Shown: positions 1 to 64,000 of the stretch, one piece after another
Numbering within the stretch: position 1 is the first letter of the stretch
Layout: every line of letters begins with the position of its first letter
Assembly: GCA_007125955.1 (NCBI GenBank)
Contig: SLCF01000002.1
Span: 19,133 to 83,132 of the forward strand
Source of the DNA: Bacteroidales bacterium
GTDB taxonomy: Bacteria > Bacteroidota > Bacteroidia > Bacteroidales > PUMT01
Direction of reading: 5' to 3'
DNA: 64,000 nucleotides
The notes under the pieces: model-generated
The model's input: only the letters and a program-made list of their open reading frames with translations
Databases searched by the model: none
Told to the model about the DNA's origin: nothing
Position numbers and translations under genes: made by a program

Positions 1-876
1 TAACTGTCCGGCAATACCTGCAGCCATAGAATTGTAGTTATTATGTCTCCCCTTGAGGGCCAGTTGGTCTTTTAACATAGTTATTTCGCTGTTTGAGGTT
101 TTTATAATCAGCTTATCGTTTTCAATCCATGCCCCTTCCCCTTCCAGGGGAGTGGCCGAGAAAGGATATGAAACCGCTTCAATATTTCTTCGGGTCAGTT
201 CCTTAGCGATTATTTCGTCATCTGCACAATAAATAAAATTGTCAGACCGGGTCAGGTTTTTAGTTATCCTGAATTTTGAGTCAATATAACGGGACATCTT
301 GTTACCGTACCTGTCGAGGTGGTCGGGGGTTATGTTCATTAATACTGCAATATCCGGCCTGAATTCCGATATGCCGTCAAGCTGAAAACTACTGAGTTCA
401 ACAACAAAATATTCATATTTTCCTGTGGCCACCTGCATGGCAAAACTTTTTCCAACATTCCCCGCCGCAGAAACATTCAGTCCTGCTCTTTTCAGGATAT
501 CGTATATGAGCAATGTTGTGGTTGTCTTTCCGTTGCTGCCGGTTACACCTATAATATATGAGCCGGTGAAACGGAAAGCAAATTCAATTTCAGATATAAC
601 AGGGATCCCTTTTTTGTGAATTTCCTTTACAACAGTTGATTCATCGGGTATGCCCGGGCTTTTTACAACTTCGTCTGCATTCAGTATTAGTTTTAGGGTG
701 TGGGCGCCCTCTTCCCATTCCGTTCCTGAAGATGTTAGCTGGTCGCGGTATTCAGCTTTTATTTTACCGGAATCTGAAAGGAAAACATCATACCCTTTAC
801 GCATTGCAAGAAGGGCTGAACCTGTCCCGCTTTCCCCCCCGCCTAATATGACAATCCTTTTTTTCATCCGGTTCAT
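1..876 (-). CDS. murD: UDP-N-acetylmuramoylalanine--D-glutamate ligase, partial (C-terminus off the window)
   Basis: Own reverse-strand translation: M(NRM)KKRIVILGGGESGTGSALLAMRKGYDVFLSDSG...GVTGSNGKTTTTLLIYDIL...ITPDHLDRYGNKM; Mur ligase ATP motif; next to mraY/murE. Start 876 or 867. Confidence 0.9.
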   Translation of the reverse strand, partial: MNRMKKRIVILGGGESGTGSALLAMRKGYDVFLSDSGKIKAEYRDQLTSSGTEWEEGAHTLKLILNADEVVKSPGIPDESTVVKEIHKKGIPVISEIEFAFRFTGSYIIGVTGSNGKTTTTLLIYDILKRAGLNVSAAGNVGKSFAMQVATGKYEYFVVELSSFQLDGISEFRPDIAVLMNITPDHLDRYGNKMSRYIDSKFRITKNLTRSDNFIYCADDEIIAKELTRRNIEAVSYPFSATPLEGEGAWIENDKLIIKTSNSEITMLKDQLALKGRHNNYNSMAAGIAGQL

Positions 877-884
877 TTTTTACT

Positions 885-2135
885 TCATCTTACTTTAAGT
901 GTCAGCACTGCAATAACCGCAAGGAATATCCCTACGATCCAGAAACGTGTGACTATCTTTGCTTCAGGGTATCCCAAAATCTGGTAATGATGGTGAAGCG
1001 GCGCCATTTTGAACACTCTCCTTCCCTCACCATGCCTCTTTTTAGTGTATTTGAAATATGCCACCTGGATAACCACCGAAAGGCTCTCTATAAAAAAAAC
1101 TCCGCAAAGTATGGGTATCAGCAGCTCTTTTCTGATCAGAATTGCATAAACTGCTATTATGCCTCCCAGTGAAAGGCTGCCTGTATCTCCCATAAACACT
1201 TGTGCGGGATATGAATTGTACCACAGGAACCCGATCGTCGCCCCTACGAATGCGCTCATAAATATTACAAGCTCTCCTGTGTTTGGGATATACATTATGT
1301 TAAGATAATCGGAGTAGATTATGTTTCCGGAAAGATATGCCAGTATACCCAGTGTGACTCCTATAATGGTTGATGTGCCGGTTGCAAGGCCATCAAGCCC
1401 GTCAGTCATATTCGCGCCGTTCGAAACCGCTGTAACAATCAATATGATCAGAATTACAAACACCACCCAGCCCCATTTACCGGCCTTGTCCCCCAGGAAC
1501 CAGACTATCATTGAATAATCGAACTCATTGTCCTTAAGAAAGGGAATGGTAGTGATAGTGCCCTTAACATCCCGTGTAATATAGACTGGGGGAGGAGATT
1601 CCTTATCTGACTGCTGAACCATTACTGTTTTGTATTCCCCGTTTTCCGGCAACACTCTTTCCCTGACCACAATTTCATCACTGAGATACATGGTCAACCC
1701 GACCAGCAATCCCACAATAACCTGTCCCAGTATCTTCAGGCGGCCGCTCAACCCCTCCTTATCCTTTTTGAAAGTCTTGATGTAATCGTCAGCAAAACCC
1801 ACCATTCCGAGCCATAATGTAGTTATCAGCATGATCCGCACATAAACGTTCTGAAGGTTTCCGAACAGTAGTGTTGGAATAAGTATTGATGCAAGTATAA
1901 TTATTCCCCCCATAGTGGGAGTCCCTTTTTTTCTGAGTTGACCCTCAAGTCCGAGATCCCTGACAACCTCACCTATCTGTTTTTTCTGAAGGTAATTAAT
2001 TATACGTCTCCCCATAAGAAGGGAGATTGCGAGGGAAGTAATAACAGCCATCGAGGAGCGGAAAGTAATATACTGGAACACTCCCGCTCCCGGAAAACCG
2101 ATACTTTGTAACCAATCAAACAGATAATGCAGCAT
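885..2135 (-). CDS. mraY: Phospho-N-acetylmuramoyl-pentapeptide-transferase
   Basis: Motifs [38 protein letters not shown]; dcw context; extra loop (residues ~155-205) typical of Bacteroidetes MraY. Confidence 0.97.
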
Positions 2136-2141
2136 AATCTT

Positions 2142-3605
2142 TTATTTGACTTTTGTTTTGAAAGCGGACTCAATCACCTCCCTGTCATCAAAATGGTGAC
2201 GCTTCCCTTTAATTTCCTGGTATGTTTCATGTCCCTTCCCTGCAACAAGTATTATATCCCCCGGAGAGGCCATCATGCATGCAGCCCTTATAGCTTCTGC
2301 CCTTCCGGTAATTGATAACACTTTTGTTTTCTCCTCATCTGCAATACCATCCATCATATCCTCAATTATCTTTTCCGGATCCTCATTCCGTGGATTATCA
2401 GAGGTGAGTATGAGTTTGTTACTGTATTTCATGGCAATTGATGCCATCACCGGACGCTTCCCCTTGTCCCGGTCGCCACCGGAACCTACAACGGTAATAA
2501 CCTCCTCTTTGCCTTTTCTCAGGCTTTTGATTGTTTTAAGCACATTCTCCAGGGCATCGGGTGTATGGGCATAATCAACTATGGCAGTTGTTCCGCTTTC
2601 CGACCTGACATATTCGAACCTGCCCGGTACTACCCCGAATGTGCTGGCAACAAGCAGCACTTTTTCAGTGTCGGCTCCCAGCAGGTCGGCTGCAGCAATT
2701 GCTCCCAGCAGGTTGTATGCATTGAATTCACCTATGAGGTGTGTCCACAGTTCACGCCCGCCAATATTGAGCAGTGTGCCGTCGAAATGGCTTTCAATAA
2801 TCCTTCCTTTATAGTCAGCCACTCTTTTTATAGCAAAAGTTTTTTTAGCTGCAGGTGTATTCTGGATCATCAGCCTTCCGTTTTTGTCATCTATATTTAC
2901 AAGGGCAAACGCATCTTCAGGCAACCTGTCAAAAAACTCCTTCTTGGCTTGAAGGTAGGCGGAAAAATCCTCATGATAGTCAAGATGGTCATGGGTTATA
3001 TTGGTAAATATTCCGCCGGCAAAAGTGATACCCTCAATCCTCTTTTGAACCACCGAATGAGAGCTTACCTCCATAAAACAGTAACTGCAACCCGAGGATA
3101 CCATTTCACTCAGCAAAGACTGGAGTGCAACGGGATCGGGTGTTGTAAAATATGCAGGCATAGTCCGGTCGTTTATCCTGTAATCAACCGTGGATATAAG
3201 TCCCGCTCCGTAGCCCAACTTCATGAAAAGCCGGTGAAGCAGCACCGCCGTAGTTGTTTTACCGTTCGTCCCTGTTATGCCTAGCACCTTCATCTGCCCG
3301 GAAGGGTGTCCGTAAAACGCCGAGGCGATTCTGCCGGTCTCCGTTGCGGTATCCTCCACTCTCACATATGTTACACCCTTATCGAACCTTGACGGAAACC
3401 TGTTGCAAACAACAGCTGCAGCACCTCTGCCGGCAGCATCATCTATAAAATCGTGGCCGTCATTATGCATTCCTTCAATCGCAAAAAAAAGCGATCCTTC
3501 CCCGGCCTTCCTTGAATCTGAAGTAACAGAGCTGATTTCCGTATCAGGATTCCCCCTGATACCGTAAACATTACAGCCTTCCAGTATGTCGTTAAGCTTA
3601 GGCAT
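2142..3605 (-). CDS. murE: UDP-N-acetylmuramoyl-L-alanyl-D-glutamate--2,6-diaminopimelate ligase
   Basis: TGTNGKTT ATP motif, DNPRNEDP (meso-DAP specificity motif), dcw context. Confidence 0.97.
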   Translation of the reverse strand: MPKLNDILEGCNVYGIRGNPDTEISSVTSDSRKAGEGSLFFAIEGMHNDGHDFIDDAAGRGAAAVVCNRFPSRFDKGVTYVRVEDTATETGRIASAFYGHPSGQMKVLGITGTNGKTTTAVLLHRLFMKLGYGAGLISTVDYRINDRTMPAYFTTPDPVALQSLLSEMVSSGCSYCFMEVSSHSVVQKRIEGITFAGGIFTNITHDHLDYHEDFSAYLQAKKEFFDRLPEDAFALVNIDDKNGRLMIQNTPAAKKTFAIKRVADYKGRIIESHFDGTLLNIGGRELWTHLIGEFNAYNLLGAIAAADLLGADTEKVLLVASTFGVVPGRFEYVRSESGTTAIVDYAHTPDALENVLKTIKSLRKGKEEVITVVGSGGDRDKGKRPVMASIAMKYSNKLILTSDNPRNEDPEKIIEDMMDGIADEEKTKVLSITGRAEAIRAACMMASPGDIILVAGKGHETYQEIKGKRHHFDDREVIESAFKTKVK

Positions 3606-3633
3606 TTCAGTTTTAAGTTTTAACAGACTCTAT

Positions 3634-5784
3634 TCAATCATTCAGGCTCATCTGCAGCACAATTATCTCTCCTTCATTAACTTTCCTGCCGGGCATTACC
3701 GATTGCGACAAAACCTTCCCCCTTCCCGACACCTCAACTTTCAGCCCCGCATTCTCCAGCAGGTATATCGCATCTTTCAGCGACATATCAACCACGTTGG
3801 GAACCAGACCCGGGATCAGGGTTCTTTCCCTCATCTCAACATAATTTTCGACGCTCATTGTGGAAACCCATCCTGAGGATTCACCGTTATCATTGTCATT
3901 ATCCCCATATGCGATGGTTCTGTAGTCAATGTCCAGACTGTTTAAAACAGTTGCCAGTTGGGTGAAACTGCCGGATTTTGTAAAGGGCGATTCTTCAATT
4001 AGGCCGTCTGCCCTATGTAGCGGTTCATGCATATCCAGACTGGTTGCATAAACCTTGTCTGCAATTTCCCTGAAAACCGGTCCGGCCACCAGGTTTCCGT
4101 AATAAATATTGCTTGAAGGGGAGTTGACAACTACAATGCATGAATAACGCGGATTATCAGCCGGGAAATATCCTACAAAAGAGGCCTGATGGCTTACCAT
4201 CTCCTGATGGCGGTACCCGTATTTCTCGTTTGCTATCTGTGCTGTTCCGGTTTTGCCTGCTATTTTGTAACGGGTATTCCTCAGGTTGCTGGCAGTCCCT
4301 TTTTCCACTACACCTTCCAGCATAAGCCTCACACCTTCAATTGTGGATTTTGATACCACCGAGGGATTGATAACTTCTGTGGGAAATCTTTCTATAACAT
4401 CGCCGTGTGATTTGATGGCTGTTACGAACCTTGGCCTCACCATTCTCCCGTTATTTGCAATTGCATTATAAAAAGTAAGAATCTGAAGTGGTGTCATTCG
4501 TACTTCGTAACCTATTGACATCATAGGCAGGGAGACACCCGACCAAAATGGGTCGCCGGGATACTTTATATCAGGGGCACCTTCCCCCCTTATTTCAACA
4601 CCCAGTTTTTCATTCAGATTCATTTTGTAAAGCCGGTTTATGAAATTTTTTTCCTTCCCGTTATAATTATCGTGTACAATTTTGGATACAGCTACATTGG
4701 ATGAGACCTCAAAGGCTTCCTGGACGGTTATCTTGCCCAGTCCGCCTTCCTGGGCATCTGAAATCCTCTGGTTAAAGAACATTATATTGCCGTCTCCTGT
4801 ATCAACTGAATCGGAAGGGTTTATGTACCCGTCTTCCATTGCAGCCATCAGGGACATCAGTTTGAAGGTTGATCCCGGTTCGGTGCTTTCTCCGATTGCA
4901 AAGTTGTAGGACTCGGAATAACCCCCGTTGCTGTTCATCTGAAGATTGGCAATAGCTTTTATATCGCCTGTGCCGACCTCCATAAGCACCGCCGTGCCGT
5001 GGTGGGCTCCGTGCCTCCTGAGCTGCCTTAGCAGTGCGCTGGTTGCCACATCCTGTATCTCTACATCTATGCTTGTGACAATATCATACCCGTCCCTTGG
5101 CTCAACCTCATTCCTGTCATTCAGCGGCATCCAAACATTGCCGGATATTCTCCGCATTAGTTGCAGACCAACAACACCCCTGAGTTGTTCGTCATAGGCG
5201 CCCTCTATTCCTACAACATTTCCTGATTCACTTTTGGTGATATACCCGATGGTCCTCGACGCAAGGTTGCCGTGAGGCAGTATTCTGCGGTCATCCTGTA
5301 TGGCAATAAATCCGCCCCTGTTCCTCCCCAGTCTGAATACGGGAAAATTCTCCATCTCTTTCATCATATTGAAAGAGACCCCTCTTTTTATAAGGTGGAA
5401 CCTCCTGTTCTCCCTCCTTGCCTGAAGCAGTTCGCTCCTGTAGGCGGAAGCGGATTTGTCCCTGAACAACTTATGCAAACGGAGGGCAAGTGAATCTATA
5501 TTACCAAAAAAGATCTCGTCTGTCAGGCCCCGGGCCCTCAAGTCCATCCGGATCTCATAATAAGGCACCGAGGTTGAAAGAAGCCGGTTGTTGGCGCCGT
5601 ATATATCACCCCTGTTCGGCTCGATTATCATATCCCTGACAATGCGATTTTCAGCCATTTCTTCCCATTTTGACCCTTCTACCAGCTGAAGCCACATAAT
5701 TTTCCCAAGTATAAGAATTGCAAAAAAGAGAACGCAGATATATACCACGCCTACACGCCATACTATGTCTTTTTTCAGCGACAT
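3634..5784 (-). CDS. ftsI: Penicillin-binding protein (FtsI/PBP3-like) with C-terminal PASTA domain
   Basis: N-terminal TM, STFK, SSN and KTGT motifs, C-terminal PASTA-like segment; dcw context. Confidence 0.93.
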   Translation of the reverse strand: MSLKKDIVWRVGVVYICVLFFAILILGKIMWLQLVEGSKWEEMAENRIVRDMIIEPNRGDIYGANNRLLSTSVPYYEIRMDLRARGLTDEIFFGNIDSLALRLHKLFRDKSASAYRSELLQARRENRRFHLIKRGVSFNMMKEMENFPVFRLGRNRGGFIAIQDDRRILPHGNLASRTIGYITKSESGNVVGIEGAYDEQLRGVVGLQLMRRISGNVWMPLNDRNEVEPRDGYDIVTSIDVEIQDVATSALLRQLRRHGAHHGTAVLMEVGTGDIKAIANLQMNSNGGYSESYNFAIGESTEPGSTFKLMSLMAAMEDGYINPSDSVDTGDGNIMFFNQRISDAQEGGLGKITVQEAFEVSSNVAVSKIVHDNYNGKEKNFINRLYKMNLNEKLGVEIRGEGAPDIKYPGDPFWSGVSLPMMSIGYEVRMTPLQILTFYNAIANNGRMVRPRFVTAIKSHGDVIERFPTEVINPSVVSKSTIEGVRLMLEGVVEKGTASNLRNTRYKIAGKTGTAQIANEKYGYRHQEMVSHQASFVGYFPADNPRYSCIVVVNSPSSNIYYGNLVAGPVFREIADKVYATSLDMHEPLHRADGLIEESPFTKSGSFTQLATVLNSLDIDYRTIAYGDNDNDNGESSGWVSTMSVENYVEMRERTLIPGLVPNVVDMSLKDAIYLLENAGLKVEVSGRGKVLSQSVMPGRKVNEGEIIVLQMSLND

Positions 5785-5790
5785 ACCTTG

Positions 5791-6168
5791 TCAGTTTTTT
5801 ACAACAATTTTAACCGGAGGCTCTGTTGACTCCCTGAGTCCCAGATTCTCCCTTTCAATCAGTTTCAGCACTTCCGACTGTCTGCTGATATGCATCAGTT
5901 CGGCAGATACCGTTATAGCCCTTGCCCTGAGTTCCTGCAGTTCCGACTGCAACTCACTTTGCTGCCTTACCAGCTTTTCAGCATGGTAATGATTTGCAAT
6001 GTAGATAAATGCAAGTACTGTAAGAAATACGATGTAGGGCAGCTGACGTATCACAAATGAGCGGGTCAGGAGCGTGCCGTCAATAAGCTCCTTAATCACT
6101 CCTTTTTTCTGAACCTTTTGCTCCTGTTTCTCCTCTTCATTGAACTCTATTTGTCCGTACCTTTCCAT
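5791..6168 (-). CDS. FtsL-like cell division protein
   Basis: Small single-TM coiled-coil protein between ftsI and rsmH. Confidence 0.75.
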   Translation of the reverse strand: MERYGQIEFNEEEKQEQKVQKKGVIKELIDGTLLTRSFVIRQLPYIVFLTVLAFIYIANHYHAEKLVRQQSELQSELQELRARAITVSAELMHISRQSEVLKLIERENLGLRESTEPPVKIVVKN

Positions 6169-6235
6169 AGCTTTCTCTCAATGTCCGTTCCGGGCTTGCC
6201 TCTTTGCCCTGCAAATATCGGTTTACTGATTAATC

Positions 6236-7138
6236 TTATATTTTCTCCGCAATCCTCAACCTTGCGCTTCTTGATCTATTGTTTTCCGACACCTCTTTTT
6301 CACCCGCCACTATCGCCTTTCTGTTAAGGGGGCGGAGCGGCACCAGGGGTTTGCCATAAAAGTCCTTTTCAAGCTTCCCTTCCACATTGCCTGTTTTGGT
6401 AAAGTTTTTCACCATCCTGTCTTCTATTGAGTGGTAGGCGATAACGGAAAGCCTTCCCTCTTTTTTCAGTGCCGGCAGAACCTGTTCCAGCATTTCCCTC
6501 AGCGAATCGGCCTCCCTGTTTACCTCTATCCTCAGAGCCTGAAAAACCTTTGCAAGGTATTTGTTCCTGTTCCCCGGAGGAACAGATGAACTTACAACAT
6601 TTACAAACTCCCCGGTGCTTTCAAAAGCCTCTTTTCCCCTTGCCTCAACAATTGTTTTTGCAAGCTTTCTGAAGTTCGACACCTCCCCGTAATTTCTGAA
6701 AACAGAAGACAGTTCCTCTTCAGAATAAGTGTTTACAATATCTGATGCCTTTAGCGAAGCCTCCCGGTTCATTCTCATGTCAAGAGGTCCGGGATAACTA
6801 AACGAAAACCCCCTTTCAGCAGAATCAAAATGGTGCGACGAAACTCCAAGATCTGCCAGTATACCGTCCACTTTCAGAATATTGTGAAAACGTAAATAAT
6901 TCCGGAAAAACCTGAAATTTCCCCTTATGAATAAAAATCTTTTGTCTTTGATCTTTTCAGCTTCATACATGCTGTCGGCATCCTGATCGAATGCAACCAG
7001 AAGTCCCTTGCCCATCCTTCTCAGGATCTCAACCGAATGCCCCCCTCCACCGAAAGTGAGGTCAACATATGTGCCGCCGGACTTAACTGCAAGTCCATCT
7101 ACACTTTTATGCAAAAGCACAGGTTTGTGATATCCCAT
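6236..7138 (-). CDS. rsmH: 16S rRNA (cytosine1402-N4)-methyltransferase
   Basis: YHKPVLLHKSVDGL, DLTFGGGGHSVEIL, DLGVSSHHFDSAERGFSF, YHSIEDRMVK motifs. Confidence 0.97.
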   Translation of the reverse strand: MGYHKPVLLHKSVDGLAVKSGGTYVDLTFGGGGHSVEILRRMGKGLLVAFDQDADSMYEAEKIKDKRFLFIRGNFRFFRNYLRFHNILKVDGILADLGVSSHHFDSAERGFSFSYPGPLDMRMNREASLKASDIVNTYSEEELSSVFRNYGEVSNFRKLAKTIVEARGKEAFESTGEFVNVVSSSVPPGNRNKYLAKVFQALRIEVNREADSLREMLEQVLPALKKEGRLSVIAYHSIEDRMVKNFTKTGNVEGKLEKDFYGKPLVPLRPLNRKAIVAGEKEVSENNRSRSARLRIAEKI

Positions 7139-7602
7139 TATTTGCCGTTTTGATCAGTGTTTCCCAGTATTTTTTCCGCCAGTCCGGCAAAATCGTCGGC
7201 TCCGTCTGCCACATCATAATACATCTTCCTGTTCCACATCTCTATCTTACCATCCTGACCTGCCAGCACAGCTTCACCGTCAATCTCAGCCACTTCAAGA
7301 AGCCGTCTTGGTATCAGGAGCCTGTTGTTCCCGTCAAGAACCACCTCTGCCGTCCCTTTGTAAAAACCTCTCATGAACCTGCTGTGCTCCTTGTTGTATG
7401 GATTGATTTTTTCTCTTATAATTTCATTTTGTCTTTGCCATTCATCCATCGGATAAAGCACAAGGCATCTCTCAAAAATATCCTTTTTAACAACGAACCT
7501 GTCCATAGCAGCTGAAGGCATCTGCTTTTTGAATGCCGAAGGGAGAACTATACGCCCTTTGGCATCAACTTTGCATATATAATCACCGATAAAACTCGCC
7601 AT
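7138..7602 (-). CDS. mraZ: Division/cell wall cluster transcriptional regulator MraZ
   Basis: MASFIGDYICKVDAKGRIVLPSAFK; first gene of dcw. ORF extends to 7656 but the family start matches 7602. Confidence 0.93.
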   Translation of the reverse strand: MASFIGDYICKVDAKGRIVLPSAFKKQMPSAAMDRFVVKKDIFERCLVLYPMDEWQRQNEIIREKINPYNKEHSRFMRGFYKGTAEVVLDGNNRLLIPRRLLEVAEIDGEAVLAGQDGKIEMWNRKMYYDVADGADDFAGLAEKILGNTDQNGK

Positions 7603-7784
7603 AACCAAAATGTTTGGTAGAGTAAAAATAAATAAATATTTTCCACTTTCAACCACTTTGCCCCATTTTTTTCCACTTTGTTGATAACTTTTTTCAAAAA
7701 ATGAGTTTCATCCGGAGCAGGAAATTTTTTACACCCTTCTGAATACGGGATTATATTCATTTAGGCAATTATTTTATTATTTTA

Positions 7785-8672
7785 GTGTTTTTAGATATGG
7801 TGATTTTTAAAATTGATGGCATGATGGAAGATCAGGCTCACGGTAATGATATTGAGCTAATTGACGTTGACCGGATTTTTAAAAACAAAAATCCGCGTCT
7901 TTATAATGTTTTACCGGGATTTATCTTAAGATACATAAAAAGAATCATACATCAGGATGAGCTCAACGAAGCACTGGTAAGGTTCAAAGATGACAAGGGT
8001 GTGGATTTTGTCAGATCCATACTGGACTATATGAACATTGAATATACAGTAACAGGTGAAGAGAATATTCCTGGAGAAGGCAGGTTAATTTTCGTTTCAA
8101 ACCACCCGCTTGGGGGGCTTGACGGGTTGATCTTCATTGACATTATCGGAAAACGATTCAGCAATATACGCTTTATTGTAAACGACATTTTGCTCAATAT
8201 CAAGAACCTGGAATCTATTTTTGTGCCTGTCAACAAATACGGCAGGCAATCGGCAGCTTACGCAAGGAAGATAGAAGACGTGTACCGGTCAGATAACCAG
8301 GTTCTCTATTTCCCTGCAGGATTGTGCTCAAGAAAATCGGGAAAGAGGATCATGGATCTTGAGTGGAAAAAAAATTTTATAAAAAAGGCGGTCGATCACA
8401 AAAGGGATGTTATTCCAATGTATTTCAGCGGTAGTAACTCCGGGTTTTTTTACCGCCTTGCAAACCTCAGGAAGTTTTTGGGAATAAAGGCCAATATTGA
8501 GCTGTTTCTCCTCTCCGATGAAATGTTCAGGCAAAAAGGGAGAAAGATCTCGGTAAAAATCGGCAAGCCTGTTCCTTATACAACTTTTGACAGTTCAAAA
8601 AACCAGTCGGAATGGGCAAAATACCTCAAAGATTTGGTATATGAAATGGGTAAGGAGGTCGAATCTGCATAA
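7785..8672 (+). CDS. PlsC-like lysophospholipid/aminolipid O-acyltransferase (GlsA/OlsA-like candidate)
   Basis: Acyltransferase motif VSNHPLGGLDGLI, FPAG, PMYFSGSNSGFFYRLANLRK; followed by a hemolysin-type N-acyltransferase. Start GTG 7785 or ATG 7797. Confidence 0.8.
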   Translation: MFLDMVIFKIDGMMEDQAHGNDIELIDVDRIFKNKNPRLYNVLPGFILRYIKRIIHQDELNEALVRFKDDKGVDFVRSILDYMNIEYTVTGEENIPGEGRLIFVSNHPLGGLDGLIFIDIIGKRFSNIRFIVNDILLNIKNLESIFVPVNKYGRQSAAYARKIEDVYRSDNQVLYFPAGLCSRKSGKRIMDLEWKKNFIKKAVDHKRDVIPMYFSGSNSGFFYRLANLRKFLGIKANIELFLLSDEMFRQKGRKISVKIGKPVPYTTFDSSKNQSEWAKYLKDLVYEMGKEVESA

Positions 8673-8826
8673 AGTTTTATTATTTTGTTAACTTTGAATT
8701 GTTTTCAATTCTTTAAACTTTGAATGTTAAACAAGGAGATAGTGATGTAAATAATTGAAAACCCGGGATTTAAACAGCGGTCAAACACCCGGGTCCATTT
8801 TGAGGACAGTTATAATTAAAGTACAG

Positions 8827-9783
8827 ATGCAAAATATCCCTTCACCAGTTAGCAGAAAAGATATAAAGGATGAACTCCGTTCGAATAAGTTCATAAGAAA
8901 GACAAACAATGCTGGCAATGAACTTTATATCGTAACGGCCAAGGACTCACCCAATACGATGAAAGAGATTGGCCGGCTGCGTGAGCTCAGTTTCCGTCAT
9001 GCCGGAGGAGGCACGGGCAAAAGCATTGATATAGATGACTTTGACAATTGCAGCGACCCCTACAGGCAATTGATCGTCTGGGATCCCAAACACCAGGAAA
9101 TACTGGGGGGATATCGTTTTTATATACCTGAAGCAGGAAAGCCATCAGATCCTTCAAAACTGGCTACTTCAAAACTCTTCAATTTTTCCGACCAGTTCAT
9201 TAAAGAGTACCTGCCCTACATGATTGAACTTGGCAGGTCATTTGTACAGCCTGCTTATCAAAGCACTTCAAGGGCAAGAAAAGGGTTGTTTGCACTCGAC
9301 AACCTTTGGGACGGACTGGGAGCAATTGTTGTTGACAATCCCGAAATGAAATATTTTTTCGGTAAGGTAACAATGTATAAAAGATTTAATTATCAGGCAC
9401 GCAATCTGATCCTCTATTTCCTTAATAAATATTTCCCTGACGAAGAAAAGCTTGTTACTCCAAAAGAGCCGCTCGAACTGAATATAGACTATCCAATGAT
9501 GGAAAAGATCTTCACCGGCAGAAGCTATCAGGATGATTACAAAATCCTTTCACAAAAAGTGAGAGGCTTCAAAGAGGTTATCCCTCCCCTTATCAACGCC
9601 TATATGAACCTTTCCCCTTCTATGAAGGTTTTCGGGACTGTGCTGAATGAAAGCTTCGGCAATGTTGAAGAAACAGGTATCATGATAACAATAAACGATC
9701 TTTACAGGAAAAAAGTGGAAAGGCATGTTTCTACTTACCAGCGCGTAAAGTATTATTTACACCCGCATTCTTCAAGCCCCTGA
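8827..9783 (+). CDS. GNAT/hemolysin-type N-acyltransferase (GlsB/OlsB-like candidate)
   Basis: ELSFRHAGGGTGKSIDIDDFD...YDQLIVWD-like (YRQLIVWDPKHQEILGGYRFY), ELGRSFVQPAYQ; ORF listed from TTG 8755, ATG 8827 more plausible. Confidence 0.8.
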   Translation: MQNIPSPVSRKDIKDELRSNKFIRKTNNAGNELYIVTAKDSPNTMKEIGRLRELSFRHAGGGTGKSIDIDDFDNCSDPYRQLIVWDPKHQEILGGYRFYIPEAGKPSDPSKLATSKLFNFSDQFIKEYLPYMIELGRSFVQPAYQSTSRARKGLFALDNLWDGLGAIVVDNPEMKYFFGKVTMYKRFNYQARNLILYFLNKYFPDEEKLVTPKEPLELNIDYPMMEKIFTGRSYQDDYKILSQKVRGFKEVIPPLINAYMNLSPSMKVFGTVLNESFGNVEETGIMITINDLYRKKVERHVSTYQRVKYYLHPHSSSP

Positions 9784-9785
9784 GA

Positions 9786-11687
9786 TCAATAGGAACGGGC
9801 ATCCCTCGATTCAATGAAATTTATGAAAGAGGTGTTTACAACTTTGTTTCCGCCCGGTGTGGGATAATTCCCTGTAAAATACCAGTCTCCCGGATCGTTA
9901 GGGCAAGCCAGTCTGAGATTTTCAACTGACTGGAAGATAATGTCCACTTCAATGTTCATATCAGAAGGTTTAAGCAACCGGGAGATCTTTTCCGATATCT
10001 GCTCATTGGTGAACGGTCTGTAAAGCTCCTTTACATAGTTAACAATCTGGTCTTTTGGAAGGTTTTGCTGTTCCTTGGATTTGATGTATACCTCATTTAT
10101 AACGTTACCCCTGCCGGTCTCTTTAAGCAGAGCTATTGCAGCCCTGAAAGCTACAAAATCACTCAGCTTTGTCATATCAATGCCATAGCAGTCAGGATAC
10201 CTTATCTGGGGAGATGAAGAAACGACAATGATACGCCTGGGCTCAAGCCGTCCAAGTATTCTCAGTATGCTTTGCTTAAGCGTGGTGCCCCTCACAATGG
10301 AATCGTCTATTATTACAAGATTGTCAACTCCCGGCTCAATAGTTCCGTAAGTTATATCATATACGTGACCCACCAGATCGTTCCGCCCCTTTTCCCTTGT
10401 AATGAATGTACGCAATTTAACGTCTTTTACAGCTATACTTTCAATCCTCGGGCGACGGCCTATTATCTCTCCTATCTCCTTCTCTGAAAGATTCTCTCCA
10501 CCCTCAATTATCTCCTTTGTTTTCTGCTTTATCATGTGATCCTCCACACCTTTCACCATGCCAAGGAAAGCCGACTCAGCGGTATTGGGCACATATGAAA
10601 AAACGGTGTTCTTAAAATCATTGTCAATAGTCCTTATTATAGCGGGGGTCAGAAGTTCGCCAAGTTTTTTCCTTTCACGGTATATATTCTCATCGCTGCC
10701 CCTGGAAAAATATATCCTCTCAAATGAGCAGGAGCTCCGTTTTTCAGGTGTTCTGACCTCCTCTTCAGAAACCCCGCCTTCCCGCGTCACTATCAGGGCA
10801 TGTCCGGGTTTCAGCTCCTTTATCTGTGCTGAAGACACATTCATAACTGTTTGTATAACAGGCCGCTCTGATGCCGAAACAACAAATTCTTCGTCAGCAT
10901 AATAGTATGCCGGCCTTATTCCCCATGGATCGCGGTTTACAAAAACATCACCGTGACCAAGGATACCGGCTATCACATAGCCGCCGTCCCAATCCCGGCT
11001 GGAATCCCTTAGTATATTGACCAGATTAAGATTTTCTTCAATCAGTGCAGATATCTTATTTGTAGGAACCCCTTCTTTTTTGTATTTATGGTAAAGAAAC
11101 TGGTTCTCTTCATCAAGGAAGTAGCCCATTTTTTCAAGAACGGTAACCGTGTCTGTATACTCCTTGGGATGCTGTCCCAGGTCAATAAGTTTTGAAAACA
11201 ACTCATCAACATTGGTAAGGTTAAAGTTCCCCGACAAAACCAGGTTCCTTGATTTCCAGTTGTTCTCCCTCATTACGGGATGTACATAATCTATACTGTT
11301 CTCTCCGAAAGTTTCATATCTCAGGTGGCCCAGATAAATATTGCCTGCAAAAGGGAGATGTTCACCTGCATAAGAGGGGTCCTCCAAAAGAGACGGGTTT
11401 TTTTGCCTTACTTTCTCATAGTTGGAATAGATATCCTGAAACACATCATTGATCGAAGTAGAGGAGTTGGAACGGCTCCTGAAGATATACTGTTTTCCCG
11501 GTTTTCTTCCGAGTTTGAGACTTACAACCCCTGCGCCGTCCTGTCCGCGGTTCCGTTGCTTTTCCATAAGTATGTAAAGCTTGTTCAGACCGTACATCCA
11601 TGAACCGTACTTGAGCTGATAATATTCAAGGGGTTTGAGCAGGCGGATCATTGCAATTCCGCATTCATGATTAATCACTTCAGACAT
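9786..11687 (-). CDS. Amidophosphoribosyltransferase-like protein (long Bacteroidetes PurF paralog)
   Basis: Ntn Cys after short propeptide (MSEVINHE|CGI), RNRGQDGAGVVS, PRPP motif VIIDDSIVRGTT, CSFERIYFSRG. Confidence 0.85.
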   Translation of the reverse strand: MSEVINHECGIAMIRLLKPLEYYQLKYGSWMYGLNKLYILMEKQRNRGQDGAGVVSLKLGRKPGKQYIFRSRSNSSTSINDVFQDIYSNYEKVRQKNPSLLEDPSYAGEHLPFAGNIYLGHLRYETFGENSIDYVHPVMRENNWKSRNLVLSGNFNLTNVDELFSKLIDLGQHPKEYTDTVTVLEKMGYFLDEENQFLYHKYKKEGVPTNKISALIEENLNLVNILRDSSRDWDGGYVIAGILGHGDVFVNRDPWGIRPAYYYADEEFVVSASERPVIQTVMNVSSAQIKELKPGHALIVTREGGVSEEEVRTPEKRSSCSFERIYFSRGSDENIYRERKKLGELLTPAIIRTIDNDFKNTVFSYVPNTAESAFLGMVKGVEDHMIKQKTKEIIEGGENLSEKEIGEIIGRRPRIESIAVKDVKLRTFITREKGRNDLVGHVYDITYGTIEPGVDNLVIIDDSIVRGTTLKQSILRILGRLEPRRIIVVSSSPQIRYPDCYGIDMTKLSDFVAFRAAIALLKETGRGNVINEVYIKSKEQQNLPKDQIVNYVKELYRPFTNEQISEKISRLLKPSDMNIEVDIIFQSVENLRLACPNDPGDWYFTGNYPTPGGNKVVNTSFINFIESRDARSY

Positions 11688-11731
11688 TCAACAGTATATA
11701 TGTTTTATAATTGTATAGCCAGGTTTCCCCT

Positions 11732-12166
11732 CTAATCCAGCGGCGGAAAATCTATTGTTGCACTTACAATAAAAGCATGGGGATAATTACTGCTTATTTT
11801 CTGCAAAGTTTTCAGTGCCTCGCTTCTGGTCCTGAAGTCACCAACGTATACCTTGAAATTGGGCGGATCATAATCCAGATGTGTCTTGATCTCAGGATAC
11901 CTGTCATAAAACCGGGCACTCGTATCATTTGCATTGTTCCGGGCATTCTGTCCGGACTGTGAAAAAATCCGGATCCGGAAACCCGGGATCCCGTCACTCT
12001 CCTTATTAATTGCTGCATGCCTCTTAAGCAACTCTTCAAGGCGGGCATCCTGTATGACATTTATCTCCCCTCTTCTCTCCTGGGAATAAAGATCACCTCC
12101 TTCCAAACCGGATATAAAACTAACAGTCAATGTTATCAATATGAATAAAATAATACGGCTTTCCAT
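11732..12166 (-). CDS. SPOR-domain protein (secreted)
   Basis: N-terminal signal peptide; GFRIRIFSQSGQNARNNAN...YVGDFRTRSEALKTLQKI typical of SPOR domain. Confidence 0.75.
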   Translation of the reverse strand: MESRIILFILITLTVSFISGLEGGDLYSQERRGEINVIQDARLEELLKRHAAINKESDGIPGFRIRIFSQSGQNARNNANDTSARFYDRYPEIKTHLDYDPPNFKVYVGDFRTRSEALKTLQKISSNYPHAFIVSATIDFPPLD

Positions 12167-12341
12167 GATATTTGCTTTCCGGTATACTTAATTCTCAAAC
12201 CTGTTATAACGAGGGCAAAATTATAAATTTTATCTCAATACTGCATTTAAACGGAAGCAAAACTTCTTTTCTATAACGTATAAAGAAACCGGATTGGTTT
12301 ATATGAACAAACCTGCAGTTATACAGATCACTAAACAGCAG

Positions 12342-12803
12342 TTAAAAATCAATCCTTATTGTTTCACTTACATAAAATGTGCGGCTGTATAAAAAGGCCC
12401 TCATTTTTAAACTGCCTTTTATTTCAATATCAGCACTTTTCTGAAAAAATATGCTCATAAGCGAGCTGCTGCCCCCTGTCAGACTTTCAAGGTAAAGGGT
12501 GCCGGTTAATGAGTAAACACCTGATGACCTGCCGGGTATTGCAATATTTCGGGGATTTGCAATATTTCCAAGATTTATCCCGTCGTAAAATATATCAAGA
12601 TCGGCTTCGGTAACCCTGACACGATAGCGGTTGGGGTTTTCAACCGGAACATCCATCTCAAACTCTATTCCGCTTCCTGTGAACCGGATCAGCTCAAAAT
12701 TTTTAATATCGCCCACTTCAACCTCTTCAATTCTGGTACAGCCTGAACTCAGGAGAACAGACCCCGTCAGGCTTATTAAAAAAAACACGCGTAATAGAGT
12801 CAT
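12342..12803 (-). CDS. LEA type 2-like lipoprotein
   Basis: Lipobox LLSSGC; EFEMDVPVENPNRYRVRVTEADLDIFYDG typical of LEA_2/WHy domain. Confidence 0.7.
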   Translation of the reverse strand: MTLLRVFFLISLTGSVLLSSGCTRIEEVEVGDIKNFELIRFTGSGIEFEMDVPVENPNRYRVRVTEADLDIFYDGINLGNIANPRNIAIPGRSSGVYSLTGTLYLESLTGGSSSLMSIFFQKSADIEIKGSLKMRAFLYSRTFYVSETIRIDF

Positions 12804-13100
12804 CTTAATTTTTTTTTTCTGACCTGAAAATTACTAAAAAAATATTCATTCACCACTTTCCTGTAATGCTAATTGATTTGAAAAAAAAGAGGGATTCTAT
12901 TAATAATTTGGGGATTCCTCGTTATTTAAGTTTTTTGCAACCGTAAACAGCATAACGTTTTACTTTTTCATTCCGTATTAACAATGATCATTTTTTTTAA
13001 TATGTTTGTGTCTGTTTAAAATGTGCATTTTTTTGAATGAGGATCTTCTCCTTAATATGAAATAATTTACTTTTAAGTTTTTAAATCAAAAAACAGAGTA

Positions 13101-14633
13101 ATGGAAAGAAAAACTCTTTTTTCCCGCATTTTCGTAAAATCACTCGATTACATAGAATATATAGGCAACAAGCTGCCCCACCCTGCCACTATCTTTGCAT
13201 TGCTGGCAGGGTCTGTCATTCTGATCTCTCTTGTTACACACCTGTTAGGAGTTTCAGCTATTCACCCTGTTGACGAAAGCCTCATAACAGTGAACAATCT
13301 TTTGAGCAGCGACGGACTGCGCTGGATGTACACCAACATACTTGACAATTTCCTTCGCTTTCCTCCGCTTGGTTATGTTCTAGTAGTAATGGTCGGAATA
13401 GGACTGGCCGAGGGAACAGGACTTTTCTCCGTTCTGATCAGATCCCTTGTTTTGAGCGCACCTCCAAAACTTATTACCGCTGCGGTTGTTTTTGCAGGTG
13501 TTGTTTCGGGAGTAGCCGTGGAAGCGGGTTATGTTGTGCTGATACCTTTGGGAGCAATGATTTTTCATGCTCTGGGACGCCATCCCATGGCAGGGCTTGC
13601 AGCTGCATTTTGCGGTGTTAGCGCAGGTTTTGGGGCAAACATAGTGATAGGCTCTATTGACCCTATTCTTGCAGGTATTTCCACTTCCGCAGCACAGCTC
13701 ATAATTCCTGATATGGTTATCAATCCTGCCGTTAACTATTATTTCATGATAATCTCAAGTTTCGTTGTTGTTGTGGTAGGCACATATGTAACAGAAGGTA
13801 TCGTGGAGCCAAGACTGGGAAAATACGATGGCAATACTGAAAAATTCAAAATAGAACAGCTGTCAGCTCCAGAGAAGAAGGGGCTCAGATGGGCAGGGGT
13901 ATCGATGGTTATATTCCTGGTGATCCTTGCCTTAACGATCATTCCATCAAATGGCCTGCTGCGTGATCCGGAAACCGGATCTGTTCTTCACTCTCCCTTT
14001 TTCGACGGTATAATAATAGGCATTCTTCTCTTCTTCTTTATTCCCGCGCTGATATACGGAAGTATCGTTGGGACCGTCAGAAACGACAAGGATGTAATGA
14101 AACACATAATCAAATCCATGAGCGGTATGGGCAGCTATATTGTGCTTGTATTCTTTGCAGCGCAGTTCGTATACTTTTTCAGCTATTCAAATCTCGGATT
14201 GATCATTGCAATAAAAGGGGCTGCCGGATTAACCGAGATTGGACTTACAGGCCCATTGCTGATAGCTGCATTTGTTGTGCTTTCTGCTTTTATTAACCTT
14301 TTCATGGGAAGTGCCTCGGCAAAATGGGCTATTATTGCCCCGGTATTTATACCAATGCTGATGCTGCTGGAGAACCCTTACCACCCTGGCGTAACCCAGG
14401 CAGCATTCAGGATAGGCGATTCACTCACGAACCTGATAACGCCAATGATGAGCTACTTTGCCCTTATCGTAACCTTCGCCCAGAAATATGATGAAAGGTA
14501 CGGAATAGGGACAATAATATCTACCATGCTGCCTTATACCGTAATACTTGGAATTATATGGATTGGTGTAATGATGATATGGATGTGGCTGGGGATACCG
14601 CTAGGGCCTGACGGACCGTTATTTATTAATTAG
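13101..14633 (+). CDS. AbgT family transporter (paralog 1)
   Basis: Multi-[49 protein letters not shown] motifs. Confidence 0.92.
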   Translation: MERKTLFSRIFVKSLDYIEYIGNKLPHPATIFALLAGSVILISLVTHLLGVSAIHPVDESLITVNNLLSSDGLRWMYTNILDNFLRFPPLGYVLVVMVGIGLAEGTGLFSVLIRSLVLSAPPKLITAAVVFAGVVSGVAVEAGYVVLIPLGAMIFHALGRHPMAGLAAAFCGVSAGFGANIVIGSIDPILAGISTSAAQLIIPDMVINPAVNYYFMIISSFVVVVVGTYVTEGIVEPRLGKYDGNTEKFKIEQLSAPEKKGLRWAGVSMVIFLVILALTIIPSNGLLRDPETGSVLHSPFFDGIIIGILLFFFIPALIYGSIVGTVRNDKDVMKHIIKSMSGMGSYIVLVFFAAQFVYFFSYSNLGLIIAIKGAAGLTEIGLTGPLLIAAFVVLSAFINLFMGSASAKWAIIAPVFIPMLMLLENPYHPGVTQAAFRIGDSLTNLITPMMSYFALIVTFAQKYDERYGIGTIISTMLPYTVILGIIWIGVMMIWMWLGIPLGPDGPLFIN

Positions 14634-15376
14634 CCTTCCATTGCCCGGATCACCTCATCAGTGACATCCAGGTTGTGGTAAACATTTTGAACGTCATCGT
14701 CGTATTCAAGCTCTTCAATTATCCTGAGGACTTTAACTGCATCTTCAGTATCAAGCTGTTTATACTCCATTGGTATTCTCTGAAGCTCAGCATTTTCCGG
14801 TTCTGTTTCCATCGCCTCAAGCTGTTTTCTCACTTTCCCGAATGTTTCAAGTGAAGTGGTAATTATAAGATATTCACCTTCATAATCAAGGTCTTCAGCT
14901 CCCGCATCAATTATTTCCAGCTCGAACATCTCCTTGTCACTTATCCGCTCTTTTGGTACAGTTATTATACCTTTTCTTTCAAAAAGGAATCCTACCGAAC
15001 CGTTTGTAGCCAGATTCCCTCCCCTCTTGTTGAAAATTGCCCTTATGTTTCCAACAGTACGCTGATTATTGTCAGTTAGTGATTCAATAAAAACAGCTAT
15101 TCCGTTAGGGGCATAACCTTCATAAGTCACTTCCTGCAGGTCGGACGGATCCCTGTTCGCCTTGTTTACAGCTCTCTCTATATTATCCTTGGGCATATTG
15201 GCCCCTTTTGCATTGGCTATGGCCAGACGTAGCCTGGGATTGGATTCAGGATCTGCCCCCCCTTCCCTTACTGCAATATCTATCTCTTTAACAAGACTTG
15301 AAAATATCTTGGAGCGCTTGGCATCCTGTGCCCCTTTTTTCCTTTTTATAGTTGACCACTTACTGTGTCCTGACAT
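14630..15376 (-). CDS. YebC/PmpR family transcriptional/translation regulator
   Basis: MSGHSKWSTIKRKKGAQDAKRSKIFSSLVKEI. Confidence 0.97.
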   Translation of the reverse strand: MSGHSKWSTIKRKKGAQDAKRSKIFSSLVKEIDIAVREGGADPESNPRLRLAIANAKGANMPKDNIERAVNKANRDPSDLQEVTYEGYAPNGIAVFIESLTDNNQRTVGNIRAIFNKRGGNLATNGSVGFLFERKGIITVPKERISDKEMFELEIIDAGAEDLDYEGEYLIITTSLETFGKVRKQLEAMETEPENAELQRIPMEYKQLDTEDAVKVLRIIEELEYDDDVQNVYHNLDVTDEVIRAMEG

Positions 15377-15420
15377 AGCTGATCATATTTGTTTAACCGC
15401 TTTCAACCTTGCTTACCATG

Positions 15421-15428
15421 CAAAGATA
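15421..15428 (-). promoter_or_regulatory. -7 box TATCTTTG for yebC
   Basis: Plus-strand caaagata, 45 bp from ATG at 15376. Confidence 0.5.
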
Positions 15429-15552
15429 AATTATATTTTCCATCTGATGAACAACCTCCGGTGAGATCTGTTTGCTGCATAATAGAAAACTGTTGATTGC
15501 AGGATAGAGAGCTATTTAATGCCCCGGGCAGTTAATGAATGCATGAAAAATG

Positions 15553-15560
15553 GCTATCTT
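15553..15560 (+). promoter_or_regulatory. -7 box TATCTTTG for miaB
   Basis: ggcTATCTTTGcataaatt shortly before ATG 15580. Confidence 0.5.
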
Positions 15561-15579
15561 TGCATAAATTTTCAGATCT

Positions 15580-16974
15580 ATGTCCCGGAATTTGGAATTT
15601 GATGAGAATATGTGCGGAGCTGCAGAAACAGGTCAGAAGCAACTGAAACTGTTTGTCGAAACATTCGGCTGCCAGATGAATGGCAACGACAGTGAAGTGG
15701 TTGTATCTGTGATGCGAGACAACGGGTTTGTACTGACAGCTGATCCGGAAAATGCCGATGTGATTCTCATGAACACCTGTGCAATAAGGGAAAATGCAGA
15801 AAAAAAGGCGCTTAACAGACTCATGCATTTTATTCAGGAAAAGAGAAAGCGGCCGGGTTTGAAAGTCGGTGTCATCGGTTGTATGGCAGCAGGCCTGAAA
15901 GAGAAACTGAAGAAAAACGGAAGCCAGGTTGATATAATTGCGGGGCCCGATTCCTACCGTCAGCTCCCTTCACTTATTCAGGAAGCGGACGGCGGGCAGC
16001 AGGCTGTAAACATATTGCTGAGCCGCGAAGAAACCTACGCAGACATTAGTCCGGTAAGAATGGACAAGAACGGTGTTTCTTCATTCGTTTCCATTATGAG
16101 GGGGTGCAACAATTTCTGTTCCTATTGTGTAGTGCCACGTACCAGGGGAAGGGAAAGGAGCCGTAACCCGCATTCCGTTTTCCGTGAAGTGGAAAAACTC
16201 GCTGAACAAGGATACAGGGAGGTAACCCTTCTCGGACAAAATGTCAACTCTTACAGATGGAAAGAGGAAAGTACCGGAAAAGAAATTGATTTTGCGGGAC
16301 TGATCAGCCGGGTTGCCAGTGTGTCAATGGATATGAGAGTCCGTTTCTCCACCTCCCACCCAAAGGATATAAGCGACAGGCTTCTTTATACAATTGCTGA
16401 ACACAACAACATATGCAGGCACATTCACCTGCCTGTCCAGTCTGGCAGCACACGAATCCTGAATTTGATGAACAGGGGCTACAGCCGTAAGAGTTACCTC
16501 GAAAGAGTAAATGCCGCGAAAAAAATTATACCGGGATGTTCAGTTTCAACTGATATTATTGCAGGCTTCTGCTCCGAAACGGAAGAAGACCATCATGAAA
16601 CCATGACTCTTATGGAAGAGGCAGGTTTTGATTTTGCTTTCATGTTTAAGTACTCAGAAAGACCCGGCACAGCTGCCGCCAAAAACCTTCCGGATGATGT
16701 TGCCGGAGATGTCAAGACCCGCAGGCTGAACGAAATTATTGAACTGCAAAACAGGCTCTCTTCCGAAAGCAATAAAAAAGAGGAGGGAAAGACATACACA
16801 GTCCTTGCAGAAGGAAAATCGAAAAAATCCCCGCTTGAACTGTTCGGAAGAACATCACATAACAAGGTTGCAGTCTTCCCGGAAGGCAACATTAAACCGG
16901 GTGATTACGCCGATATCGTAATCACCGGATATACCTCAGCAACACTTATAGGCCGCATCAGAAATAGAAGCTGA
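15580..16974 (+). CDS. miaB: tRNA-2-methylthio-N6-dimethylallyladenosine synthase
   Basis: ETFGCQMNGNDSE, radical-SAM GCNNFCSYC, TRAM-like C-terminus. Confidence 0.95.
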   Translation: MSRNLEFDENMCGAAETGQKQLKLFVETFGCQMNGNDSEVVVSVMRDNGFVLTADPENADVILMNTCAIRENAEKKALNRLMHFIQEKRKRPGLKVGVIGCMAAGLKEKLKKNGSQVDIIAGPDSYRQLPSLIQEADGGQQAVNILLSREETYADISPVRMDKNGVSSFVSIMRGCNNFCSYCVVPRTRGRERSRNPHSVFREVEKLAEQGYREVTLLGQNVNSYRWKEESTGKEIDFAGLISRVASVSMDMRVRFSTSHPKDISDRLLYTIAEHNNICRHIHLPVQSGSTRILNLMNRGYSRKSYLERVNAAKKIIPGCSVSTDIIAGFCSETEEDHHETMTLMEEAGFDFAFMFKYSERPGTAAAKNLPDDVAGDVKTRRLNEIIELQNRLSSESNKKEEGKTYTVLAEGKSKKSPLELFGRTSHNKVAVFPEGNIKPGDYADIVITGYTSATLIGRIRNRS

Positions 16975-17653
16975 AACTCGCCCATGCCGGGAGGCCGACC
17001 GGGAAAGTTTTTGCAATATCCTTCGAGTTAATGAAGGAGATGTCAAAAGAGGTGTTTTCCCCGATAAACCTCACACCATAAGTAAACAGAGCATAATTGC
17101 TATCCCCTGTTGGGAAAATCCAGTTTTCACTGACAAGGCCAATCCTGCGGGAAAGTCGTGTCATACCGCTAAGAGTAATAACCGGCTCATTTGAAAATTC
17201 ATCCTGTAGAAAAGCCCATCCTGCACCTATTGAAATATTGCTTTTATCGAAATGATATGTTCCCACACCATAAGCTATACCTCCATGCGCCTCGCTGGCA
17301 ATGACTGAAGCATTCAGGTAATGAACCCCGGCTCCGAGCGAAAAATTTTCAGACAGCTCTAAACCGATTTTCGGAAGAACCAGCAAAATAGGATTGCCGC
17401 TGAACGTGGAAATCGCCTCGAATCCCACGCCAAGAGAAAACCAGTCAGTTAACCCGTAATGTGCGGAATTGAAAAATATGAGCACATTCTGGTAATAACC
17501 GCTCCCTTTCTCAATATTCCTGCCTGTCTGGCTTATCAAATATCTTTCTGTGGAAGGATCCTCATACCAGTCATTTTGAGCTGAAACCTGCTGTGCCGAA
17601 ATACCGGCATTAATGAAGCATAAAGCTGCGATCAATATTATATACCTGCTCAT
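16958..17653 (-). CDS. Hypothetical secreted/outer-membrane beta-barrel-like protein
   Basis: Signal peptide MSRYIILIAALCFINAGISAQ; alternating Gly/aromatic strands, terminal FSFYF. ORF extends to 17683. Confidence 0.55.
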   Translation of the reverse strand: MSRYIILIAALCFINAGISAQQVSAQNDWYEDPSTERYLISQTGRNIEKGSGYYQNVLIFFNSAHYGLTDWFSLGVGFEAISTFSGNPILLVLPKIGLELSENFSLGAGVHYLNASVIASEAHGGIAYGVGTYHFDKSNISIGAGWAFLQDEFSNEPVITLSGMTRLSRRIGLVSENWIFPTGDSNYALFTYGVRFIGENTSFDISFINSKDIAKTFPVGLPAWASFSFYF

Positions 17654-17773
17654 ATTATTAAATATTAGTTTATAAACAGGCAATTTAAGGAAGAATTAAA
17701 CAAAATGCAATTAAATTATACCTGGCATGTGAAGAGAGCAGCTTTTTAGTGCTCAGATCATTTGCCAAACCGG

Positions 17774-19522
17774 TTATTCATCCAGGTTTAATCCCAGCTC
17801 TTTCAGCTGATTCCCTGAAACGGGTGAAGGGGTGTTTATCATCACATCACGGCCTGCATTGTTTTTCGGGAAAGCAATATAATCGCGAATTGATTCTGAT
17901 CCGCCGAAAAGAGCCACCCAGCGGTCAAATCCAAAGGCAACCCCGCCATGGGGAGGTGCTCCGTAACGAAATGCATCCATGAAGAACCCGAACTGATCAT
18001 GCGCATCCTTTTCCGAAAAACCAAGCACTTCAAACATTTTTTTCTGCATCGCCGAATTATGTATTCGTACAGACCCCCCTCCTATCTCAACACCGTTTAT
18101 TACCAGATCATATGCATTGGCGCGTACCGCGCCGGGATCCTTATCCAGAAGCGGCAAATCCTCAGCCTTTGGAGAAGTAAACGGATGGTGCATCGCATAA
18201 AATCTTTCCGTTTCATCATCCCATTCCAGAAGAGGAAAGTCGACCACCCAAAGGGGGGCAAATTCCCCTTCCTTTCGCATGCCCAGATCCTCTCCAACCT
18301 TGAGTCTCAACTCACATAAAGCTTTGAGAGTTTGGCCTTTTTCACCCGAAAGAATAAGCAGCAGGTCGCCTTCCCGGGCATCAAATTGGCGCATCCAGCC
18401 GCTTATCTGCTCCCCTGAAAAGAACTTGTCGACAGACGACTTAAAAGTGCCGTCCTCATTGAATCTTGCATATATCATTCCTTTTGCTCCCAGCTGGGGC
18501 TTCCTTACAAAAGAGGTGAGCAGATCGATCTGCTTTCTTGTAAAAGAAGCTCCTCCCCTCACGCAAATGCCGCCTGTATAGGATGCATCATCGAAAATTG
18601 CAAATCCTCCACCCTTTACACTTCCTGTTATCTCCTTTATCCTCATCCCGAAACGGATATCAGGCTTGTCAGTTCCGTAGCTTTCCACAGCCTCCCTGTA
18701 AGATATGCGGGGAAAAGGACCGTTGAAGTCTGTTCCCTTAACCTTGATGAAAAGGTGCTTTGCAAGTCCTTCAAATGTCTTTAGCACATCATCCTGTTCA
18801 ACAAACGACATTTCACAATCCACCTGGGTGAACTCCGGCTGCCGGTCTGCCCTCAGGTCTTCATCCCGGAAGCATTTGACTATCTGGTAATACCTGTCAT
18901 ACCCTGAAACCATAAGGAGTTGCTTGAACATCTGGGGCGACTGGGGAAGAGCATAAAACTCTCCCGGGCTCATCCTTGACGGTACAACAAAATCACGCGC
19001 CCCTTCCGGAGTGGATTTGATCAGAACAGGCGTTTCAACTTCAATAAAATCAATGGTATTAAGGTATGACCTTACCTCGGATGCCATTTTGTGTCGCAAC
19101 AGCAAATTCTTCTTTAACGGCTCTCTTCGCAGGTCAATATAACGGTATTTCATTCTCAGCTCTTCACCCCCGTCAGTATCATCCTCTATGGTAAAAGGTG
19201 GCAGTTCCGAGGGGTTCAGTACGGAAAGGGCAGATACTTCCATTTCAATTTCTCCGGTCGGGATATTTGGATTTTTGTTGCTCCGCTCACGAACCTTGCC
19301 GGTTGCCGAAATTACATACTCCCTTCCCAGCTCTCTTGCTTCGTTGCAAAGGCCGGGGTCTCCCTCCATATCGAAAACCAGCTGCGTAATGCCGTACCTG
19401 TCACGCAAATCAATAAAAGTCATCCCTCCCAGGTTTCGGGAACGCTGAACCCAGCCGCAAAGAGTCACCTCCTTGCCGGCATTATTTTTATTAAGTTCTC
19501 CACAAGTATGTGTTCTGTACAT
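17774..19522 (-). CDS. aspS: Aspartate--tRNA ligase
   Basis: [77 protein letters not shown] extends to 19567. Confidence 0.97.
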
Positions 19523-19628
19523 TTTCTTAAAATTTGTTATCTTGCGAAAATAAGAAGAATTTTGCACTTACTTCAAGTCCCCCTGATAAAAATGTGAAGG
19601 CATATTCCACATAACAAGGCAGAAATAA

Positions 19629-20078
19629 ATGGTTTTACACTCTTTGGGTGATGAATATTTCATGAAGGAAGCTTTGAAAGAAGCACGTAAAGCATTTGAA
19701 AAGGATGAAGTTCCTGTCGGTGCGGTTATTGTCTGCAACGAAACCATAATTGCGCGAGCGCACAACCTTACGGAAACATTGAATGACGCAACCGCTCATG
19801 CCGAAATGCAGGCCCTTACAGCCGCATCAAACTACCTCGGGGCAAAATACCTGAAAGACTGTACACTGTATGTTACAGTCGAGCCCTGTAATATGTGTGC
19901 GGGGGCTTCTTACTGGACTCAGATAAGCAGAATTGTATACGGGGCAAGAGATGAGAAAAGGGGTTTTGCAAAAACCGGAAACTCCTTATTGCATCCTAAA
20001 ACCTCTGTTTCCAAAGGGTTTCTTGAACCGGAATGTTCCGGACTGATGGAGGAGTTTTTCAGAAGTAAAAGAAAATGA
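19629..20078 (+). CDS. tRNA-adenosine/nucleoside deaminase (TadA-like)
   Basis: HAEMQAL and EPCNMCAGA zinc deaminase motifs. Confidence 0.9.
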   Translation: MVLHSLGDEYFMKEALKEARKAFEKDEVPVGAVIVCNETIIARAHNLTETLNDATAHAEMQALTAASNYLGAKYLKDCTLYVTVEPCNMCAGASYWTQISRIVYGARDEKRGFAKTGNSLLHPKTSVSKGFLEPECSGLMEEFFRSKRK

Positions 20079-20135
20079 GATAATGCAAACTGACATACAC
20101 ATCTTTTAAAATAACCCAAACCAAACATTTAAAAA

Positions 20136-23003
20136 ATGAAAGCAAATTACTTACTGCAAATGAGACTGGTTATAACGGTTTCATTGTTTTTATTTGCAGC
20201 TGTGGCTGCTCTGACCGCACAGGAAGAACTGCCTCCTGTAACATGGTATGATGTACCTGACTGGAAGTATATCCCGGGCGGGTCTGTAACCGTTTCAAAT
20301 GACGGAAACTGGTTTGCATACTGGTACAGTCCCAACAACGGTAATTCGGAACTTATACTGCAACACACCGTGGAGAAGGAGTCCAGAAAGGTTTATGAAA
20401 TTGGAGAAACCGGCCGAGCCGGTTCAGGCGCCATTCAGTTCAACGAAACATCCGGATATATTGCCTTCTTAGTTTATCCAACTGAAGAAGAGAGAAAAAA
20501 AGCCTCACGCGACAATCCTCCGCAGAACAAGCTCAAGCTTGTAAAGCTTGATATTATGGAGGAAGAGGTTTTCGATAATGTGAAGAGTTTCTCTTTTTCA
20601 GGGGAGAATCCTGACTGGCTGGCAGTCCACCTTTCAACCCCTCAACCCTCAAGGGATAACGAAGCGGGAAGCGGAACCGACCTCCTGATTTTCGAACTTG
20701 AAACAGGAGATATGCTGAGCTTTGGTAACGTATCATCCTACAGTTTTGATAAAAAAGGCCGCTGGCTCGCATGGCTTATAGACGCCCATGGAAAATCGGG
20801 AAACGGCATCCATTTTCTTAATATGGAATCGGGCAATGTTATCCCTGCTGAAAGCGGAAAAGCGGGCTACAGGCATCTTAACTGGACTGATGAGGGTGAC
20901 GGTCTGGCCGTCCTGAAAGGTGTTGAAGATGAAGAATGGGAGGATATGCTTTACAGTGTTGTAGCATTCAGTAATTTTGACGGCAGACCTGTTAAGGTGG
21001 AATATAATCCTCAAAAGGATGAGAGCTTCCCGGAAAATATGACCATCAGTCCCAACAGGGCTCCTTTATGGTCGGAAGATATGAATTCGCTCTTTTTTGG
21101 CATTCATGAAGCAACGAAGAAAAAGGAAAAAGTGGAACAGAAGGAGAACGATGAGAATGATAAAGTTCAAGAAAGTGAAAGAGTTACACTTGGTGAGAGC
21201 GAAGAGGAAAAGCCTGAGGTTGTAATCTGGCACTGGCTTGACGAGAGACTGCAGTCGGTGCAACAGAGAAGGGAGAATATGGACAGGAACTTCAGCTACC
21301 TGTCAGTTTACCACATTGATGAAAGCCGTTTTGTTCAGCTTGCCGATGATTATATCCGGAGTGTGAACGTCGCCTCGAACGACAGGTTTGCCCTGGGTAT
21401 TGATAATACCGATTACGAAATGAAAGGAGGGTTAAGCGGCAGGAATCATGCCGATATATACCTGATTGATGTGAAAACCGGGGAAAAAGAGCTGCTGCTT
21501 GAAAAACACCGCATGCTCGGTAGCCTCAGCATCTCACCCGACGGCAACAGCTTTCTCTTTTACAGGGAGGGTGACTATTATGTATGGGACTTCATTTCCG
21601 GGGACGAGACAAATATTACCAGAAATGTCCCCTCTCATTTTACAAACGACACACACGACAGGAATATCAAGTACCCGCCAACTCCGTCATGGGGATGGAC
21701 AAGCGATTCGGAGCATCTGCTCATACGCGACAACTGGGATGTGTGGAAAATCTCTGCAAAAGGAAAAGATTTTGTGAACCTTACACTTAATGGTGCGGAA
21801 AACAAATGGATATACCAGACGCGTTACCGTCTTGACCCTGACGAAGAAGGAATTGATCTTGATGAACCTGTTTACATAAGGGTTTTTGACGATGTGACAA
21901 AACGTACCGGTGTTGCAATGATTGACAATGGCAAACCAGGTGAAAAAATACTTATGATGGACGATGTTCAGTTCGGATTCCTGAACAAATTAAAAGACAG
22001 GGATATCTATTATTTTACAAAACAAACTGTAACCGATCCGCCTGACTACTATATAACCCGTAACAGTAACCTTTCACAGGCCGAAAAAATTACTGAAATA
22101 TATCCCGGGCAGGAGAATTTTGCCATGTCTCCCGGATCCAGGCTTATATCCTATGTAAGCGAAAGGGGGGACACTCTGGATGCTGCAATTTTTCTGCCTG
22201 CCGGCTATGAAGAGGGTGAAAAGTACCCGACCGTGGTCTATATTTATGAGCGACTGACCCAGGGGCTCAACAGTTACACCAGACCTGCACTACCGGGCGG
22301 GGGATTCAACCGCTCACTCTATACAAGCAACGGGTATGCGGTGCTGATGCCGGACATTGTTTACGAAATAAACGACCCGGGTATGTCAGCCGTATGGTGT
22401 GTACTTCCTGCAGTTGATGCTGCAGTTGAAACCGGGATTGTTGACCCCGGCAGGATAGGGATACACGGCCACTCATGGGGAGGTTACCAGACTTCCTTCC
22501 TGATAACCCAGACCGATATATTCAGGGCGGCGGTTGCAGGAGCTCCGCTTACCAACATGATAAGCATGTACAGTCTGATATACTGGAACACAGGCAGCAC
22601 CAACCAGCCCATTTTTGAAACAAGTCAGGGAAGATTTGAAGGTGGATACTGGGATCACTGGGAGGCATACAAACGCAACTCACCGGTTTACTTTGCCAAA
22701 AATGTTGAAACACCACTTCTGCTTATGCATAACGACGAAGATGGTGCCGTGGATTTCACTCAGGGTATAGAATATTACAATACCCTGAGAAGACTGCAGA
22801 AACCGGTGATAATGCTGCAATATCCGGGTGAGAACCATTCTGTTGCCAAAACCCCCAACAGGATTGATTATGCATTCAGGATGATGGAGTTTCTTGACCA
22901 TTACCTGAAAGACAAAGAGGCTCCTGAATGGGTCAGGAAAGGGGTGCCGTTGCTGGAAATGGAAGATCATCTTAAAGAACGTCCGGCAATACTGAACAGG
23001 TAA
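20136..23003 (+). CDS. S9 family prolyl oligopeptidase-like peptidase, secreted
   Basis: Signal peptide, beta-propeller region, GHSWGGYQT nucleophile, DEDGAVDF and ENHSV. Confidence 0.9.
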   Translation: MKANYLLQMRLVITVSLFLFAAVAALTAQEELPPVTWYDVPDWKYIPGGSVTVSNDGNWFAYWYSPNNGNSELILQHTVEKESRKVYEIGETGRAGSGAIQFNETSGYIAFLVYPTEEERKKASRDNPPQNKLKLVKLDIMEEEVFDNVKSFSFSGENPDWLAVHLSTPQPSRDNEAGSGTDLLIFELETGDMLSFGNVSSYSFDKKGRWLAWLIDAHGKSGNGIHFLNMESGNVIPAESGKAGYRHLNWTDEGDGLAVLKGVEDEEWEDMLYSVVAFSNFDGRPVKVEYNPQKDESFPENMTISPNRAPLWSEDMNSLFFGIHEATKKKEKVEQKENDENDKVQESERVTLGESEEEKPEVVIWHWLDERLQSVQQRRENMDRNFSYLSVYHIDESRFVQLADDYIRSVNVASNDRFALGIDNTDYEMKGGLSGRNHADIYLIDVKTGEKELLLEKHRMLGSLSISPDGNSFLFYREGDYYVWDFISGDETNITRNVPSHFTNDTHDRNIKYPPTPSWGWTSDSEHLLIRDNWDVWKISAKGKDFVNLTLNGAENKWIYQTRYRLDPDEEGIDLDEPVYIRVFDDVTKRTGVAMIDNGKPGEKILMMDDVQFGFLNKLKDRDIYYFTKQTVTDPPDYYITRNSNLSQAEKITEIYPGQENFAMSPGSRLISYVSERGDTLDAAIFLPAGYEEGEKYPTVVYIYERLTQGLNSYTRPALPGGGFNRSLYTSNGYAVLMPDIVYEINDPGMSAVWCVLPAVDAAVETGIVDPGRIGIHGHSWGGYQTSFLITQTDIFRAAVAGAPLTNMISMYSLIYWNTGSTNQPIFETSQGRFEGGYWDHWEAYKRNSPVYFAKNVETPLLLMHNDEDGAVDFTQGIEYYNTLRRLQKPVIMLQYPGENHSVAKTPNRIDYAFRMMEFLDHYLKDKEAPEWVRKGVPLLEMEDHLKERPAILNR

Positions 23004-23049
23004 TTTTTTTGATCAGGCAGCTAAAGAGACCTTCAGGTATGGTTTAATA

Positions 23050-23084
23050 ATCAAAGCCCCTCTGCATGTCAGAGGGGCTTTGAT
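23050..23084. terminator. Bidirectional intrinsic terminator
   Basis: Perfect 15-bp inverted repeat atcaaagcccctctg-catgt-cagaggggctttgat between convergent genes. Confidence 0.85.
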
Positions 23085-23125
23085 CATATCCATAAACACC
23101 GGTCAGACCGGACTGGCAGCAATTA

Positions 23126-24577
23126 TTATGAAACCTCTTTTATCGCCCAGTCAAACGCTTTTTCAACCATATCTGAAGGAGGCTGCTTGATAAACCCATC
23201 ATCTATAAGCTTATGTGTCATATTACGGGAGAGTTCAATATCTGCCTGCGCCTGGTTGTATGCCTCCTCCCATGTCATGGTCTTGCGTGCCACGCCGTCC
23301 TTAATTGCCTGCATGGCAACATCGGCCGCTTCATGAGCAAATACACCATGCTCCTCCATTGTAGGTATTATACTTTCGGTTGTCAGACCTCTTTTTTCAG
23401 CAAACCGGGCAAGAGATTCGGCAGCTGCAATAGCCATTTCATCGGTTATAGCACTTGCATTGGCAAGCAATGCGCCTTTCAGTATACCGGGGAACCCGAG
23501 AGAATTGTTAACCTGGTTGGCGAAATCACCCCTTCCTGTTGCGGTTATAAAAGCTCCGGCTTCTTTTGCAAGGTAGGGATATATTTCAGGGACAGGATTG
23601 GCACATGCAAAAACTATTGGTTTTTCAGCCATTCTTTTGATCAGTTCTCCGTCAAAGCTTGGCCCTGGTTTAGAAAGGGCAACCAGTGCATCTGCACCGT
23701 TGAGCGCCTCTTCGAGGGTGTCAATATTGTCAGGGTTGGTTGCTGTGCAAACCTCCCACTTCGGATAATACCTCGGATCACCCTCAATATCTTTCCTGTT
23801 TTTATGGAGGCCGCCCTTTGAGTCTATCATTATTGTCTTTTTGGGATCGAAGCCGGCCTTGAACATTATGCGGGCAACTGCGGTATTGGATGCTCCCGCT
23901 CCCAGCAGAACAATTTTTGAATCTTCATTCTTCTTGCCTGCCAGCTTTAGTGCATTTATCAGTCCGGCAAGAGTTACACATGCAGTCCCCTGGGCATCAT
24001 CATGCCATACAGGTATACTGCACTCCTCCCTCAGCGTGTCAAGAACTTTGTAACAGTTGGGATTTGCAATGTCCTCGAGGTTTATCCCTCCGAAACTGTA
24101 TTGTGCCATCTTCACAAATTCGATCATCTTGTCGGGGTCATTTTTTCCGTTCTTGTCGCGACTGTCAATGCATAATGCTATAGCATCAACACCACCGAGA
24201 TACTTCATAAGAAAAGCTTTCCCCTCCATTACTCCCAGCCCTCCGGGGGGAGTGCAATCACCGTCTCCGAGCACCCTGGTGGAGTCACTTACTACTGCCA
24301 CCAGGTTGCCCCTGTTTGACAGTTCGTATGAAAGTTCATTGTTGTCGCGGATCTCTGTGGATATCTTTGATACACCGGGTGTATACCATACGTTGAACCA
24401 GTTGAAGCCTATTACGGGGGCTTTGGGGATTGTTTGCATCTTGCCTTTGTAAAAGTCATGCGAAAGCAGTGCAAGCTTTTTTAAAAACAAAGTCTTGGCT
24501 TTAGCCATTTGTTCCTGTGTGAAATTTTCAGGAAACGATTCATTCAGATTGTCGAGGTTCAGGTTGATTTTTGCCAT
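23126..24577 (-). CDS. NAD(P)-dependent malic enzyme
   Basis: VWYTPGVSKIS, NRGNLVAVVSDSTRVLGDGD, VWHDDAQGTACVTLAGL, LGAGASNTAVARI. Confidence 0.92.
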   Translation of the reverse strand: MAKINLNLDNLNESFPENFTQEQMAKAKTLFLKKLALLSHDFYKGKMQTIPKAPVIGFNWFNVWYTPGVSKISTEIRDNNELSYELSNRGNLVAVVSDSTRVLGDGDCTPPGGLGVMEGKAFLMKYLGGVDAIALCIDSRDKNGKNDPDKMIEFVKMAQYSFGGINLEDIANPNCYKVLDTLREECSIPVWHDDAQGTACVTLAGLINALKLAGKKNEDSKIVLLGAGASNTAVARIMFKAGFDPKKTIMIDSKGGLHKNRKDIEGDPRYYPKWEVCTATNPDNIDTLEEALNGADALVALSKPGPSFDGELIKRMAEKPIVFACANPVPEIYPYLAKEAGAFITATGRGDFANQVNNSLGFPGILKGALLANASAITDEMAIAAAESLARFAEKRGLTTESIIPTMEEHGVFAHEAADVAMQAIKDGVARKTMTWEEAYNQAQADIELSRNMTHKLIDDGFIKQPPSDMVEKAFDWAIKEVS

Positions 24578-24932
24578 GGTTAAGGAAAATTAATGTTAAT
24601 GAGAATTGATTAAATATGTAATAAATTTATATAATTAAATCTCTCTCCTAAAACCTCATCTGCGGAATATGCATACTAAACTACAGCTATGGTTCCTTCA
24701 GGATGCTGTCCAACTTTTTCCACTCTCTATAACCGTTCTGCAGTTCAGAAATGCAGACCGGCTCATTTTACCTTATAAATATAGTAAAAGTAGTTCAATT
24801 TTTTTGAACTGCAGAAAAAATATCGGTTACAACAATAATATGTTATACAACAATGCATCCCAAAATAGCAACATATATAGGGAATAAATCATTCTCCCTG
24901 CGGCAGAAATTTTTAATACTTAAGAAACCTGC

Positions 24933-25994
24933 TTACTGCTGTATCTCTTCATCTCCATTGCCGGGGTGGAGACTGTCACTGGTAAGCTCCTGGTGCATTT
25001 TGCGGTTTTTGTAAATGTCGCATGCCAGGTATACAGCCTGGCGGAAAGAAGCGGGACACGCTTCATTTTTCCCGGCAATCTCATAGGCAGTTCCATGTGC
25101 CGGAGAAGTCCGCACTACGGGCAGACCGGCTGTATAATTCACCCCTGTTTCAAATACAAGCGACTTAAATGGTGCAAGACCCTGGTCGTGGTACATGGCA
25201 AGTATTGCATCGAACTTCGTAAAATTTTCAGATCCGAAAAATCCGTCAGCAGGATAGGGTCCGAGCGCCATTATTCCTTCATCACGTGCCTGGTTTATTG
25301 CAGGGATTATCTTTTCAATTTCCTCACTGCCTATCAGTCCGCTGTCACCTGCATGTGGATTAAGTCCGAGTACCGCAATAAGCGGCTTCCGTGTGGCAAA
25401 ATCCTGTATAAGTGACTGGTTGAGGATGCGGAGCTTGTCCAGTATCTTGTTCTTGTTTATAAATCCGGGCACCTCGGAAAGTGCAATATGGTCAGATACC
25501 ACCCCCACTTTCAATAATTCGCTTACCATTATCATCAACACCTCTTCGGTGTTAAACATTGAAGCCAGATATTCGGTATGCCCCTTGAAATTGAATTTAT
25601 CCGACTGTATATTATGCTTGTTTATCGGGGCGGTGACTATTACATCAATAAGTCCTTCTTTTGCATCACTCACAGCCATCTTGAGGGCTTCAAGGGATGC
25701 TTCACCAGCCATTGGAGTTGATTTGCCGAGTTCAACACGAACAGAATCATCAAGGCAATCGACTATATTTGCCCGTTTCTGGTTGGCTTCTGCTGCCGAC
25801 TTTACAAGGTTAAAGCTGAAGTTGCTTACATTGAGGGCTTTGCGATGATATGCGGCCACTTTGGGAGAACCGTAAACAACCGGTGTACACAATTCAAGAA
25901 TCCGGTTGTCCATAAGTGTTTTGATAATGACCTCGTAGCTGATACTGTTAATATCACCGTGAGTTATACCTGCTTTTATTTTCTGGCTTTCCAT
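24933..25994 (-). CDS. pdxA: 4-hydroxythreonine-4-phosphate dehydrogenase
   Basis: AGITHGDINSISYEVI, TAPINKHNI, GLNPHAGDSGLIGSEE, YHDQGLAPFKSL, SPAHGTAYEIAG. Confidence 0.95.
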   Translation of the reverse strand: MESQKIKAGITHGDINSISYEVIIKTLMDNRILELCTPVVYGSPKVAAYHRKALNVSNFSFNLVKSAAEANQKRANIVDCLDDSVRVELGKSTPMAGEASLEALKMAVSDAKEGLIDVIVTAPINKHNIQSDKFNFKGHTEYLASMFNTEEVLMIMVSELLKVGVVSDHIALSEVPGFINKNKILDKLRILNQSLIQDFATRKPLIAVLGLNPHAGDSGLIGSEEIEKIIPAINQARDEGIMALGPYPADGFFGSENFTKFDAILAMYHDQGLAPFKSLVFETGVNYTAGLPVVRTSPAHGTAYEIAGKNEACPASFRQAVYLACDIYKNRKMHQELTSDSLHPGNGDEEIQQ

Positions 25995-26064
25995 ATACTC
26001 TTATCTCTTAATGATTGATCATTCCATAAATGTCTGACAAGATAAATAGACTTGCCGGGCTGAA

Positions 26065-27510
26065 CTATAATAACTGTTTTATATGCTTAAGAAAATCGTA
26101 AATAAGCCGTACTCCCACACCGCTTCCGCCTTTTACACGGTAACCCTCTTTTTTATGCAAAAAGGCGGGCCCGGCAATATCAAGATGGATCCAGGGATAT
26201 GATATGAAATGTTCCAGGAATTTTCCGGCTGTTATAGTTCCTGCAGTCCTGCCGCCAATATTTTTCAGTTCGGCTACATCCGATTTAAGTGACTCTTTGT
26301 AATCATCCCAAAGTGGAAACTCTACTACCCTTTCATGCACATTCATACCGCTTTCCGTTATCTCCTGCAGGATTTTATCATCTGTCTTTCTCATAAGTGC
26401 AATTGCTTTTGTTCCCAAAGCTGCCTGGGCGGAACCGGTTAAAGTGGCCAGATCTATCACAAGTGAAGGCTCATACCTGGCTGCATATGACAGCGCGTCA
26501 GCAAGCAGCATTCTGCCCTCAGCATCGGTATTGAGAACCTCTACCGTTGTTTCGTCATACATTTTAACAACATCGCCCGGCACAATGGCATTTCCATCCG
26601 GCCTGTTGTCTGTTGCCGGAATAAGTCCGATAATATGGACCGGCAGCCTGTTCTTTGAAACAGCATACATTATACCTGCAACAGAGGCCGCACCTGCCAT
26701 GTCAGATTTCATGTAATCCATGCTATTGTAGGTAGGCTTCAAACTTATTCCACCGGTATCGTAAACCACCCCCTTACCAACCAGCACAACCGGTTTGTTA
26801 TTGACCGCCTTTTCCGGTTTCCATTCCAGCACTGAAAAAGTCGGAGGGTCTACACTTCCCCTGTTAACTGACAATATGCCTCCCATTCCCAACTCTTCCA
26901 GTTTAGCTTTATCAAACACCTCAACACTGAAACCGGCTTCTTCGCCAAGCTTCTCAATTTCCGCGGCAAAGCGAACGGCTGTGAGATATGAAAGCGGCTC
27001 GTTTACAAGGTCTCTTGCAGTAAAAACAGCTTTGCACAAAACACCAAGCTCCAGCAGGTCTTCTTCAGTAACATATGTACTTTTTACCAGAATTTTTGCC
27101 GGGTACCCCCCCTTTCTGTCCCCTTCCTTCATATATTTATCAAAACGGTAACCGGCAAGCAATAATCCTTCAGTAAAAGCAAGCACAGGTTCGGGATCAT
27201 TCAAAAGATCGGTAACAACCATTTCTGTAATTTTGTTCTCCCGAAGTGCTGATATCAGGCGGGATGCTTCGTTGCGAAGATTTTCCCAATTATTGCTGTT
27301 CTCTTCCGAAGGGTCAGATACAACAATAAAACTCCATCTTGAATATGAATTGACTGTAACACTTTTTGATCCGTCAGCTATCTTAGATTTGACATATTCA
27401 AGTTCCATCTTGCTGAAAGCATCCTCAGGAAGGATTGTATCCTTTGAAACTATATAAGCGGCAGTAAAACCTGCCGGAAATTCATTTGTTTTTTGAAGTA
27501 ATGGTAGCAT
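26065..27510 (-). CDS. M17 leucyl aminopeptidase family protein
   Basis: VGKGVVYDTGGISLKP, KSDMAGAASVAG, NTDAEGRMLLADAL. Confidence 0.93.
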   Translation of the reverse strand: MLPLLQKTNEFPAGFTAAYIVSKDTILPEDAFSKMELEYVKSKIADGSKSVTVNSYSRWSFIVVSDPSEENSNNWENLRNEASRLISALRENKITEMVVTDLLNDPEPVLAFTEGLLLAGYRFDKYMKEGDRKGGYPAKILVKSTYVTEEDLLELGVLCKAVFTARDLVNEPLSYLTAVRFAAEIEKLGEEAGFSVEVFDKAKLEELGMGGILSVNRGSVDPPTFSVLEWKPEKAVNNKPVVLVGKGVVYDTGGISLKPTYNSMDYMKSDMAGAASVAGIMYAVSKNRLPVHIIGLIPATDNRPDGNAIVPGDVVKMYDETTVEVLNTDAEGRMLLADALSYAARYEPSLVIDLATLTGSAQAALGTKAIALMRKTDDKILQEITESGMNVHERVVEFPLWDDYKESLKSDVAELKNIGGRTAGTITAGKFLEHFISYPWIHLDIAGPAFLHKKEGYRVKGGSGVGVRLIYDFLKHIKQLL

Positions 27511-27641
27511 CTGGTTAATAGTTTACCGGGTAAATGTATAAAAAATTGAAACCGATCCGCTCCCGCCGGTAATATGAAGATGACAGGATCATTAAAGTTT
27601 CTTCCTTTACGCATGCAAATTAAAGATAAAAGATTAAAATA

Positions 27642-27719
27642 AAAAAGTGCATTTCAAGCCGTACTTTCACGGAGCTGGAAGGTTCCGGTCAGCAGTACAG
27701 GCTTTCAATACACTTTTTC
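27642..27719 (-). terminator. Long imperfect hairpin with U-tract downstream of groEL
   Basis: On the minus strand gaaaaagtgtattgaaagcctgtact ... agtacggcttgaaatgcacttttttattttaatc; inner ggaaccttcc. Confidence 0.65.
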
Positions 27720-27737
27720 AGATGAGTTGTCAGAAAC

Positions 27738-29411
<1,674 letters not shown>

Positions 29412-29419
29412 TTAACTGT

Positions 29420-29704
29420 TTATTTTTCATCTATCAGCAAAATATCATCTTCACGCATTATGAGATAATCCTTTTCGCCAATCTTCACTTCCGTCCCGGC
29501 ATATTTGCCATAAAGTACAATATCTCCCGCCTTTACGGTCATTGGCTCATCTTTCTTGCCTTCTCCAACCGCCACCACAGTACCTTTCTGTGGCTTTTCC
29601 TGGGCAGATTCGGGTATATATATACCTCCGGTTGTTTTTACTTCGGCATCATGAGGTTCGATTAGAACCCTGTCTTTTAATGGTTTCTGTTTTATAGCAG
29701 CCAT
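29420..29704 (-). CDS. groES: Co-chaperonin GroES
   Basis: [40 protein letters not shown]. Confidence 0.98.
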
Positions 29705-29910
29705 TTGATCTTTTAATTTTTTTGGTTAGACATATAATAGAATTCTGAAATTTCACTCTTTTGCTTCATAATTTATGCCAAAAGGCAAAAAAGAGCATAA
29801 TCTCCGGTTTTACTGCATATATCGTCAGTTGTAACTGACGTAATTGCGGTCAGGTAAATGACCGGGAAAGTAATACATTGAAGATGTTTCGATTATATCA
29901 ATATTGCAAA

Positions 29911-29947
29911 AAGAAAAAGTGTCAGAATGATGACATACTGACACTTT
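29911..29947 (-). terminator. Intrinsic terminator downstream of secG
   Basis: Minus strand aaagtgtcag-tatgtcatcatt-ctgacactttttcttttt; 10-bp arms plus U-tract. Confidence 0.7.
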
Positions 29948-29989
29948 ATTATTTAATTTAATTCAAAATTCTCCTTTTGACTGCCCGGA

Positions 29990-30394
29990 TCAGTCATTTT
30001 CAGGCTCCTCAGCTTCCGGTGGCAAAAGATCTTCCGGATCAACTACCTGGATATCCTCATCCAAAGGAACCTCTCCGGGCTCCTGAACTGGGAATGTAGG
30101 CAATCCCTGAGAAGGATCAACCCTGCGATCCATCTCCTGCTCAATTATTGAGCGTTCAACTTCTGCATCACCACGCGGAATAGCAGCAGATGCCAGCAGA
30201 CTCAAAACCATAAGACTTGCGGCAAGCGTCCATGTGGTCTTTTCGAGGAAGTCAGCTGTCTTTCTTACTCCCATCATCTGGTTGGAAGAAGAAAAATTGG
30301 CTGCCAGCCCTCCTCCCTTTGAATTCTGAACCAGAACTATCAGAACCAGCAGAATCGCAACAATGAATATCATAACTGAAATAAATACAAACAT
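29990..30394 (-). CDS. secG: Preprotein translocase subunit SecG
   Basis: LLVLIVLVQNSKGGGLAANFSSSNQMMGVRKTADFLEKTTW. Confidence 0.92.
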   Translation of the reverse strand: MFVFISVMIFIVAILLVLIVLVQNSKGGGLAANFSSSNQMMGVRKTADFLEKTTWTLAASLMVLSLLASAAIPRGDAEVERSIIEQEMDRRVDPSQGLPTFPVQEPGEVPLDEDIQVVDPEDLLPPEAEEPEND

Positions 30395-30409
30395 AGCCGT
30401 TACTCTTTC

Positions 30410-31564
30410 TTAATGTGATTGATTAATAATACGTTTTATCTCTTCAATTTGTTTTGCAAAGTAACTATATTTTTCCGGATATTTCAAACTTAATTTCTCA
30501 TATGCATATACAGCCTTTTGATAATGCTTTTGCTGAATATATATCCTGGCAAGGGTTTCTGTAAAAAGTTCCTCGCTTTCCCTGGCACTGCCCCCGGAAA
30601 TATCCACTTCCTGACCGGGATCTTCCGGTATTTCACGGGGTTCGATACGGGGTTTATTTTCCAGAAAACGGTCAATCAGATCATCTTCATTTCCGGAATC
30701 CGCTTCATCATCACTTCCGGATCGTTCTTTTCCTTTACCAAAACCCTTATTCTCCCAGAGGGTTTCTGGAGGCTTCAGCAATTCAAGCCATTTAAAGAAG
30801 GGATAAGTTCCGTCTGAAAGAGAATCCTCTTCAGCGGTTCCATCTTCATTTCCCCATTCAGCAAGCAAACCGGAATCAAACTCCAGCAGATCGTCAGTTT
30901 CTTTCCCTTTTGAAACTTCACCTTCATCTTCGGAAGTCGGTTCATCCTCCTGAACGGCGCTTTCAGCGAAAGCTTCCGCTTTTTCTTCCCCGTCATCGCT
31001 TTTTATCAACTGACCCTCTTCCTCAACATGCAAATCCTCATTATCCGCAAACCCGGCTCCCTCCTTTTTTCTTTTGTACTCCTGTATTTCCCGGAGTATC
31101 CTGTCAGCAAGCGATTCCTCCCCGGATGTGCCGCCTGCCGGTTTATCCTCTTCCGGTACGGCAGTTGACCCTTCATCCGCGGCCATTTCCTCTTCCCGGT
31201 TCTCATCTGATCCTGATGACTTAACAGTTTCTTCCGAAGTATCATCTTCAGTAAAATTTTCAACCGGACTTGCTACTTCTCCTCTCTCTTTCTCTTTTTC
31301 AGAAACAGTGCTTTTATCACTGAATAAATAATCGTGGACAAGCTTGAACATCCTGTCTCTGTCACCTGCATAGGCTGCCGAAAGATTCAGCTGTCCTGCG
31401 AAATGGATATCGTCAGTGTTTTTCAGGTTTTTCACCATAAGTAAATGGGCGGTGTGAAAATAGGGATAGCGTTGCAAAACACCCCTTATCCCTTCAAGGC
31501 TTGTTTTGTCAAGTAATTGAGGATTGTACAGATAATTGATAAACTCTTCCCTGTTCATGTGCAC
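30410..31564 (-). CDS. Acidic hypothetical protein with C-terminal TPR-like repeat
   Basis: LARIYIQQKHYQKAVYAYEKLSLKYPEK; Asp/Glu-rich centre; conserved position between lptE and secG. Confidence 0.65.
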   Translation of the reverse strand: MHMNREEFINYLYNPQLLDKTSLEGIRGVLQRYPYFHTAHLLMVKNLKNTDDIHFAGQLNLSAAYAGDRDRMFKLVHDYLFSDKSTVSEKEKERGEVASPVENFTEDDTSEETVKSSGSDENREEEMAADEGSTAVPEEDKPAGGTSGEESLADRILREIQEYKRKKEGAGFADNEDLHVEEEGQLIKSDDGEEKAEAFAESAVQEDEPTSEDEGEVSKGKETDDLLEFDSGLLAEWGNEDGTAEEDSLSDGTYPFFKWLELLKPPETLWENKGFGKGKERSGSDDEADSGNEDDLIDRFLENKPRIEPREIPEDPGQEVDISGGSARESEELFTETLARIYIQQKHYQKAVYAYEKLSLKYPEKYSYFAKQIEEIKRIINQSH

Positions 31565-31572
31565 GGTGATTG

Positions 31573-32124
31573 TTACCAGTTTACAAAAGCATAATTGAAA
31601 ATATCCTGTATCAGTTCGTCAATTATCTTTTCCACCAGTTGTTCCTCTACTGCATCCAGGCCTGTTGCAGCATCGTAGTCTGCATGCCTTGTAAATGTTC
31701 TTTCAAAATCCTGTTCAGAGTCAACGGAATTGGTAAACCGCACCCTTACCGAGATGGTCAGTCTTTCCATTGAAGCCCTCTCGTCGGCACCGACAGAAAC
31801 CGGAGCAGTCCTGTAATCGGTTATTTCACCATCAAAATTGACATCTCCGATATCATTTACAAGGGTTAGCCTTGTTCTTCCCTCAAACACATCCTGCATA
31901 GTTTCGGTCAGATCCTGACTGAGATTGGGAATGCTGGTCGGTGCATTGTTCTGAAAATACTGCACAGAGATTGTTTCCAGTCTGGGTGAAATAGATGCCC
32001 CGGTAAAAGAGTAATTTACCGAACACCCTGCAAAAATCAACAGGAACAGTCCCGTTACAATTAATCCTGTATTGCGGGCTATCCGGACTTTTTTTGTTCT
32101 CAATGTAAACCTTTCCAGTGACAT
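31573..32124 (-). CDS. LptE-family lipoprotein (LPS assembly)
   Basis: Lipobox FAGCSVNYSFTGASISP; downstream of sigma54 regulator. ORF extends to 32202. Confidence 0.8.
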   Translation of the reverse strand: MSLERFTLRTKKVRIARNTGLIVTGLFLLIFAGCSVNYSFTGASISPRLETISVQYFQNNAPTSIPNLSQDLTETMQDVFEGRTRLTLVNDIGDVNFDGEITDYRTAPVSVGADERASMERLTISVRVRFTNSVDSEQDFERTFTRHADYDAATGLDAVEEQLVEKIIDELIQDIFNYAFVNW

Positions 32125-32131
32125 AATAATT

Positions 32132-33355
32132 TTATTCAATGTTATACTGCCTGATTTTCCGGTAAAGAGTACGTTCTGAAATCCCAAGCTCTTCAGCTGC
32201 ATGCTTTCGCCTGCCGTTGAATTTCTGCAAAGCCTTTTTAATCATCTCCATTTCTTTCTCCTGAAGCGAAAGCGATTCTTCCACAAGCTCCTCAGTATCT
32301 TCTATATTAGACTGTTCATGGTGTTTTGCTTCAAAATCCCCGTTGCCTGCCTGATCGTAAGGCTCATATGAAGAAGGATAAAGCCTTTTCAACAGCTTGG
32401 TATTGTTTTCAAATTCGGGATCTTCGGGATTTTTCCTTATAATGTCAAATACCAGTTTTTTCAGATCACTCATGTCATTTTTCATGTCAAAGAGTATCTT
32501 ATAGAGGATCTCCCTGTCCGATGCAAAAGCCCTGTCATCACTGCCCCTAATTATTGCAGGCAATTTTTTATCCATATAGTCCGGAAGGTATTTGCGCAAA
32601 GTTTCGGGATCAATTTCCCTGTTCTTTTCAATTATTGAGAGCTGCTCAGTAATATTTTTCAGTTGCCTTATATTCCCCGGCCATTCAAAATTTTCAAGCA
32701 TATTAAGCGCTTCGGTTGTCAGGCTTATTTCCGGCATACGGTAACGTTCTGCAAAATCGAGTGAGAACCTGCGGAAGAGCAAAATTATATCCTCTTTCCT
32801 TTCACGCAGGGGTGGAATAAGTACAGGAACGGTATTAAGCCGGTAATAGAGATCCTCCCGGAACTTGTTTTCAGCTATCGAATCAATAATATTCACATTT
32901 GTTGCAGCAATTACCCTTACATCGGTTTTATGGACTTTTGAAGAACCCACTTTTATATATTCACCTGACTCCAGAACACGTAAAAGCCTTACCTGGGTTG
33001 CAAGAGGCAACTCCGATACCTCGTCGAGAAAAATTGTGCCTTTGTCAGCCACTTCAAAATAGCCTTTTCTGCTTTCATGCGCTCCTGTGAAAGAGCCTTT
33101 TTCGTGTCCGAACAATTCAGAATCTATCGTACCTTCAGGGATTGCACCACAGTTAACCGCTATATAAGGTCCGTGTTTCCTGGCACTGAACTGATGTATA
33201 ATCTGCGGGAACACCTCTTTACCGGTGCCGCTTTCACCTGATATAAGCACCGACAAATCGGTAGGAGCAACCCTGTATGCAACTTCGATAGCCCTGTTCA
33301 ACCCGAGTGAGTTGCCGATTATCCCGAATCTCCTTTTTATTGCCTGAATATCCAT
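32132..33355 (-). CDS. Sigma-54-dependent transcriptional regulator (AAA+ plus Fis-type HTH, no receiver domain)
   Basis: GESGTGKE Walker A, HEKGSFTGA (GAFTGA-like), C-terminal HTH HAAEELGISERTLYRKIRQYNIE. Confidence 0.93.
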   Translation of the reverse strand: MDIQAIKRRFGIIGNSLGLNRAIEVAYRVAPTDLSVLISGESGTGKEVFPQIIHQFSARKHGPYIAVNCGAIPEGTIDSELFGHEKGSFTGAHESRKGYFEVADKGTIFLDEVSELPLATQVRLLRVLESGEYIKVGSSKVHKTDVRVIAATNVNIIDSIAENKFREDLYYRLNTVPVLIPPLRERKEDIILLFRRFSLDFAERYRMPEISLTTEALNMLENFEWPGNIRQLKNITEQLSIIEKNREIDPETLRKYLPDYMDKKLPAIIRGSDDRAFASDREILYKILFDMKNDMSDLKKLVFDIIRKNPEDPEFENNTKLLKRLYPSSYEPYDQAGNGDFEAKHHEQSNIEDTEELVEESLSLQEKEMEMIKKALQKFNGRRKHAAEELGISERTLYRKIRQYNIE

Positions 33356-33498
33356 TATAGTCAGATATTTAATTACTCCTGTGTCTCTTTACGTTTATAT
33401 TTCAAGTTTGAAACGTATGACAAAATTACAATTTAAATGGTTTTTTATTTATTTTACATGGTTAAAATATCAGATATTTATCTGCAAATCTCATAAAT

Positions 33499-34239
33499 AT
33501 GTTCATAGCAGGCATCATACCGGCACGTTTCGCATCCACCAGGCTTCCCGGAAAACCCCTTGCTATTATCAAAGGCGAACCGATGATACGCCATGTATAT
33601 GAACGTTCAATTGAAGCCCTGGATTATGTAGTTGTTGCAACTGACGACCGGCGAATAAAAGAAGCCGTTGAGCAGTTCGGGGGCAGGGTGGCAATGACCT
33701 CTGCCGGTCACAGAAGCGGAACTGACAGATGTGCAGAAGCTGCTGCAAAGATCAGTGGACCAGGAGGAGTTATCCCCGACGTAATAATCAATATCCAGGG
33801 CGACGAACCATTTGTCAGACCGGAACAGATCAGTCAGCTTGCTGAAGCTTTCAATGATCCTGCCGCAGAGATTGCAACCCTCATAAGGCTTGTCAAAAAC
33901 AGTGATGATCTCTTCAATCCCGGCCTGCCGAAAGTGGTCTTCAACCTGCAAAAGGAGGCTCTCTATTTCAGCCGGTGGCCCCTGCCATATCTAAGGGATA
34001 AAGATGAAAACTCCTGGATTGAAAATTTCAACTTTTACAGGCATCTTGGCATGTACGGATACCGCACAAAAACCCTCATGAAGCTTGCAGATCTTCCGGC
34101 CTCCCCACTTGAATCGGCCGAATCGCTTGAACAAAACAGGTGGCTGGAGAACGGCTTTAACATTAAGGTTATTGCAACAGAATATGAATCTCTTTCGGTC
34201 GATACACCTGATGACCTGAAGAAGGCAAATGAGATGTGA
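33499..34239 (+). CDS. kdsB: 3-deoxy-manno-octulosonate cytidylyltransferase
   Basis: GIIPARFASTRLPGKPLAIIKGEPMIRHVYE; INIQGDEPFV. Confidence 0.96.
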   Translation: MFIAGIIPARFASTRLPGKPLAIIKGEPMIRHVYERSIEALDYVVVATDDRRIKEAVEQFGGRVAMTSAGHRSGTDRCAEAAAKISGPGGVIPDVIINIQGDEPFVRPEQISQLAEAFNDPAAEIATLIRLVKNSDDLFNPGLPKVVFNLQKEALYFSRWPLPYLRDKDENSWIENFNFYRHLGMYGYRTKTLMKLADLPASPLESAESLEQNRWLENGFNIKVIATEYESLSVDTPDDLKKANEM

Positions 34240-34269
34240 AATAGTGACTTACTTAACTGCTAAAAGCTT

Positions 34270-35262
34270 TTAAATGCCGGAAAGAGCTTTCAGCTCATCA
34301 GTGAAATCGATGAAAGGATATTTTTTTTCAAGTTCCATAATCTGCCTTTCAATCTGCTGCAGAAAATCCCTGTAACTTTCCGAAGAAGGGTCAAAGGGCT
34401 TGTGCCCCAGTCCCTGGAGTATTTTCTCTACTTCCCTCATAACCAGGTGGGCTTCATGCAATATGAATGTTGTTGAAAATTTTTCCCAGATATATTCAAT
34501 GGCCTGGGAATTAATATGTAACATATCTTTTTCATAAAACCTGTAATCTCTCAGGTCATCCATCACTATCTCATAAGCAGGGAAATACTGTACAAATCCA
34601 AACATTTCAATCAGTTTCTGCACTGCAAGTATAAGAACCGATTTGCTTACCTGGTTGCCGGCAGGGCCGTCTTTCCAGTGTCTTACGGGGCTTACTGTCA
34701 GTACAATATTAATCCCCGGGTTGAATAACCTTAACTTCTCAAAGAGCTTTTTGTACCTCTCAACAATTTCCTCAATTGATAAGAGGTAACGGTCGAAATT
34801 CTTTGCAGGGAGCTTGTGGCAGTTGGAGACAACCTCTCCTGTTTCCCTGAACTCATAAACCCTTGCCGTCCCAAAAGTGATAAAGAGGTAACCCGACTTT
34901 TTCAGTGCTTCCGACCCCTTTTCTGTTGATCTGTTTATTCTCTCCAGGCACTTATCCGCGTCAGTTGAAGAAAAAGATGTGTGGTGGTTAAAGCTGTACC
35001 AGCGACCGTTATGATAATTGAGATGGTCTTTGGTGAAAAACCTTTTCTCCAAAAGTATCCGAAGACTGTTCCCGACCGATACCGGGTTATATATTACCCC
35101 GAACGGGTTAACTTCCGCAGGGAATTTCATCCGCTTCATCTTTCCGCCTATGTTCTCGGCAAAACATGAGCCCATCCAAAGAGTTGTATCTTCGTAACCG
35201 GTTTTTATTCTGTCATCCTGCTGTGGTACATCCACTATAGTTCTGAATGATGCCATCTTCAC
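34270..35262 (-). CDS. GSCFA domain-containing protein
   Basis: LWMGSCFAENIGGKMKRMKFPAEVNPFGVIYNPVS. Confidence 0.9.
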   Translation of the reverse strand: MKMASFRTIVDVPQQDDRIKTGYEDTTLWMGSCFAENIGGKMKRMKFPAEVNPFGVIYNPVSVGNSLRILLEKRFFTKDHLNYHNGRWYSFNHHTSFSSTDADKCLERINRSTEKGSEALKKSGYLFITFGTARVYEFRETGEVVSNCHKLPAKNFDRYLLSIEEIVERYKKLFEKLRLFNPGINIVLTVSPVRHWKDGPAGNQVSKSVLILAVQKLIEMFGFVQYFPAYEIVMDDLRDYRFYEKDMLHINSQAIEYIWEKFSTTFILHEAHLVMREVEKILQGLGHKPFDPSSESYRDFLQQIERQIMELEKKYPFIDFTDELKALSGI

Positions 35263-35341
35263 GATAGATTTAAAAGAGTGAAAAATTTTCTTAAATTAAG
35301 GTTTTTTTCCGGTAAAAATATAAACAAAACAATGTCTGAAA

Positions 35342-35752
35342 ATGCAAAAAACAATAAAGATCAAAACAGTCAACCATAACGGTCTGTATGATATAACGGA
35401 ACAGGTCGCTGAAATAGTGGGACGCAGCGGTGTAAATTCCGGAATCGTATCTGTATACGCACAGGGAGCAACTGCAGCTGTAATGATCCAGGAGAGCTGG
35501 GATAACTCAATTCAGAACGACGTGATAAACCTTTTGAACAAACTTATTCCAAAAGGTGTATGGGAGCATGATTTACAGGATAATAATGGCGATTCCCACC
35601 TTAAAGCCGGGATTGTGGGACCTTCGGAAACCGTTCCCGTTATAGGAGGCAAACCCGGACTGTCAACATGGCAGAACATCTTTTTTTGCGAATTTGACGG
35701 ACCGAGGGAGGTTAGGAATATTGCAGTGACAGTAATAGGCGACAGGAATTAA
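35342..35752 (+). CDS. YjbQ family protein (UPF0047)
   Basis: VGPSETVPVIGGKPGLSTWQNIFFCEFDGPR. Confidence 0.88.
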   Translation: MQKTIKIKTVNHNGLYDITEQVAEIVGRSGVNSGIVSVYAQGATAAVMIQESWDNSIQNDVINLLNKLIPKGVWEHDLQDNNGDSHLKAGIVGPSETVPVIGGKPGLSTWQNIFFCEFDGPREVRNIAVTVIGDRN

Positions 35753-35830
35753 ACTTTCACCGGTTATACGGGTAAGATACGGCAGATTCCTTCTCTGATA
35801 AGACCGGCGGAATTTCATCTATACCGCATT

Positions 35831-36763
35831 TCAGCTTTTCAGGAACTCCAGGTTTCTTTTTACCATTTTGAATCCGCTCCTGCCTATAACCGACCTGCCG
35901 AAAATCCGGCTGAACATTTCCTTCTCCATGTTTTGCCACTCACCTGCACTAAGTTTAAGCATTTCCGGGTGCGGTTTTAACAGAGGCTCGCTATGAGGCA
36001 CACAATTTCTGTTATAAGGGCATACATCCTGGCATATGTCGCATCCGTAAACCCTGTTCTGCATACTGCCTTTCATTTTTTCAGGAAGAGCTCCCTTGTG
36101 CTGCGTTGTCAGATATGATATGCATTTCCTGGCATCAAGCAGATACGGGGCTGTAAGGGCACCGGTGGGACAGGCATCAATGCACAGCCGGCAATCCCCG
36201 CATTTATTCTCATCAAACGGCTTGTCCGGTGGAAGTTCAATATCTGCAACAATCTCTCCTATAAAAAAAAAGGAGCCCTTTTCGTTGGCTATCAAACAGT
36301 TGTTTTTGCCAATCCACCCAAGACCTGAACGAACAGCCCACGCCCTGTCAAGAACCGGGGCTGAATCGACAAATCCCCTGCCCTTTGTATTTCCGGCAGC
36401 TTTATTGATAATTTCAAGCAGGCGGTTGAGTTTATGTTTTATAACAAAATGGTAATCGCTCCCGTAAGCATACTTTGCAACAACAGGAGCCAGGGTATCC
36501 TTCTGAAAATCTCCGGGAAAATAGTTGTGTAATACGGAAATAACGCTTTTTGCACCTTCAAACAACCTGCGGGGATCAGCCCTTTTTTCAAAGTTTTTTT
36601 CCATGTATTGCATTCCTGCATGCATGCCGGAGGAGAGCCATTGTTCGAGCCGCTTAGCCTCATCTTCCAGAAAAGATGCACGGGAAATACCGCATGCAGT
36701 GAAACCCAGTTCAATTGCAGCAGCTTTGATTAACCCTGCTATTTTTTTATTGTTCGGGATCAT
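35831..36763 (-). CDS. queG: Epoxyqueuosine reductase
   Basis: CGDCRLCIDACPTGAL and CDICQDVCPYNR 2x4Fe-4S motifs; AKYAYGSDYHFVIKHKL. Confidence 0.95.
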   Translation of the reverse strand: MIPNNKKIAGLIKAAAIELGFTACGISRASFLEDEAKRLEQWLSSGMHAGMQYMEKNFEKRADPRRLFEGAKSVISVLHNYFPGDFQKDTLAPVVAKYAYGSDYHFVIKHKLNRLLEIINKAAGNTKGRGFVDSAPVLDRAWAVRSGLGWIGKNNCLIANEKGSFFFIGEIVADIELPPDKPFDENKCGDCRLCIDACPTGALTAPYLLDARKCISYLTTQHKGALPEKMKGSMQNRVYGCDICQDVCPYNRNCVPHSEPLLKPHPEMLKLSAGEWQNMEKEMFSRIFGRSVIGRSGFKMVKRNLEFLKS

Positions 36764-36781
36764 CCGGCTCAGGAGTGATAA

Positions 36782-37105
36782 TCACATAAGTCCCAGCTCA
36801 AGCCTGGCCTCATCGCTCAACATGCTCTTGTCCCACGGTGGATCGAACACCACTTCTATTTCCAGCTCCTCAACACCCGGAATTTCCCTCAGCTTTTCAT
36901 CTATTTCTTCAACCAGCTGGTCAGCCATCGGACAATTGGGTGCAGTAAGGGTCATAACCAGTTTAACCCTCTTACGGTCATCAATATTGATCTCATAAAT
37001 GAGCCCGAGATCATATATATTTACAGGCAGTTCAGGATCGTAGATCTCTTTCAGCGTTTCGACTATGATTCTTTCAGTTTCCTTATTCCTGTCTTTTTCA
37101 TCCAT
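36782..37105 (-). CDS. DUF59/MIP18-type Fe-S assembly protein (SufT-like)
   Basis: LKEIYDPELPVNIYDLGLIYEI...VMTLTAPNCPMADQL; ORF extends to 37150. Confidence 0.88.
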   Translation of the reverse strand: MDEKDRNKETERIIVETLKEIYDPELPVNIYDLGLIYEINIDDRKRVKLVMTLTAPNCPMADQLVEEIDEKLREIPGVEELEIEVVFDPPWDKSMLSDEARLELGLM

Positions 37106-37109
37106 ATCA

Positions 37110-37541
37110 TTATCCCTTTTTCTGTTCCTTCGTCTTATAGGCAAGGGCATACATTTTCATCTGCTTAACCATGGAAACAAGTCCGTTAGACCTTGTGGGG
37201 GAAAGATTCTCCTTCAGCCCGGTTTGGTCAATGAAAAAGAGATCGGAATTAACCAGCTCTTCCGGGGTGCGTCCGGACATAACCCTTATCAGAAGGGATA
37301 TAATCCCCTTTGTAATTACCGCATCACTGTCAGCCGAAAAATAGATCTTGCCGTCACGGTATTCAGCATGAAGCCAGACCTTTGACTGGCAACCTTTTAT
37401 CAGGTTTTCACTTGTCTTGTATTTATCCTCTATTGGCGGAAGGTCTTTGCTCAGCTCAATCAGATGGTTGTATTTATCTATCCAGTCTTCAAAAATGTTG
37501 AACTCCTCAATTATCTCTTTCTGAACCTTTTCAATTGACAT
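37110..37541 (-). CDS. sufE: SufE-family sulfur acceptor
   Basis: KGCQSKVWL motif; between sufS and DUF59. Confidence 0.92.
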   Translation of the reverse strand: MSIEKVQKEIIEEFNIFEDWIDKYNHLIELSKDLPPIEDKYKTSENLIKGCQSKVWLHAEYRDGKIYFSADSDAVITKGIISLLIRVMSGRTPEELVNSDLFFIDQTGLKENLSPTRSNGLVSMVKQMKMYALAYKTKEQKKG

Positions 37542-37588
37542 AACAACTCTTTTTCATTAAAACTGTCTCCGGATGTCACTTTTGCATT

Positions 37589-38809
37589 TTAATTAAACAT
37601 CTCTTTTACCTTAATAACGGCATCGTAAAGTGTATCTATCTCTCTTTTTGTATTATAGAACACAAGCGATGCCCTTATTGTTCCGCGAACCCCGAAGAAG
37701 TCCATTACAGGCTCGGCACAATGGCTGCCTGTGCGGACGGCAACGCCCATCTTGTCGATAACCATTCCTGCATCATATGGGTGGATATTTTCAATCATAA
37801 ATGATATAACGCTCGTTCTTTTCCTCGGGGTGCCAATCAGGCGCAAACCATCTATTTGCATGAGTTTTGATACAGCATATTCTGTAAGTTCCTTCTCATA
37901 CCCGGCAATATTTTCCAGTCCCGTCTTCCCTACATAATCAAGCGCCGCAGCCATGGCAATTGCTCCGGTATAATTGGGAGTGCCGGCTTCAAACTTGAAA
38001 GGAAGCTTGTTGTAGGTTGTTTTCTGAAAGGTGACGTTACTTATCATTTCTCCTCCCCCCTGCCAGGGTACCATCCTGTCAAGCCACTTCTCCTTTCCGT
38101 AAAGAACCCCGGTTCCGGTTGGGCCGTAAATCTTATGTCCGGAAAAAGCGAAGAAATCGGCATCAATTTTTTGCACATCTATCTTTTCGTGCTGAACAGA
38201 TTGTGCTCCGTCAACAAGAACGGGTACATCCTGTTTGTGAGCTATCTCAATGATTCTTTCAACCGGATTGCGCGTCCCAATGGCATTGGAAACATGAACT
38301 ACAGCTACCAGGCGGGTTTTGGGCCCGATAAGTTTTTCATACTCCTCCATTATCAGCTCCCCGTCACCGTTAATTGGTATTACTTTCAGGACTGCATTTT
38401 TCCTTTCGCACAACATCTGCCAGGGGACAATATTTGAGTGGTGTTCCATTGCAGAGACTATTATTTCGTCTCCTTCTCCTACAAAACTTTCACCGAAGGA
38501 GAAAGCAACCAGGTTGACAGAACCGGTTGTCCCTGAAGTGAATATTACCTCGTGTGAATGGTTTGCATTGATAAAGCTGGCAACCTTTTCCCTGGCATTT
38601 TCATACTCTCCGGTACACAGGTCGCTTAAATGGTGTACTCCCCTGTGTATATTGCTGTTGATGGTTTTGTACACCCTCTCTATCTCTTCTATAACCTGAA
38701 CCGGTTTTTGTGTTGTTGCGGCATTATCAAGGTAGACAAAAGGCTTGTCATATACTTTCCTGTGCAATACAGGGAAGTCGTTTCTTATTTTTTCAACATC
38801 AAATTTCAA
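37589..38809 (-). CDS. sufS: Cysteine desulfurase SufS
   Basis: FSGHKIYGPTGTGVLYG PLP lysine, RTGSHCAEP catalytic Cys. Confidence 0.96.
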   Translation of the reverse strand: MKFDVEKIRNDFPVLHRKVYDKPFVYLDNAATTQKPVQVIEEIERVYKTINSNIHRGVHHLSDLCTGEYENAREKVASFINANHSHEVIFTSGTTGSVNLVAFSFGESFVGEGDEIIVSAMEHHSNIVPWQMLCERKNAVLKVIPINGDGELIMEEYEKLIGPKTRLVAVVHVSNAIGTRNPVERIIEIAHKQDVPVLVDGAQSVQHEKIDVQKIDADFFAFSGHKIYGPTGTGVLYGKEKWLDRMVPWQGGGEMISNVTFQKTTYNKLPFKFEAGTPNYTGAIAMAAALDYVGKTGLENIAGYEKELTEYAVSKLMQIDGLRLIGTPRKRTSVISFMIENIHPYDAGMVIDKMGVAVRTGSHCAEPVMDFFGVRGTIRASLVFYNTKREIDTLYDAVIKVKEMFN

Positions 38810-38836
38810 AGCACCTGTTTTTTATTGTTAATGAAA

Positions 38837-40204
38837 CTAGCCACAGTTCATTGCGCAGTTGTTGCATCTTGAAAGCTCTCCGCGGAGACGTTTGTTTACC
38901 AGGTCGTCAATCCTTTTTCGCAGTGGCTTTACGTCAATACGCCCTATAACCTCGTAAGCAAATGCATACATCATCATGAGGCGCGCCTCCCTTTCCGGTA
39001 TGCCCCTTGAGCGCATGTAAAAGAGTGCGTTATCATCCAGCTGTCCCACAGTGGATCCGTGACTGCATTTTACATCGTCGGCATATATCTCAAGCTGCGG
39101 ACGTGAATTTATTCTGGCGTCATCTGTAAGGAGGATATTGTTGTTTGCCTGGTATGCATTGGTTTTCTGGGCGTTTTCCCTCACAAGGATTATCCCGTTG
39201 AAAGAGCCAGATGCCTGGTCATCCAAAACACCCTTGAACAGCTGGTTACTTTGGCACCCCGGCATGGCATGGTCAATCCGGACAAAATTGTCAATATACT
39301 GCTTTTTGTCTGTCAGATAAAGCCCAAGAGCATTATTCTCACAGCCTTCCTCATCCAGTCTTGCAGAAATATTATTTCTTATAAACCCTCCGTGAAGTGA
39401 TATAGTGTTGGTAAACACACTGCTTTCCTTTTTCTGTTTAATAAATGTATGCGAAATCTGGGCAGATCCGTTATGTTCATTCTGGATCTTGGAAAGGCTA
39501 AAATTTGCCCCTGCAGCAGCATGTATTTCAGTTACACTGTTTGTCAGAAAACTGCTTGCAGAAAGGGTGTGGTCACATACAACCAACTTGGCACTGCTGT
39601 TCTCCTCTGCAATGATAAGACTCCTGTGCTGGGCCATCAGGTCGGTTTCATGTATCATTATGTTGACTACCTGAAGAGGTTTTTTAAGAACTGCTCCTTC
39701 AGGCATGTAGATAAATACCCCGTCCTGGGAAAATGCCGTGTTCATTGCAACCAGTCCGTCATCACTCTCCCCTGCCATAGAATTGTAATACTTCCCCACG
39801 AGGTCGGGCATTTTGGCAGCAGCTTCAGCCATGCTGCCGGCAATTATGCCTCCTTCAAGCTCTATGAGAGGCTTTTTGGGATTGTAATATTTCCCGTTTA
39901 CAAGAAGGATCAGGTTGGTGTCAAGATCGGGTATATCGCAATTGAAAATATCAAGTATATTAAAAGAGACTTTGTTAACGCTGAAAGAGTGGGCAAGGTC
40001 TTTATCAAACAAGCTTTCAATCCGGGCATAACGGTAATCCTCGCTTTTATCCGAAGGCAGTCCCAGCTGCCGAAAATGCTCAAGGGCTTCCCCCCTGAAC
40101 CTGTTCATAAGCGGCGCGGAACCGGAATCGATCCGGTCCCTGTTTTCCCGGAAAATAGTAATAAAATCACCTTTTATATCCTTTTTATCCTTTACGGCAC
40201 TCAT
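38837..40204 (-). CDS. sufD: Fe-S cluster assembly protein SufD
   Basis: SufBD core ...DDVKCSHGSTVGQLDDNALFYMRSRGI; ORF extends to 40228. Confidence 0.95.
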   Translation of the reverse strand: MSAVKDKKDIKGDFITIFRENRDRIDSGSAPLMNRFRGEALEHFRQLGLPSDKSEDYRYARIESLFDKDLAHSFSVNKVSFNILDIFNCDIPDLDTNLILLVNGKYYNPKKPLIELEGGIIAGSMAEAAAKMPDLVGKYYNSMAGESDDGLVAMNTAFSQDGVFIYMPEGAVLKKPLQVVNIMIHETDLMAQHRSLIIAEENSSAKLVVCDHTLSASSFLTNSVTEIHAAAGANFSLSKIQNEHNGSAQISHTFIKQKKESSVFTNTISLHGGFIRNNISARLDEEGCENNALGLYLTDKKQYIDNFVRIDHAMPGCQSNQLFKGVLDDQASGSFNGIILVRENAQKTNAYQANNNILLTDDARINSRPQLEIYADDVKCSHGSTVGQLDDNALFYMRSRGIPEREARLMMMYAFAYEVIGRIDVKPLRKRIDDLVNKRLRGELSRCNNCAMNCG

Positions 40205-40953
40205 GATTCGGCTTCCTCCTTTATCCACTCGTAACCCTTCTCCTCAAGCAGCAGTGCCAGGTCTTTCCCGCCCGATTTCACAAGGCGTCCGTCGTACAGC
40301 ACATGCACAAAATCCGGTATAATATAGTCGAGAAGGCGCTGGTAATGGGTAATTACAATACTTGCAGTCTCTTTTGACTTGAGTTGGTTCACACCATTGG
40401 CAACTATCCGCAGAGCATCGATATCAAGCCCCGAGTCGGTTTCATCTAATATTGCAAGCCTTGGTTCAAGCATGGCCATCTGGAAAATCTCGTTCTTCTT
40501 TTTTTCACCGCCGGAAAATCCTTCATTTACAGAACGGTTTGTAAGGGAGGAATGAATTTCAACCAGTTCCTTCTTTTCCCTCATCATCTTCAGAAAGTCG
40601 GAAGCCGACAACGGTTTCTGTCCCCTGTGTTTGCGGAGTTCGTTAACTGCGGTCTTCAGAAAGTTGACCATGCTAACCCCCGGTATTTCAATAGGATATT
40701 GAAACCCGAGGAATAACCCTTCCTTTGCACGCTGTTCGGGAGATTTTTCCAGCAGGTCCTCTCCGTTATATAAAACTTTTCCGCCTGTTACCCTGAACAT
40801 GTCCCGTCCGGCAAGAACTGCTGCCAGTGTGCTTTTGCCCGATCCGTTGGGCCCCATTATTGCATGCACCTCACCTGCTTTTACTTCAAGGTTGAGCCCC
40901 TTTATTATCTCCTGGTCTTCTATTTCTACCCTAAGGTCTTTTATCTTCAGCAT
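40201..40953 (-). CDS. sufC: Fe-S cluster assembly ATPase SufC
   Basis: MLKIKDLRVEIEDQEIIKGLNLEVKAGEVHAIMGPNGSGKSTLA; ORF extends to 40986. Confidence 0.97.
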   Translation of the reverse strand: MLKIKDLRVEIEDQEIIKGLNLEVKAGEVHAIMGPNGSGKSTLAAVLAGRDMFRVTGGKVLYNGEDLLEKSPEQRAKEGLFLGFQYPIEIPGVSMVNFLKTAVNELRKHRGQKPLSASDFLKMMREKKELVEIHSSLTNRSVNEGFSGGEKKKNEIFQMAMLEPRLAILDETDSGLDIDALRIVANGVNQLKSKETASIVITHYQRLLDYIIPDFVHVLYDGRLVKSGGKDLALLLEEKGYEWIKEEAES

Positions 40954-40978
40954 ATTTGCAATTTTATCTTTATTGATT

Positions 40979-42427
40979 TTAACCAACGCTGCCTTCCAGG
41001 GTTATCTGAAGGAGCTTTTGCGCTTCAACGGCAAATTCCATAGGCAGTTTGTTCAGCACCTCTTTGGCGTAACCGTTAACTATAAGTCCGATTGCATCTT
41101 CGGTTGCAATGCCGCGCTGGTTGCAATAGAATATCTGATCTTCACCTATTTTGGATGTGGTTGCCTCATGCTCCACAATAGCCGAACTGTTGTCGGTTTC
41201 AATGTAAGGGAAAGTATGTGCACCGCATTTGTCGCCCAGTAACAGGGAGTCGCACTGGCTGAAATTCCTTGCATTTTCCGCTCCGCGCAAAACTTTTACA
41301 AGCCCCCTTTAACTGTTATTGCTTTTCCCGGCTGAGATACCCTTTGAAACTATAACGCTCCTGGTATTTTTCCCGATGTGGATCATTTTTGTCCCGGTAT
41401 CTGCCTGCTGGTGGTTGTTTGTTACGGCCACGGAATAAAATTCACCCACGGAATTATTCCCCTTCAGTATACATCCCGGGTACTTCCATGTTATGGCTGA
41501 CCCTGTTTCTACCTGCGCCCAGGATATCTTTGAATTATCGCCCCTGCATATGCCCCTTTTTGTGACAAAATTGTATATGCCACCTTTCCCCTCTTTATTT
41601 CCGGGATACCAGTTCTGTACCGTAGCATATTTTACGTGGGCATTGTTCATTGCAACTATTTCTACAATTGCCGCATGCAACTGATTCTCGTCACGTTGCG
41701 GAGCGGTGCAACCTTCCATATAACTTACGTAGCTGTTGTCTTCTGCCACTACAAGTGTCCTTTCAAACTGGCCCGTATTGGCGGCATTGATCCTGAAATA
41801 GGTCGAAAGCTCCATAGGGCAGCGAACTCCTTTTGGTATGTAGCAGAAAGACCCGTCGCTGAAAACGGCTGAATTAAGGGCTGCAAAATAGTTGTCGGTA
41901 TACGGAACAACCGTCCCCATATATTTTTTCACCAGATCGGGATGTTCGCGAACAGCTTCGCTGAAAGAACAGAAAATTATCCCCAGGTCAGCCAGGGTCT
42001 CCTTGAAAGTGGTTTTGACCGAGACACTGTCCATTACCGCATCAACTGCAACACCAGCCAGGTGCTTTTGCTCCTCAAGGGGTATTCCGAGCTTGTTGAA
42101 GGTTTCCAGAAGTTCAGGGTCAACCTCATCAAGACTGTCGGTTTTTTTCTTTTGCCTGGGAGCGGAATAATATATAAGACTCTGGTAGTCTATTTCAGGG
42201 ATTTTCAATTTTGCCCATCCGGGCATATCCATAGTAAGCCAGTGCCGGTATGCTTTAAGCCGGAAATCAAGCATAAACTGTGGCTCATTCTTCCTGGCAG
42301 ATATTTCCTTTATCACATCTTCGTTGAGACCCTTTGCTATACTGTCCTGTTCAATATCGGTATAGAAACCGAATTTGTATTCACTCCCCGTAACCTCTCC
42401 AAGTATTTTATCTTGCTCTTTTTTCAT
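40979..42427 (-). pseudogene. sufB: Fe-S cluster assembly protein SufB, interrupted by in-frame TAA at 41309-41311
   Basis: ORFs 41309-42427 and 40979-41290 are in the same frame; joined product ...[47 protein letters not shown]... is a full SufB except one stop codon. Confidence 0.9.
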
Positions 42428-42458
42428 AACTTTGCCAATCTCAGGGTAAACGCTCTCA

Positions 42459-42477
42459 AATTAGAATTAATCTAATT
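42459..42477. promoter_or_regulatory. Candidate operator palindrome upstream of sufB
   Basis: aattaga-attaa-tctaatt, 7-bp perfect arms, beside a minus-strand TATATTTG box. Confidence 0.4.
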
Positions 42478-42482
42478 AAGCG

Positions 42483-42490
42483 CAAATATA
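42483..42490 (-). promoter_or_regulatory. Bacteroidetes-type -7 box (TATATTTG) for suf operon
   Basis: Plus-strand caaatata = minus TATATTTG, 56 bp before sufB ATG. Confidence 0.45.
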
Positions 42491-42547
42491 GTAAAATAGT
42501 AACAAAATTTAAAGCCAAAAAGTTGAATTACTTCAACAATAAAAGAT

Positions 42548-43597
42548 ATGAATAAAAAAGAGAAAAGAACAGAGTTGTCGGAGCTTGGGGAATTCGGGCT
42601 GATTGATCATCTTACAAAAGATTTGAAAAACAGACATAAAGAAACCGTTAAAGGTGTTGGTGATGATGCCGCCATTCTTGATTACGGCAATAAGCTTGTA
42701 GTTGCCACCAGCGACCTGCTGATGGAGGGTATTCACTTTGACCTGATGTACACCCCCCTTAAACATCTTGGATACAAAGCTGTAACCGTTAATCTTTCGG
42801 ATGTTTATGCTATGAACGGATATCCCAGGCAGATAATAATTTCCATAGCACTTTCCGCAAAGTTTTCCCTTGAACAGGTTGAAGAGCTTTACCGGGGCAT
42901 CAGGCTTGCCTGTGAAAGGTATAATGTAGACATTGCCGGAGGTGACACCACATCGTCAATGACAGGTTTGGCTATAAACATTACAGCTCTTGGTGAAGCG
43001 TCCGAAGGATCGACAGTATTTCGCAGCGGGGCTGTCAAAAATGATATCATATGCGTTTCGGGTGACCTCGGTGCTTCATATATGGGGCTCCAGGTGCTTG
43101 AAAGGGAAAAAAAGATATTCATGGAAGATCCTGAAATAAAACCGTTGCTTGAGGGATATGACTATGTTATTGAACGGCAGCTAAAGCCGGAGGCTAGAAG
43201 GGATGTAATCGAGTTCCTGTCTGAAAGGGAAGTCGTTCCCACATCAATGATCGATATTTCTGACGGACTCTCGTCAGAAATAAATCATATCTGCACAAAT
43301 TCAGGTAAAGGATGCAGACTCTTTGCCGAACATATACCATTTGACAATGAAACGGTTAAAGTTGCCGGAGAGATGAATATAGAGCCTCTGATGGCAGCGC
43401 TTAACGGCGGCGAGGATTATGAGCTGCTTTTCACAGTAAGGCCCGATGACTACAAAAAGATAAGCGATGTGGCGGTTATAAAGGCTATCGGACACATTAC
43501 AACGCCCGAAGAAGGGCTAAACCTGGTATCACCTGACGGCTCGGTGATAAAGCTCTCATCCGGAGGCTGGAATTCAATGGGGAAAAAGGGGAAGTGA
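42548..43597 (+). CDS. thiL: Thiamine-monophosphate kinase
   Basis: ELGEFGLIDHL, GVGDDAAIL, VNLSDVYAMNGYP, GGDTTSS. Confidence 0.96.
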   Translation: MNKKEKRTELSELGEFGLIDHLTKDLKNRHKETVKGVGDDAAILDYGNKLVVATSDLLMEGIHFDLMYTPLKHLGYKAVTVNLSDVYAMNGYPRQIIISIALSAKFSLEQVEELYRGIRLACERYNVDIAGGDTTSSMTGLAINITALGEASEGSTVFRSGAVKNDIICVSGDLGASYMGLQVLEREKKIFMEDPEIKPLLEGYDYVIERQLKPEARRDVIEFLSEREVVPTSMIDISDGLSSEINHICTNSGKGCRLFAEHIPFDNETVKVAGEMNIEPLMAALNGGEDYELLFTVRPDDYKKISDVAVIKAIGHITTPEEGLNLVSPDGSVIKLSSGGWNSMGKKGK

Positions 43598-46500
43598 TCA
43601 GAGGTTTTGCTTAACTTCAACCTCCCTGTATGCTTCAATAATGTCTCCTACCTTGATATCATTGAAGTTTTCAATGTTCAGACCGCACTCATAACCTGTT
43701 GCAACCTCTTTCACATCATCCTTATACCTCTTTAGAGACCCCAGCACACCGGTGTAAACCACAATTCCTTCACGAATCACCCTGACCTTCGAGTTGCGGT
43801 TGATTTTTCCCTCCTTCACAATACATCCGGCAACCCTTCCAACCTTGGAGATCTTGAACACATCCCTTATTTCAAGGGTAGCCACAATCTCCTCTTTTAT
43901 CTCAGGTATCAGCATACCTTCCATAGCCGACCTGATCTCATTTATTGCGTCGTAGATAATTGAATAGAGACGGATGTCGATCTCCTCTTTCTCGGCAAGC
44001 TTACGGGCAGACATTGAAGGTCTCACCTGAAAACCGACGATTATTGCATTGGAAGCTGCAGCAAGCAGTATATCCGATTCCGATATCTGTCCCACAGCCT
44101 TGTGGATTATCCTTACCTGTATCTGTTCGGCAGATAACTTGATAAGTGCATCCGAAATAGCTTCCACTGAACCGTCAACATCACCTTTAACAATAATGTT
44201 CAGCTCCTGGAAATTGCCGATTGCAATCCGCCTTCCAATCTCATCAAGTGTAATATGCTTTTGTGTACGAAGTCCCTGCTCCCTTTGAAGCTGTTCCCTC
44301 CTGTTTGCAATGTCCTTTGCTTCCCTGTCACTTGTCAGCACATTGAAATTATCGCCTGCCTGGGGAGCACCGTTGAGTCCGAGTATCAGCACCGGTGTTG
44401 AGGGGCCGGCTTCTTTTATACGCTTGCCCCTCTCGTTGTACATTGCCTTGACATGACCGTAGAATGTTCCGGCAAGCACCAGGTCGCCTACCTTTAGGGT
44501 TCCGCTCTGGACGAGCATGGTTGCAATATAACCCCTGCCCTTATCCAGTGATGACTCCACAACCGTTCCTGCAGCGTTTTTCGAAGGATTGGCTTTAAGT
44601 TCCTGTACTTCAGACTCAAGCAAGACCTTTTCAAGGAGAATATCGATGTTTTTTCCCTGTTTTGCAGATATTTCCTGAACCTGGTATTTCCCGCCCCAGT
44701 CTTCTGTCAAAAAGTTCATGTTTGCAAGCTGCTCCCTGATCCTTTCGGTATTGGCATTCGGCCTGTCTATCTTGTTGATGGCAAAAACAATTGGCACCCC
44801 TGCCGCATGGGCATGGTTTATAGCTTCCACCGTCTGGGGCATCACACTGTCATCCGCCGCTATAACGATTATTGCAACATCTGTAATCTTTGCACCGCGT
44901 GCACGCATTGCGGTAAATGCTTCGTGACCCGGAGTATCGAGAAAAGTTATATTCTTCCCGTTCTCAAGTTTTACGCTATATGCCCCGATATGCTGGGTGA
45001 TTCCTCCCGCTTCTCCGCCTATAACATTTGAATGCCTTATAAAGTCCAGCAAAGAAGTTTTCCCGTGGTCAACATGTCCCATAACCGTAACTATGGGCGA
45101 ACGCGGTTCCATTTCAGAAGGATCCCCTTCATCTTCTTTAACATCATCCTGCAAGTCTACACTTACAAACTCGGTTTTAAAATCGTACTCTTCAGCAACC
45201 AGCGAGATCGTTTCAGCATCAAGCCTCTGGTTTATTGACACGAAAAGTCCAAGGTTCATACAGGAGGAGATAATATCAGTAGCCGGCACATCCATCATGT
45301 TTGCCAGTTCGCTTACTGTAACGAATTCGGTAACCTTGAGAACATTCTTTTCCTTTTCCTGCCTCTCGGCGTCCTCACGCTGCCTGACACTCAGCTGCTC
45401 ACGTTTTTCACGCCTGTACCTGGAACCTTTTGATTTTCCTTTTGATGTGAGTCTTGATAAAGTATCCTTGATCTGTTTCTGTACATCCTCATCACTTATT
45501 TCGGGACGCAAAGCCTTACCTTTCTTTTTACTCTTCTTTTTCAGGGGTTCGTCTTGCTGCTTGCGCCCTTTCTTCTCTTTTTCTTTCTCCTTGCCTTCTA
45601 CAGCCACCTTCTGGTTATCCTTGCGAATTCTCTTTCTCCTCTTCTTTTTTGGTCTTCCTGTTTCACCTTCAGCAGACTGTTGCTTCTTCCTCTCTTCAGG
45701 TGAGGGGAGGTTTATTTTTCCCACTACCCTTACACCGCTGAGTTTCTGCACACTTGGCTTATATATCTCATCTTCAGCCTTTTTAGCTGCAGGTGCCTCT
45801 TCAGTCTCCGCCTCCTTTTCCTTTGCCGGAGGAGGTGTATCCTCTCTTTTATCTTTGGGTTTCTCAGGCTTCTCGACTTTATCCTCTTTCTTAACAGCTT
45901 TCTTTTCACCGGCTTTTTCGCTGACCGGTTCTTTCTTCTCTTTCTTCTCTTTCTTCTCTTTCTTTTCTTCCTTCTCTTTCTTTTTTTCCTTATCTTCCTT
46001 CTCTTTTAACTCTTCAGCAACTTTATCTGACTTTTCATCCTTTTTGGGCGGCTGCTTTTTCCTGCTGATTGAATCGAGGTCTATAGATCCCACTATCTTT
46101 AATTTTGAACCCCTCTCTTCTTTCTCATGCTGCTTTTCCGGTGCCTCTTTTTCCTCATCTTTTACTTCCTCTCCGGCAGGTTCCTTTTTAGATGGTTCAG
46201 ATGCACCCTCCTCTTTTTCTGAGGGCTTTTCAACATCACTCTCTTTTTCGCCGGGTTTTTCTTTTTCTTCAGTCACAACAGCTTTTTTCCCGGAAGTCTC
46301 CTTTATCAGCAATTCATCATCGCTCTCCGGTGAATCAGTTTCAGACTCCGTTTTTTCTGCATGAATATCATCAATTGACAATGCCTCCTTCCTTTCCCTG
46401 GAAATACGGAAACTCATCTTCTCGGACTCCTCCTTGACCTTTATCTCGGAGCTGTACTCCTTGAGCAAAAGGTTGTACTGTTCCTCTGTTACTTTCGTGT

Positions 46501-46618
46501 TAGGGTTTGCGTTGATATCATAACCCTTTTTCTTAAGGTAATCGACTATGGTCTGTATACCCAGGTTGAATTCCCGTGCAACTTTACTGAGTCGTTTTGT
46601 TTTTGTGACTTCTGACAT
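43598..46618 (-). CDS. infB: Translation initiation factor IF-2 with long charged N-terminal domain
   Basis: [43 protein letters not shown]; Lys/Glu-rich N-terminus. Confidence 0.98.
45928..45981. repeat. Short 9-bp period tandem repeat (ttcttctct) inside infB
   Basis: ttctttcttctctttcttctctttcttctctttcttttc; encodes KKE repeats. Confidence 0.7.
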
Positions 46619-46669
46619 AAATAACCTCGCAGTTTATTGCCCCTCTTTAATAACTGTTTAAACTTCAAA

Positions 46670-47908
46670 TCATTCGAATTCCGCATTCAGAATTCTCATA
46701 ACATCACGCACAGTCTCCTCCTCCAGTTCAGTCCGTTTCATAAGATCCTCCACGGTAAGTTCGAGAACGCTTTTTGCAGTATCGCAACCTATAGATTTCA
46801 GTTCATCAATGACCCATGAATCCAGCTCATCTGCAAATTCATCCAGATTCACATCCTCTTCATCTTCTGTACCGCTTTCCCTGAAGACATCTATTTCATA
46901 ACCTGTTAGCTGACCTGCCAGCTTAATGTTCAGCCCTCCCTTCCCTATTGCAAGGGATACTTCATTGGGCTTGAGAAAAACCTCGGCGTGCTTTTCCTCT
47001 TCGTTTATTTTTATTGAACTTATCTTTGCAGGACTCAGAGACCTGGTAATATAAAGCTGTGTATTGTTTGTGAAATTGATAACATCAATATTTTCGTTTC
47101 TCAACTCCCTTACTATCCCGTGAATTCGTGACCCTTTCATCCCGACACACGCCCCAACCGGGTCTATCCTTTCGTCATACGATTCAACTGCCACCTTGGC
47201 ACGCTCCCCCGGCACACGAACTATCTTTTTTATTGTAATGAGCCCGTCAAAGATCTCCGGCACCTCAAGCTCAAAAAGCCGCTCCAGGAACACAGGTGAT
47301 GTGCGCGAAAGTATTATCAGCGGGGTATTGTTTCTCATCTCAACCCTTATTACAACCGCACGTATGGTATCGCCCTTTCGAAAGTAATCAGTTGGAATCT
47401 GTTCCTGTTTGGGCATTATAAGTTCATTTCCTTCATCGTCAATGACAAGTATTTCCCTTTTCCAAACCTGGTATACATCGCCTGTGACTACCTCACCGAT
47501 ACGGTCTTTGTATTTGAGATAAACATTGTTCTTTTCAAGCTCCATTATTCTTGATGTGAGGTTTTGCCTGAGCGACAAAATTGCTCTTCTGCCAAAATCA
47601 AGAAGCTTTACCTCATCTGTAACTTCTTCACCCACCTCATAGTCGGGATCAATCTCCTTTGCCTTCGACAGGGATATCTGGAGGTTAAAGTCCTCAACCT
47701 CCCCGTCAGGCACCACCTCACGGTTACGCCAGATCTCGAAGTCGCCCTTGTCAATATTGATTATAATATCAAAATTTTCATCCGTGCCGTACTTCTTTAA
47801 AAGCATATTTCTGAATACATCTTCCAGCACACTCATCATAGTAGCACGGTCAATATTTTTCAGTTCTTTAAATTCCGAAAAAGTGTCCGTCAAATTCAGG
47901 TTTTCCAT
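46670..47908 (-). CDS. nusA: Transcription termination/antitermination factor NusA
   Basis: RIDPVGACVGMKGSRIHGIVRELRNENIDVI KH region; next to rimP and infB. Confidence 0.97.
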   Translation of the reverse strand: MENLNLTDTFSEFKELKNIDRATMMSVLEDVFRNMLLKKYGTDENFDIIINIDKGDFEIWRNREVVPDGEVEDFNLQISLSKAKEIDPDYEVGEEVTDEVKLLDFGRRAILSLRQNLTSRIMELEKNNVYLKYKDRIGEVVTGDVYQVWKREILVIDDEGNELIMPKQEQIPTDYFRKGDTIRAVVIRVEMRNNTPLIILSRTSPVFLERLFELEVPEIFDGLITIKKIVRVPGERAKVAVESYDERIDPVGACVGMKGSRIHGIVRELRNENIDVINFTNNTQLYITRSLSPAKISSIKINEEEKHAEVFLKPNEVSLAIGKGGLNIKLAGQLTGYEIDVFRESGTEDEEDVNLDEFADELDSWVIDELKSIGCDTAKSVLELTVEDLMKRTELEEETVRDVMRILNAEFE

Positions 47909-47923
47909 TTCAAGTCTCTTTTA

Positions 47924-48382
47924 TCAAAATTCTATAAGAAGCCTGGTAGCCTTTACAGATTCAAACTCAAATTCTCTCTTTATTATTTTTTCAACAGGAC
48001 GCTTCCTGCCGGTTTTTTCCTTTATCTTTTCATCAATTGTGAAACCTTCATCCTTTACTTCCTTAAGCACTCCCTTGTGCTTTGCTCCTTCCCGGGTAAC
48101 TACCTCAACTATGTTTCCCAGGTTCTTCAGGTATTGCCTTATCACCACGAAAGGTTCTGACAAGCCGGGTGATGAAACCTCCAGCTCAAAATCTTCATTA
48201 TCCCTGTCCAGGCTCTTTTCAATCAACCTGTTCATTCGGACACAATCATCAATAGTCACACCCTCTTCATTGTCAATATTTATCGTTATCCTGTTTGATG
48301 GGGTGACCTTAACCTTTACCAGGAACATCCCGCTGTCCAGGTTGTTTTCAACAATCTCCCTTATCAATCCGGCATCTATCAT
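47924..48382 (-). CDS. rimP: Ribosome maturation factor RimP
   Basis: FELEVSSPGLSEPF motif; nusA/infB context. Confidence 0.93.
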   Translation of the reverse strand: MIDAGLIREIVENNLDSGMFLVKVKVTPSNRITINIDNEEGVTIDDCVRMNRLIEKSLDRDNEDFELEVSSPGLSEPFVVIRQYLKNLGNIVEVVTREGAKHKGVLKEVKDEGFTIDEKIKEKTGRKRPVEKIIKREFEFESVKATRLLIEF

Positions 48383-48575
48383 GGCTTAACCTCTATTCAA
48401 ATTTCAGCTGCAAACAGATAATCCACTGAATTAATTTCGTTAACCGCTGCTTAGCCCGCAACCGGTCAGACTGCAGTTTTTGCCAAAAACCCCGGCTTAT
48501 GCCTGCTGTAATTTAAATCTTTTTAATTAACGTTTGTTGGTTTACAGCTTTTTTAACAGCACTGATTTATATAAA

Positions 48576-48597
48576 ATAGGGGACTATTGTCCCCTAT
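48576..48597. promoter_or_regulatory. Perfect 9-bp hairpin in divergent intergenic region
   Basis: ataggggac-tatt-gtcccctat. Confidence 0.45.
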
Positions 48598-48820
48598 ACA
48601 CTATTTCTTCACCGCAATCATCCGCAAAGCTAATAAAATAATGTTTAAAATACAAAAATATTATATTGAAAGTTAGTACTTTTATAGTGGTGGAATTCTC
48701 TATTGAGAAAACTTCATTATTTTTGCCACCGGACTGACAGAGCCCGGAGTGTAATATGTTGTTTTACCGTAACAACCGTTAAATCTCCAATAATGCAATA
48801 TTATAACCCTGACAAATTCA

Positions 48821-50077
48821 GTGAGTAAAAACCTGACCAATAAAAGAAAAATAATAAACGATCCGGTTCACGGATTCATTGAAATATCGTCCGGGCTCAT
48901 TTTCGACCTGATAGAGCATCCTGCATTTCAAAGGTTGAGAAGAATAAAGCAACTCGGGCTTACAAATTTTGTTTATCCGGGCGCAACACATACGCGTTTC
49001 CAGCACGCTCTCGGTGCAGCTCACCTGATGAGGTCGGGTATTGACATTATCAGGCAAAAAGGGCACGAAATAACCGATGAGGAGGCTGAGGCAGCCATTA
49101 TGGCCATTCTGCTCCACGATATCGGTCACGGCCCCTTTTCTCATGCACTCGAGTTCTCTATAATACAGAACATTACCCACGAACACATGTCATCTGTCTA
49201 TTTTGATGTTCTGAACCGCCGTTATAACGGAAGTCTGGATAAAGCCAAAGATGTTTTTAACGGTACATATAAAAAGAAATTCCTGCACCAGCTTGTTTCA
49301 GGCCAGCTTGATGTAGACCGGCTTGATTATCTTAAACGCGATAGTTTTTTCACAGGGGTTACAGAGGGTGTTATAGGTTCAGAGCGGATTATTAAAATGC
49401 TGAATGTTCATGATGACAAACTGGTAATAGATGCCAAAGGGATCTACTCTATAGAAAAGTTCCTGATAGCCCGGCGGTTAATGTACTGGCAGGTCTATTT
49501 CCATAAAACAGTCATTGCAGCTGAATACCTTCTTGTAATGCTGCTGAAAAGGGCAAGGGAGCTTGCACTTGCAGGGGAAAAACTTTTTTCAACCCCACCT
49601 CTCGGATTTTTTCTTTCAAACAGTATAAATAAAAAAGATCTGAAAGATCCCGCTCTGCTGGATGAAATTGTTCATCACTACACCATGCTTGATGATGATG
49701 ATATAACAAGCTCTGCCAAGGTCTGGACGGAGCATTCGGATCCCGTACTTTCAACGCTGGCAGGCAACCTTGTAAACCGGAAACTCTTTCGCGTTGAAAT
49801 TGGCGACACACCTTACAGCACTGAACATGCTGGAAGGATAAAAGAAAAAATAATGAAAAAGTACGGTATCAACGAGCATGAAGCTTCACATTTCGTCTTT
49901 TCCGACGAGATAACCAACCATGCCTACAGCGGGGAAGACGAAAATATTTGCATTCTCCACAAGAACGGGAAACTGGTTGATATAGCCGGGGCTTCTGATA
50001 TGTTCAACGTATCGCTTTTGTCAAAAATCACAAAAAAATATTTTATTTGCTTCCCGAAAGAGATTGAAACATTTTAA
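48821..50077 (+). CDS. HD-domain phosphohydrolase (dNTPase/SAMHD1-like)
   Basis: DPVHGFIEI, HTRFQHALG, LLHDIGHGPFSH, DVDRLDYLKRD; GTG start. Confidence 0.92.
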   Translation: MSKNLTNKRKIINDPVHGFIEISSGLIFDLIEHPAFQRLRRIKQLGLTNFVYPGATHTRFQHALGAAHLMRSGIDIIRQKGHEITDEEAEAAIMAILLHDIGHGPFSHALEFSIIQNITHEHMSSVYFDVLNRRYNGSLDKAKDVFNGTYKKKFLHQLVSGQLDVDRLDYLKRDSFFTGVTEGVIGSERIIKMLNVHDDKLVIDAKGIYSIEKFLIARRLMYWQVYFHKTVIAAEYLLVMLLKRARELALAGEKLFSTPPLGFFLSNSINKKDLKDPALLDEIVHHYTMLDDDDITSSAKVWTEHSDPVLSTLAGNLVNRKLFRVEIGDTPYSTEHAGRIKEKIMKKYGINEHEASHFVFSDEITNHAYSGEDENICILHKNGKLVDIAGASDMFNVSLLSKITKKYFICFPKEIETF

Positions 50078-50122
50078 AATATTAGTTTTGCATTTAATAT
50101 GATATTGTAAATTTTTTTAATT

Positions 50123-51169
50123 ATGCAAATGGAGTTCACGGCAAAGAGGATTGCCGAATACTTAAACGGTGAAGTGGTAGGCAACCCCAATGAAAAGATC
50201 CTGAATGTTTCCAGGATAGAAGAAGGGGAACCAGGCGGGCTTGCATTCCTTGCAAATCCTAAATATGAAAAGTACATATACAGTACTCAGGCATCGGTTG
50301 TGATAGTAAACCGGGATTTCGAGCCGTCACAACCTGTGAGCTGCACTCTCATTAAAGTAGATAATTCATACCAGGCTATCGCCGAACTTCTGGAGATGAA
50401 AGAAAAGTCGAAACCGGGGAAGAAAGGAATAGATAAATCGGCCCAAACCGACACGTCCGCTACTATTGGAAAAAATGTATACATCGGCCATTTTTCAGTT
50501 GTTTCGGAAAATACTGTTATAGGCAACAATGTAAAGATATACCCCCAGACCTATATAGGGGAGGACGTAATTATTGGTGACAACACCATAATATATCCGG
50601 GTGTTAAAATTTACAACGATTGCATTATTGGCAAAAATTGCATTATTCATGCCGGTTCGGTGTTAGGCAGCGACGGGTTTGGATTTGCGCCAATGGATGA
50701 CAACAACTATAAGAAGATCCCCCAGGTAGGGAATGTCATACTTGAAGATAATGTGGAGGTAGGAGCAAACACAACAATTGACAGGGCAATGATGGGATCT
50801 ACAATAATCCGCAGGGGCACAAAGCTGGACAATCTCATTCAGGTAGCTCACAATGTCAATATAGGGGAGAATACGGTTATAGCAGCTCAAAGCGGTATTG
50901 CCGGATCCACCAGGATAGGCAGCAACTGCATGTTCGGCGGACAGGTAGGTGTGTCCGGGCATTTAACCGTTGCCAGCGGTGTGAAGGCAGCTGCACAGTC
51001 AGGAATCGCATCCAGCGTTACCAAAGACAATGAAGTTATTCAGGGATCACCAAGCCTCAATGCAGGTGAATTTAAACGTTCATATGTGCTGTTTAAAAAG
51101 CTCCCCGAACTGAGAGAACAGATAAGCAGGCTTCAGGAGCAGATTAATGAACTGAAAAAAAAGTTATGA
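50123..51169 (+). CDS. lpxD: UDP-3-O-(3-hydroxyacyl)glucosamine N-acyltransferase
   Basis: Left-handed beta-helix hexapeptides; [25 protein letters not shown]. Confidence 0.96.
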
Positions 51170-51227
51170 CAATCTCATCTCTGTCCCGGCCTGTTTGTTG
51201 AAGATCAGCATCTCAATGGTTCAAACT

Positions 51228-51255
51228 AAAGAAAAGCCTGCCGGGTTTTTCTTTT
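51228..51255 (+). terminator. Candidate intrinsic terminator between lpxD and lpxC/fabZ
   Basis: aaagaaaagcc-tgcc-gggtttttctttttttttt; AT-rich stem with T-tract. Confidence 0.45.
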
Positions 51256-51300
51256 TTTTTGTATATTGCGGCGTTTTATTTTTATACCTACACAAACATT

Positions 51301-52737
51301 ATGTCAGATAAGCAGAAAACATTGAAAAAACCGATAACCCTTACCGGCAAGGGTTTACATACAGGAATGCAGGTTGAATTGACATTCAGGCCTGCCCCTG
51401 AAAATCATGGTTGCAAATTCAGGAGGATCGATCTGGATGGGACTCCAACAGTTAATGCAGCAGCTGAAAATGTTGCTGATACATCACGCGGTACAACCCT
51501 CGAGGAAAACGGTGTAAGGGTTGCCACTGTAGAGCATGTTATGGCTGCCCTTTACGGACTTGGAATTGACAATGTCATTATGGAGATAAACAAGGCTGAA
51601 GCTCCGATAATTGACGGCAGCTCCAAGTTCATTATAAAAGCTATAAAGGAAGCAGGAATTATAGAACAGAAAGAAGAAAAGAGGTACTTTGAAATAAAGG
51701 AAAAGATCAGCTATATTGACGAAAAGAAAGGAGTAGAAATAGTTGCTTTCCCTGACGACAAGCTGTCGGTTAATGTTTTGATAGACTACAACTCAAAAGT
51801 TCTGGGCAATCAGTATGCAACTCTCAACAATCTTTCGGAGTTCGAAAATGAGATCGCTTCCTGCCGCACTTTTGTGTTTTTCCATGAGCTTGAATTCCTC
51901 TTGAAAAACAATCTCATAAAAGGAGGTGACCTCGACAATGCTATAGTAATTCTGGAAAAGGAAGTCCCGCAGGAAGAGCTTGACAGGATAGCCGACCTGT
52001 TTAAAAAACCCCGGATACGAAGAAAACCTGAAGGGGTTCTTAACAATCTGGATCTTTATTTCAGTAACGAACCGGCACGTCATAAGCTTCTTGACCTTAT
52101 GGGCGACATTTCCCTGATAGGGCGCCCTGTAAAAGGGAAGATAGTGGCATCAAGGCCCGGACACTATGCAAATAACCAGTTTGCTTTACAGGTTAAAAAA
52201 ATGATGCAGCAGGAAGAAGGAAAGATGACTGTTCCTGTATATAACCCGGAAATACCGCCGGTTTATAATGTAGGTGATATAATGGGCCTGCTCCCCCACA
52301 GGCCGCCTTTTCTCCTGGTGGACAAGATACTGGAAATAACTGATTCCAGTATTGTCGGACTGAAAAATGTCACCATGAACGAAGATTTTTTTACCGGACA
52401 CTTCCCCAGAGAGCCAATTATGCCGGGAGTGCTTCAGATAGAAGCAATGGCACAGGTTGGGGGTATCCTTGCACTGAACAGTGTACCTGACCCGGATAAT
52501 TATTCGACCTATTTCCTGAAAATTGACAAAGTGAAGTTCAAACACAAGGTTGTCCCCGGCGACACCCTTCTTTTCCACCTTGAAAGTCTTGCCCCCATAA
52601 GACGTGGTATAGTGCACATGTTCGGCCAGGGGTTTGTGGGAGACAAAGTTGTGACGGAAGGGGAACTGATGGCAAGAATAGTGAAAAACAGCAATCCTGC
52701 TGACAAGAAAAGAACAGAAAAAGACAAAAAACAATAA
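51301..52737 (+). CDS. lpxC/fabZ: Bifunctional LpxC deacetylase / FabZ 3-hydroxyacyl-ACP dehydratase
   Basis: LpxC EHVMAALYGLGIDN and HKLLDLMGD; FabZ LLPHRPPFLLVDK, GHFPREPIMPGVLQIEAMAQ; ORF extends to 51259. Confidence 0.97.
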   Translation: MSDKQKTLKKPITLTGKGLHTGMQVELTFRPAPENHGCKFRRIDLDGTPTVNAAAENVADTSRGTTLEENGVRVATVEHVMAALYGLGIDNVIMEINKAEAPIIDGSSKFIIKAIKEAGIIEQKEEKRYFEIKEKISYIDEKKGVEIVAFPDDKLSVNVLIDYNSKVLGNQYATLNNLSEFENEIASCRTFVFFHELEFLLKNNLIKGGDLDNAIVILEKEVPQEELDRIADLFKKPRIRRKPEGVLNNLDLYFSNEPARHKLLDLMGDISLIGRPVKGKIVASRPGHYANNQFALQVKKMMQQEEGKMTVPVYNPEIPPVYNVGDIMGLLPHRPPFLLVDKILEITDSSIVGLKNVTMNEDFFTGHFPREPIMPGVLQIEAMAQVGGILALNSVPDPDNYSTYFLKIDKVKFKHKVVPGDTLLFHLESLAPIRRGIVHMFGQGFVGDKVVTEGELMARIVKNSNPADKKRTEKDKKQ

Positions 52738-52752
52738 ACCCATTTTGCACTC

Positions 52753-53553
52753 ATGCATAAAGAGTTAAATGTAATCCACCCCAATGCAAAAATTGGAAAT
52801 AATGTAACTGTAGAACCCTTCTCAACAATAGCAGCCGATGTTGAAATCGGTGACGGCACCTGGGTGGGGCCGAACGTTACCGTAATGGATGGAGCACGCA
52901 TAGGAAAAAACTGTAAAATATTTCCGGGAGCCGTTATAGCCGGAATACCGCAAGACCTTAAATTCAGGGGGGAAAAGACAACTGCAGAAATCGGAGACAA
53001 TACCGTTATCCGCGAATGTGTAACAGTAAACAGGGGGACGGCATCGAGGGGAAATACCATGATAGGAAAGAACTGCCTGATCATGGCCTATGTTCATGTG
53101 GCACACGACTGCTCCATAGGCAATTATTGCATACTTGTGAACAATGTGGGACTTGCCGGTGAAGTGGTGGTAGAAGACTTTGTTATAATAGGAGGAATGT
53201 CTGCAGTTCACCAGTTTTCCAAAATAGGTACCCACTCAATGATAGGGGGGACTTCAAAGATAAGGCAGGATGTACCGCCGTACATAAAAGCTTCCAAGGA
53301 TCCGCTCTCTTATGTGGGGATCAACTCCGTAGGGCTCAGAAGGAGAAATTTCTCAAACGAGATAATTTACAATATAAATGACGCCTACAGGATTATTTAC
53401 CAGCAGGGACTGAATACTTCAAATGCACTGAAAAAAGTGGAAGATACAATACCTGCTTCTCCGGAGCGGGACAAAATTATCAGCTTTATAAGCAGTTCGG
53501 AACGTGGTATTATAAGAGGGTGGACAGGTGAAAGTGATGAGGACGAACTGTAA
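52753..53553 (+). CDS. lpxA: Acyl-ACP--UDP-N-acetylglucosamine O-acyltransferase
   Basis: VHPNAKIG-like IHPNAKIG, HVAHDCSIGNYC, GLRRRNFS. Confidence 0.96.
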   Translation: MHKELNVIHPNAKIGNNVTVEPFSTIAADVEIGDGTWVGPNVTVMDGARIGKNCKIFPGAVIAGIPQDLKFRGEKTTAEIGDNTVIRECVTVNRGTASRGNTMIGKNCLIMAYVHVAHDCSIGNYCILVNNVGLAGEVVVEDFVIIGGMSAVHQFSKIGTHSMIGGTSKIRQDVPPYIKASKDPLSYVGINSVGLRRRNFSNEIIYNINDAYRIIYQQGLNTSNALKKVEDTIPASPERDKIISFISSSERGIIRGWTGESDEDEL

Positions 53554-53730
53554 TATTCACGAAATTTCACAATAATTCTGAACCTTAACGCTGTCAGCCG
53601 GCCTAAAATAATATTGATATATGCATATATATTTAGGCATAAATTTTGTTGCTGTTTGTATAATCGTCCATTACCTGTTTTAACAAATTAACAAACCTGT
53701 TTAGCCCAGTGTGGACAGGCAAAAAAGAGA

Positions 53731-53753
53731 TTAACAAGGCAGCCTCTTGTTAA
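53731..53753 (+). promoter_or_regulatory. 5' UTR hairpin
   Basis: ttaacaag-gcagcct-cttgttaa, 16 nt before ATG at 53770. Confidence 0.45.
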
Positions 53754-53769
53754 CCAAAGAGATAGAAAA

Positions 53770-54321
53770 ATGAAAAGAATAATCCTTTTAGCAGCGACAG
53801 TAATAATAATTTCCGGCAGCCTGTTTTCACAATCTTCTGCTGAATATGTCAACTGGTATTCTTTTGAAGAAGCGGTTGAAAAGGTTTCTGAAAACCCGAA
53901 AAAGATCTTTATAGACATATACACCGACTGGTGCGGATGGTGCAGACGAATGGACGAGGAAACTTTTTCCAATCCCGATGTAGCTGATTATCTTAATGAG
54001 CATTTCTACCCGGTAAAACTGAATGCTGAAACAACCGACACCATTGCCTTTCAGGGTCACGAATTTGTGAATGAGGGCAACGGCTCCCGGTCTGCTCACC
54101 AGCTCCCGATAGCTTTACTGCAGGGTCAAATGTCATATCCATCTGTTGCATACATGGATGAAAACCTGCAGCTTCTTACCGTTGTGCCTGGCTTTACGAC
54201 TCCGGAGAATATAGAGCCTCTTTTGAGATTTTTCGGGGAAGACCATTACAAATCAATAAGCTGGGAAGAGTTCAGCAACTCTTTCAGCGGTACGTTCAAC
54301 ACTGAGAACGGGGAGAGATAA
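53770..54321 (+). CDS. Secreted thioredoxin-fold protein (CGWC active site)
   Basis: Signal peptide; DIYTDWCGWCRRMDEETF, YPSVAYMDENLQLL. Confidence 0.85.
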   Translation: MKRIILLAATVIIISGSLFSQSSAEYVNWYSFEEAVEKVSENPKKIFIDIYTDWCGWCRRMDEETFSNPDVADYLNEHFYPVKLNAETTDTIAFQGHEFVNEGNGSRSAHQLPIALLQGQMSYPSVAYMDENLQLLTVVPGFTTPENIEPLLRFFGEDHYKSISWEEFSNSFSGTFNTENGER

Positions 54322-54412
54322 CACCCTTACCGGCAGCTTATCCCGGTCAGATAGTCATCAGCCTTTGGCAGACAATATGATATGAGCAAACTTTAAGGTT
54401 CGCTGCCCCGGC

Positions 54413-55537
54413 CTATTCAAATAAAAGGTCAGATGGCAATCTCATTATCCTGCCATATTGTCCTACCAGAACCCTCTTTTGCAAAAGTGTTATGTCTCCG
54501 TCAATCAGCCTTATGGTTGCCGCATCTGGTATCCTGTGAATAAAATAATTGCCTTGCTGGTCCTCCCCGTTTACTCCGGGAAATCTTTGAATAGAAGTGG
54601 TTTTACCCTCGGGCCTGAGTTCCAGGACTACCGGACGGCCACTCATATCACCGGGCGGTAGTATTTTACCGTTATCGGAAAGACGGAAAAGGATAGTCCT
54701 TTCCGCCTCTTCTCCTGGTTCAACCCCTTCAGGGGTATATTCAAATACAAATGTATGCTCACGGGTGAAACCCTTGCCGGCAAACAAAGCAATATACTCT
54801 TTTTCAAGTCTTTCATATTCATCCAGTATAGCTTCCATTGCCCTGCCATCCGGAAACAGGTCGAAATCCCCGGAGATCATCCTGAACCTGTTGCTCCTGA
54901 TATCCATTATAAAATCTGCAGCCTCTTCTGCTTTTTCCCTGAGAGTCCGCGTTACAGTCACCGTTTCCAGTACGGGCACATTCACAAAGGCCGTATCTCT
55001 CTGCTCCCTCCGCATCACCCTTCTTGTTTCTTCAACCTCATCCTTCTCCATTGACATGTCGGGGAAATAGAGCTGATGTACCTCTTCAGTTCCCCGGAAA
55101 AAATACGGGTCGTGTGAGGGAGTGTGATCTCCTGTCATGGGCAGTATAAAACCCTGTGATGTCAATCTGAAATAAGATTTAACGTGCTTTTCATTTGTTA
55201 GGAGAAAATAATTATGATCTGGATCGGCTTCTGAATAATGCCGGATATTCACATCCGATATGTTCCAGTTCCTTGTGTCTTCCGCGGGAACATCCAAAAG
55301 TCCGAGGAACCTTTCGGCATACTGGTAATACGGACCTCTTTTAGTAACAACTTCGGCGGCTGTAATATGAAACCTCAGTGTTGTCAAGGGCAGCCAGTAT
55401 GCCAGTGTAAAGCTGTCAGGTGACTCGAACTGGTCAGCATGTCCTGCATATGTTGTCCTTTCGGCAACCTTGGGCCCGGCACAGGCAGATCCAAGCAAAA
55501 ACAGCATCAAAAAAAGGAAATTAACCGGTCTTCTCAT
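54413..55537 (-). CDS. Hypothetical lipoprotein
   Basis: Lipobox LLGSAC at N-terminus; no recognised domain. Confidence 0.6.
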   Translation of the reverse strand: MRRPVNFLFLMLFLLGSACAGPKVAERTTYAGHADQFESPDSFTLAYWLPLTTLRFHITAAEVVTKRGPYYQYAERFLGLLDVPAEDTRNWNISDVNIRHYSEADPDHNYFLLTNEKHVKSYFRLTSQGFILPMTGDHTPSHDPYFFRGTEEVHQLYFPDMSMEKDEVEETRRVMRREQRDTAFVNVPVLETVTVTRTLREKAEEAADFIMDIRSNRFRMISGDFDLFPDGRAMEAILDEYERLEKEYIALFAGKGFTREHTFVFEYTPEGVEPGEEAERTILFRLSDNGKILPPGDMSGRPVVLELRPEGKTTSIQRFPGVNGEDQQGNYFIHRIPDAATIRLIDGDITLLQKRVLVGQYGRIMRLPSDLLFE

Positions 55538-57053
55538 GATTCATTAAATTTAATTTTTTGAAAGCCTTGCCTATATTTTCAGTAATATCGCCGGCAATAA
55601 TTGATTCCGGGGAGCTTTCCCCGGCGGCTATATCACCGGACAAACCGTGAATGAAAACACCAAGCAGTGAAGCCATCTTTGGTGAATACTTCTGGGCAAG
55701 CAAAGATACAATAATTCCGGTTAAAACATCACCGCTGCCACCCGTTGCCATCCCCGGATTTCCCGATGAATTGAAATAGCATTCACCATCAGGAGATGTA
55801 ACTGAAGTGAATGCCCCTTTCAACACTACATACACTCCATACTTCCTTGAAAATTCAATTTGTTTAAGATGTCTTTCATACCCTGATCCGCTCTTACCTG
55901 CCATCCTGTCAAATTCCCCCGGATGAGGCGTAAGTATGCTTCCGGAAGGAAGTTCTTCAAACCACTCTCTGTTCATGGAAAGGATGTTCAGGGCATCGGC
56001 ATCCAGTACCAAAGGTTCTCTCCAAATCTTAAGAAGTTCCCTTAATGCCTTCTGTGTCTCACCGGCAGTTCCAATACCAGGACCGGCACAGACGGCGCTG
56101 AATGTTTCCGTTCCGGGAACCCCTGAAAATACTACCGGGGAGCTGTCAATGCTTGCCATGGATTCGGGCACAGATACCTGTATTATCTCCGTTCCTTTTG
56201 AAGGTGTATGAACAGTCACCAGTCCGGCACCAGTCCTGAGGCACGCCTTTGCAGCAAGTACCGCAGCCCCCGTCTTCCCGTAGCTTCCGGATATAACCAA
56301 ACAGTGACCATAATCTCCCTTGTGAGAGAATTTCTCTCTCTTCCTCACTGCACCCCTGAAAAAACCGTGATCAAGATAATAGTAGGAGGTTTCAGCACCC
56401 TCCAGATAGGAAGGGTGCAAACCTATTGGAATAATCTCCCAACATCCGGTGTATATCCTGTTTTCACCGAAAAAAAACGACAACTTTGGTAACTGGAAAG
56501 ACAGGGTATAATCAGCTTTAACGATAGAACCGGGATCATTGCTGCTGTTGTCCTCCCCGAACAATCCGGAAGGGATGTCAACCGAAATAACCGTGGCACC
56601 CGATTCATTTATTTTCCTTACCACTTCCAGAGCCTTTCCTTCAATGGGACGGGTAAGGCCGGAACCGAAAAGGGCGTCCAGAATTATTTCATTACCGCCG
56701 GCCTCCGGTAAAGAATCCTCCTCTTTCAGCAGATTAATTTCAACACTGCCAGCCTCCTCAAGCCTTGCAAGGTTTATTGATGCATCTTCCGAAAGACCGG
56801 AGCCGGGTGAAAGCAGTAAAACCCTTACCTTATAGCCTTTTCCGGAAAGAATCCGGGCTATAGCCAGTCCGTCACCACCGTTGTTGCCCCTGCCTGCAAA
56901 AACAACAACAGGCTTTTCTGTTCCAAACTTTTTGAATATCCATTCCGAAGCGGCAAGCGATGCACGTTCCATCAGATCTATAGACTTCACCGGCTCATTC
57001 TTTATTGTAAATGCATCTGCTTCCCTGATCTGTTTTACTGTAAGAATCTTCAT
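55521..57053 (-). CDS. nnr: Bifunctional NAD(P)H-hydrate epimerase / ADP-dependent dehydratase
   Basis: VFAGRGNNGGDGLAIARIL (epimerase), GSYGKTGAAVLAAKACLRTGAGLVT and LTPHPGEFDRM, NPGMATGGSGDVLTGII (dehydratase). Confidence 0.95.
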   Translation of the reverse strand: MKILTVKQIREADAFTIKNEPVKSIDLMERASLAASEWIFKKFGTEKPVVVFAGRGNNGGDGLAIARILSGKGYKVRVLLLSPGSGLSEDASINLARLEEAGSVEINLLKEEDSLPEAGGNEIILDALFGSGLTRPIEGKALEVVRKINESGATVISVDIPSGLFGEDNSSNDPGSIVKADYTLSFQLPKLSFFFGENRIYTGCWEIIPIGLHPSYLEGAETSYYYLDHGFFRGAVRKREKFSHKGDYGHCLVISGSYGKTGAAVLAAKACLRTGAGLVTVHTPSKGTEIIQVSVPESMASIDSSPVVFSGVPGTETFSAVCAGPGIGTAGETQKALRELLKIWREPLVLDADALNILSMNREWFEELPSGSILTPHPGEFDRMAGKSGSGYERHLKQIEFSRKYGVYVVLKGAFTSVTSPDGECYFNSSGNPGMATGGSGDVLTGIIVSLLAQKYSPKMASLLGVFIHGLSGDIAAGESSPESIIAGDITENIGKAFKKLNLMNHEKTG

Positions 57054-57364
57054 AACAAATAATATATTTCAATAATCGTGCATATTTACCGAGATGAACG
57101 GCGGCCGGGATTCCAAATTAAAGGTTCAGCAGGTAAGAAACCGAAAACAGTGCTGCCTGTAACAATGCCACCCTGAGACCACATAAACAAAAGTATTAAT
57201 TTATTGAATTAATTGTTTAGTTTTTCAATATGTATTATACTTGCTGTTGTTTTTTCAAAATATCAAAAAGTTTGCAGTAATGTATGCAACCAGCTGACTT
57301 TCGGGCGGTTTTTAAAAGCTGCACTGTTTTTGTTAAATTATAATTTCATAATTTCCCGCAAAAT

Positions 57365-58921
57365 ATGTCAGAAAATAACAATAAAAGCATAGTTGAAAAA
57401 ATCCTCGGGGGAATTGAGAAAGTGGGTAACAAACTCCCCCACCCCGCAACTCTTTTTGCACTTTTTGCATTTGCTACAATAATCCTTTCCGGAATAGTAA
57501 GTGCATTCAATATATCGGTAATTCACCCCGGCACACAGGAAACCGTTGAGCCGGTCAGCCTCCTTTCCCTTGAAGGCCTGCACATGATCCTCAGGAACAT
57601 GGTCGATAATTTTACCGGTTTTGCCCCCCTGGGAACGGTGCTGGTTTCACTGCTGGGTATAGGCATAATGGAATCGAGCGGACTTATGTCAACTGGTCTC
57701 CGTCTGCTGGTTACTTCTGCGCCCGAAAAAATGCTCACTTTTGCAATCGTTTTTGCAGGAATTCTTTCCAATGCAGCAAGCGAGGTGGGTTATGTCGTTC
57801 TTGTACCTCTTGGTGCTATGATCTTTCTTGCCGTGGGGCGGCACCCCATTGCCGGCCTTGCCGCAGCTTTTGCGGGAGTGTCAGGGGGATACAGCGCCAA
57901 CCTGATCCTTGGCACTATCGACCCTCTGCTGGCCGGACTCTCTGAAGAGGCGGCAAACATAATTGATCCTTCTTATGAGGTAAACCCCACTGCCAATTAT
58001 TATTTCATGTTTGTTTCCACATTCATTATTGCAGCTGCGGGAACATGGATGACTGAAAAGATTGTGGTTCCGCGCCTGGGTGAATACAAGGGAGAAGCAA
58101 AGGCGGAAAAGATTGAGAGACTGACCCCCGATGAAAAGAGGGGGATAAAATATACGTTTTACACTTTTATCGTTCTTGTCATTACTCTTCTTTGGTCAAC
58201 AGTGCCAATTGAAGGGGGTATATGGAGTTCAATTCCCGGCACCGGCTTCCTGCGTGATCCGGAAACCGGAGACTTGCTGCGTTCACCTTTCATGTCGGGT
58301 ATTGTGGCAATGATCTTTCTTATTGCCGGGATACTGGGTATTGCATACGGAATAGGTGCCAGGACATTGAGGAGCAATGAAGATGTGATCAAGGGCATGG
58401 GTAAATCGATGTCAACTATGGGCACCTATATTGTACTTGTCTTTTTTGCTGCCCAGTTTGTGGCATATTTCAACTGGACTAACCTGGGACTGATCTTTGC
58501 AATACAGGGTGCCGAATTCATAGGTTCAGTGGGAATGGGACGGATCCCGCTAATGATAAGTCTAGTGCTCATAGCTTCAGTAATAAACCTGATGATAGGA
58601 AGTGCATCGGCAAAATGGGCTATCATGGCACCGGTCTTCATACCGATGTTCATGCTGCTGGGGTACTCCCCGGAGTTTACACAGCTTGCATACAGGGTTG
58701 GTGACAGTGTGACCAACATCATTGCTCCCATGATGTCGTATTTTGCCCTCATTGTCGCCTTCATGGAAAAATACGAGCCAAAAGCAGGCATAGGAACCGT
58801 CATTGCCACCATGCTCCCCTATTCATTTGCATTTCTTATTGTATGGCTGACAATGCTTATAATCTGGATACTGCTTGGAATACCTATCGGGCCCGGAGCA
58901 GAATTGTTTTATACTATCTGA
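57365..58921 (+). CDS. AbgT family transporter (paralog 2)
   Basis: Same motifs as 13101-14633: [47 protein letters not shown]. Confidence 0.92.
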
Positions 58922-58948
58922 AAAACTTAATAACTTAAATTGTAAAGT

Positions 58949-60460
58949 ATGATATTTTTATTTGTTGTTATCGGCTACCTGGTTGTTCTTATGTCCATTT
59001 CCGTCTGGAAAAGCTTTATCGTTAAAGGCCAGGACGACTTCATGGTTGCCGGCCGTTCAGTCTCAACCCCGCGCCTTGTGGGAACGCTGCTTTGCACCTG
59101 GATGGGTTCAGGAAGCCTTCTGGCGGGTGCCGGACTTGCAGCCAGAGTAGGCTTTTCAGAACTCTGGATGGCTGCAGGCGCCTGGATCGGTATCATCATT
59201 GTCTTCTTCCTTGCTGCAAGGGTCAGAAGGATAGCAGAGTATACCGTCCCCGACATTCTGGAGCTGCGCTACAACAAGTGGGCAAGGATCCTCGGCACAA
59301 TAGTAATCGTTATAGCTTACACAACAATTGTGGGATACCAGTTCCGCGCCGGGGGGTTCATACTTGACCTTGTTGCCGGGGTGCCCGAATGGCAGGGGGT
59401 TCTGCTTACCGCCGGGTTCATTGTGATATTCACCGCATTTGCAGGAATGATGTCAATTGTTTCAGTTGATATAATTAACGGGGCTGTAATAACAGTAGCA
59501 GTGCTTATAGCGGTTCCCCTGGTATATACCACTATCGGAGGAGCAGAGCATCTTACCGCAACCCTTGATCCGTCTCATTTTCAAATTTTCGGAGACCACA
59601 ATTTCTTCTGGGCAATGGGTATATTCTTGCCTACTTTCTTCCTGCTTTTGGGAGAATCAAATATGTACCAGAAATTTTTCTCTGCCAGGAATGAGAAATC
59701 CGCAAAGTCGGCTGTGCTCTTCTGGGTGGTAGGTACTATAATAGTTGAGACTGCACTTGCTTCGCTGGCAATTTTTGCTTTCAGCCATTTCAACGCCCTT
59801 GACGCCATGTCGGAGTTCTTCCTTTCAGAAGGCGACTCGGAAAGGATCATACTCCATACAGCACGTTACAGTTCTGAGGTAGGTGTGCCTTTATGGGGAG
59901 GACTTCTGCTCATTTGTGCTTCAGTTGCAATTATAACCTCTACCGGTAACAGTTTCCTTCTGACACCATCTACCAATCTTACAAGGGATATTTACCAGAG
60001 GTTTGTCAACCCCGAGGCTAAAGGAAAATTCATTGTAGCTTTCCAGCGTTCAATGGTTGTACTGCTCGGACTACTGGCTTACCTGGTTCTTACACAGTTT
60101 GAGACAATACTCGCAATGGCGCTGACCGCATACACTATGGTGGGGGCAGGACTTACCCCGGCGCTGCTTGCCGCTTTCCTCTGGAAAAGGGTGACGGTTC
60201 AGGGCGGAGTGGCTTCAATCGCAACCGGAATGGGAATAACAGTGCTGATAACTATTATAAACTCCATCATGACTTCGCTCTCCGGAAGTCCGCTGCTCGT
60301 GGAAGAATACATTATACTTCCGGCTGCCAGCGCCTCAATACTGGTGCTTATAATAGTATCGCTGAGTACTCCACGCGATCCGAAGGAAAAATGGGAAAGA
60401 TTTTACACAAAAGACACCTCTTTAGCTGAAGCTATGAAAGAGGTGAAATCAGAAAATTAA
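58949..60460 (+). CDS. Sodium:solute symporter family protein
   Basis: Multi-TM; GQDDFMVAGRSVSTPRLVGTLLCTWMGSGSLLAGAGLA. Confidence 0.88.
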   Translation: MIFLFVVIGYLVVLMSISVWKSFIVKGQDDFMVAGRSVSTPRLVGTLLCTWMGSGSLLAGAGLAARVGFSELWMAAGAWIGIIIVFFLAARVRRIAEYTVPDILELRYNKWARILGTIVIVIAYTTIVGYQFRAGGFILDLVAGVPEWQGVLLTAGFIVIFTAFAGMMSIVSVDIINGAVITVAVLIAVPLVYTTIGGAEHLTATLDPSHFQIFGDHNFFWAMGIFLPTFFLLLGESNMYQKFFSARNEKSAKSAVLFWVVGTIIVETALASLAIFAFSHFNALDAMSEFFLSEGDSERIILHTARYSSEVGVPLWGGLLLICASVAIITSTGNSFLLTPSTNLTRDIYQRFVNPEAKGKFIVAFQRSMVVLLGLLAYLVLTQFETILAMALTAYTMVGAGLTPALLAAFLWKRVTVQGGVASIATGMGITVLITIINSIMTSLSGSPLLVEEYIILPAASASILVLIIVSLSTPRDPKEKWERFYTKDTSLAEAMKEVKSEN

Positions 60461-60491
60461 GCTTTTAACCTAATATAAACCACAGTGTCAG

Positions 60492-60526
60492 AACGTCCCG
60501 CTGAATTCTCCGGCGGGACGTTTTTT
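60492..60526 (+). terminator. Intrinsic terminator downstream of the sodium:solute symporter
   Basis: aacgtcccgc-tgaattctccg-gcgggacgtt followed by T-run; T-run reaches the xseB stop. Confidence 0.85.
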
Positions 60527-60735
60527 CATTCCCCCTCATCACGGATCTCCTTCATAATATTCTCTACCTCTTCTTCAGTTTTATAGAGTTTTTCGCGGCA
60601 GATCTTCAGCAGCGAATAAGCTCTTTTTACCTTTTCTGCCAGATGGTCAACATCCGTCTCCTCATTCTCAATCTCTTTAAGGATCAGTTCAATTTCCCCG
60701 ACAGCTTCTTTGTAGGTGGTAATCTTTTTGGTCAT
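60526..60735 (-). CDS. xseB: Exodeoxyribonuclease VII small subunit
   Basis: TYKEAVGEIELILKEIENEETDVDHLAEKVKRAYSLLKICREKL. Confidence 0.85.
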   Translation of the reverse strand: MTKKITTYKEAVGEIELILKEIENEETDVDHLAEKVKRAYSLLKICREKLYKTEEEVENIMKEIRDEGE

Positions 60736-60766
60736 CTCTCATTTTGGGTTTTAAAATTTCTTTATG

Positions 60767-60774
60767 CAAAGATA
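60767..60774 (-). promoter_or_regulatory. -7 box TATCTTTG for xseB
   Basis: Plus-strand caaagata = minus TATCTTTG (TAnnTTTG), 32 bp from ATG. Confidence 0.55.
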
Positions 60775-60812
60775 GCAGAACACCGGTTTTTATAATCAAG
60801 CAAACCGGCATG

Positions 60813-62903
60813 TCATTTACTCAACGGAACCGTAAAAATGAAGCAGCTTCCCATACCCGGCTGGCTTTCAACACGGATCTCTCCACCGTTTATCTCTACA
60901 AACTCCCTGCAGAGGATCAATCCCAATCCGGAGCCTTTTTCTCTCTCAACTCCCGAATACATCTGATTCCCCTCAATCTGGAAGATATTTTCAAGTCTCT
61001 CCTGCTCAATACCCAAACCGTTATCTTTAACACACACTTCAGCAAAACCATCTTTTTTGCATACTGAAACCGTCACCTGACCATCTTCAGGAGTATATTT
61101 CAGTGCATTCTCAACAAGATTGCTTATGGTGCTGGATATAAGGGTTTTGTCTGCATACACAGCTATTTCGCCATTGCCCGGCTCATCAACCATGAGAGAA
61201 ATATTCTTATGGTACGCAATCTTTTTTACAGCGTCGGTCTCGATTCTTACCAGCCTGCTTAAATCAAACCGTTCGGGTGTACAACTGAGCGTTCTTGTCT
61301 GGGTGGCTGACCATTGCAAAAGATTTTCAAGCAGTCTGAAAAGATTTTTTGAGGAGCGATTTATGAAGCCAACCTGCTCTTTTATCTCTTCCCGGGGCAA
61401 TTCCCCGATATCACGTGCTATCTTTTCCGACGTCCCGAGCAAATGAGTAAACGGATTTTTCAGGTCATTCGCAATAATTGAAAAAAACCGGTCTTTTGTA
61501 GCATTGAGCTCTCTCAGTGAGCTGCCCGAAGCAATTAGTTTTTCATTCACCTCCTCAAGCTCAATTTTCTTATCTTTCAATATAAGGTTTGTCCTGTTTC
61601 GCAGCCTGAACCTCCATATAAAGACAACCATTATCACTGTCACAATTATCAAAGACGAAATAATAAACCAGCTCCAGGCTCTCTGTTTGCGAAGTTCCAT
61701 TTCATGAACTTCATACTCTTTCTGAAGCAGCTCGATCTGTTTCTCCCTGGATTCTGTCTCGAATATATTTTTCAGGTTCTCCAGATTTGCTTCTGAATCG
61801 GCCTTGAAAATGCTGTCTTTTAAATTTATATGTATCACAAAATGTTCATGCGCCGCTCTTGCATCTCCGGCAGCTTCAAAATATTCCGAAAGGCATCTGT
61901 GGTTATCACTTCTGATCTCGACCAGTTCCAGTTCAGAGGCAATCCCACCGCTCATTGAAATATACCTGTATGCCTCCGGCAGGTTCCCCCAGTCGAGATA
62001 TACCTTACCTATACTGTTATATACTCTCGCAAGAGATACAGAATCCTGTAAACCTTTGAAAATGTCAATTGCCCTGTAGTAATTCTCCAGCGATTCATTG
62101 TATTCCCCTTTAAGGTAATATGCCTTTGCAATACCCGAATAGGTGCTTCCCTTTTCACCATCCATGGGAAGTTCTTCCAGTATTGAAAGCAGATCATTAT
62201 AATACTCAAGCGCCCCGTCATAATCACCAAGGTCGGTTTTCAGTCTTCCAAGATGAGCAAGAGTTGATGATATCAGCTGCCGGTCGTCTGTCATGATCTT
62301 TGCATCCAATGCCCTCGCAAGGAAATCAAGTGCTTCCCCGAACATCTGCTGCTGCATATAAAGCAATCCGATATTGTTAAGAATAATGCCCTCCCTGAGG
62401 TAATCACCTTCCTCCTGAATAATTTCGTAGGCGTCATTATAGTATTCCAGGGCTCTTTCATGATTATTCAGAAAATAGTGGACATTTCCGCTTCTGTTCA
62501 GAGCATCTGCCATTCCTGTAACCGAACCTGTAGCTTCCGCAATACCATAAGCCTCTGCAGCATATTCAAGGCTCCTTTCAAAAGAGATAAACCAGTACGA
62601 ACGGGACAGTTCAAGAAGTATCCCGGCCTTTTCCCCGCCGGTACTGCTCTCAAGCAGTGTCTCAAGACTGTCAATCCTTTCGTTTTCCAGGCTAACCGCA
62701 GTTACAGGGAAACAAAGCCACAACAACATAAATAGAACTGTATGAAAAAGTGGAGTGTATATTGCCATTGAAAAAATCCCTCTAATCCCTTTAAATACGG
62801 AAACTTTTTCAGAAGTATTCCTGCTTCCCCGTAAAATAACACCGGTTTTACCCTGGCAATCCGGAGCAAAAAAATCTACACATATTTTTGGTATTAGTTT
62901 CAT
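60813..62903 (-). CDS. TPR sensor histidine kinase-like protein lacking phosphoacceptor His (start may be 62768)
   Basis: TPR repeats, TM, degenerate H-box FFSIIANDLKNPF, N-box NLVENALKYTPED, G-boxes DNGLGIEQERL and GSGLGLILCREFVEINGG. Confidence 0.9.
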   Translation of the reverse strand: MKLIPKICVDFFAPDCQGKTGVILRGSRNTSEKVSVFKGIRGIFSMAIYTPLFHTVLFMLLWLCFPVTAVSLENERIDSLETLLESSTGGEKAGILLELSRSYWFISFERSLEYAAEAYGIAEATGSVTGMADALNRSGNVHYFLNNHERALEYYNDAYEIIQEEGDYLREGIILNNIGLLYMQQQMFGEALDFLARALDAKIMTDDRQLISSTLAHLGRLKTDLGDYDGALEYYNDLLSILEELPMDGEKGSTYSGIAKAYYLKGEYNESLENYYRAIDIFKGLQDSVSLARVYNSIGKVYLDWGNLPEAYRYISMSGGIASELELVEIRSDNHRCLSEYFEAAGDARAAHEHFVIHINLKDSIFKADSEANLENLKNIFETESREKQIELLQKEYEVHEMELRKQRAWSWFIISSLIIVTVIMVVFIWRFRLRNRTNLILKDKKIELEEVNEKLIASGSSLRELNATKDRFFSIIANDLKNPFTHLLGTSEKIARDIGELPREEIKEQVGFINRSSKNLFRLLENLLQWSATQTRTLSCTPERFDLSRLVRIETDAVKKIAYHKNISLMVDEPGNGEIAVYADKTLISSTISNLVENALKYTPEDGQVTVSVCKKDGFAEVCVKDNGLGIEQERLENIFQIEGNQMYSGVEREKGSGLGLILCREFVEINGGEIRVESQPGMGSCFIFTVPLSK

Positions 62904-64000
62904 TTCGGTACTGTGAATTTAAATATACTTCCCATCCCCGGTGTGCTTTCAGCCCATATCCTGCCACCGTTCTTTTCAACAAATTCCTTTGAAAGGGCAA
63001 GGCCGAGACCTGTACCTTTTTCATCCTGGGTTCCCTTCTTGGACACATTATAATCCAGGCTGAACAACTTTTTAATTTCCCCCTTCTCTATACCCGTACC
63101 GTTATCTTTTACCGACACCTCAATAAACCCCCTGTCTTCCTTTGAAGAAAGCTCAACCCTGCCTCCAGTTGCGGTGAATTTTATTGAATTGCTCAGGAGG
63201 TTCCTTATCACGGTCGAAAAAAGATTTTCATCGGCAAAAACTGAGTGGCTCTCCTTTATATTATTCTTAACCTTAATATTCTTCCTTTCAGAGTGTATCT
63301 GAAGGGCCTGAACCACTTCGTCAGATACCTCTTTCAGACTGAACCAGCCTGGATCGAAATCGATGCTGCCTGTCTGGCTCCTTGACCACTGAAGGAGGTT
63401 TTCCAACAGCTGGTAAAGATTCTGTGCTGATTTATGTATTATATCAACATAGGTCTTTATCTCTTCTTTTGAAAATTCATCAATATTTTGTGAGAGCATT
63501 TCGGTGAATCCCAGGAGGGCGTTGAACGGATTCCTAAGGTCGTGCGCAATAATCGAGAAAAACCTGTCCTTAGTGGCACCGAGTTTTTTCAGAATCTGTT
63601 CTGTTTCTGAGAGCTCATGATTTATCTTTTTAAGCTCTCTGTTTTTCTGCTCCAGTAGCTTTATAGACCTCTTCTTATAAAGATACAACCTGTATACTAA
63701 AAAAATCATCAATATCAGAAGCAGTGTCAGGCCGGCAAGAAAAAGCTGCATTGTTCTCTGCCGCTCAAGCCTCAATTCCTGAAGTTCATAATCATTCTGA
63801 AGAATCTCCAGCTCCTTTATACGATTTTCCGATTCATGCCTGATCTGAAGCTCTCCTATTACATCCCTTGACTCCCTTGTATATATATTCTCCCTGTATT
63901 CATCAAACAGCTTACGGTATTTAAGTGCTTCGGCAAACTCATTCCTGAGCGCATGCAAGTCTGCCCTGAACTCGTAGTTCTCTTTGATTATCTCCCTGGC
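62900..64000 (-). CDS. Sensor histidine kinase, partial (N-terminus off the window)
   Basis: TM, H-box FFSIIAHDLRNPF, NLLSNSIKFT, DNGTGIEKGEI, GTGLGLALSKEFVEKNGG; frame stays open to the window end. Confidence 0.92.
   Translation of the reverse strand, partial: AREIIKENYEFRADLHALRNEFAEALKYRKLFDEYRENIYTRESRDVIGELQIRHESENRIKELEILQNDYELQELRLERQRTMQLFLAGLTLLLILMIFLVYRLYLYKKRSIKLLEQKNRELKKINHELSETEQILKKLGATKDRFFSIIAHDLRNPFNALLGFTEMLSQNIDEFSKEEIKTYVDIIHKSAQNLYQLLENLLQWSRSQTGSIDFDPGWFSLKEVSDEVVQALQIHSERKNIKVKNNIKESHSVFADENLFSTVIRNLLSNSIKFTATGGRVELSSKEDRGFIEVSVKDNGTGIEKGEIKKLFSLDYNVSKKGTQDEKGTGLGLALSKEFVEKNGGRIWAESTPGMGSIFKFTVPK

Follow-up and report, generated by a model that had tools for sequence, protein, structure and literature searches.

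Pseudo-histidine kinases are rare but already known, and few bacterial examples have been studied so far. The acceptor His is reportedly missing from about 1% of histidine kinases, with Asn among the substitutes (PMC5361649). DivL of Caulobacter is a studied pseudo-histidine kinase (PMC4211667; PDB 4q20). It has a HisKA/HATPase_c core with Tyr at the acceptor position, PAS sensors, and weak ATP binding, and it works together with CckA, an intact kinase that is unlinked and belongs to another pathway. In group A Streptococcus, FasB and FasC are co-encoded sensor kinases, one of them a proposed pseudokinase, and two-hybrid evidence points to FasB/FasC heterodimers (PMC12675982). A third case comes from Corynebacterium glutamicum, where one of two paralogues (a ChrS pseudokinase variant) loses catalysis and the intact one (HrrS) signals (PMC9491836).

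The window (the whole stretch of 64,000 nucleotides analyzed), from a Bacteroidales bacterium, adds a further member, HK-B, which follows a DivL-like logic. HK-B is a 696 amino acid protein with a TPR, transmembrane, HisKA, and HATPase_c arrangement (60813..62903; the window features described here are all on the reverse strand), and it is encoded next to a paralogous kinase, HK-A. A Foldseek comparison of the HK-B model with DivL gave a target TM-score of 0.91 (4q20_B). Unlike DivL, HK-B has Asn at the acceptor position, a TPR sensor, full ATP contacts, and a partner that is its own paralogue, encoded alongside; the inactivity of DivL is experimental, and that of HK-B is predicted from sequence. 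With Asn and TPR in place of a Tyr acceptor and a multi-PAS sensor, HK-B falls outside the DivL family. The likeness to FasB/FasC, drawn by description, lies in the co-encoded kinases; FasC keeps its His and has a dispensable kinase domain, whereas HK-B loses the His and keeps the ATP contacts. The ChrS variant differs in its origin, a frameshift within the catalytic domain that appeared during laboratory evolution (PMC9491836). Particular to HK-B are the combination of Asn with a preserved ATP pocket, the paralogous partner, and a graded degeneration among its orthologues.

By sequence and fold, the closest solved kinase core is that of HK853 from Thermotoga maritima (PDB 2c2a, 3dge), an active kinase that, unlike HK-B, has the His and no TPR domain. 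FimS-type TPR histidine kinases (NF053520) are the top NCBIfam match for both HK-A and HK-B, and the match runs from the last part of the sensor region through the kinase core. HK-B scores 194.9 bits against this equivalog, below the cut-off of 600, and is not a member. The locus also differs from FimS in that a fimR-like neighbor was not seen beside the pair.

The HK-B H-box is FFSIIANDLKNPF, where FFSIIAHDL[KR]NPF is expected. In the open reverse-strand frame the codons read TTT TTT TCA ATT ATT GCG AAT GAC CTG AAA AAT CCG TTT. Based on the sequence and the alignment with orthologues, the AAT codon at 61467..61469 encodes Asn479 in place of the phosphoacceptor His. The original prediction identified this substitution correctly but placed the codon in the area of 61470-61472, which is the preceding Ala codon (GCG). 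HK-B contains HisKA followed by HATPase_c, both above the Pfam cut-off, and so has the architecture of a histidine kinase with Asn479 (AAT) where the phosphoacceptor should be. HATPase_c is at full strength (84.5 bits); HisKA reaches only 27.6 bits, barely above the cut-off of 26.9, and the HK-A HisKA scores 58.6 bits. Alignment, AlphaFold2 (mean pLDDT 78.8), and Foldseek, which matched the modeled core to HK853 and DivL, describe a kinase fold with its acceptor replaced, and HK-B is classed as a pseudo-histidine kinase on this basis.

HK-B is predicted to sense through a TPR superhelix at about residues 50-345 (61869..62756), based on Pfam and AlphaFold2 helices with high pLDDT. A single transmembrane stretch, WSWFIISSLIIVTVIMVVFIWRF, was read from the sequence (61611..61680), and the model contains a continuous long signaling helix from 348 to 480. 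The DHp/HisKA domain covers residues 461-545 (61269..61523; Pfam and alignment), and just after the H-box it has a drifted THLLGT where NALLGF is expected. The catalytic/ATP-binding (CA) domain covers residues 546-695 (60819..61268; Pfam) and keeps its N-, G1-, and G2-box residues. The ATP-binding residues N595, N599, K602, D627, G629, G631, G657, G659, L660, and G661 are all present, which bears out the claim that the N- and G-boxes are complete.

HK-A, identified from its ORF, Pfam, and orthologues, lies upstream (62900..64000). Its H-box, FFSIIAHDLRNPF, is canonical as predicted, with the phosphoacceptor His encoded by CAC at 63542..63544 (sequence and orthologue alignment). The 5′ end of the gene is cut by the contig end, and the full-length protein is about 765 aa in relatives. 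The window end (64000) is also the end of contig G000:C21 (83132 bases), and the N-terminal half of HK-A is absent from this contig. The HK-A stop and HK-B start share an ATGA overlap (62900..62903), which points to translational coupling; the same 4-base junction is found in 13 of 14 family genomes. Directly downstream of HK-B is xseB, for the small subunit of exonuclease VII (60526..60735; PF02609, 40.6 bits, and synteny). A response regulator gene was not noticed among the neighboring genes of the pair, which were viewed without a dedicated search. The ATGA-coupled start puts about 45 residues ahead of a signal-peptide-like stretch, MAIYTPLFHTVLFMLLWLCF (window 62768-62903), and a later ATG may be the true HK-B start.

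The family sample has 16 genomes, of which 14 carry the HK-A/HK-B pair or parts of it; the genus of this genome (G000) is sampled by three species only (G000, G001, and G002), all draft assemblies. All HK-A copies covering the site have His (13/13), and HK-B has His in 12 of the 14 family genomes and Asn in two. The second Asn is in G002 (codon AAC, H-box ANDLKIP). G001, a 61% identical relative, has His (CAT). His in a close relative had been named as evidence against the original prediction, and the orthologues divide on this point, one having His and one sharing the Asn. A fixed Asn in the genus was considered and rejected on the basis of G001.

Asn is rare at this site. Of 18 HisKA domains detected in this genome, 17 have His at the H-box and HK-B is the sole exception. 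Searched with degenerate DNA patterns, FFSII[A/G]NDL occurs in one of 393 genomes of the order (HK-B here), and FFSII[A/G]HDL in 163, often in several copies per genome. In a wider set of related loci, His was found in all 125 kinase rows covering the site (126 rows, a few of which are the same family again). One apparent exception, the H-box LFSQVNFEIKLR in L024, came from a spurious regex hit; the real motif there is FISIIAHDIRNP. A literature search for a natural Asn-type pseudo-histidine kinase in Bacteroidetes found none. The Asn in HK-B could come from an error of sequencing or assembly at this one codon of a metagenome-assembled genome, or from a variant in a minority strain: the genome is fragmented (165 contigs) and CAT to AAT needs a single C-to-A change. 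We consider this very improbable, as an independently assembled second species has Asn at the same residue and the accelerated evolution of the surrounding core (below) fits a real loss. The Asn in G002 shows that the substitution is not a one-off error, and the HK-B Asn is probably real.

Catalytic losses were judged with 43 alignment columns that are conserved among 38 kinases from outside the family. By this measure, no catalytic residue has been lost from HK-A in the 14 genomes. HK-B has a catalytic loss in three of 14, by two routes: His to Asn in two species and destruction of the G2 box in one. This evidence is all comparative and represents few independent events. Within the genus, HK-B lacks K472, G537, and T652 in every one of the three species. 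G000 and G002 share the loss of H479 and R594, and G000 and G001 that of F603. The Mg/ATP contacts from N595 to G661 are kept in all three. In G007, from the other genus, HK-B keeps the His and has lost W531, D585, G651, G659, and L660; its changes include G659R, L660N, T652Y, and D585G, the ATP lid is destroyed, and the G2 box reads KRNGL. Two of these orthologues are also short. The G002 HK-B (L039:8772-10214) is reduced to 480 aa with about half of the TPR region gone, and both tandem kinases of G007 (L052:1036-2833) are without TPR domains (291 and 303 aa).

The residues that follow the H-box show the same division. This segment is FNALLGF in every HK-A that was read and in the ten HK-B without degradation, and each of the four degenerating HK-B, but no other, has an altered version (THLLGT, NQLLGA, NKLLDF, and YDLLEY). 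This segment bears on whether HK-B could be a phosphatase only, making no phosphate itself and dephosphorylating a regulator charged by HK-A. In HisKA proteins, phosphatase activity depends on Thr or Asn at H+4, and the kinase-like DrBphP acts solely as a phosphatase (PMC8292422). HK-B does have Asn at H+4 (N-D-L-K-N), but the Asn-bearing G002 orthologue has Ile there (N-D-L-K-I) and the segment expected to dock the regulator has drifted in all three genus members. We regard a phosphatase-only role as unlikely.

The HK-B kinase core evolves about 2-3 times faster than the HK-A core in the genus with Asn. Between G000 and G001, the CA domain has a dN of 0.31 in HK-B and 0.11 in HK-A; the values are 0.17 and 0.10 in the DHp domain and 0.24 and 0.22 in the linker/TM region. 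In the other genus, CA-domain dN for HK-A/HK-B (0.21/0.23, 0.23/0.19, 0.14/0.18, and 0.04/0.04) has no consistent difference. Since dS is saturated for most pairs, we compared dN and pN/pS, without a branch dN/dS model. These comparisons indicate that constraint on the HK-B kinase core is relaxed in this genus, the His-bearing G001 included, and that the relaxation is limited to the core of HK-B. HK-B pN is 0.15-0.28 and pS is 0.66-0.82, with pN well below pS in every domain, so HK-B is still constrained by purifying selection.

The fast evolution of HK-B, the shortened G002 copy, and several independent lesions across the family could also describe a decaying paralogue that is heading for loss, in which the Asn has no function. 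We find this rather improbable. The low pN relative to pS and the open orthologue frames (stop-free in all 14 genomes where complete) are as expected for a gene retained by selection rather than a pseudogene, and the genus as a whole retains both the ATP contacts and the coupling of the genes.

The same rates bear on the proposal, made in the original prediction, that HK-B binds ATP and phosphorylates the HK-A His in trans, as one half of a heterodimer with divided labor. Every HK-B ATP contact is intact, the two genes are adjacent and coupled, and FasB/FasC is a proposed natural case (PMC12675982). Against this, the proposal needs a conserved CA domain, yet this is the domain of HK-B in which constraint has relaxed most in the genus; T652 of the lid and G537 of the hinge are among the losses common to all three species and R594 among those of two. 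HK-A is also complete by itself and would not need a donor. In favor of the proposal there is also a classical laboratory precedent for donation in trans, from E. coli NtrB, in which His-to-Asn mutant subunits are donors. HK853 is a cis-acting kinase, and the HK-B DHp domain aligns with it gap-free through the inter-helix loop, which argues weakly against a trans donor. A consistent donor role is not evident in the family, since the G007 HK-B is without a G2 box and has the His. A donor in trans is also unlikely, and of the roles first proposed for HK-B, the one that fits best is that of a pseudokinase or allosteric partner (the acceptor is gone, the ATP site is complete, and the coupled paralogue is intact).

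Trees place the split between HK-A and HK-B before the split of the two genera. The favored tree groups G000 with G001, with support of 98/89 for HK-B and 98/94 for HK-A, and this grouping requires two changes at the site: either His was lost twice, or it was lost once and regained. A tree that forces the G000 and G002 HK-B together is disfavored, though the AU test does not reject it (p 0.07), and the flanking genes do not settle the branching order of the three species.

We favor, with some reservation, a pseudo-histidine kinase HK-B that is co-translated with HK-A and would be its non-phosphorylatable sensory or allosteric partner. The ancestral HK-B may have been a normal TPR-sensor histidine kinase, the paralogue of HK-A in a translationally coupled pair. 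Selection on its phosphotransfer would have been lifted in this lineage, and Asn would have replaced the acceptor His. HK-B would pair with HK-A via their similar coiled-coil and DHp helices, and its TPR domain would supply signal input. Itself unphosphorylated, HK-B may modulate the autokinase or phosphatase state of HK-A, which alone would pass phosphate to a putative unlinked response regulator. The His kept in G001 counts against this partner role, and the G002 HK-B, without about half of the TPR region, indicates that a sensory role is not conserved in every member. The ATP contacts kept in all three genus members count against a pure scaffold, which would not need them. Gene coupling makes HK-A and HK-B a candidate heterodimeric kinase pair similar to FasBC or GacS/RetS, as does the TPR loss in both G007 kinases, which is expected of a joint sensor.

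The family preserves a natural series, with HK-B intact in 10 species, its core relaxed with the His present (G001), the His lost (G000 and G002), and the lid lost (G007). Intact HK-A is found beside HK-B at every stage. The series would allow the transition from kinase to regulatory subunit to be tested, along with the pair as a heterodimer.

Many other Bacteroidales also have two tandem kinases between xseA and xseB, based on synteny and Pfam identities. A broader possibility is an obligate HK-A/HK-B heterodimer in the exonuclease VII operon, with labor divided between the subunits in this genus, so that the HK-B ATP site powers or gates the HK-A His and phosphorylation of HK-B was abandoned repeatedly and independently; we think this quite unlikely. 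The longer second kinase (about 960 aa) found between xseA and xseB in other Bacteroidales may or may not be the direct orthologue of HK-B, as the AU test rejects neither grouping (p 0.124 and 0.108). There was no xseA match in G008 or G014. L013 (G029) has a single TPR kinase between the two genes, so not every genome of the order has the pair. Genes for the large (xseA) and small (xseB) subunits of exonuclease VII flank tandem TPR kinases in the window (60526-64000) and in L038, L039, L060, L063, and L065, and the same arrangement occurs in L067, L068, L070, L078, L087, L099, L106, L120, and L127.
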